A DNA stretch of 34,930 nt from contig SKZO01000055.1 of assembly GCA_007127335.1 (NCBI GenBank), forward strand, positions 1 to 34,930, given 5' to 3'. This document shows positions 1 through 34,930 of the stretch, piece after piece. Each line of letters starts with the position of its first letter. Positions within the stretch are counted from its first letter, which is position 1. Position numbers and translations under genes: made by a program. Source of the DNA: Spirochaetales bacterium (GTDB taxonomy: Bacteria > Spirochaetota > Spirochaetia > DSM-27196 > SLST01). Below the pieces are notes generated by a model that saw only the letters and a program-made list of their open reading frames with translations, was not told where the DNA came from and did not search any database.

Positions 1-604
1 CGCTCCTGATCATCGCAACCGTGTCGGGATAGTCGTCCGCGGTCACGTACTCGCCGTACGCCTCGTCGATCACGACGAGGACATCGTCACGGATCGAAGA
101 CAGGAACGTATCGAGCTCATCCGCCGTGACGATCGTTCCGGTCGGGTTGTTCGGGCTGCAGAGAAACACGATCCGTGTGCAGTCGTCGATCCGGTCGGCG
201 ATCGCCTCGAGATCGAATCGGCCGTCCTTCATCGGGGCAGTGCGAACTTCCCCGCCGAAAATCCGTGTCGCGAATGCGTACTGGCTGAAGGTGTGCGCGG
301 CGGTTACGGCGTTGGTCCCGGGCTCGATGAGAGCCCCGGCGATCATGACAAGGATCTCGTCGCTGCCGTTCCCGACGACGATCATGTCGTCCGACACGTT
401 CGATTTCGACGCGATCGCGGCGCGAAGGTCAGTCGCACCCCCGTCGGGATAGCGGTTGAGATCGTGCAGAGCGTCCCGGATCGCGACGGTCGCTCGTGGC
501 GAGGCCCCGAGGGGGTTCTCGTTCGACGAGAGCTTGATGCCGCCGGCAATGCGCTCACCGGGTACATAGGGGTGCAGCTGCCCGAGAACCGCCCGAGTCC
601 TCAC
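1..604 (-). CDS. hisC: Histidinol-phosphate aminotransferase, N-terminal part (runs off the left edge)
   Basis: Reverse-strand translation [36 protein letters not shown]...LNRYPDGGATDLRAAIAS ... DEAYGEYVTADDYPDTVAMIRS is typical of class I/II HisC. GTG start at 604 overlaps the upstream gene stop (GTGA). Confidence 0.88.
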   Translation of the reverse strand, partial: MRTRAVLGQLHPYVPGERIAGGIKLSSNENPLGASPRATVAIRDALHDLNRYPDGGATDLRAAIASKSNVSDDMIVVGNGSDEILVMIAGALIEPGTNAVTAAHTFSQYAFATRIFGGEVRTAPMKDGRFDLEAIADRIDDCTRIVFLCSPNNPTGTIVTADELDTFLSSIRDDVLVVIDEAYGEYVTADDYPDTVAMIRS

Positions 605-987
605 GACTCGTCCGTCTCCGGTTTCGCGGCGGCCTGCTGCGGAGGGTTGTTCCGCAGGTACTCGTGGTCCTCGCTCATGTCGGCAATCAGGTCGGCGAGT
701 TTCATCTGGAGGGAGTTCTCGGTCGTTCGTGCGAAGATGAGGTCGCCGGGAGCAAGATCCTGCGTGACGGGCAGCTGTTTGGCCGCCGCGATGACCCGCA
801 GCACCTTCTTCGAGAACTCGGTCGCCTCGGCCTGCTCGGCGGCGGCTTCGACGAACCGCACGAACTCATCCATGCCGGTATCCGCATAGATCGACTTGAC
901 GACGTTCATGACCGCGATGATCTCCGGGTCGGAGAAACCGTTGAGGATGATGACCCGGTTATCGAGTGGATTCTGGCTATCGCTCAT
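601..987 (-). CDS. DUF3783-like small protein of unknown function
   Basis: 128-aa [48 protein letters not shown]...; 4-nt overlap with hisC. Family call from memory of DUF3783 pattern. Confidence 0.65.
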
Positions 988-1028
988 GGCAGGAGTCTAT
1001 CGGCTCGAGCCGCCCCGGACAATCCCCT

Positions 1029-1057
1029 TTGAACACCCTTGACGGCCTTCGTATCTT
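1029..1057 (+). promoter_or_regulatory. Candidate sigma-70-type promoter of clpB
   Basis: TTGAAC (1029-1034), 17-nt spacer, TATCTT (1052-1057); AGGAGA just before ATG 1074. Confidence 0.5.
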
Positions 1058-1073
1058 ACGTACAGGAGATCCC

Positions 1074-3656
1074 ATGGACTACGAACGACTCACGGTGAAG
1101 GCGCAAGGGGTCCTCCAGGACGCCGTCGCACTGGTACACCGGAACGAAAACCCTACACTCGATCTCGAGCACCTGCTGCTCGCGATGATCGAACAGGAAG
1201 ACGGCGTGATCCCGCCGCTGCTCACACGCGTCGGTGTACGTCCGGCCGAACTCGCCGAGCGTCTGAGAACTGAGATCAACCGCAAACCGCGAATGGAGGG
1301 TGGCAACGCGCAGCCGCAGCTCTCTGCGGGGGTGTCTCGTGTCTTCGTCAAGGCGGAGGACGAGGCGAAGACTCTCGGTGACGACTACGTCAGTACGGAG
1401 CACCTTTTGCTGGCGATGATCAAGAAGGGTTCGGGTATCGACGAGCTGCTTGCGGCAGCCGGGCTCAGGCGCGACGACGTCATGCAGGCGCTCAAGTCCA
1501 TACGGGGGAACCAGCGGGTCACCGACCAGAATCCGGAGAACCGGTACCAGGTTTTGCAGAAGTACTGCCGTGACCTGACGGCGCTTGCGCGTCAGGAGAA
1601 ACTCGACCCCGTTATCGGGCGGGATGAAGAGATACGGCGCGTGATGCAGGTACTCTCGCGACGGACGAAGAACAACCCGGTCCTCATCGGCGATCCCGGC
1701 GTCGGCAAGACAGCGATTGCCGAAGGGCTCGCGCGTCGGATCGTCTCCGGAGACGTCCCGGACAGCCTGAAGAACAAGAAGATTCTCGCGCTCGACCTCG
1801 GGTCACTGCTCGCCGGGACCAAGTTTCGCGGGGAGTTCGAAGAGCGGCTGAAAGCGGTCATCCATGAGATTGGCGAGAGCGCCGGAGAGATCATCCTGTT
1901 CATCGACGAACTGCACACGCTCGTCGGTGCAGGGAGCGCCGAGGGTGCGATGGATGCGAGCAATCTGCTCAAACCCGCACTCGCGCGCGGCGAGCTGCGG
2001 GCGGTCGGAGCGACCACCCTCGACGAGTACCGCAAGCACATTGAAAAAGACGCGGCGCTCGAACGACGGTTTCAGCCGGTATTCACGAATGAGCCGTCGG
2101 TCGAGAACACCATTGCGATTCTCCGGGGTCTGAAAGAACGCTATGAGGTTCACCACGGTGTGCGTATCCGCGACGAGGCGCTCATCGCGGCGGCGACGCT
2201 GAGCGACCGCTATATCACGAGTCGGTTTCTCCCGGACAAGGCGATCGATCTCGTAGACGAGGCGGCGAGCCGCCTCAAGATGGAGATAGAGAGCCAGCCT
2301 ACCGAGCTCGATCAGCTGCAGCGACGCATTCTCCAGCTCGACATAGAGCGCCAGGCGCTTTCGAAGGAGACCGATCCGGCCAGCCAGGAACGACTCGCCA
2401 AACTCGACGCGGAGCTCTCGTCGCTCAAGGGCAAACGCGACACGATGCAGCTCCAGTGGCAGAACGAGAAGCAGGTCATCGACAGGATTCGCGATCTCAA
2501 ACAGCGACTCGAGCAGCTGACGATTGAAGAGGTGCAGAACGAACGTTCGGGTAACCTTGCACGGGCGGCAGAGATCAAACACGGTGAGATACCGTCGCTC
2601 GAGAAGGAGCTCGCTTCGTTCGATGACGAGCTGTCGGACCTCCAGAGCAAGAGCCGGCTCCTGCGGGAGGAAGTCAGCGAGGAGGACATCGCACACGTTG
2701 TCAGCACGTGGACCGGCATTCCGGTCAGCAGGATGATGACCAGCGAGATCGAGAAGCTGCTGAAACTCGAGAGCATCCTTGGCGAACGCGTGGTAGGGCA
2801 GGGGAACGCCATCCGCGCGGTCAGTGACGCGATACGGAGGAACAAGAGCGGGCTCTCGGACGTGAATCGTCCGAGTGGTACGTTCATGTTCATCGGGCCG
2901 ACCGGCGTAGGCAAGACCGAGCTCGCCAAGGCGCTCGCGGAGTTCCTCTTCAGCGACGAACGGGCACTCACGCGGATTGACATGAGCGAGTACATGGAGA
3001 AGCATTCGGTGAGCCGGCTCATAGGAGCGCCGCCGGGGTACGTCGGCTACGATCAGGGAGGTCAGCTCACGGAGGTTGTCAGGCGGCGGCCTTACTCGGT
3101 TATCCTCTTCGACGAGATAGAGAAGGCCCACCCCGACGTGTTCAACGTGCTGCTCCAGTTGCTCGACGAGGGCCGGCTGACCGACGGCCAGGGAAGACTC
3201 GTCGACTTCCGGAATACCATCGTCATCATGACGAGCAACATTGGCAGCGATCTGATCCTGCAAACCGAAGACATAGACACGATAGCCGGCGAGATCAGAG
3301 CGATCCTCCGCGCTACGTTCAAGCCGGAGTTCCTCAACCGTCTCGATGAGATCATCACCTTTCACCGCCTCGACAAGTCACAGATTCTCAAGATCGTCGA
3401 CCTCGAGCTCCGCAAGGTACAAGGTCGGCTCGACGACCGGAAGCTGACCCTCGAGGTGCCGCAGAAGGCGAAGCAGCTGATCGCGGACGCGGGGTTCGAC
3501 CCGGCGTTCGGCGCGCGACCGTTGAAACGCGCCATCCAGAACAAACTGCAGAATCCGCTGGCTCGGGAGATGCTTGGCGGAAAGTTCAAGGACGGCGATA
3601 CGATCAAGGTTGGCGTTTCGGGAGAAGAGCTCGTCTTCAAGGCCTCATCGGCGTAG
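1074..3656 (+). CDS. clpB: ATP-dependent chaperone ClpB
   Basis: [18 protein letters not shown]..., two Walker A motifs ([31 protein letters not shown]), middle-domain coiled coil; annotated start at ATG 1074 within ORF 966..3656. Confidence 0.96.
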
Positions 3657-3680
3657 CTCGTCCTCGCGTCGTCGTGACGG

Positions 3681-3708
3681 GGCAGTCCTGCACGAGGCAG
3701 TCCTGCAC
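3681..3708 (+). repeat. Tandem 13-bp direct repeat GGCAGTCCTGCAC upstream of argH
   Basis: Exact copies at 3681-3693 and 3696-3708; each contains the inverted pair GCAG-TC-CTGC. Confidence 0.85.
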
Positions 3709-3709
3709 C

Positions 3710-3738
3710 TTGCCGACGGCGTCCCGATCCGCTACTCT
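3710..3738 (+). promoter_or_regulatory. Candidate promoter of argH
   Basis: TTGCCG (3710-3715), 17-nt spacer, TACTCT (3733-3738). Confidence 0.45.
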
Positions 3739-3747
3739 CGATGCACC

Positions 3748-5190
3748 ATGGCGAAACTCTGGGAGAAGGGCTATTCGCTCGACACGTTGATCGAGCGCTT
3801 CACCGTCGGCAACGACTACCTGCTCGATCGTCGGCTCATCGCCGCAGACGCGATCGCGAGCATCGCACACGCCCGGATGCTCCGTGCGATTGACCTGTTG
3901 TCGAGCGAGGATCTCGCGAAGCTCGAAGAGGAGCTTCGTGCGATCGCCCGTGAGGCTGTTACGACCGGGCTGTCGATTGAGCCGGCCCAGGAGGACAGCC
4001 ATACGTTCATCGAAGAACGGCTCGTTCTCCAGGTTGGCGAGGCGGGAAAGCGGATCCACACGGGACGGTCGCGAAACGACCAGGTCCTGGCCTCAACCCG
4101 CCTGTTTGCCAGAGAAGGCGTACTCGCCGTCCGCGAAGCGCTTTCCGACGCGGTCGAGGCACTCTGCATGGTTGCAGAGGCGCATGAGTCGACGCCAATG
4201 CCGGGTCGTACGCACCTCCAACCGGCGATGCCCTCTACCGTCGCGCTCTGGGCGGCAAGCTATGCCGAGGGCCTGCTCGACGCCGACTCGCTGCTCGCGT
4301 CCGCCTTTCGCCTCGTCGACCGTTCACCGCTCGGCGCGGCCGCGAGTTACGGTGTTCCGCTGCCGCTCGATCGGGAGCTCGTCGCGCGGGAACTCGGTTT
4401 CGCGGAGGTGCAGCACAACGTCCTCGATGTCGTGAGCTCCCGCGGCCGCGTGGAGTTGGCCCTGCTCGACTCGCTCGACCAGATCGGCATCGTTCTCAGC
4501 CGCTTCGCGACCGATCTCATCCTCTTCACGATGCCCGAGTTCGCCTACTTCTCGCTTCCACCGGCACTCTGCTCAGGGTCGAGCATCATGCCGCAAAAAC
4601 GCAATCCGGACGGGCTCGAACTGATGCGGGGAAAGTCTTCAACGCTTTCCTCGTATACCGATCTCGTACGGAACGTTGTTCGAAGTCTTCCGTCCGCGTA
4701 CAACCGGGACGTGCAGGAGACGAAGGAGCCGCTGATGCGGGGGATCGATCTCGTACTCGATCTTCTCCTAGTCGCTTCGCTCACGGTCAGGGAGCTCGAG
4801 GTCAACGTGGACAATCTCGCGAGGGCGCTGACGCCCGATGTGTATGCCACCGATGACGCGATCGACCGCGTGGTCGCTGGAGAGAGTTTTCGCGACGCCT
4901 ACCGTGCCGTCGCCTCCGGACTCGCAGCTCGCGGCGCTGTGGAGAGAGACGCTGCCGAAGCGATCGCCCGTCGTACGTCAACCGGAACACCGGGGAACCT
5001 GGGGCTTGACTGGATACGCGAAGGTCTCGCCGAGACACGCGCGGAGGTGGCACGCAGCCGCGAACGAATTCTGAGCGCCGTACGGACTCTCGCCGGACAG
5101 CAGCTATCGCTCTATCCGGGCATGCCGCCCAAGGGCGGAGTAGACGACCATCGCCGCGAGCGTAATGAGGTAGGGCAGACCGAGCAGTAG
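3748..5190 (+). CDS. argH: Argininosuccinate lyase
   Basis: MAKLWEKGYSLDTLIERFTVGNDYLLDRRL..., signature GSSIMPQKRNPD; start ATG 3748 inside ORF 3574..5190. Confidence 0.93.
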   Translation: MAKLWEKGYSLDTLIERFTVGNDYLLDRRLIAADAIASIAHARMLRAIDLLSSEDLAKLEEELRAIAREAVTTGLSIEPAQEDSHTFIEERLVLQVGEAGKRIHTGRSRNDQVLASTRLFAREGVLAVREALSDAVEALCMVAEAHESTPMPGRTHLQPAMPSTVALWAASYAEGLLDADSLLASAFRLVDRSPLGAAASYGVPLPLDRELVARELGFAEVQHNVLDVVSSRGRVELALLDSLDQIGIVLSRFATDLILFTMPEFAYFSLPPALCSGSSIMPQKRNPDGLELMRGKSSTLSSYTDLVRNVVRSLPSAYNRDVQETKEPLMRGIDLVLDLLLVASLTVRELEVNVDNLARALTPDVYATDDAIDRVVAGESFRDAYRAVASGLAARGAVERDAAEAIARRTSTGTPGNLGLDWIREGLAETRAEVARSRERILSAVRTLAGQQLSLYPGMPPKGGVDDHRRERNEVGQTEQ

Positions 5191-5940
5191 TGTGCCCGGC
5201 ACCTCGGTGAATCCCTGAGCCGCCGCGGCAAACGACTCGAAAACCGCGAAGACAAAGGCTCCGGCGAGGATACCGAGCGGATGGCGCATGCCCAGGAAGA
5301 TCACCACCAACGCGATCCAGCCCCGACCCGCGCTGATGTTCGGAAGGTAGACACCGAGTCGCAGTGCAACCGCCGCGCCGGCCCCGCCTGCGAACAGCCC
5401 GGAACAGAGCATCGCGAAACGCCGGTACCTGTCCGGGCTCAGGGCACGCGCCACGAGAGCCTGTGGATTTCCGCCGGTCGCACGAAGACGGATCCCGTAC
5501 GGTGTCTCGAAGAGGAATACGTGCAGCGCGGCCGCGAGGATCACCGCGAGCGGAACCATCACGGATACGCCGGCGATACGCTGGGCAGAGACCGGAACCG
5601 CGAGACGCACGACGCCGCGCGTGCCGTACAGAAGCGCGGACACCGTAGGAACGATCCCGGCGGCAAGCAGATTGGTCGCCAGGCCTGCGACGAAGATATT
5701 GGACCGCAGCTCAATGCAGGCCACGCTGTACAGCGCGGACAGCGCGAGGCCCGCAAGGGTTCCGAAGACCGCCCCCATCAGCAATGATCCGGTAAGATTC
5801 GCACCGACGATCGCCGCAAACGCGCCAACGAGAATCAGCCCCTCGAGCCCGATGTTGAGAACGCCGGCACGCTCGGTGAGCAGGCCGCCGAGCGCCGCGA
5901 TGAGGATCGGCACCATGAGCTCGAGTGAATTGACGATCAC
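5104..5940 (-). CDS. rfuD: ABC transporter permease (BMP/Rfu-type), riboflavin uptake candidate
   Basis: VIVNSLELMVPILIAALGGLLTERAGVLNIGLEGLILVGAFAAIVGA...; GTG start 5940 preceded by GGAGG and overlapping the rfuC stop (GTGA). Confidence 0.82.
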   Translation of the reverse strand: MIVNSLELMVPILIAALGGLLTERAGVLNIGLEGLILVGAFAAIVGANLTGSLLMGAVFGTLAGLALSALYSVACIELRSNIFVAGLATNLLAAGIVPTVSALLYGTRGVVRLAVPVSAQRIAGVSVMVPLAVILAAALHVFLFETPYGIRLRATGGNPQALVARALSPDRYRRFAMLCSGLFAGGAGAAVALRLGVYLPNISAGRGWIALVVIFLGMRHPLGILAGAFVFAVFESFAAAAQGFTEVPGTLLLGLPYLITLAAMVVYSALGRHARIER

Positions 5941-6959
5941 GACGACCTCCGGGACACGACGAACGATGCGGTCACGAGCAGCAGAATGACGGCCTGGATG
6001 ACCGTGCCAAGCTCGAACGTGAATTCGGTGTGAAGCATTGATGCCTTGGTGCCGGCGTCGAGATAGGCAAACAGGAGCGCCGAGACGATGGCGCCGAGCG
6101 GGTGCAACCGACCGACGAGCGCAACGGCGATGGCACTCCAGCCAATACCGCCGCTGAATCCGCTGATTGCCGCATGGTAGGTGCCCGCCACCATCAGGCC
6201 GCCGGTCAGCCCGTGCAGCCCGCCCGAGAGACCCATCGCCCCGAGCGTATAGGTGGTTGGGTGGATGCCGCTGTACGTCGCGAACTCTTCGTTCAGCCCG
6301 AAGATCCGCAGTTCGTATCCACGCACCGTGTAGAACATCATCAGGTAGACGATCCCCGCGAGTGCGATCGCGATGGCGAAAGAGAGGTTGAGGTCGGATG
6401 GCGCGAAGAACCGTGGAAGCCAGTAGGCACGTGACAGCCGGGCGGTGGCCAGGAGACTCCGAGTCGGGTCGTTCGCCGGACCAACGATCAGGTATTCCGC
6501 AGCGGGAATCAGCGCAGCGGACAGGAGGTACGATGTGATCAGCTCCGGCGCACCCCAGAGCCGACGGAACAGCCCGGAGAGCCCGCCAAGCAGTGCGCCG
6601 GTCGCGCTCGCCACGATCAGGACGAGGAGCGTGCCGAAGATTCCCGGCAGACCCGGAAGCGCGAGTCCGGCGAGCGTCCCTGCGAGAGCGCCCACGAAGA
6701 TCTGTCCTTCGCCGCCAAGATTGTAGAGACCGCAGCGGAACGCGATGACGATCCCGAGCGCCGCGATGAGCAGGTACCCCATGGAGCTCAGCATATTGCC
6801 CAGGTAGAACCTGTTCGTCAGAGGCTGGACGAAGAAGGCCCTCATCGCTGACGACCACGACGGGCTGCCGAATCCGAGCAGAATGACCGTCACGGCGATC
6901 GCCGCGAGAACCGCCAGGAGGCTCGATCTGAAGCTTCCCTGCGTGAGCCTATCGCGCAC
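5937..6959 (-). CDS. rfuC: ABC transporter permease (BMP/Rfu-type), riboflavin uptake candidate
   Basis: Multi-TM protein with GLYNLGGEGQIFVGALAG motif of BMP-family permeases; inferred GTG start at 6959, overlapping the ATPase 3' end. Confidence 0.82.
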   Translation of the reverse strand: MRDRLTQGSFRSSLLAVLAAIAVTVILLGFGSPSWSSAMRAFFVQPLTNRFYLGNMLSSMGYLLIAALGIVIAFRCGLYNLGGEGQIFVGALAGTLAGLALPGLPGIFGTLLVLIVASATGALLGGLSGLFRRLWGAPELITSYLLSAALIPAAEYLIVGPANDPTRSLLATARLSRAYWLPRFFAPSDLNLSFAIAIALAGIVYLMMFYTVRGYELRIFGLNEEFATYSGIHPTTYTLGAMGLSGGLHGLTGGLMVAGTYHAAISGFSGGIGWSAIAVALVGRLHPLGAIVSALLFAYLDAGTKASMLHTEFTFELGTVIQAVILLLVTASFVVSRRSS

Positions 6960-8499
6960 CGGGTTCTCCAACAGCGAGAGCGCCGGCCATAGCCCGGCCA
7001 ATGCTCTGACGGGAAGCCTCTGAAGCGGGAACGTCGGCGACGATCCGCCCGTCGTAGAGAACGAGAACACGATCGGCGAGGTCGATCACTTCGTCGATGT
7101 CCGTGGATATGACGATCACGGCGGCCCCCGCCTGCGCCGTCCTGCGAACCTGCGAGATGATCCGACGCCGTGTGCGGAAGTCGAGCCCCCAGCTCGGCTC
7201 GCAGATCACGAGCATGTGCGGGTCTCCTTCGAGCTCACGCGAGAGGATCACCTTCTGGATGTTACCGCCGGAAAGCTGCCACAGCGGGACGTTGAGCGCG
7301 GCGTCTATGCCGAACCGCCTCTGCAACGACGCCGCGAAATCGGTGACGGTTGCCGCATCGAACAGGCCGGCGCGTTGCAGATGCCGGCGCTTCAGAGCAA
7401 TGAGGTTCTCCGAGACCGACGAGTCGACACTCGCGCCGCGCAGGAGTCGGTCGGTTGGCACGTACCGCATCCCGAGTGATCGCAGCTTGTTCGGCGTTGG
7501 ATCGCTCACCGTCCGGCCGTCGAGCTCGAACCTACCCGACGTGTGCGAGAGCTTGCCCGCGAGCAAGCCCTCCATGGCCTCAATGCCGTTCTCACGGATA
7601 CCGGTCAGACCGATCACCTCACCGCCGCGCACCGAGAATGAGACGTCGGAGACGAGACTGCGGCCGAATCGCTCGATGGTCAGGCGTTCGAATCGCAATC
7701 GTACCGGCCCCGGCTCGTGGGTTCCCGCGGCCGGCGGAGGGTGGAGGGTATCTTCGCCTTCGGACGAGCCAACCATCGCCGCGGCAAGGGTTGCGGCGCC
7801 CGCATCGGCGGCATAGGTTCCGACGATTCTGCCGCCGCGCAGAACGGTTACGGTGTGGGCGACGCGGCCGACCTCCGGCAGACGGTGGGTGATGAAGACC
7901 ACCGCATGCCCGGCCGCGGCACTGTCCCGGATGATCTGGAATATACGGTCGGCCTCTTCAGGTGTCGTGGCCTCCGTTGGCTCGTCGAGTATAAGCACGC
8001 CCGCTCGGTCGGTCGGCAGCCTCAGGAGGGCAGCCACGAGTGACACCATGCGTACCTGACCCGAGGACAGGCGGGCGAGCGGACGAGTCACGAGTCGTTT
8101 CGGCAGGTCACGTGCAACAGCCCGTATACGGTCGTACGCCCGCCGCCTGTTGAACAGGATACCGAGCCGTCGGGGTTCGTCCCCCAGGAAGAGATTCTCG
8201 AGTACCGTCAGCGAACGATCGAGCCGCGGATGCTGGTACGACATCACCACGCCCGCGGCCCTGGCCGCCGCCGGGTCCCCGGTGACAAGCGTCCGGCCGC
8301 ACACCGTCACCGAACCGGTGTCGGCCCCGACGACGCCGGTGACGATGTGCATGAGCGTCGTCTTGCCCGCGCCGTTCTCTCCTACGATCGCGCGGATCTC
8401 ACCCCGGGCAACCTGCAGCGAAGCGCCGTCGACCGCCTGCACCCCGTTCCCGGGGTACCGCTTGCTGACTCCTTCCATCTGCAGAAGCAGATCGGCCAT
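6949..8499 (-). CDS. rfuB: Sugar/nucleoside-type tandem-ATPase ABC transporter ATP-binding protein
   Basis: 516 aa with two ABC ATPase halves; Walker A GENGAGKTTLMHIV, signature motifs LSSGQ and LSGGNIQKV. Confidence 0.86.
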   Translation of the reverse strand: MADLLLQMEGVSKRYPGNGVQAVDGASLQVARGEIRAIVGENGAGKTTLMHIVTGVVGADTGSVTVCGRTLVTGDPAAARAAGVVMSYQHPRLDRSLTVLENLFLGDEPRRLGILFNRRRAYDRIRAVARDLPKRLVTRPLARLSSGQVRMVSLVAALLRLPTDRAGVLILDEPTEATTPEEADRIFQIIRDSAAAGHAVVFITHRLPEVGRVAHTVTVLRGGRIVGTYAADAGAATLAAAMVGSSEGEDTLHPPPAAGTHEPGPVRLRFERLTIERFGRSLVSDVSFSVRGGEVIGLTGIRENGIEAMEGLLAGKLSHTSGRFELDGRTVSDPTPNKLRSLGMRYVPTDRLLRGASVDSSVSENLIALKRRHLQRAGLFDAATVTDFAASLQRRFGIDAALNVPLWQLSGGNIQKVILSRELEGDPHMLVICEPSWGLDFRTRRRIISQVRRTAQAGAAVIVISTDIDEVIDLADRVLVLYDGRIVADVPASEASRQSIGRAMAGALAVGEPGAR

Positions 8500-8501
8500 A
8501 C

Positions 8502-9533
8502 CTACCTCAGCGACATGTCGAGATAGACGTCGCCGTTCTTCATCTGCTCGATCATCCTTGACATTGCCTGCCTGACCTCGGCCTCGACATGACGTTCGTA
8601 GAGGCGGTCATCCTCAACAAACCCGACGTAACCGTCGGCAACGCCGAGAACCTCGGCTTCGCCAAACGCGAGCTCACCACGAATCGCACTGAGCGTGCGT
8701 TCGTACGTTGCCCGGTCCTGTGCGACATAGGTACTGCCGATCACGACGCCCGGCGCCTCGCTCAGCCCGGGGCTGTCGAACCACAGCACGTATGCGTTTC
8801 GGTCCCGTGCCGACGAAATTACGCCCTGGTTCCCACCGCCGGCGATCGTGAGGATGATGTGAGACCCCGTCGCGTACATGGAGTTGGCGAGCTCGGCAGC
8901 GCGACCGGCATCGAACCAGTTGCCGAGCACCCGGAAGTCGACCTGGCCGTCGGGGTCAACGGATCTCAACCCGAGCAGATAGGCGGGCAGGATCACCTCA
9001 TTCATGATGGGGTACTCCTGACCCGCGAGAAGTCCCGCTCGGAGGGCGGGTCGAGGCGTAACCATCCCGCTGCGACCGACAAGGCCGGCGAAGTGTCCCG
9101 AGAGGAACGCCTGTTCGCGTTGGTTGAACATGACCGAGTGTACCTGGGGATTACCCGGGTACCACGCATCCATCAGCAGAAAACGTTGCGCCGGGAAGGC
9201 CTCGAGCACCGCCTCGACGATGTCAGGCATTTCCGGGTTGCTCGTGACGATCAGATCGTACTCTCCGCCGGCGGCCATGGAGGTCAGGCCCTGTTGCCAC
9301 AGCGCCTGGTTGAAGCCACCTTCCACAACCTTCATGGCGGCTGCATCCGACTCGGCAACCGCCTGTTCAACGCCGGCGACGAGCATTTCGTAGGTGGGAC
9401 TGCCTTCGACGACTCCCGGAACGAACACGCCGATCGAATAGAGATCGGCTTCAGATACTTCGGCTCGCCCACCGCCGGAGAGCGTGGACGTCACGACGAA
9501 GAACCCCGCCATCAGGTAAACCAGCCTCTTCAC
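8502..9533 (-). CDS. rfuA: BMP-family (PnrA-like) substrate-binding protein, riboflavin binding candidate
   Basis: Signal peptide followed by IGVFVPGVVEGSPTYEMLVAGVEQAV...; GTG start 9533 with AGGAGG; directly downstream of an FMN riboswitch. Confidence 0.82.
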   Translation of the reverse strand: MKRLVYLMAGFFVVTSTLSGGGRAEVSEADLYSIGVFVPGVVEGSPTYEMLVAGVEQAVAESDAAAMKVVEGGFNQALWQQGLTSMAAGGEYDLIVTSNPEMPDIVEAVLEAFPAQRFLLMDAWYPGNPQVHSVMFNQREQAFLSGHFAGLVGRSGMVTPRPALRAGLLAGQEYPIMNEVILPAYLLGLRSVDPDGQVDFRVLGNWFDAGRAAELANSMYATGSHIILTIAGGGNQGVISSARDRNAYVLWFDSPGLSEAPGVVIGSTYVAQDRATYERTLSAIRGELAFGEAEVLGVADGYVGFVEDDRLYERHVEAEVRQAMSRMIEQMKNGDVYLDMSLR

Positions 9534-9590
9534 AGAAGCCTCCTACGGCGGATGGGACATGACCTGCGAGCGCATTGGGCTTACGCCCGT

Positions 9591-9704
9591 ATTCTTCTCC
9601 CATCCAGACTTGCACTGTCGGCACCGGAATTGCACCGGCTCCACCCTCAATAGGGTTCGCGGGCTATGACCGCCGGTCGGGACGACGTCCCTCCCCCGAA
9701 GAAT
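9591..9704 (-). ncRNA. FMN riboswitch (RFN element) aptamer
   Basis: Reverse complement ATTCTTCGGGGGAGGGACGTCGTCCCGACCGGCGGTCATAGCCCGCGAACCCTATTGAGGGTGGAGCCGGTGCAATTCCGGTGCCGACAGTGCAAGTCTGGATGGGAGAAGAAT matches the conserved RFN core; P1 closes perfectly (ATTCTTC/GAAGAAT). Confidence 0.95.
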
Positions 9705-9788
9705 CGGTAGACAATAGCGTACCGAGCATCGACCTGCTGGTCAACGGTTCGCGGTTCGCCTCATCGCCGTGATTCCGCGGCGGCCGTG

Positions 9789-9817
9789 TTGACCTCGCGT
9801 ACCCCCCGTGGTACAAG
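9789..9817 (+). promoter_or_regulatory. Candidate promoter of the FGGY kinase gene
   Basis: TTGACC (9789-9794), 17-nt spacer, TACAAG (9812-9817). Confidence 0.45.
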
Positions 9818-9823
9818 CGACGG

Positions 9824-11209
9824 ATGAGCGGCCATGTGCTGACGTTCGACATCGGTACGTCATCCGTGAAGACAGGGCTCTTCTCTCGTGACCGCCGAAC
9901 GCCGAGATGGCTCCATCGCGAGCCTCTTGGGCGCGCGAGGGACGGCGAATGGGTGACCGAACGATGGATCAGGGCGCTCCAGGCCTCGCTCGACCAATGT
10001 CCCGACGTGAGCGACCTCGAGGCTGTCGCACTCAGCGGGAACGGCCCGACGATCATCCCGGTTGCCGAGGACGGTACCCCCATTGAAGACGCGCTGCTGT
10101 GGATGGACACGCGCGAGCTCCGTCGAAAGGACCAACCCTCATTCTTCCTCCCCAAGGTCGACTGGTTTCGCGTGCATCGGCCCGACGTGTACGACCGAAC
10201 GTGGCAGTTCATGACCTGCCCGGAGTACCTCGCCTGTCTGTTCGGCGGACTGAGCCATACGACATCGCCGTCACCGGAGTTCGACCCGTATGTCTGGAAC
10301 GACTCGGGCATCCGCGCGTACGGTGTGGACCGGGAGCGACTGCCCCGTATCGTTCGCCCCGGCGATCCTGTCGGCCACACCGGCGAGCATTGCCGCCGAC
10401 TCTTCGGCCTCAGGGAAGGCGTCGCAGTGTACGCCGGCGGCCCGGACTTCCTGATGAGCCTGCTCGGGACCGCGACCGTTCGCCCCGGCTTGACCTGCGA
10501 TCGGGCCGGCACGTCCGAGGGTATCAACCATTGCCAGCAGCACCCTACGACGAGCGGCGAGGTTCGATGCCTGCCTCACGTGGTCCCCGGCCTGTGGAAC
10601 GTTGCCGGTGTGCTGTCGTCGACCGGACGAATCTTCGACTGGTTCCGTCGCATCTCGCGTCAGGAGTCGGTGGGGTACGAGCGGATGCTCGCGGAGATCG
10701 ACTCCGCCGGGTTCGAGGAGGAGCCTTACTTCTTTCCGTCGATGCACCGCGGCGCGACCTGGGAGTTTTCACGGGGAATGTTCGTGGGCCTGCGAAGCGA
10801 CCACGGCGTCGCCGAGATGGGCAGAGGGGTCGTTCACTCGATCGGCTACGCGGTCCGCCAGTCGATCGAGTCCCTGCGATCAGCCGGGTCTGAGGTGCGC
10901 GAGCTCCGCGCGTGCGGCGGGCAGGCGAAGAACCCCGTGTGGAATCAGATCAAGTCTGATATCACCGGCCTGCCGGTTACCTGCCCCGAGGTCCTGGACG
11001 CAGAGCTCGTGGGCGCCTTCTGCTGCGCGCTCGCAGGAGGTGGAGAGTACGCGACTCCGTGGGAGGCCTCGGACAGGATCGTCCGATTCACCGAGCGGTA
11101 CGAACCGGCATCCGACCGACACAGGCGATTCAGCACCGGCTATGAGAGCTACCTCACGATCTACGAACGCTTTCTGGCCGCGCTTCACCCGGATGAGGAA
11201 TCCCTTTGA
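9824..11209 (+). CDS. FGGY-family carbohydrate kinase
   Basis: MSGHVLTFDIGTSSVKTGLFSRD... N-terminal phosphate-binding motif, C-terminal ELRACGGQAKNPVWNQIKSDITGLPVTCPEV; substrate not assignable. Confidence 0.87.
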   Translation: MSGHVLTFDIGTSSVKTGLFSRDRRTPRWLHREPLGRARDGEWVTERWIRALQASLDQCPDVSDLEAVALSGNGPTIIPVAEDGTPIEDALLWMDTRELRRKDQPSFFLPKVDWFRVHRPDVYDRTWQFMTCPEYLACLFGGLSHTTSPSPEFDPYVWNDSGIRAYGVDRERLPRIVRPGDPVGHTGEHCRRLFGLREGVAVYAGGPDFLMSLLGTATVRPGLTCDRAGTSEGINHCQQHPTTSGEVRCLPHVVPGLWNVAGVLSSTGRIFDWFRRISRQESVGYERMLAEIDSAGFEEEPYFFPSMHRGATWEFSRGMFVGLRSDHGVAEMGRGVVHSIGYAVRQSIESLRSAGSEVRELRACGGQAKNPVWNQIKSDITGLPVTCPEVLDAELVGAFCCALAGGGEYATPWEASDRIVRFTERYEPASDRHRRFSTGYESYLTIYERFLAALHPDEESL

Positions 11210-11235
11210 ATACCCTGCCCGGATAGCGGTATATT
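11206..11235 (+). promoter_or_regulatory. Candidate promoter of the 124-aa ORF
   Basis: TTGAAT, 18-nt spacer, TATATT; overlaps the kinase stop codon. Confidence 0.45.
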
Positions 11236-11251
11236 CAGGGGGGGAAGGGCT

Positions 11252-11626
11252 ATGTTCGGTTTCGGATTCTTTCCGTTCTTTTTCCTCATGCCACTCATCC
11301 TTGTCGTGGTGATAGCCCGCGCTGCCTCCGGTGCCTTCCGCAGCTGGCGCAGGTACGAGCTCGAGGAGGAGCATGACACACGGCTCCACCAGAGGGAGGC
11401 GCAGCGTGCACCTCACACCGACGAGGCTGCGATCTTCAAACTTGCGTACCGGCTCAAGGGACGGCTGACGGTCTCGGATATCGTGGTGGAGACCGGGCTC
11501 GGCGTGGACGAATCGGAGCGCCTGGTCGAGTCGCTCGTCGATAACGTCCGGGTTCGCATGGAGATCGACGACCGAGGTATCGTCACGTACGAGTTCCCGG
11601 AGATCATCCGTCGGTTCGAGGCGTAG
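11252..11626 (+). CDS. Small protein with N-terminal TM segment and possible winged-helix-like C-terminal domain
   Basis: MFGFGFFPFFFLMPLILVVVIARAASGAF... then FKLAYRLKGRLTVSDIVVETGLGVDESERLVESLVDN; SD GGAAGGG. Domain call is by eye. Confidence 0.68.
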   Translation: MFGFGFFPFFFLMPLILVVVIARAASGAFRSWRRYELEEEHDTRLHQREAQRAPHTDEAAIFKLAYRLKGRLTVSDIVVETGLGVDESERLVESLVDNVRVRMEIDDRGIVTYEFPEIIRRFEA

Positions 11627-14600
11627 TCTCGGCGGACTCTTCGTCGGTGACTCCGGAGGCCAGGAATCGCTCGTAGTATGACCGTACTCGGGAACGCCGA
11701 CGCGCAATGTCCGCCGTAAACGCCTGCGCGTCGGACGTCGGCCCGTCGATCCGCCGCGCGAGCGCGGCCTGGTCGCCGGCGCTCCGGGGCAGCGCGTGAA
11801 CCTGGCGATCCTCGTATATCTGGAGGAAGTGCTCGACGCGACGCATACGTTCGTAGTCGTCCTGGAGCTCCCGAGCTGTGGGCTCCTGCAGCGCCCCCAC
11901 CGCGAGCAGCCGATCGAGCGCTTCCAGAGTGTTCCCGGTAAGCACATCCGGGTGATGCTTCGAGTGAATCAACTGCAATCCCTGGACAAGGAACTCGATG
12001 TCCCGGATGCCACCTTCCCCGGTCTTGATGTCGCCTTCCGTGGTCTGCCGGACCGCCTGCGAGCGGAGAATCCTGATCCCGGCCCTGATCTCCTCGGCGG
12101 CGAGCCGACCGACCGCGACCGGCTTGATCGCCTCGAGGAACCGCGTTCCGAGCGCGATGTCGCCGGCGACCGGAGAGAGCTTCAGAAGCGCCTGATGCTC
12201 CCATGCCGATGCATCGTTCTCGTAGTAGCGCACCGCCGCGGAGAAGGGCTGTACGAGCGGACCGGAGCTGCCGTACGGCCTGAGCCGGAAATCCACCCGG
12301 TACGCGTACCCCTCCGCCGTGTGCTGGGACAGATCGGCCCTCAAGCGGCTGAGCACGTCGGCAAACAGCCGCGAATCCCGCTCGCGACGATCGGGTTCGC
12401 CGTCCGCAAAGATTCCGAGCAGGTCGATATCTGAGCTGTAGTTGAGCTCGTTCCCGCCCAACTTGCCGAAGGCCAGGACGACGAAGCGCCGACGATCGCT
12501 CTCTACGGCCTCCATTTCGGTCCAGATGGCCTCGAGATCGGTAACGAGCAGCGCACGGGCGATCGCGGAGAGCTCCTGCGTGATCGTCCGCAGTGACGCT
12601 CGCAGACAGATGTCTCGGGTACCGATGCGCAGCAGCTCCTGCTTTCGCCGTCTCCTGATCATCGCCTTGCGCTGGGTGGCGTTCGCGTAGTCGATGCCTT
12701 CAGCCCGGATGTCCTCGATCATCTGCCGGTCCGTGCGCACCCGCGAGACGATGTCGGGGTCGAGGGCCCAGTCGAGGAAAGCCGGGTGCTGGATCAGCGT
12801 ATCCGAGAGGAAGCTGCTCGTGGCAAAGACCTGCAGCATCAGATCGAGCATGTGCGGTTGGCTCAGAAGACGGCGGTAGTGCTCGGCGCGGTCCGGGAGT
12901 CGACAGGCGTAGCGCTCCCAGTTGTTGAGCGCGGTGTCCGGATCAATGTTCGCCCGCAGGGCCTGCCAGGCGAGGATGATCAGCTCACTGAACACCTCGC
13001 GCTCCGAGCCCTGTCCCGCGAGCGCGATGATGTCACGAAGGGCGCGCGTGTGATTCCGCAAACCGGCACCCTCGAGGATCTGCGCGGTGAGATTCTCGGG
13101 CAGTCCTGTCGCGAGCACGAGATCCGCGGCATTGCCCGGGCGTGGTCCCGGGATCGATTCACGCCCCAGGTGCTGCTCGAGAAAGGCGCGCACCGCGGCG
13201 GTGCGCGCCTCGAACTCGACATGCAGTTGCCTCGCGGCGGAGAGATTCTCACGATCGCTGTACCCCGCGCGCCGTGCCAGATGGGCGTATTCAAGACTGT
13301 CCACCTCGGGCAGAAAGAGATCCTGGGCGTTCCCACGCAGCATGCGCAGACCGTTGATCAGGTTGCGGAGGAACCGGTACGAACGAACGAGCCGATGCGT
13401 CTCGTCGGGTTCCATGACACCGGAACGCTCAAGCTCATCGAGACCTGCGTGCAGACTCGGCGTACGCAGCCGCGGATTGGTGCGACCATGCTGGACGAGA
13501 AGGATCTGGAGCCCATACTCAAGGTCCACCAGCGCTCCCGGACTGAACTTCGCATTCAGTCTTCCCGGCTGCGACTTCTCGCGGAACTGGCGCTCCCGCA
13601 GAGAGCGAAGCTCCGCGAGGTCGATACTGTCGGTCCGGTAGAGCAAGTCATCGCGCAGCTCCTCGACCTGGAGGCCGAAGCTCTCGGATCCACCGATTCT
13701 ACGCAGACGGGTCAGCGCGAGCTTCTCGTAGCTGTGCGCATCACCATCGCGTCCGTAGTACCGGTTGAACGACTCCAGACTCACGGCGTGCGGTCCGGCC
13801 TGACCGTACGGCCGCAGTCGCAGATCCACGCGGAAGATCCCTTCGCGTCTCGACCGTATGGAACCGGTGGCGTCCATCACCAGTCGCTCGAAGAACTCGG
13901 CGTTCGGCACCTCGGACGGTCCGTCGGTCGTTCCGCTGTCGCGGTAGACGAACAGCAGCTCAATATCGCTCGCGTATCCGAGCGCGCGGCCACCGAGCTT
14001 TCCAAGCCCGAAGACCGCCCATTGCGTCTCGAGACCGGCGACCGCGCGCGGCCGTCCATACCGCTCGGTCAGCGCGCCCCAGGAGAGCTCGATCGCCTGT
14101 CGCACGACGATCTCGGCGAGGTTCGTGAGACGATCACTGAGGAAGAAGAAATCGTGGTCCGGATGCAGTATGTGGTCGAGGTCGATGAGAAAAGCCTCGC
14201 GGTCCTTGAACTCGTTGAGAAGCTCTCGTTGCTCATCGAGCGTGCGGGCATGCCGCATGGCCTCCTGCAGGCGCAACTCGATGTCCCGCGGGTTGGAACT
14301 GAGCTCTCGCGGTTCGGTCAGCATGGGGATGATGTTTTCATACTGGAGCCGTATGAAGTCTTCCCAAAGGAAATCACTCGCTCCGAGCAGGTGCGCGAGC
14401 TCGCGCAACACGAGCGGCTCGCTGAGGAGCGACCCTATGCCGGAGTCCTGCGTCTCACGGACCAGATCCCGACTCATGGACTCGAAGCGAACGAGCGCGG
14501 CGTATGGATCGGGAGCCCGATCGAGGAAATAGGTGAACTGTTTCGTGAGCAGAACGGAAAACCTGATGCGGTCGAGCGCGGCCGCATCCGTGATTCGTTC

Positions 14601-15419
14601 ACCGCTCGCATCAAGGAGCTCGAAGACATCACTGATCACCTGTCGATGCGTCTCGATCGTCACCGTCTCAATCGAGATACCCTGAAGGCTGAGCCCGGCA
14701 GACAGTGCGTACAGGAAGAACGGCGTGTCCTCTCCCGTGATGATCATCCTCGTGGCGGACGGGTGGGAGAGGTCGAACCGGATCTCGAGAGGGTAGAGTG
14801 TTTGCGCGACGGACGCTTCGTCCTTGCGCAGCCGGTCGGCCACAGCCTCGTTCACCAGCCGCCGAGCTTCGTTTCGATCGCCCCCCGGAAGGATGAGCGG
14901 AATGACACGGTCGAGCAGACCGGTGAGCTCGGCGAAGAAACGCTCCGGGGCGAACCCGGGCCGCAGCTCGCCTGCAAACCGGTCGACAATACGGCGCGTG
15001 GGGATCGGTGCGTGCGCGACTCTCGTCGCGCCTCCGCGCGCCCGTGAACGAACCGGCGAAGACGGTTCGCGCTCGAGGGTGAAGACGTCGCCGGACTGAA
15101 TGCTGAAACCGGCTGCGGCGAGGGAACCGGCGAGGAGGCTCAACATGCCAGGATCGTCGATCGAGACGATCGTGAGCTCGACTCGCCCCTCTGCCATCCT
15201 GCGGGCGTCGAGGATGTAGGGTTCCTCCCGGGAGATCGAACAGAGCATCTCCACGTGCCGTGCGATGGTTGGCGGATCGTAGGAGAGGACGTACCGGTCC
15301 GGCAGCCGTGCTATCGCGTCAGACGGCGAGAACCCGTTCGCCGCATGCTGCTGAATGTATGCGAGCTGCGGAGCCAGAGCGGAGAGCTCGTCAAGAGTTG
15401 GGCGTCGCGGCGCGCTCAT
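11604..15419 (-). CDS. glnE: Glutamine synthetase adenylyltransferase/deadenylylase, 1271 aa with long N-terminal extension
   Basis: Two GlnE nucleotidyltransferase motifs (FGLGKLGGRALGYASDIELLFVY and FGKLGGNELNYSSDIDLLGIF), and GGIRDIEFLVQGLQLIH. Located just downstream of glnK. Confidence 0.92.
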   Translation of the reverse strand: MSAPRRPTLDELSALAPQLAYIQQHAANGFSPSDAIARLPDRYVLSYDPPTIARHVEMLCSISREEPYILDARRMAEGRVELTIVSIDDPGMLSLLAGSLAAAGFSIQSGDVFTLEREPSSPVRSRARGGATRVAHAPIPTRRIVDRFAGELRPGFAPERFFAELTGLLDRVIPLILPGGDRNEARRLVNEAVADRLRKDEASVAQTLYPLEIRFDLSHPSATRMIITGEDTPFFLYALSAGLSLQGISIETVTIETHRQVISDVFELLDASGERITDAAALDRIRFSVLLTKQFTYFLDRAPDPYAALVRFESMSRDLVRETQDSGIGSLLSEPLVLRELAHLLGASDFLWEDFIRLQYENIIPMLTEPRELSSNPRDIELRLQEAMRHARTLDEQRELLNEFKDREAFLIDLDHILHPDHDFFFLSDRLTNLAEIVVRQAIELSWGALTERYGRPRAVAGLETQWAVFGLGKLGGRALGYASDIELLFVYRDSGTTDGPSEVPNAEFFERLVMDATGSIRSRREGIFRVDLRLRPYGQAGPHAVSLESFNRYYGRDGDAHSYEKLALTRLRRIGGSESFGLQVEELRDDLLYRTDSIDLAELRSLRERQFREKSQPGRLNAKFSPGALVDLEYGLQILLVQHGRTNPRLRTPSLHAGLDELERSGVMEPDETHRLVRSYRFLRNLINGLRMLRGNAQDLFLPEVDSLEYAHLARRAGYSDRENLSAARQLHVEFEARTAAVRAFLEQHLGRESIPGPRPGNAADLVLATGLPENLTAQILEGAGLRNHTRALRDIIALAGQGSEREVFSELIILAWQALRANIDPDTALNNWERYACRLPDRAEHYRRLLSQPHMLDLMLQVFATSSFLSDTLIQHPAFLDWALDPDIVSRVRTDRQMIEDIRAEGIDYANATQRKAMIRRRRKQELLRIGTRDICLRASLRTITQELSAIARALLVTDLEAIWTEMEAVESDRRRFVVLAFGKLGGNELNYSSDIDLLGIFADGEPDRRERDSRLFADVLSRLRADLSQHTAEGYAYRVDFRLRPYGSSGPLVQPFSAAVRYYENDASAWEHQALLKLSPVAGDIALGTRFLEAIKPVAVGRLAAEEIRAGIRILRSQAVRQTTEGDIKTGEGGIRDIEFLVQGLQLIHSKHHPDVLTGNTLEALDRLLAVGALQEPTARELQDDYERMRRVEHFLQIYEDRQVHALPRSAGDQAALARRIDGPTSDAQAFTADIARRRSRVRSYYERFLASGVTDEESAETTPRTDG

Positions 15420-15456
15420 ACTCCATCATCGCCATAGGCGGGGCGGGGTGCAAGAC

Positions 15457-15480
15457 CGGGGCCGCCATTCGGCGGCCCCG
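15457..15480 (-). other. Perfect 10-bp intergenic hairpin between glnK and glnE
   Basis: CGGGGCCGCC-ATTC-GGCGGCCCCG on the + strand, perfectly self-complementary; no U-tract follows on the transcribed strand. Confidence 0.85.
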
Positions 15481-15494
15481 AGACAGGTCGGGAA

Positions 15495-15836
15495 TCAGCC
15501 TACGGCCTCTTTCCCGCGTTCGCCGCTTCGAATGCGTATAACATCCTCGAGCGGGGTGATGAAGATTTTCCCATCGCCTATCTCACCCGTGCGCGCGCCA
15601 CGGACGATGGCATCAACGGTAGGCTCGACGAACTCGTCGTTGACCGCGATCTCGATGCGTATCTTCTTCAGCAGGTTCACCTCAATGTCAACGCCCCGGT
15701 AGCTCTCGTGGTACCCCTTCTGCTGTCCACATCCAAGGGAGTTGGTCACGGAAAGCCGGTATATCTCACTCTTGTACAACTCTTCCTTCACATCGTTCAG
15801 CTTGTGCGGCTGAATGTAGGCTACGATCAGTTTCAT
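15495..15836 (-). CDS. glnK: Nitrogen regulatory PII protein
   Basis: [67 protein letters not shown]...[29 protein letters not shown]. Confidence 0.95.
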
Positions 15837-15846
15837 CTCTGCCTCC

Positions 15847-17196
15847 TTACACGTTGCTGAAGATCTGGAAGCCACTGTAGGCCTCAGACCCATGCTCGCT
15901 GAGATCAAGCCCAAGGAGCTCGTCCTTCGGCTCTACCCGCAAGACCTTCGCCGCCTTCAGAATACCAAAGAGCACGAGCGCGGTTACCACGACCCAGGCA
16001 AAGACAGCGACGACGCCGAGCAGCTGCACTCCTATCTGCCCGCCGCGGGCGAGTCCCGAGTCGATTTTGGCGAGATCACCGAACAATCCCACGGCAAGCG
16101 TTCCCCATGCGCCGCACACCCCGTGAACGCTGATCGCACCAACCGGGTCGTCGATATGGAGCACCTTGTCGAAGAACTCGACGGAGGCCACAACGAGCAC
16201 TCCGGCGATCGCCCCGACGATCACGGCGCCGAACGGCCCTATAACCCAGGTGCCGGCGGTGATGCCAACGAGTCCGGCGAGAGCTCCGTTCATCGAGAAG
16301 GTCGGGTCGGGCTTGCCGAACCAGACCCAGGAGGTCAGCATTGCGAGAATGGCACCGGAGCCGGCCGCGAGCGTTGTCGTCGTTGCGACCCAGGCTATAT
16401 CGGGATCGCTCCCGCTGAGTGTCGACCCGGCGTTGAAGCCGTACCAGCCGAACCAGAGGATGAAGACGCCGAGTGCCGCGATCGGCAGGTTGTGTCCCGG
16501 AATCGCCTTCACGGTCACCTGTCCGTTCAGCTTGATGTACTTCCCGCGTCGGGCCCCCAGCACCATGGCACCCACCATCGCCGACCATGCGCCGACTGAG
16601 TGCACGACAGTCGATCCGGCGAAGTCATGGAACCCAAGCCCGTCGAGCCATCCGCCGCCCCAGATCCAGTGTCCGGATATTGGATAGATCACGGCCGAGA
16701 TCACGACACTGTACAGGAGGTACCCCGTGAATTTGGTCCTCTCGGCCATCGCGCCGGAGACGATCGTCGCGGCGGTCGCGGCAAAGACCACCTGGAAGAA
16801 CCAGTCCCGGTAGATCTCGGACATCGTCCCAACGCCGTACGCTTCCAGGGCGGCCTGGTCGTAGGCGAGACCGAAACCGTTGAGACCTATGAAACCACCG
16901 GCCCCCGGCGCGCCGTACATGAAGGCCCACCCGACTGCCCAGTAGGCCAGAGCGCCTACGGAGAAGTCCATCAGGTTCTTCATGATGATGTTCCCGGCGT
17001 TCTTCGCCCGGGTCAGACCCGTCTCCACCATCGCAAACCCGGCCTGCATCAGAAAGACCAGAGACGCCGCGAATACGAGCCAGATCATATCCAGGGCGAG
17101 GGAGACATCCTCCATCGTCAACTCCTGCGCGACCATCCTGCCTCCGCCGAGTACGACGGCCAACACGATGAACAAGAACAATCGCTTACGCATCAC
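15847..17196 (-). CDS. amtB: Ammonium transporter
   Basis: Signal peptide plus 11-TM Amt family: [29 protein letters not shown]..., [35 protein letters not shown]. Confidence 0.95.
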
Positions 17197-17225
17197 AATC
17201 CTCCACGAATAGTTTGGCTGTCAAC

Positions 17226-17242
17226 TACAGGAACCGTGCCAA
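17226..17242 (-). promoter_or_regulatory. Candidate sigma-54 (-24/-12) promoter of amtB-glnK-glnE
   Basis: Reverse complement TTGGCACGGTTCCTGTA against YTGGCACGrNNNTTGCW; -24 element perfect, two mismatches in the -12 element; predicted start near 17215, then GGAGG and ATG. Confidence 0.6.
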
Positions 17243-17298
17243 GTAGACCGTTTTCGAGCCGGTAGCGCATCTTCTTGCTGGACGACGAATTAGCGACC

Positions 17299-17378
17299 GC
17301 TCCGACGGAGCACTGCGTGGGGAGGAAACAATAAACTACATATAGGTAGCTTATAGGCTATCTAAGTACCATTTGGTA
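17299..17378. promoter_or_regulatory. Cluster of inverted repeats, candidate enhancer (UAS) region for the NifA-like activator
   Basis: GCTCCG-A-CGGAGC (17299-17311), CTAC-N6-GTAG (17336-17349), TAGGTAGC-N6-GCTATCTA (17343-17364, one mismatch), TACCA-TT-TGGTA (17367-17378). Confidence 0.45.
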
Positions 17379-17395
17379 GGAAGTGGGCGAGCGAA

Positions 17396-18961
17396 CTACC
17401 TGTGGGTGCGGAGTTGGCGCGGGTCTATGTCGTGTTTCTTGACGCGCAGACCCATAACCCGCTCGGAGACGCCGAGCAGTCGAGCAGCCTTCGCCATATT
17501 GCCGCGAGTCGACTTCAGCGAATCGAGGATCAGCTCGCGTTCGAGGTTGTCGATGCTCTCGTCGAGCGTCCCGTGGAACTCGGTGTTCGTCGACTCGGCC
17601 GACTGCAGACTCGGTGGCAGGTGGTGGCTGTGGATTACCTCGTCGACGCTCAGGAGCACGGCTCGCTCGACGCAGTTCTCGAGCTCCCGCACGTTGCCCG
17701 GCCAGTGGTAGCTCATCAGCAGGTCGATCGCCGGCGTGCTGATCCGCCGGACGGCCACGTGGTTCTGGGATGCGTACTTCTCGATGAAGTGATCGGAGAG
17801 AAGCAGGATATCGCTCTTCCGGTCGCGAAGGGGGGGGATGTGCACCGGAAATACGTTCAGCCGATAGTAGAGGTCCTCACGAAAGCGGCCCTGGGCCATG
17901 AGCTCCTCGAGGTTCCTGTTGGTTGCGGTGATCACGCGTACGTTCACCCGAATCGTTTCGTTCCCACCCACTCGCTCGAACTCCCGTTCCTGCAGCACAC
18001 GCAGCAGCTTTATCTGCGTGGTGGGCGACAGATCGCCAATCTCGTCCAGAAAGATGGAGCCCCCGTGGGCCATCTCGAATCGGCCCTTGCGCGTGCTTAC
18101 GGCGCCGGTGAACGCCCCCTTCTCATGACCGAACAGCTCGCTTTCTATGACCGTCTCCGGCAGTGCCGCGCAGTTCACTTTCACGAACGGCTTGTCCGCC
18201 CGGTTGCTGTTGTAATGGATCGCGTGGGCCACCAGTTCCTTCCCGGTGCCACTCTCGCCGCGGATCAGCACCGTTGCGTCGCTCCGCGACACCTGTGCGA
18301 TCATGTCGAACACATCCTGCATCGCGCGTGAATTCCCGACGATGTTTGACGGACGAAAACGCTCCTTGAGCTCCTCCTGCAGCCGCGTGTTTTCTTCGAG
18401 AAGCGCCCGCTTCTCCTCCATGATCTTCTGGCGTATCTTGACTGCCTGTGCTACGAGCGACGCGAGAATGGACAGGAACCGGACATCGTCTTCGAGTTCG
18501 TCCTGGTCGGCCGCCGGACGGTCTATGGCCAGTGCTCCAATCGTTTCGTTGCCGAGCTTGATGGGCACACAGATAAAGGAAAGCTGCCTGCTCCCTTTCC
18601 TGTTGCGGGCCCCGGTGCGATTCAGGAAGGAAGGATCCTCGCTGACCAGAGGTATGATCTGCGGTATGCCGGTCTGTACTACACGACCGGTCACTCCTTC
18701 GCCCAGTCGATAGCGCCCGCGTTCCTGCTGCGATTGCGACAGCCCATGCGCCGCCTCGATGAAGATCTCTCCCGTATTGCGGTTCAGCAGCGTGATCGCC
18801 ACGCGCGCGTACTCGAGGCGGTCGGCGGTCGTTCGCAGCACGGGCTGGATGACCTGGTCGAGGTCAAGGCTCTGATCGAGAAGCTGGCTGATCTCGAACA
18901 GCAGCGACAGCTCCTCGTACTTGCCTCGAGCACCGGCGAGTCGCTCACGCGTATCTGCCAT
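17396..18961 (-). CDS. Sigma-54-dependent activator, NifA-like (GAF-AAA+-HTH)
   Basis: GAF region, GESGTGKE Walker [14 protein letters not shown] sigma-54 contact loop, C-terminal Fis-type HTH; start ATG 18961 with GGAGG. nifA proper not claimed. Confidence 0.9.
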
Positions 18962-19057
18962 ATTACCTCCGGGGTTCCACGATGCTACAAAAATGTCGGA
19001 AAAGACACAAGCCACCCTCGCTTCGGTACCTTTCATGGTCTGAGGGGCGGCGAAGGG

Positions 19058-20821
19058 CTACAGGACTCCTTCGTAAAGTATCTTCTGCTCGCCGTCGAGC
19101 GTGGCGGTCATGCCGTCCTCCGCATGGCGAAGCGCGTCGGGAACCTCGCTGATCAACACGAGCGCGGCGTTCTCGGCCTGCAGGTCGGCATGCGGAACCT
19201 CGGATCGTTCTTCAGACACGACCGCAGCAATTCCCGGGATCAGGTCCAGGTACTGTCTGGAGATCAGCCGCGTGACCAGAATCTCGGTTGAGTCGAGCTT
19301 CAGCCGCCGACGCGCGTCTTCGGCGGTCTCGGCCTTGACCACCCGTCCGGTGACCCTTCCGCCGAAACCATCGTGTCCCCGATTCAGTACGTTCCCGAGA
19401 ATGTGCATCTTGATGGTGTTCAGCGGCAGGGCCGAGGAGAGAGGCATGCCCGCAATGGTGAGAACACGATCCGACTCCTCAAGATATCCGCGATCGACCG
19501 CGTGACGGATGGCGTTCTGAACCATTGACTCGGAGTCGGAGACCTCGTCCGAGACGATCGGAACCACGCCCCAGGAGAGCAGCAACTGCCGCTGAACGGA
19601 TTCGGTCGTCGTCACCGCGATCACCGTCTGCTTCGGACGATGGCGCGAGAGAATACGGGGCGTGTTCCCGCGAAGCGTCGGGGCGACGATGGCCGCCACC
19701 GCCGCATCTGATGCGACAAGGAACGCCGCACGCGCCATCGCCTCGCCGATGTCATTCGGTTCGCCGGATACCTCGGACGCCCCGGTCCGGCGGCCGTGGT
19801 ACTCCGCGCTCGCCTCTACCGAACGCGCGATCCGATCGAGCGTGGCGCAGGCGCGGACCGGGTACTGCCCGGTCGCGGTCTCGCCGCTCAGCATGACCGC
19901 GTCTGTACCGTCGAATATCGCGTTGGCAACATCCGTGAGTTCGGCACGGGTCGGACGAGGATTCCGTATCATCGAGTCGAGCATCTGCGTTGCGGTTATC
20001 ACTGGTTTGTTGAGCCTGTTCGCCGTCGCGATGATGCGCTTCTGGGCGAGCGGAATCTCCTCGATCGCGAGTTGGACGCCCAGATCGCCGCGGGCAACCA
20101 TGATCCCGTCGGCTGCTCGCGCGATCTCCGCGATGTTCTCGAGCCCCTGTTCGTCTTCGATCTTCGCAACGACATGGATCGAGCTGTCGTGGTCGCGCAG
20201 GAACTGCTTGATCGCGTCCACATCCTTGGGCGTACGGATGAAGCTCGCCGCGACGAAGTCGGCGCCCATCTCCACACCGAAAGCGATGTCACGCTGATCC
20301 TGCTCGGTCATGGCCGGCAGCGACACACGAATCCCCGGGATGTTCACGTTCTTCCTGTCGCCAAGCATGCCGCCGCTTCGCACCACGCATTGCACGTCGG
20401 TACCTGAAACGCGCTCCACCTCCAGATCGATCAACCCGTCGGCGATGTAGATGTGACCGCCGGGCCCTATCTCCTCGGGCAGCATGGTATAGGTGATACT
20501 CACGCGTTCCCGGGTCCCGGGTACGTCCTCGGTGGTGATGGTGATGTGATCGCCTGACTTGAGCTCTGCCTCGCGTCCGTCCCGCATCTTCCCGGTACGG
20601 ATTTCCGGTCCTTTGGTATCAAGCATGACGGCAACGGGGTGCCCTTCGGACCGACTGACCTCGCGAAGCCTCTCGATACGCCGGCGATGCTCTTCGTGGT
20701 TCCCGTGGGAGAAGTTCAGTCGCGCAACGTTCATCCCGGCACGAAGCAGATCCCGAACCGCCTCATCCGTATCGACTGCCGGACCCAGTGTGCAGACAAT
20801 CTTTGTCCGTCGGAAGTTCAT
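19058..20821 (-). CDS. pyk: Pyruvate kinase with C-terminal PEP-utiliser-like extension
   Basis: MNFRRTKIVCTLGPAVDTDEAVRDLLRAGMNVARLNFSHG..., MVARGDLGVQLAIEEIPLAQK, C-terminal extension ending ...DGMTATLDGEQKILYEGVL. Confidence 0.95.
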   Translation of the reverse strand: MNFRRTKIVCTLGPAVDTDEAVRDLLRAGMNVARLNFSHGNHEEHRRRIERLREVSRSEGHPVAVMLDTKGPEIRTGKMRDGREAELKSGDHITITTEDVPGTRERVSITYTMLPEEIGPGGHIYIADGLIDLEVERVSGTDVQCVVRSGGMLGDRKNVNIPGIRVSLPAMTEQDQRDIAFGVEMGADFVAASFIRTPKDVDAIKQFLRDHDSSIHVVAKIEDEQGLENIAEIARAADGIMVARGDLGVQLAIEEIPLAQKRIIATANRLNKPVITATQMLDSMIRNPRPTRAELTDVANAIFDGTDAVMLSGETATGQYPVRACATLDRIARSVEASAEYHGRRTGASEVSGEPNDIGEAMARAAFLVASDAAVAAIVAPTLRGNTPRILSRHRPKQTVIAVTTTESVQRQLLLSWGVVPIVSDEVSDSESMVQNAIRHAVDRGYLEESDRVLTIAGMPLSSALPLNTIKMHILGNVLNRGHDGFGGRVTGRVVKAETAEDARRRLKLDSTEILVTRLISRQYLDLIPGIAAVVSEERSEVPHADLQAENAALVLISEVPDALRHAEDGMTATLDGEQKILYEGVL

Positions 20822-20916
20822 CATGCGCAGCCTCCCACATCACATTGTGGTCCAATGCCGGGAGTGGTGTCCAGCGGGGGCCGCGCTTCACGAACGGCAG
20901 GGAGAGGGCCCGGTGG

Positions 20917-21372
20917 TCACTCCTGCTCGTCGTCGTTCTGGAGCAGGAACCGGTACTCGTCCTGGCTGACGATATTCTGGTCGTCGTCCCCGGACGGCTC
21001 AACGCTCATGGATCTCTGAATGTCCGAGATATCACGCACGTGTTGATCCCGAACGCCGACGAGCTTCGCGCGCAGCGGCGCGAGATGCTCGCCAAAGGCA
21101 GGAGTGCCGTCCAGCGCGTCATCAAGAAAATCCGCGAACAGCCGTTTCGCACGCATGAGCTCGCGCAGTAGCTCCCGACGGTTGATCAGGTACGCGTTGA
21201 GTCGCAACGACTCGTGGATCCGATCGAGCGTCCGGTCTATGAAAAGTATATCCTCAACGATCTTGTCCAGGTAGTAGTCCGGGTCGATGTCCAGCTGCAC
21301 CCCCGCCTTCAACGCGCGGGTGATCGTCATGAGATAGAACAGGTTGTCCTCATAGTTGACCTTGCTCGCCAT
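20917..21372 (-). CDS. Uncharacterised conserved-looking protein, 151 aa
   Basis: MASKVNYEDNLFYLMTITRALKAGVQLDIDPDYYLDKIVEDILFIDRTLDRIHESL...; no recognisable family. Confidence 0.65.
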   Translation of the reverse strand: MASKVNYEDNLFYLMTITRALKAGVQLDIDPDYYLDKIVEDILFIDRTLDRIHESLRLNAYLINRRELLRELMRAKRLFADFLDDALDGTPAFGEHLAPLRAKLVGVRDQHVRDISDIQRSMSVEPSGDDDQNIVSQDEYRFLLQNDDEQE

Positions 21373-21405
21373 CCGCCTTGATTCTCGGCGCGAAACGGCT
21401 CACCC

Positions 21406-21434
21406 TTGACATGCGGAGGGTACGCTCCTATATT
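21406..21434 (+). promoter_or_regulatory. Strong sigma-70-type promoter of the rpsF operon
   Basis: TTGACA (21406-21411), 17-nt spacer, TATATT (21429-21434). Confidence 0.75.
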
Positions 21435-21512
21435 CACCCGAACCTCTTTACTATTGGCGAGCTGTCCCCGTGGCCGCTACGACCGATGGTCATGAGTCCA
21501 TAAGGAGGAAAC

Positions 21513-21794
21513 ATGCGCACCTACGAAGCGATGTGCGTCCTGCGCGTTGAGGAGGAAGTCTTTCAGCGCGGCAAGGACGCCGTTCGCGAAGAGCTGAAGA
21601 AGCTTGGAGCGAACATCGTCAAGGAAGAAGACATGGGTCAGAGAACGCTGGCCTATCCAATCCAGAATGTGAACCAGGCACACTACTTCTACTTCGTCGT
21701 CGAGATGGATCCCGAAAAGGCCCAACAGGTCGAACAGTCCGTGAAGCTCTTCGACGAGTTACTGCGGTTCATGATGGTACGCCAGGAGAACTAG
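21513..21794 (+). CDS. rpsF: 30S ribosomal protein S6
   Basis: MRTYEAMCVLRVEEEVFQRGKDAVREELKKLGANIVKEEDMGQRTLAYPIQNVNQAHYFYFV; SD AAGGAGG. Confidence 0.95.
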   Translation: MRTYEAMCVLRVEEEVFQRGKDAVREELKKLGANIVKEEDMGQRTLAYPIQNVNQAHYFYFVVEMDPEKAQQVEQSVKLFDELLRFMMVRQEN

Positions 21795-22241
21795 ATGGCA
21801 ACCGATATCAACAGCGTCGTTCTGATAGGTCGCCTCACGCGGGATGCAGAGCTTCGCTACTCGAACTCGGGGACGGCCATCTGCAAGTTCTCCATCGCAA
21901 ACAACTACTCCCGCAAACAGGGTGACACCTGGAACGAAGAGACCAGTTTCTTCGACGCAGTGCTGATGGGCCGCCGGGCCGAAGCCCTTCACAAATACCT
22001 AGTGAAAGGGAAACAGGTGGGAATCCAGGGCGAGCTCCGGCAGAGCCGGTGGGAGCAGGAAGGTCAGAAACGAAGCCGAGTAGAAGTGTTCGTCAACGAC
22101 GTGAATCTGCTCGGCGGAGGCGGATCGACAGGCGAGTCACGATCGGAGAATCGCTACGATGCCGGGCCGGGCTTCTCCGCGAACGACGGCGGTGAGAACG
22201 CAGGCTCCGGGCGCGATTTCGAGGATGACGTGCCGTTCTAG
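21795..22241 (+). CDS. ssb: Single-stranded DNA-binding protein
   Basis: [37 protein letters not shown]..., acidic C-terminal tip DFEDDVPF. Confidence 0.96.
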
Positions 22242-22255
22242 GCCAGGAGGCAGAT

Positions 22256-22588
22256 ATGTCTGATGAAAACCAGAGCAGGGACTATGGCCGCGGCGGAGGA
22301 GAGGCGAGATACGGCCGATCCGACGACCGCGGGGATCGTGGAGATCGTGGAGATCGCGGCGGCCGGGGTGGCCCCAGGGGCAAGGTGTACTTCCGCCGCA
22401 AGGTCGACAAGATCAAGACGCAGAACCTCACGATCGACTACAAGCGACCGGATGTACTGCGGCGTTTCGTGACGGAGAAAGGGAAGATCCTGCCGAGGCG
22501 GATCACCGGGACTTCCGCGAAGAACCAGCGACGACTCATCCGGGAGATCAAGCGGGCGCGCGCGCTTGCGCTGCTTCCCATGGGCTGA
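22256..22588 (+). CDS. rpsR: 30S ribosomal protein S18 with Arg/Gly/Asp-rich N-terminal extension
   Basis: ...[62 protein letters not shown] core. Confidence 0.95.
22325..22360 (+). repeat. In-frame 9-nt tandem repeat encoding (Asp-Arg-Gly)4 in rpsR
   Basis: GACCGCGGG GATCGTGGA GATCGTGGA GATCGCGGC. Confidence 0.9.
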
Positions 22589-22589
22589 T

Positions 22590-23630
22590 ATGCAGGTCGA
22601 TGACCAGCGAGCATACTGGCTGGAGATAGCCGGACTGACGGTAGCCGCCGTTCTTCTGTTCCGCTTCGGCCTGCTCGGGCTGGTGTTCCTCGTCCCGGTA
22701 CAGCTCATCTGGCTCCGACGCGGAGAGGAAGCCGGGACGCTCGCTTCGGCGGGCGTCATCCTCGGCATAGGCGTCTTCAAGTGGGTCGATTACCTGCGCC
22801 TGAGACGGACCATTGGGCCGGACGAGCTGCCGGCGTCGCTCCTGCTGCTCGACCTGGTGTTTGCGGCCGGTCTGCTCGCGGGGTTGTTCATGATGAACAG
22901 CGATCGTCTGACCGTTGCGGATCCTGCGAGCGAGACGGGAAGACGCACGATGACCGTGCCCGAGCGGATGATCGCCGCGGTCGCCGCGGGTGCGGCCATC
23001 TACGGACCAACGATCGGACTGCTGGTCACCGGTGATGCGGCCGAATCGGCAATCGCGATGCAGATCGAGCTGATGCGGCCCTTGTTCGAGGCGGCCGGCG
23101 CGGGCAGCGATGAGATCACCATGCTCGTGAGAATCGTCGTCTCGGCGATCCTCAGCGGTCTGATGTTCGGTTTCTTTGTCATGGTGACCGGCAACTGGTG
23201 GCTGGGAGTGCAGATAGCCTTCAAGAGCCGGTTTTCGCTTCCGGCAGGCAATGCCGTAATGGCGCGACACGCCGGCTACGAGCTCACCGAGTTCAAACTG
23301 CCGGAATACCTGGTCTGGGCGCTCATCGGCGCCTGGGGCGGCGTGCTGCTTTCGATGGTCGCAGAGCTCGGATGGGTGTCGTACCTCTTCTGGAACGCGG
23401 CGTTCGTGACTCTTGCCCTGTATGGAGTCCAGGGCATTGCGATCGTGTGGTTCTACCTGGATCGGCGGAAGGTCCAGAGGATCACCCGCATCGGTGTCGC
23501 AGTCGGCATGGTGATCGGACTCCTGATTCCGGGGCTGAGGTTCGTTGTCGGAGTTGGTCTGCCGGGACTCGGAGTCTCCGAGCTATGGATCAATTATCAT
23601 CGCGCGAGAGGGAGCGAAGAGGTATCATGA
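22590..23630 (+). CDS. DUF2232/YybS-like membrane protein
   Basis: Multi-TM protein MQVDDQRAYWLEIAGLTVAAVLLFRFGLLGLVFLVPVQLIWLRRG...; position between rpsR and rplI matches the yybS location. Confidence 0.8.
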   Translation: MQVDDQRAYWLEIAGLTVAAVLLFRFGLLGLVFLVPVQLIWLRRGEEAGTLASAGVILGIGVFKWVDYLRLRRTIGPDELPASLLLLDLVFAAGLLAGLFMMNSDRLTVADPASETGRRTMTVPERMIAAVAAGAAIYGPTIGLLVTGDAAESAIAMQIELMRPLFEAAGAGSDEITMLVRIVVSAILSGLMFGFFVMVTGNWWLGVQIAFKSRFSLPAGNAVMARHAGYELTEFKLPEYLVWALIGAWGGVLLSMVAELGWVSYLFWNAAFVTLALYGVQGIAIVWFYLDRRKVQRITRIGVAVGMVIGLLIPGLRFVVGVGLPGLGVSELWINYHRARGSEEVS

Positions 23631-24226
23631 AGGTCATATTGAGTCAGGACATCACGAATCTCGGTGAAGAAGGCGAGATCAAGGACGTGGCGCGAGGGTA
23701 CGCGCGAAACTATCTCATACCAAAGAAGATGGTGATGCCGTACACCCGCGAGGCTCTTTCGGTACTGGAGTCTCGGCGCGAGCAGATAGAACAGCGCCGT
23801 GAGGAGAAGCGCAAGGCGGCGATGGACGTCAAGACCAGACTCGAGAGCGAGCCACTGACGATCGAGATGCCCGCCGGTGACCGCGGCCGCCTGTTCGGGT
23901 CGGTCACGAGCGCCACGGTCGCCGATGCACTCGCGGCCCAGGGCATCGACGTAGAACGTCGTCGCATCGACATACCGGAGAAGACGATCAAGAACGTCGG
24001 TACCACCTATGTCCGCGTCCGACTCTACGGAGACGAAGAAGCCGAGCTGCGGGTGGATGTCACGGCGGCCGGTGGTGCACCACCGGAGCAGGGCTCCCCC
24101 TCGGCGCAGGTCGAAGAGCCCCGGACGGACCGCGCCGAAGAGGCTGCGGCTCCGGCAGAAGTCGATGGAGGCGCCGACGATACCCCGACTCCACCTCAGG
24201 CGGATGCAGAGACCGAGCAGGAATAG
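23627..24226 (+). CDS. rplI: 50S ribosomal protein L9 with acidic low-complexity C-terminal tail
   Basis: MKVILSQDITNLGEEGEIKDVARGYARNYLIPKKMVMPYT...; ATGA overlap with upstream gene. Confidence 0.95.
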   Translation: MKVILSQDITNLGEEGEIKDVARGYARNYLIPKKMVMPYTREALSVLESRREQIEQRREEKRKAAMDVKTRLESEPLTIEMPAGDRGRLFGSVTSATVADALAAQGIDVERRRIDIPEKTIKNVGTTYVRVRLYGDEEAELRVDVTAAGGAPPEQGSPSAQVEEPRTDRAEEAAAPAEVDGGADDTPTPPQADAETEQE

Positions 24227-24234
24227 CCTCTAAA

Positions 24235-25575
24235 ATGTCCGACGGTTCGCTCCGGGACAAGGTCCCTCCTCACAACGCTGAGGCAGAGCGTGCAACGCTC
24301 GGGGCGATACTGCTTGACCCGGATGCGTTCGGCCGGGTGCTGGGATTCCTGCGAGCCGACGACTTCTACCGATCGGCAAACGCCCGGATCTATCGATCAA
24401 TCCTCGCCCTCTGGGAACGAAGCGAAGCCATTGATCTGATCACGTTGACTGATGCTCTGAAAGGCGCCGGCGATCTCGATCTCGCCGGCGGCCCGGCCTA
24501 TGTCTCGAGCCTTACCTCGAGCGTTCCCACGAGCGCGAATGTCGAATACTACGCACGCATCGTTCGTGAAACGAGCGTCCGTCGCAGACTCCTGAAAGCG
24601 GCCAACGAGATCATTGCGGAGGTCATGGAGGAAGGGGCAGAGAGCCGCGAGGTCGTAGAGGAGGCCGAGAGGCGGATTTTCGAGATTTCCGAGGGCGAGC
24701 AGACCGGCGGCTACAAGCAGGCGCGGGAGATCGTCAAACAGACCGTCGAAGCGATTGAGAAGCTCTACAGGACGAGGGAGGACTACACGGGAATCCCGTC
24801 GGGATTCCCGGCGCTCGACAAGATGCTGTCCGGATTTCAGGATTCCGAGTTCATCGTCATTGGCGCGCGACCGTCAGTCGGCAAGACTGCACTCGCGCTG
24901 ACCATGGCAGCCAACATCGCGATCCATCGCAAGGTGCCTACGGGCTTCTTCTCGCTGGAGATGTCGGACATGGCGATCATGCAACGCCTGATCGCGAGTG
25001 AGGCGCGTATAGGGAGTCAGAAGATCCGCACCGGCATGCTGAGGCCTGCCGACTTCAAGAATCTGACCGACGCGGCAGGCGCCATCTATGATGCGCCGCT
25101 GTGGATCAGCGACACTCCCGGTATGCGTCTGCTCGACCTGCGCGCTCAGGCGCGACGCATGCGAAGCCAACTCGGCATACGCATCGTGTTCGTCGACTAC
25201 ATCAGCCTCATCAACAACGATCACGCGGACATCCCACGCCACGAGCAGATCGCCGAGATCTCCCGGTCACTGAAGGGGCTTGCACGTGAACTGAGCATCC
25301 CCGTTGTAGCACTGAGCCAGGTTACGCGTGACGTGGAGGGCAAACGCCCAACGCTTGCGAGCATCCGCGAATCCGGTTCGATCGAACAGGACGCAGACGT
25401 CGTGATGTTCCTGCACCGGAACAGGGGGGAGTCATCGGAGGATATCGAACACGCGAACAATGTGGAGACCGAGCTGATTGTCGCAAAACAGCGCAACGGA
25501 CCGGTCGGCACCGTTCGCATCGCGTTCGTGCCCAAGTACACGAGGTTCGAGTCACTCGAAGAAGACGCTCTGTAG
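24235..25575 (+). CDS. dnaB: Replicative DNA helicase
   Basis: PPHNAEAERATLGAILLDPDAF..., FIVIGARPSVGKTALALTMA, SLKGLARELSIPVVALSQ. Confidence 0.96.
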   Translation: MSDGSLRDKVPPHNAEAERATLGAILLDPDAFGRVLGFLRADDFYRSANARIYRSILALWERSEAIDLITLTDALKGAGDLDLAGGPAYVSSLTSSVPTSANVEYYARIVRETSVRRRLLKAANEIIAEVMEEGAESREVVEEAERRIFEISEGEQTGGYKQAREIVKQTVEAIEKLYRTREDYTGIPSGFPALDKMLSGFQDSEFIVIGARPSVGKTALALTMAANIAIHRKVPTGFFSLEMSDMAIMQRLIASEARIGSQKIRTGMLRPADFKNLTDAAGAIYDAPLWISDTPGMRLLDLRAQARRMRSQLGIRIVFVDYISLINNDHADIPRHEQIAEISRSLKGLARELSIPVVALSQVTRDVEGKRPTLASIRESGSIEQDADVVMFLHRNRGESSEDIEHANNVETELIVAKQRNGPVGTVRIAFVPKYTRFESLEEDAL

Positions 25576-25583
25576 GAGGAAGC

Positions 25584-25856
25584 ATGTCGCTGTTGGACAC
25601 ATACAACTTCGAGGATCTGGTGAATGAGGCGGAGCGTCTGGTGATCGGCGAGCTCGAACAACAGCTCCTCGCCCGAGGAGATGAGCCGGACGAGGACCAG
25701 GTGCTGGACATGGCTGCCTATGCGCTCAACCAGGTATCACCTCGGTATCGAGTCAACCTGCTTGGCCGGATCTACGCACGCAACGTGCCGGAACAGTACC
25801 AGGACGAGATTCGTTCGGCAGTGGCCGTTGCCATCGCCAAAGTGATGCGCGGCTGA
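25584..25856 (+). CDS. ComFB-like protein
   Basis: 90 aa, YNFEDLVNEAERLVIGELEQQLL...DQVLDMAAYALNQVSPRYRVNLLGRIYA resembles the late-competence ComFB family. Confidence 0.7.
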   Translation: MSLLDTYNFEDLVNEAERLVIGELEQQLLARGDEPDEDQVLDMAAYALNQVSPRYRVNLLGRIYARNVPEQYQDEIRSAVAVAIAKVMRG

Positions 25857-25880
25857 AACGGGAGCACCGCGCAAAGGGAG

Positions 25881-27944
25881 TTACGGAGTCAACGGGAGCC
25901 GCATCCGGAAATCGCTCAGCGACAGACGCGTGCGGTCAGCGGGGATGAACGTCAGATACTCCTCTGCCGAGGGAGAGCTCGTGAGGTAGACGCCGTATGG
26001 TGAGAGCAGCACCCATTCGTCACCGATCATCACATACTCGGCTACCATCTCGCCGCTGTGACGGTCCCACGCGGTAACCGTTCCATCGAGATTCACGGCG
26101 ACAGCCAGGTTCGCGCCAATCGCCAACGCTCCATGCAGGCGCTGTGCGCGGTCAAAGAACTGTGAGCGGCCGTTCGAGTGTCGCACCACCTGCCGGTGTT
26201 CTATCGTCGACAGCAGTGAGCCACTGCGCTCGTCCCAGACAATATCTCCGCGTGTGCGCTCGGCCTCCACGTGATAGAGACGTGTGGCCCGCTCGAATCC
26301 ACGACCCTCCAGCCGAAGAAGCCTCGTCGAAGGCGAGGACTGACTGCCGTGCAGGCCGATCGCGTACAGTCGCTCGCTCGCAGCGTCCAGAGCGAGACGC
26401 ACGGTGAGAAACGCATCGGTGTCGGCCGCTACCGTCTCCCTCGTTCGCGGGTCAACCTGAACAACCGACGTGTCGAACGCCGTTGCCCGACTCTTCGCCA
26501 CGATGAGCCCCAACTGCCTGTCCCAGATCGCGTCCTGCGCGCCTATCGCGGTGTACCGAAACACGACCTCGCTCGTCTCCCGATCAACCTGAACAATTCT
26601 CCCGTCCCTGTGCACGATGAGTATGCCGTCCTCATTCGGTCGAACCGTCATAATCGGCACTTTCTGCGGGTCCTCGTACACCAACGGAAACTCGTCCGCC
26701 GACTCCTCGAGGGCGAAGAGTATGCCGGGGCGATTCGCGGCCCACAGCAACACGCCGTCGGCATCCGCGGCGATGCGCACGCTCTCGAGACCCCTCAGAT
26801 CGTATCTCCTATCAGTGAAGTACGACGCCTCTATACTCGTGCGGTTCTCATCGAAAAGATCACTCGTGAGCGAGAGCAGCCGATCGCCAAGGGAGACGTA
26901 CAACGCTCCGGACGAGAAGGCGAGATCAACAACCCGGGTAGCCGTTGCGGGGCCCATCAGTGTGCGACGACCATTCCGTCGTTCGTAGAAGGCGATCTCG
27001 CCGTCGGATGTACCAGCGAGAAATCCTCTGGCATCCGGACTCCCGACGGGCATGAGAGCTGTGGTCGTGGGTGCCAGATCCTGAGGGCGGTAGAAGTCGC
27101 GACGCAGGCGTCCGGCGCTGTAGGTAAACGCGAGGGCAGTACGTCGCCCGTTTTGTTCGGTGAGGACGAGAAACCGATCGCTTTCGATGTCATAGCTGAT
27201 CCCGTGGACCGGCGACACCGGATAGGTGGCGCGCACGTCGCCCGAGAGGTTGTCGACGATCACCAGCTCGGATCCATCGAACCCGGCGAGGAAACGCTGC
27301 GTCTGAGGATCCACGAGCGTCAGATGGGTCAGCCTGCTCCTCGTGGAGACAGTTTGCAGCTCCCGCCCGGTCTGCAACTCCCAGTAGATGAACTCTCCGC
27401 GCGATGCCACGTACGTCAGGATGTTCCGTTCGCTTCGAGCGATCTGGACGAACGAGACCGTGCCGAACGCCTCGTCGACGTACGGACGCCGAGTTCCGTC
27501 GGCGGAATCAAGAACGCGAAGGCTGTCGAAACCGGGCAGGGTGTAGACGATGAAGCTGCCCTGCGGTGAGTACGCAAGTGTGTTCACCCGGCTGCCAACG
27601 GGAACGACGAAGATCTGCTCGCCGGTCTCCCAGTTCACCCCGATGAGACGACCGCCGGCAATGCCGTCCTGCACGAACACGACGGCTTCCGGCCGTTCGG
27701 GATGGACTGCAACATGCGTCAGAGGCCGACGGTCCACCTGCCATGCGGCGTGGAGTCCGGAATGTTCGAGGTTCCAGATGAGCAGTCTTCCGTCGGCGCC
27801 GGCACTGAACCCAAGATCGAGGTCGTGACGCCCGGCAACGGCGTGCACCGCACCGGCGTGCCCTATGCTCAGCGTGACCCGCGACTGTGCGCCGGTACAG
27901 GCAACGGTGAGCACGAGCATGAAGAGCGCAAGGATCTGTTTCAC
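25881..27944 (-). CDS. WD40-like beta-propeller protein, putative lipoprotein
   Basis: Signal peptide with possible lipobox (VLTVAC) and repeated beta-propeller blades; GTG 27944 has a good SD (AGGGGG), ATG 27959 is the alternative start. Confidence 0.72.
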   Translation of the reverse strand: MKQILALFMLVLTVACTGAQSRVTLSIGHAGAVHAVAGRHDLDLGFSAGADGRLLIWNLEHSGLHAAWQVDRRPLTHVAVHPERPEAVVFVQDGIAGGRLIGVNWETGEQIFVVPVGSRVNTLAYSPQGSFIVYTLPGFDSLRVLDSADGTRRPYVDEAFGTVSFVQIARSERNILTYVASRGEFIYWELQTGRELQTVSTRSRLTHLTLVDPQTQRFLAGFDGSELVIVDNLSGDVRATYPVSPVHGISYDIESDRFLVLTEQNGRRTALAFTYSAGRLRRDFYRPQDLAPTTTALMPVGSPDARGFLAGTSDGEIAFYERRNGRRTLMGPATATRVVDLAFSSGALYVSLGDRLLSLTSDLFDENRTSIEASYFTDRRYDLRGLESVRIAADADGVLLWAANRPGILFALEESADEFPLVYEDPQKVPIMTVRPNEDGILIVHRDGRIVQVDRETSEVVFRYTAIGAQDAIWDRQLGLIVAKSRATAFDTSVVQVDPRTRETVAADTDAFLTVRLALDAASERLYAIGLHGSQSSPSTRLLRLEGRGFERATRLYHVEAERTRGDIVWDERSGSLLSTIEHRQVVRHSNGRSQFFDRAQRLHGALAIGANLAVAVNLDGTVTAWDRHSGEMVAEYVMIGDEWVLLSPYGVYLTSSPSAEEYLTFIPADRTRLSLSDFRMRLPLTP

Positions 27945-27955
27945 CTCAATCCCCC

Positions 27956-29308
27956 TCATCGTCCCGCGAGGAACAATACGTCGCCAAAGAGCGCGAAAAA
28001 CAGCAGGGCGAAAACGAGCATCGTCCCAATGAGCTGATAACGGTACAGGGTACGGGGGCGAGGCGGCTTCCCACGCACCCATTCTACCCCGGCGATGATG
28101 ATCTGTCCTCCGTCGAGCACCGGAATCGGCAGGAGATTCATGAAGAAGAGCACGACCGAGAGCAGCGCAAGGAAGTTGAAGAGCGACCGAAGACCGGTCG
28201 CAACTCCAACCCGGAATCCGGCGGTAGCCACATCACCAATGAAATAGCTGATCCGAACCGGTCCGGCTACCGCGCTCGTCAGGTCCACGCCACGAAACAG
28301 CAGTCGCAGGCTGCGGATCGAGGTCATGAGTATCCGGTAGCTCTCCACCGTCCCGCGCCCGACTGCCTGGAAGACGGTGTAATCAGGAGTCGGAACGGTG
28401 ACGGTCCGGAATCGGAGACTCTCGTCGGGCTGCAGGTCCACCGCTACCTCAACAGGTACGGTTTCGCCTTCCCGCACGACCTCGAGGACGACGGGAGGCT
28501 CGGCCTGCGCCATGAGATCCCGAAACTCCCACACGTGCGCAATAGCGTGCCCGTTCACCGACACGAGCCGATCACCGGGGCGCAGGCCCGCTTCCAGAGC
28601 GGCACTGCCGGGCTCAACAGCATCGAGCACCGGATCGACCCAGGGATAGACTCCTATATACCCCGATCCGGTCTCCCGCACGAGTTCCGGCGTGACGGTG
28701 AGATCGAGTTGTCGTCCGTCGCGCATCACCGTGAAGCGCAGTTCAGTGAGCGCATTTTGAGCGACAGTCTGCTGGAGATCACTGTACGAGCGCACCTGCC
28801 GTCCGTTGATATGGGTCACATAGTCGCCGGTCTCCAACCCGGCTCGATCGGCCGGCGCCGGCGCGCCCTCCTGCATGGTGTGATCGGAGGCGAGCACGAT
28901 ACGATTCTCGTATGTCTCTATGCGAAAGCCCGCCCACCACACGATCGAGAGGATCAGGATCGCCAGCACAACGTTGGCAAGCGGCCCGGCGAGCAGCGTA
29001 ACGATGCGACGCCACGGTTTCGCGGAGAAGAAACTACCCGGCTCGTGAGGTATCTCGTCCTGGTCCTGCTCGAGCGCTTCGGCATAGCCGTGCTCGCCCT
29101 TCATCTTGCAGTACCCACCAACGGGAAACACCGAGATCCGGTACTCGGTACCCTTCCACGTGTAGCCCAGGAGCTTGCGGCCCCACCCGAGAGAAAAGGC
29201 CTGAACCTCTATGCCCACAGACTTCGCGGCTATGAGGTGACCGAGCTCGTGAAAAAACACGACGACACCAAGCCCGATCAGACCAATCGCGATGTTCAGA
29301 ATCATCAT
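27956..29308 (-). CDS. rseP: RIP metalloprotease (site-2 protease family)
   Basis: FFHELGHLIAAK active site, PDZ segments, NLLPIPVLDGGQI. Confidence 0.94.
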   Translation of the reverse strand: MMILNIAIGLIGLGVVVFFHELGHLIAAKSVGIEVQAFSLGWGRKLLGYTWKGTEYRISVFPVGGYCKMKGEHGYAEALEQDQDEIPHEPGSFFSAKPWRRIVTLLAGPLANVVLAILILSIVWWAGFRIETYENRIVLASDHTMQEGAPAPADRAGLETGDYVTHINGRQVRSYSDLQQTVAQNALTELRFTVMRDGRQLDLTVTPELVRETGSGYIGVYPWVDPVLDAVEPGSAALEAGLRPGDRLVSVNGHAIAHVWEFRDLMAQAEPPVVLEVVREGETVPVEVAVDLQPDESLRFRTVTVPTPDYTVFQAVGRGTVESYRILMTSIRSLRLLFRGVDLTSAVAGPVRISYFIGDVATAGFRVGVATGLRSLFNFLALLSVVLFFMNLLPIPVLDGGQIIIAGVEWVRGKPPRPRTLYRYQLIGTMLVFALLFFALFGDVLFLAGR

Positions 29309-30189
29309 AGTACGCTCACCAAATAGTAGAACACGGGTGCGGCGTAGAGTATTGAATCGGTCGAATCAAGCATGCCACCACGTCCCGGTATCAGCGACCC
29401 GGAATCCTTTCGAGTCGCGCTGCGTTTCAACACACTCTCTACAAGATCCCCAAAAATGACCGCTGCGCCAACCGCCACACCGACGAGGATGAGCCGACCT
29501 ATGCTCGCCGGCAGCATCTGCGGCATCAGGAGACGCGCTGCGATCAGGGTCACCGGGCTCAGAATGAGTCCTCCGGCGAACCCGACGAGGGTCTTCCGGG
29601 GACTCACAGGGAGCACCACCTTCGGCTCCCATGAACGCCCGGACCTCGCGGCGCGACGTTCGCGCACACTGCGATAGAGCCTGCCGGACAGATACGCCGC
29701 CGTATCGTTAAAAAAGACCATGCAGAGGAAGGTAAGGATCAGCGGTCCCGCGTACCTGAGCTCGGTCATCCTCGAGACGTAGGAGAGGAAGAGACCCGGA
29801 TAGAGCACGATCATGATATTCGCCGCGGCATTCGCGAGCGCATGTCGGAACCCGTCGTCTTCCCGTCGGAACACCTCGGCGAGGAGGATCACCGCAGTCG
29901 CCGAGTAGATGGCGACCTGCACGGCCGACTGCGCAAAGACCTCAAAACCAACGAGTATCTGAACGATCGGAACGATCGAGCCGAGAACGGGCGTCGCCAC
30001 GTTCAGACCACGACCTCCGCCGTCATGCCGGCCGAACAGCGCCGCGAGTTCCCGCGCCCCGAGCCCGGAAGCGATCACCACGAGGATGTTGAGCGCGAGG
30101 TGGTTGAGATGGGGCAACAGAAGCACGAGCGCCACGAGTAGCGGAATCGCGGTGAAGAATGTGATCGTGCGAAGGACTATGTTGCGCAT
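29305..30189 (-). CDS. cdsA: Phosphatidate cytidylyltransferase
   Basis: C-terminal RSATRKDSGSLIPGRGGMLDSTDSILYAAPVFYYL signature; inferred ATG 30189. Confidence 0.94.
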   Translation of the reverse strand: MRNIVLRTITFFTAIPLLVALVLLLPHLNHLALNILVVIASGLGARELAALFGRHDGGGRGLNVATPVLGSIVPIVQILVGFEVFAQSAVQVAIYSATAVILLAEVFRREDDGFRHALANAAANIMIVLYPGLFLSYVSRMTELRYAGPLILTFLCMVFFNDTAAYLSGRLYRSVRERRAARSGRSWEPKVVLPVSPRKTLVGFAGGLILSPVTLIAARLLMPQMLPASIGRLILVGVAVGAAVIFGDLVESVLKRSATRKDSGSLIPGRGGMLDSTDSILYAAPVFYYLVSVL

Positions 30190-30911
30190 TGGGTCGCCCC
30201 GTACCGGCGCTCCCGTCGCTGGAACTCCAGAACCGCATCCCGCAGGTGGTGCGCGTCGAAATCGGGCCAGAGTACGTCGGTGAACAGCAGCTCGCTGTAG
30301 GCACACTCCCACAGCAGGAAGTTCGAGAGTCTGCGCTCTCCGCCGGTACGGACGAGGAGGTCGGGCTCGGGAAGCTCGGGCAGGTCAAGGTAGGAGCCAA
30401 GGATCTCGGCGCTGAGATCACCGCCGCTGCGCCCGTTGTGGAGCCATCGGTTGACGGAACGAACGATCTCGTCGCGCCCACCGTAGTTGATTGCCAGGTT
30501 CACCGTGATCCCGTCGTATCCGGCAGTATCACGCGTGACGACGCGTATCTCCTCCTGCAGGGCCTCCGGGAGCCTGCCGAGGTCGCCGCTGTGCAGCACC
30601 CGCACACGGTTCTCCCGGTAGAAATCGTACTCCTTTCGCAGGTGGGCGGTGATGAGCCCCATCAGGAAGCTCACCTCGTCCTCGGTCCGACGCCAGTTTT
30701 CCGTAGAGAAGGTGTAGAGAGACAGGTACTCAATGCCGATTTCCCGCGCGGCTCGGACCGTCCGCTTCGCCGCGGTCAGCCCCTCCTGATGGCCGCGACG
30801 TCGCGGCAGATTTCGCCGGGCCGCCCAACGCCCGTTCCCGTCCATGATGATACCCACATGTCGCGGAATCCGGCGTGGATCGATCGAAGCCGACACTGAA
30901 TCACCCATCAA
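30177..30911 (-). CDS. uppS: Isoprenyl (undecaprenyl diphosphate) synthase
   Basis: PRHVGIIMDGNGRWAARRNLPRRRGHQEG, LAINYGGRDEIVRSVNRW, PDLLVRTGGERRLSNFLLWE. Confidence 0.95.
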   Translation of the reverse strand: MMGDSVSASIDPRRIPRHVGIIMDGNGRWAARRNLPRRRGHQEGLTAAKRTVRAAREIGIEYLSLYTFSTENWRRTEDEVSFLMGLITAHLRKEYDFYRENRVRVLHSGDLGRLPEALQEEIRVVTRDTAGYDGITVNLAINYGGRDEIVRSVNRWLHNGRSGGDLSAEILGSYLDLPELPEPDLLVRTGGERRLSNFLLWECAYSELLFTDVLWPDFDAHHLRDAVLEFQRRERRYGATQCAT

Positions 30912-31465
30912 ATCTCAAGGATTTCCGTCTCTTTCGCCTCGAGCATTGCATTCACATCTTCCACATACCGATCGGTGAGCTTCTGCACTTCGTCCTCGGC
31001 TCGCTTCAGCTCGTCTTCGCTGAGCTCTCCGTCCTTTTCGGCCTTCTTGAGCTCGTCGTTCGCGTCGCGACGCACGTTCCGGATTGACACGCGGCTCTGC
31101 TCAGCCATGTTCTTGGCAAGCTTCACATACTCCTTGCGCCGCTCTTCGGTCAACGGAGGAATGCTGATCCGGATAACCTTGCCGTCGTTCGACGGGTTGA
31201 CCGAAAGCTCCGACTTCTGAATCGCTTTTTCTATATCGCCCATCACCGACTTGTCCCAGGGCTGGATGACGACGAGTCGCGCCTCCGGCACCGAGATCGT
31301 CGCCACCTGGTTCAGCGGAGTCGGATTCCCGTAGTACTCGATGCGGATCTTGTCGAAGAGGGCGGGGGAGGCCCGCCCGGTTCGCAGTGTGTTGAACTCG
31401 TCCTCGAGGGCCGCAAGACTTCTCTTCATCTTCTCTTCGGTCTGCTTGATGACACCGCTCATCAC
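30908..31465 (-). CDS. frr: Ribosome recycling factor
   Basis: EDEFNTLRTGRASPALFDKIRIEYYGNPTPLNQVATISVPEARLVVIQPWD. Confidence 0.96.
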   Translation of the reverse strand: MMSGVIKQTEEKMKRSLAALEDEFNTLRTGRASPALFDKIRIEYYGNPTPLNQVATISVPEARLVVIQPWDKSVMGDIEKAIQKSELSVNPSNDGKVIRISIPPLTEERRKEYVKLAKNMAEQSRVSIRNVRRDANDELKKAEKDGELSEDELKRAEDEVQKLTDRYVEDVNAMLEAKETEILEI

Positions 31466-32307
31466 GCCTCCTCTCCGACCATATAGTACACGAAACCGGT
31501 GACTTCCACCGTTCCGCCGACCTGCTTCCCAAGATCCTTCGCGACCTGCGCCACCGAACGCTTCTCGTCCTTGACGAACCCCTGTTCGGCGAGACAGATC
31601 TCGGCAAGGTGCTTCTTGAGCTTGCCCGCGGCGATCCCCGTCGTCACGTTCTCCGGCTTCCCGAGCGCCTTCGCCTGGGCGACGAATATCTCTTCCTGAT
31701 CGCGAACGTAGACCGCATCGGCGGTCTCGGTCGAAAGGTAACTCGGCCGGAACGCCGCGACATGCAGGGCGACATCGAAGGCGAAGGCCTTCACATCCGG
31801 ATTGGCAACCAGCGACGGATCGCTCGTTCGTACCTTCGCGAGCACGCCAATGCGACCGCTCTCGCCGTGGATGTAGTCGCAGATCAACTCATGCTCGTCG
31901 CGCTCCATCACCTCGCCACGCCGGATCGCCATGTTTTCCTTGATCGTCGTGATCGCATCCTGCACCATCGCGGCGTACGACGGGTCGATTGCCGGTTTGC
32001 CGGTCTCGACCATGTCCTGAACGATAGACGCACCAAGCCTGGCGAAGTCGTCGTTTCTCGCCACGAAGTCCGTCTCGCAGGAGACCTCGACGATCGCCGC
32101 GCGCGCGTCTCCGACGTGCGTGAAGACGCGCCCCTCGTTCGTGGCTCGTCCCCCGCGCTTTGCCGCGGCTGCCAACCCGAGCTCTTTGAGGATCTTTTCG
32201 GCCTTGGCGAAGTCGCCCCCTGCCTCCGAAAGCGCTTTCTTGCAGTCCATCATGCCCGCGCCGGTCTTCTCGCGCAGCTTCTTCACATCCGATGCCTTGA
32301 TCTCCAC
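31462..32307 (-). CDS. tsf: Elongation factor Ts
   Basis: VEIKASDVKKLREKTGAGMMDCKKALSEAGGDFAKAEKILKELG; inferred GTG start 32307 with SD AAGGAG. Confidence 0.95.
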   Translation of the reverse strand: MEIKASDVKKLREKTGAGMMDCKKALSEAGGDFAKAEKILKELGLAAAAKRGGRATNEGRVFTHVGDARAAIVEVSCETDFVARNDDFARLGASIVQDMVETGKPAIDPSYAAMVQDAITTIKENMAIRRGEVMERDEHELICDYIHGESGRIGVLAKVRTSDPSLVANPDVKAFAFDVALHVAAFRPSYLSTETADAVYVRDQEEIFVAQAKALGKPENVTTGIAAGKLKKHLAEICLAEQGFVKDEKRSVAQVAKDLGKQVGGTVEVTGFVYYMVGEEA

Positions 32308-32317
32308 CTGCTTCTCC

Positions 32318-33334
32318 TTAATCTTCCTGCAGCTCGTCTTCGTCGATGCCGGCCTGGTCGACGATGACATCCTCGACGTCGAGCTCGGGCTCCTGCTTCG
32401 TTCCCTCGTCCTCTTCAGGCTGATACTCGGAGTAATCCTCAGCGGTGAAGCCTTCCTCGGCCTCAGGCTCCTCTGCAACTGCTTCGGCAAGCGGAACCGT
32501 CACGACCTCTTCCTCGGTGCCGGAGGTTGCGGTGTCCGCAGGCGCCGCCTGGCGGTCCGGAGCATCCTCATCCGCCGACTCGTCGGCCGTCACCGACCCT
32601 TCAGCCGACTCCTCATCCTCGTCGGAGAGGCTCTCGATCACCTCGAGCCCGATCTCGTTGTCGGCCTCGACGACGGCGTTTGCGATGATCTGGGTGAACA
32701 GCGTGATCGCTCGTATCGCGTCGTCGTTACCCGGGATCGGATAGTCGATCCCGTCCGGATTGCAGTTGGTATCCACGACGGCCACGATAGGTATTCCCAT
32801 CCGCTGGGCCTCCGCGACGGCGATCGCCTCCTTGCGCGTATCAACCACGAAAACGATGCCCGGGAGCTCCTTCATCTCCTTGATGCCGCCAAGGTTCTTC
32901 TCGAGTCGTGCGCGCTCCTTGTTGAGCCGTGCCACTTCCTTCTTGGTCAGGCTCTCGAAGGTACCGTCGATCTCCATCTTGTCGATCTTTTTCAGCCGCA
33001 GGAGCGACTTCTTGATGGTCGTGAAATTGGTGAGCATGCCGCCAAGCCATCGGTTGTTCACGTAGAACATTCCGCACCGCTCGGCTTCGCTCTGGATGGC
33101 CTGCTGGGCCTGTTTCTTGGTGCCGACCAACAGCACCGACTTGTTGCGTATCACCGTCTGGCGAACCGCGTCGTAGGCTTCCTTGATGCAGGCGATCGTC
33201 TTCTGCAGGTCGATGATGTGGATCCCGTTCCGCTCGGCGAAGATGAACCGCTTCATCCTCGGATCCCATCGCTTGGTCTGATGACCAAAGTGCACACCTG
33301 ACTCCAGCAGGTTCTTCATAGTGACAACTGCCAC
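32318..33334 (-). CDS. rpsB: 30S ribosomal protein S2 with about 100-aa acidic C-terminal tail
   Basis: [41 protein letters not shown]...; GTG start 33334 with GAGGAGG. Confidence 0.96.
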
Positions 33335-33436
33335 GTGTCCTCCTCATGCGCCGTTCGGCGCCCCATCGCTTTTTCTCGTCAGGCAGTTACTGCCGACGGA
33401 GTTTTCGTCCCCAAGGCTGACGTCGTGAGGATCGAT

Positions 33437-34015
33437 TTATTGCGTAAGGATAGAGTAAACGAGGTGCAGAGGCAAGCCTACCACATTGCTGTAGCTGCCG
33501 CAGAGCCCGGTTATGTGCCGCGCGGCGACTCCCTGGATCCGGTATGCACCGGCGACGCCAACCCACTCTTCGCTGTCGAGGCACGCGGCAATTTCGCTCT
33601 CCGTAAGCGTCTCGAACGTCACGCGACTCTCCGCATGCCCCTCCATGAGCTCGCCGGCGGCCCGCAGGACCGCAACACCGGTGACGACCCGGTGCTCGCT
33701 CCCGGACAGCAGCCGCAGCATCCGTTCGGCGTCGGAACGGTCCGCCGGCTTCTCAAGGATGAGTCCACCGGCCTCCACCACGGTGTCTGCCGCGAGGACA
33801 GGCACCCCGGGCCGCACGCCAACGGCATGCGCCTTCGCTCGCGCAAGCGCCAACGTGAGATGAACCGGATCCGCGCTGCGAATGGCCGACTCATCGATGT
33901 GGGCCGGTATCACGTGGGGGTCGACCCCAATCTGGCGCAGGAGCTCGATGCGCCGGGGGGAAGCCGACGCGAGCACGATCTCGGACGGAAGCGCTCGCCG
34001 GCGGTGGATCGGCAT
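33437..34015 (-). CDS. maf: Maf-like nucleotide pyrophosphatase
   Basis: EIVLASASPRRIELLRQIGVDPHVIPAHIDES, LAADTVVEAGGLILEKPADRSDAERMLRLLSG; start 34015 overlaps upstream stop. Confidence 0.92.
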   Translation of the reverse strand: MPIHRRRALPSEIVLASASPRRIELLRQIGVDPHVIPAHIDESAIRSADPVHLTLALARAKAHAVGVRPGVPVLAADTVVEAGGLILEKPADRSDAERMLRLLSGSEHRVVTGVAVLRAAGELMEGHAESRVTFETLTESEIAACLDSEEWVGVAGAYRIQGVAARHITGLCGSYSNVVGLPLHLVYSILTQ

Positions 34016-34251
34016 CACAGCCTCCGGAACAACAGGAACGCCGGGCCGATTGCGATGAGGCTGCCCGGGTTGAACATCGCCCACAGCGAGATCACCCTCA
34101 GGTCGAACCCGACGGGGCCGACTCCGAGCGAGACCGACAGCCCGGCGTACTCGAGGACACGTTCGACGAGCTCCCACGCAAGGGTGCCCACAAGCAGGCA
34201 CAGAAGGAGTATGCGCAGGAAGGTCGGCAGGTTCCTTGCAGTCAGTTTCAT
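34015..34251 (-). CDS. Small membrane protein, DUF4321-like
   Basis: 78 aa, MKLTARNLPTFLRILLLCLLVGTLAWELVERVLEYAGLSVSLGVGPVGFDLRVISLWAMFNPGSLIAIGPAFLLFRRL; size and position next to maf fit DUF4321. Confidence 0.65.
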   Translation of the reverse strand: MKLTARNLPTFLRILLLCLLVGTLAWELVERVLEYAGLSVSLGVGPVGFDLRVISLWAMFNPGSLIAIGPAFLLFRRL

Positions 34252-34293
34252 CCGCCGGGGATTGTACCGGAGCAGCCCGGCGAGCTCAACCTC

Positions 34294-34322
34294 TTGACAG
34301 CCGGCGCCGCTGCGCGTAGATT
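34294..34322 (+). promoter_or_regulatory. Candidate promoter of tRNA-Arg
   Basis: TTGACA (34294-34299), 17-nt spacer, TAGATT (34317-34322). Confidence 0.65.
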
Positions 34323-34330
34323 GACGCGTC

Positions 34331-34404
<74 letters not shown>

Positions 34405-34616
34405 ACTCCCCGCAAGCGGGGTTTCCGGAGACCCCGCGCCACCGTGCGCGGACGCCCTGCACCCGGAGCGAAGCGTCGGCTCTGCCCCGAACGTCTCCCC
34501 GACTTTTCCAGCCCAAAGCATCCCGTGCCCCTTGAGAAACCCGCCTGATGCGGTATGTTTAGCATGAGGGGGACAATCTGGCCCGGCTCGCCCGGACATC
34601 ACCGTACAAGAGACTC

Positions 34617-34930
34617 GTGTTGCCGCTCGTTGTGATTCTGCTCTTCTCCGGCTGCCGCTGGCGGATGTTCGAGTCCGTTGAGATCAAGGCAGGACCGACG
34701 CTGCAACTGCCCGGAGGGACGATTCGTCGCGCGATCTCCGAGCTCGACCAGTTCGCGGACCTCGAACGACAGCTCGCCGACGCCTTCGACTCCGGCGAGC
34801 GCACCGCTACCGATCCCTACACCTATCGCGGTACCGCCAAACCCCTCTCGGTCTCGGTCGACGACTTCTTCGACGACGCCGAGATCAACCAGACCGTCGA
34901 CATGACCGACGTCGAGTTCGAGGAGATAGA
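34617..34930 (+). CDS. Putative lipoprotein, N-terminal part (runs off the right edge)
   Basis: Open frame VLPLVVILLFSGCRWRMFESVEIKAGPTLQLPGGTIRRAISELDQF...DVEFEEI; lipobox-like FSGC. Frame is open to the window end; start codon (GTG 34617) uncertain. Confidence 0.6.
   Translation, partial: MLPLVVILLFSGCRWRMFESVEIKAGPTLQLPGGTIRRAISELDQFADLERQLADAFDSGERTATDPYTYRGTAKPLSVSVDDFFDDAEINQTVDMTDVEFEEI

Follow-up and report, generated by a model that had tools for sequence, protein, structure and literature searches.

A GlnE homolog with a GlnD-type ACT module and swapped catalytic halves in Spirochaetia

We analyzed a 34,930-nucleotide stretch of spirochaete DNA (the window) and identified a GlnE gene (11604..15419, minus strand; 1271-aa ORF from the ATG at 15419) whose product, ACT-GlnE, is predicted to consist of a GlnD-type ACT module followed by an adenylylating (AT)-type half and a deadenylylating (AR)-type half. 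The protein is probably a distinct bifunctional glutamine synthetase (GS) adenylyltransferase/deadenylylase in which the ACT module serves as a sensor of an amino acid, presumably glutamine, and biases the activity accordingly. We give about even chances to the fuller reading, by which this single protein would be both the glutamine sensor and the GS switch, the ACT-AT block having moved before the AR half and PII uridylylation being bypassed in Spirochaetia.

ACT-GlnE carries a conserved N-terminal extension

ACT-GlnE passed the NCBIfam model NF008292 (557.9 bits, cut-off 487) and matched PF03710 (310.5 bits) and PF08335 (128 bits) over cut-off, each in two stretches. At 1271 aa it is longer than E. 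coli GlnE (946 aa). The initial annotation had noted this unusual length and proposed an N-terminal extension of about 300 aa, which was borne out as real by purifying selection and cross-phylum conservation. When we compared the window with L038, a 90%-identical relative, dN/dS was 0.116 over residues 2-300, while the two catalytic halves gave 0.058 and 0.080. Extension homologues from several phyla aligned from about residue 6-35 onward. Since the extension is both under purifying selection and conserved across phyla, the annotated ATG start is supported, and a start 3' of the ACT region was refuted. Antisense to glnE we noted a 753-aa open frame (12786-15047, plus strand) for which high-GC codon use is the most likely cause.

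The extension corresponds to the regulatory module of GlnD

The resemblance of the extension to the tandem ACT domains of the GlnD C-terminus, noticed initially by eye, was supported by collinear profile matches, predicted fold and Foldseek. Residues 35-116 matched the GlnD models NF003467 (E=3.5e-17) and TIGR01693 (E=2.5e-15), in the latter at model positions 624-705, which is the GlnD segment after the HD domain. Residues 229-273 matched PF01842 weakly (E=0.0012 with 300 aa scanned, below the curated cut-off). When 55 homologous extensions were scanned singly at E<=0.01, PF01842 was matched by 37 (best 1e-10) and PF13291 by 16; these ACT-domain matches exceed what chance would give. A profile of the extension, searched against every ORF of the loci collected up to then, matched only ACT-GlnE and GlnD. 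GlnD was always matched as two pieces in the same order as in ACT-GlnE, at 623-727 and 784-868 in the GlnD of locus L081 and at 651-746 (covered by profile positions 6-110) and 816-872 in E. coli GlnD. Because these two pieces are collinear, the whole GlnD regulatory module (helices-ACT1-ACT2) is present, the helical stretch before ACT1 included. That this helical segment belongs to the module goes beyond the initial annotation, as do the reversed catalytic halves and the missing GlnD and PII uridylylation site described below. ACT-GlnE differs from GlnD in lacking the HD domain and in having the module at the N-terminus, joined to GlnE. GlnD as a class has a nucleotidyltransferase, an HD domain and two ACT domains and scores over the TIGR01693 cut-off of 519.4 bits; ACT-GlnE scored 55.8 bits against this full-length model, with only the C-terminal module matching well, and is thus no GlnD.

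Structure prediction had been suggested as a check, and AlphaFold2 of residues 1-345 (55 sequences) returned two beta-alpha-beta-beta-alpha units in the extension with a mean pLDDT of 89.2 and a pTM of 0.89. Residues 6-61 (15237..15404, minus strand), with the pattern RYxLSxDPxxIARHxxML, aligned collinearly with the part of GlnD that precedes ACT1 and were modelled as helices. ACT1 (residues 68-176; 14892..15218, minus strand) showed strands at 79-87, 105-114 and 143-152 and helices at 92-102 and 158-176, with T83, D88, G98, G110 and T114 invariant. It is interrupted by a variable, disordered loop of low pLDDT (residues 119-141; 14997..15065, minus strand), of which residues 121-140 had 35% aa identity to L038, as against about 90% on either side. 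ACT2 (residues 208-299; 14523..14798, minus strand), the domain matching PF01842, showed strands at 212-216, 223-230, 249-258 and 261-269 and helices at 235-245 and 279-299; its invariant residues were T232, F235, I255, T257 and D264. The best PDB matches of the model by Foldseek were all ACT proteins, namely L-GDH180 (the ACT-bearing part of the large glutamate dehydrogenase), SerB2, threonine deaminase, aspartate kinase and PGDH. Sequence searches of the extension against the PDB yielded only a chance peroxiredoxin match with single-sequence phmmer and only weak ACT matches with a profile, and neither was strong enough to be used.

Distribution and genomic context

As to how widespread the architecture is, a question raised at the outset, ACT-GlnE was found to recur in Spirochaetia, some Deltaproteobacteria and the PVC group. 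Among 197 Spirochaetota genomes, GlnE was present in 20; eleven of the ORFs were 1229-1315 aa long, and the shorter ones lay outside Spirochaetia. The complete shorter Spirochaetota GlnE examined had no ACT module and had the order AR-AT where both halves were recognisable. Nearly all GlnE ORFs in 118 Desulfobacterota genomes were shorter, mostly 900-1170 aa, with three of the ACT type at 1264-1290 aa; in this survey, GlnE without a long ORF was accompanied by GlnD in 40/42 genomes. The phylum of genome G104 (115 genomes) had GlnE in 11, and five ORFs were 1239-1356 aa long.

In the window, glnE is preceded on the same minus strand by glnK, encoding PII (15495..15836), then by amtB for an ammonium transporter (15847..17196) and, upstream of amtB, by a gene for a GAF/sigma-54-activator/Fis-HTH regulator of NifA-like layout (17396..19036). 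This regulator-amtB-glnK-glnE order was kept in close relatives; of 66 loci, about 25 had a same-strand GS gene upstream. The glnK-glnE gap contains a perfect 9-bp GC-rich hairpin (GGGGCCGCC-ATTC-GGCGGCCCC, 15458-15479) without a T run, which was not obvious in L038. A search for sigma-54 promoters gave sites no more numerous than chance. Farther along, at 19058-20824 (minus strand), we observed a pyruvate kinase bearing a PEP-utilising mobile domain (PF00391) at its C-terminus.

In the textbook account, GS adenylylation is governed by a bicyclic cascade: glutamine is sensed by GlnD and signalled to GlnE through PII-UMP, the uridylylated residue of PII being Tyr at position 51. We found no full-length GlnD in the genome of the window and no GlnD over cut-off in 80 Spirochaetia genomes searched. 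A single PII was found in the genome, the product of the glnK described above; its T-loop has Ile at position 51. Across genomes, Tyr51 was present in 30/34 PII of GlnD-positive genomes, in 1/42 PII of Spirochaetia and in 0/15 PII of other GlnD-negative genomes. Loss of Tyr51 tracks the absence of GlnD and not the presence of ACT-GlnE, since Spirochaetia without GlnE also lack it. The target appeared intact: the single GS of the genome has the adenylylation site YDLPPEE, and the adenylylation Tyr was kept in 28/28 linked GS genes. PII itself was not found at E<=1e-12 in six ACT-GlnE Spirochaetia (G013, G037, G055, G061, G083 and G098), the first of which is 99% complete. All such gene absences are soft because most of the genomes are metagenome assemblies. 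Among 35 further ACT-GlnE genomes, mostly of Deltaproteobacteria and the PVC group, 18 carried a full-length GlnD; the module is therefore not a simple GlnD replacement everywhere and in those genomes is an addition. This count also led us to reject the notion that a universal loss of GlnD accounts for the ACT module.

Proposed sensing by the ACT module

The ACT domains of GlnD are regarded as glutamine sensors (PMC3173338; PMC12702975), and by analogy the module of ACT-GlnE would bind an amino acid, most likely glutamine. Abundant ligand would bias the enzyme towards adenylylating, and so switching off, GS, and scarce ligand would bias it towards deadenylylation. With a sensor module on GlnE itself and an apparent lack of the GlnD/PII-UMP relay, ACT-GlnE may read cellular glutamine directly, and in Spirochaetia this direct sensing would replace the path from GlnD through PII-UMP to GlnE. 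Unmodified PII from the adjoining glnK may add a 2-oxoglutarate/energy input. If true, a sensor on GlnE without GlnD and a PII modification site would amount to a natural monocyclic cascade, and it makes it possible to test directly whether GlnE can be driven by its ACT domains alone and which half each signal reaches.

We examined the ligand loop of both ACT domains for its bearing on this proposal. The Gly of the beta1-alpha1 loop is near-invariant in ACT domains (PMC3173338). In ACT2 the canonical Gly was absent, the corresponding position 234 being F in 32, A in 23 and G in only 1 of 58 homologues, and in ACT1 the Gly was present in 26/58. For this reason the ligand, or indeed any ligand binding, is uncertain. 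Such a loop would suit an ACT module that has lost ligand binding and serves as a structural or dimerisation platform or as a docking site for unmodified PII, control then being exerted by PII alone or by glutamine at a catalytic half; that glnK directly precedes glnE, both in the window and in close relatives, also fits this explanation. At the loop-Gly position, however, the ACT1 of E. coli GlnD has Tyr in the alignment, so that the Gly is not a strict requirement. The loop residues D88, D231, T232 and F235 were kept in 57-58 of the 58 homologues, which suggests a maintained site, and several ACT-GlnE genomes show no PII that could dock. We consider this explanation unlikely, though it is the strongest of the alternatives to glutamine sensing by the module.

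Somewhat less likely still is that the ligand is some amino acid besides glutamine, or 2-oxoglutarate, in which case the enzyme would couple GS to another nitrogen signal. The loop sequences are unlike those of GlnD (DTPFFLY in ACT2), and GlnD and ACT-GlnE coexist in many genomes, where sensing glutamine twice would be redundant. Against this, the module is collinear with that of GlnD, and the profile search linked it to no other kind of protein.

The catalytic halves are in reversed order

Like classical GlnE (E. coli GS-ATase), ACT-GlnE is built of two homologous nucleotidyltransferase halves, each retaining its metal-site acids, and its target is a GS with the adenylylation Tyr. It differs in having the N-terminal ACT module and the order AT-AR instead of AR-AT, and in the Spirochaetia class also in its setting, with a PII without Tyr51 and no GlnD found. 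The first half (residues 330-775; 13095..14432, minus strand) is related to the classical C-terminal AT half and has GALVDLEY at 628. The second half (residues 785-1255; 11655..13067, minus strand) is related to the classical N-terminal AR half and has GGIRDIEF at 1136. All the metal-site acids were conserved in 58/58 homologues: in the first half D485 and E487 (13959..13967; DxE, not DxD) and the third acid D532 in RVDLRLRP (13824..13826), and in the second half D997 and D999 (12423..12431) and the third acid D1043 (12291..12293), all on the minus strand.

In classical E. coli GlnE the AR half is N-terminal and the AT half C-terminal (PMC12409994); ACT-GlnE showed the reverse of this arrangement. 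Trees, likelihood mapping and motifs agreed on ACT-ACT-AT-AR as against AR-AT in E. coli, so that the halves are swapped. By BLASTP the second half paired with the first (AR) half of E. coli GlnE (1e-40). In a tree of 96 half-domains the second half grouped with AR sequences and the first half with those of AT, and a mixture-model tree split AR plus second half from AT plus first half with a support of 100/99. On core columns, that is without the inter-domain linker, likelihood mapping favoured the swap in 99.7% of quartets with Desulfobacterota, 90.4% with all sequences and 75.7% with non-Desulfobacterota only, and core profiles of AR were preferred by 21/22 second halves and those of AT by 22/22 first halves. 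The motifs told the halves apart in the same manner: the form GGIR[DE]IE[FY] was found in 25/26 AR and 58/58 second halves and in 0/26 AT and 0/58 first halves, while GGxVDxE[FY] was found in 20/26 AT and 57/58 first halves and in no AR or second half. In the AU test with slower Desulfobacterota sequences, both the classical order (p=0.0009) and an independent duplication (p=0.0005) were rejected. Foldseek of residues 1-780 did not discriminate between AR and AT. A comparison with untrimmed AR and AT profiles was discarded as misleading, since the AT profile contains the inter-domain linker.

That the halves stand in the classical AR-AT order and the swap is a tree artefact is very improbable and nearly refuted: the AU test with fast-evolving taxa included did not reject that order (p=0.138), the AlphaFold first half was slightly closer to E. 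coli AR (1v4a, TM 0.78) than to AT (3k7d, 0.64) and untrimmed AT profiles gave both halves higher scores, but the slower taxa, the core-column quartets of the full and Desulfobacterota sets, the half-specific motifs and the AR-ACT-AT protein described below all stand against it.

Independence from PII modification alone would not be new, because it is known in mycobacteria, where GS adenylylation is not controlled by PII modification; mycobacterial GlnD is present and modifies GlnK (PMC3612183). The actinobacterial GlnE compared here, from Tsukamurella and Nonomuraea, have their halves in the classical order, unlike ACT-GlnE. What would be new is the fused sensor together with the swapped order. 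A literature search for ACT-bearing, permuted or spirochaete GlnE, with most subscription journals outside its coverage, found no description; the pairing of ACT with GlnE may already be listed in domain databases.

A third architecture

At locus L267 (1786-5472, plus strand), from the Verrucomicrobiota-phylum genome G296 (the phylum of a Lentisphaerae bin), we found a 1228-aa ORF with a third architecture, in which an AR-type half is followed by the ACT module and then by an AT-type half. L267 is a natural INTERMEDIATE. It has the ACT module directly before the AT-type half, as in the window protein, and differs in having the AR-type half first, as in classical GlnE. In the tree its second half was sister to the first half of the window protein (100/100), and this tree separated the AR side from the AT side with a support of 100/99. 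Since these two halves are sisters, the ACT-AT block is a unit, which in the window protein precedes the AR half. The direction of rearrangement between AR-ACT-AT and ACT-AT-AR is one that we infer. Together, L267 as an intermediate and the permuted order of the window protein show how GlnE domains were rearranged. GlnE of the L267 type also appears to be undescribed. Another locus at a contig edge, L257, has an ACT-AT block whose reading frame stops where the AT-type half ends, its AR half being either missing or past the contig end; it looks like the L267-type order cut by the contig end. We also observed GlnE-like frames of about 750 aa at L249, L250 and L251, all from one Spirochaetota family, in which the AR-type half was normal and the second half very divergent.
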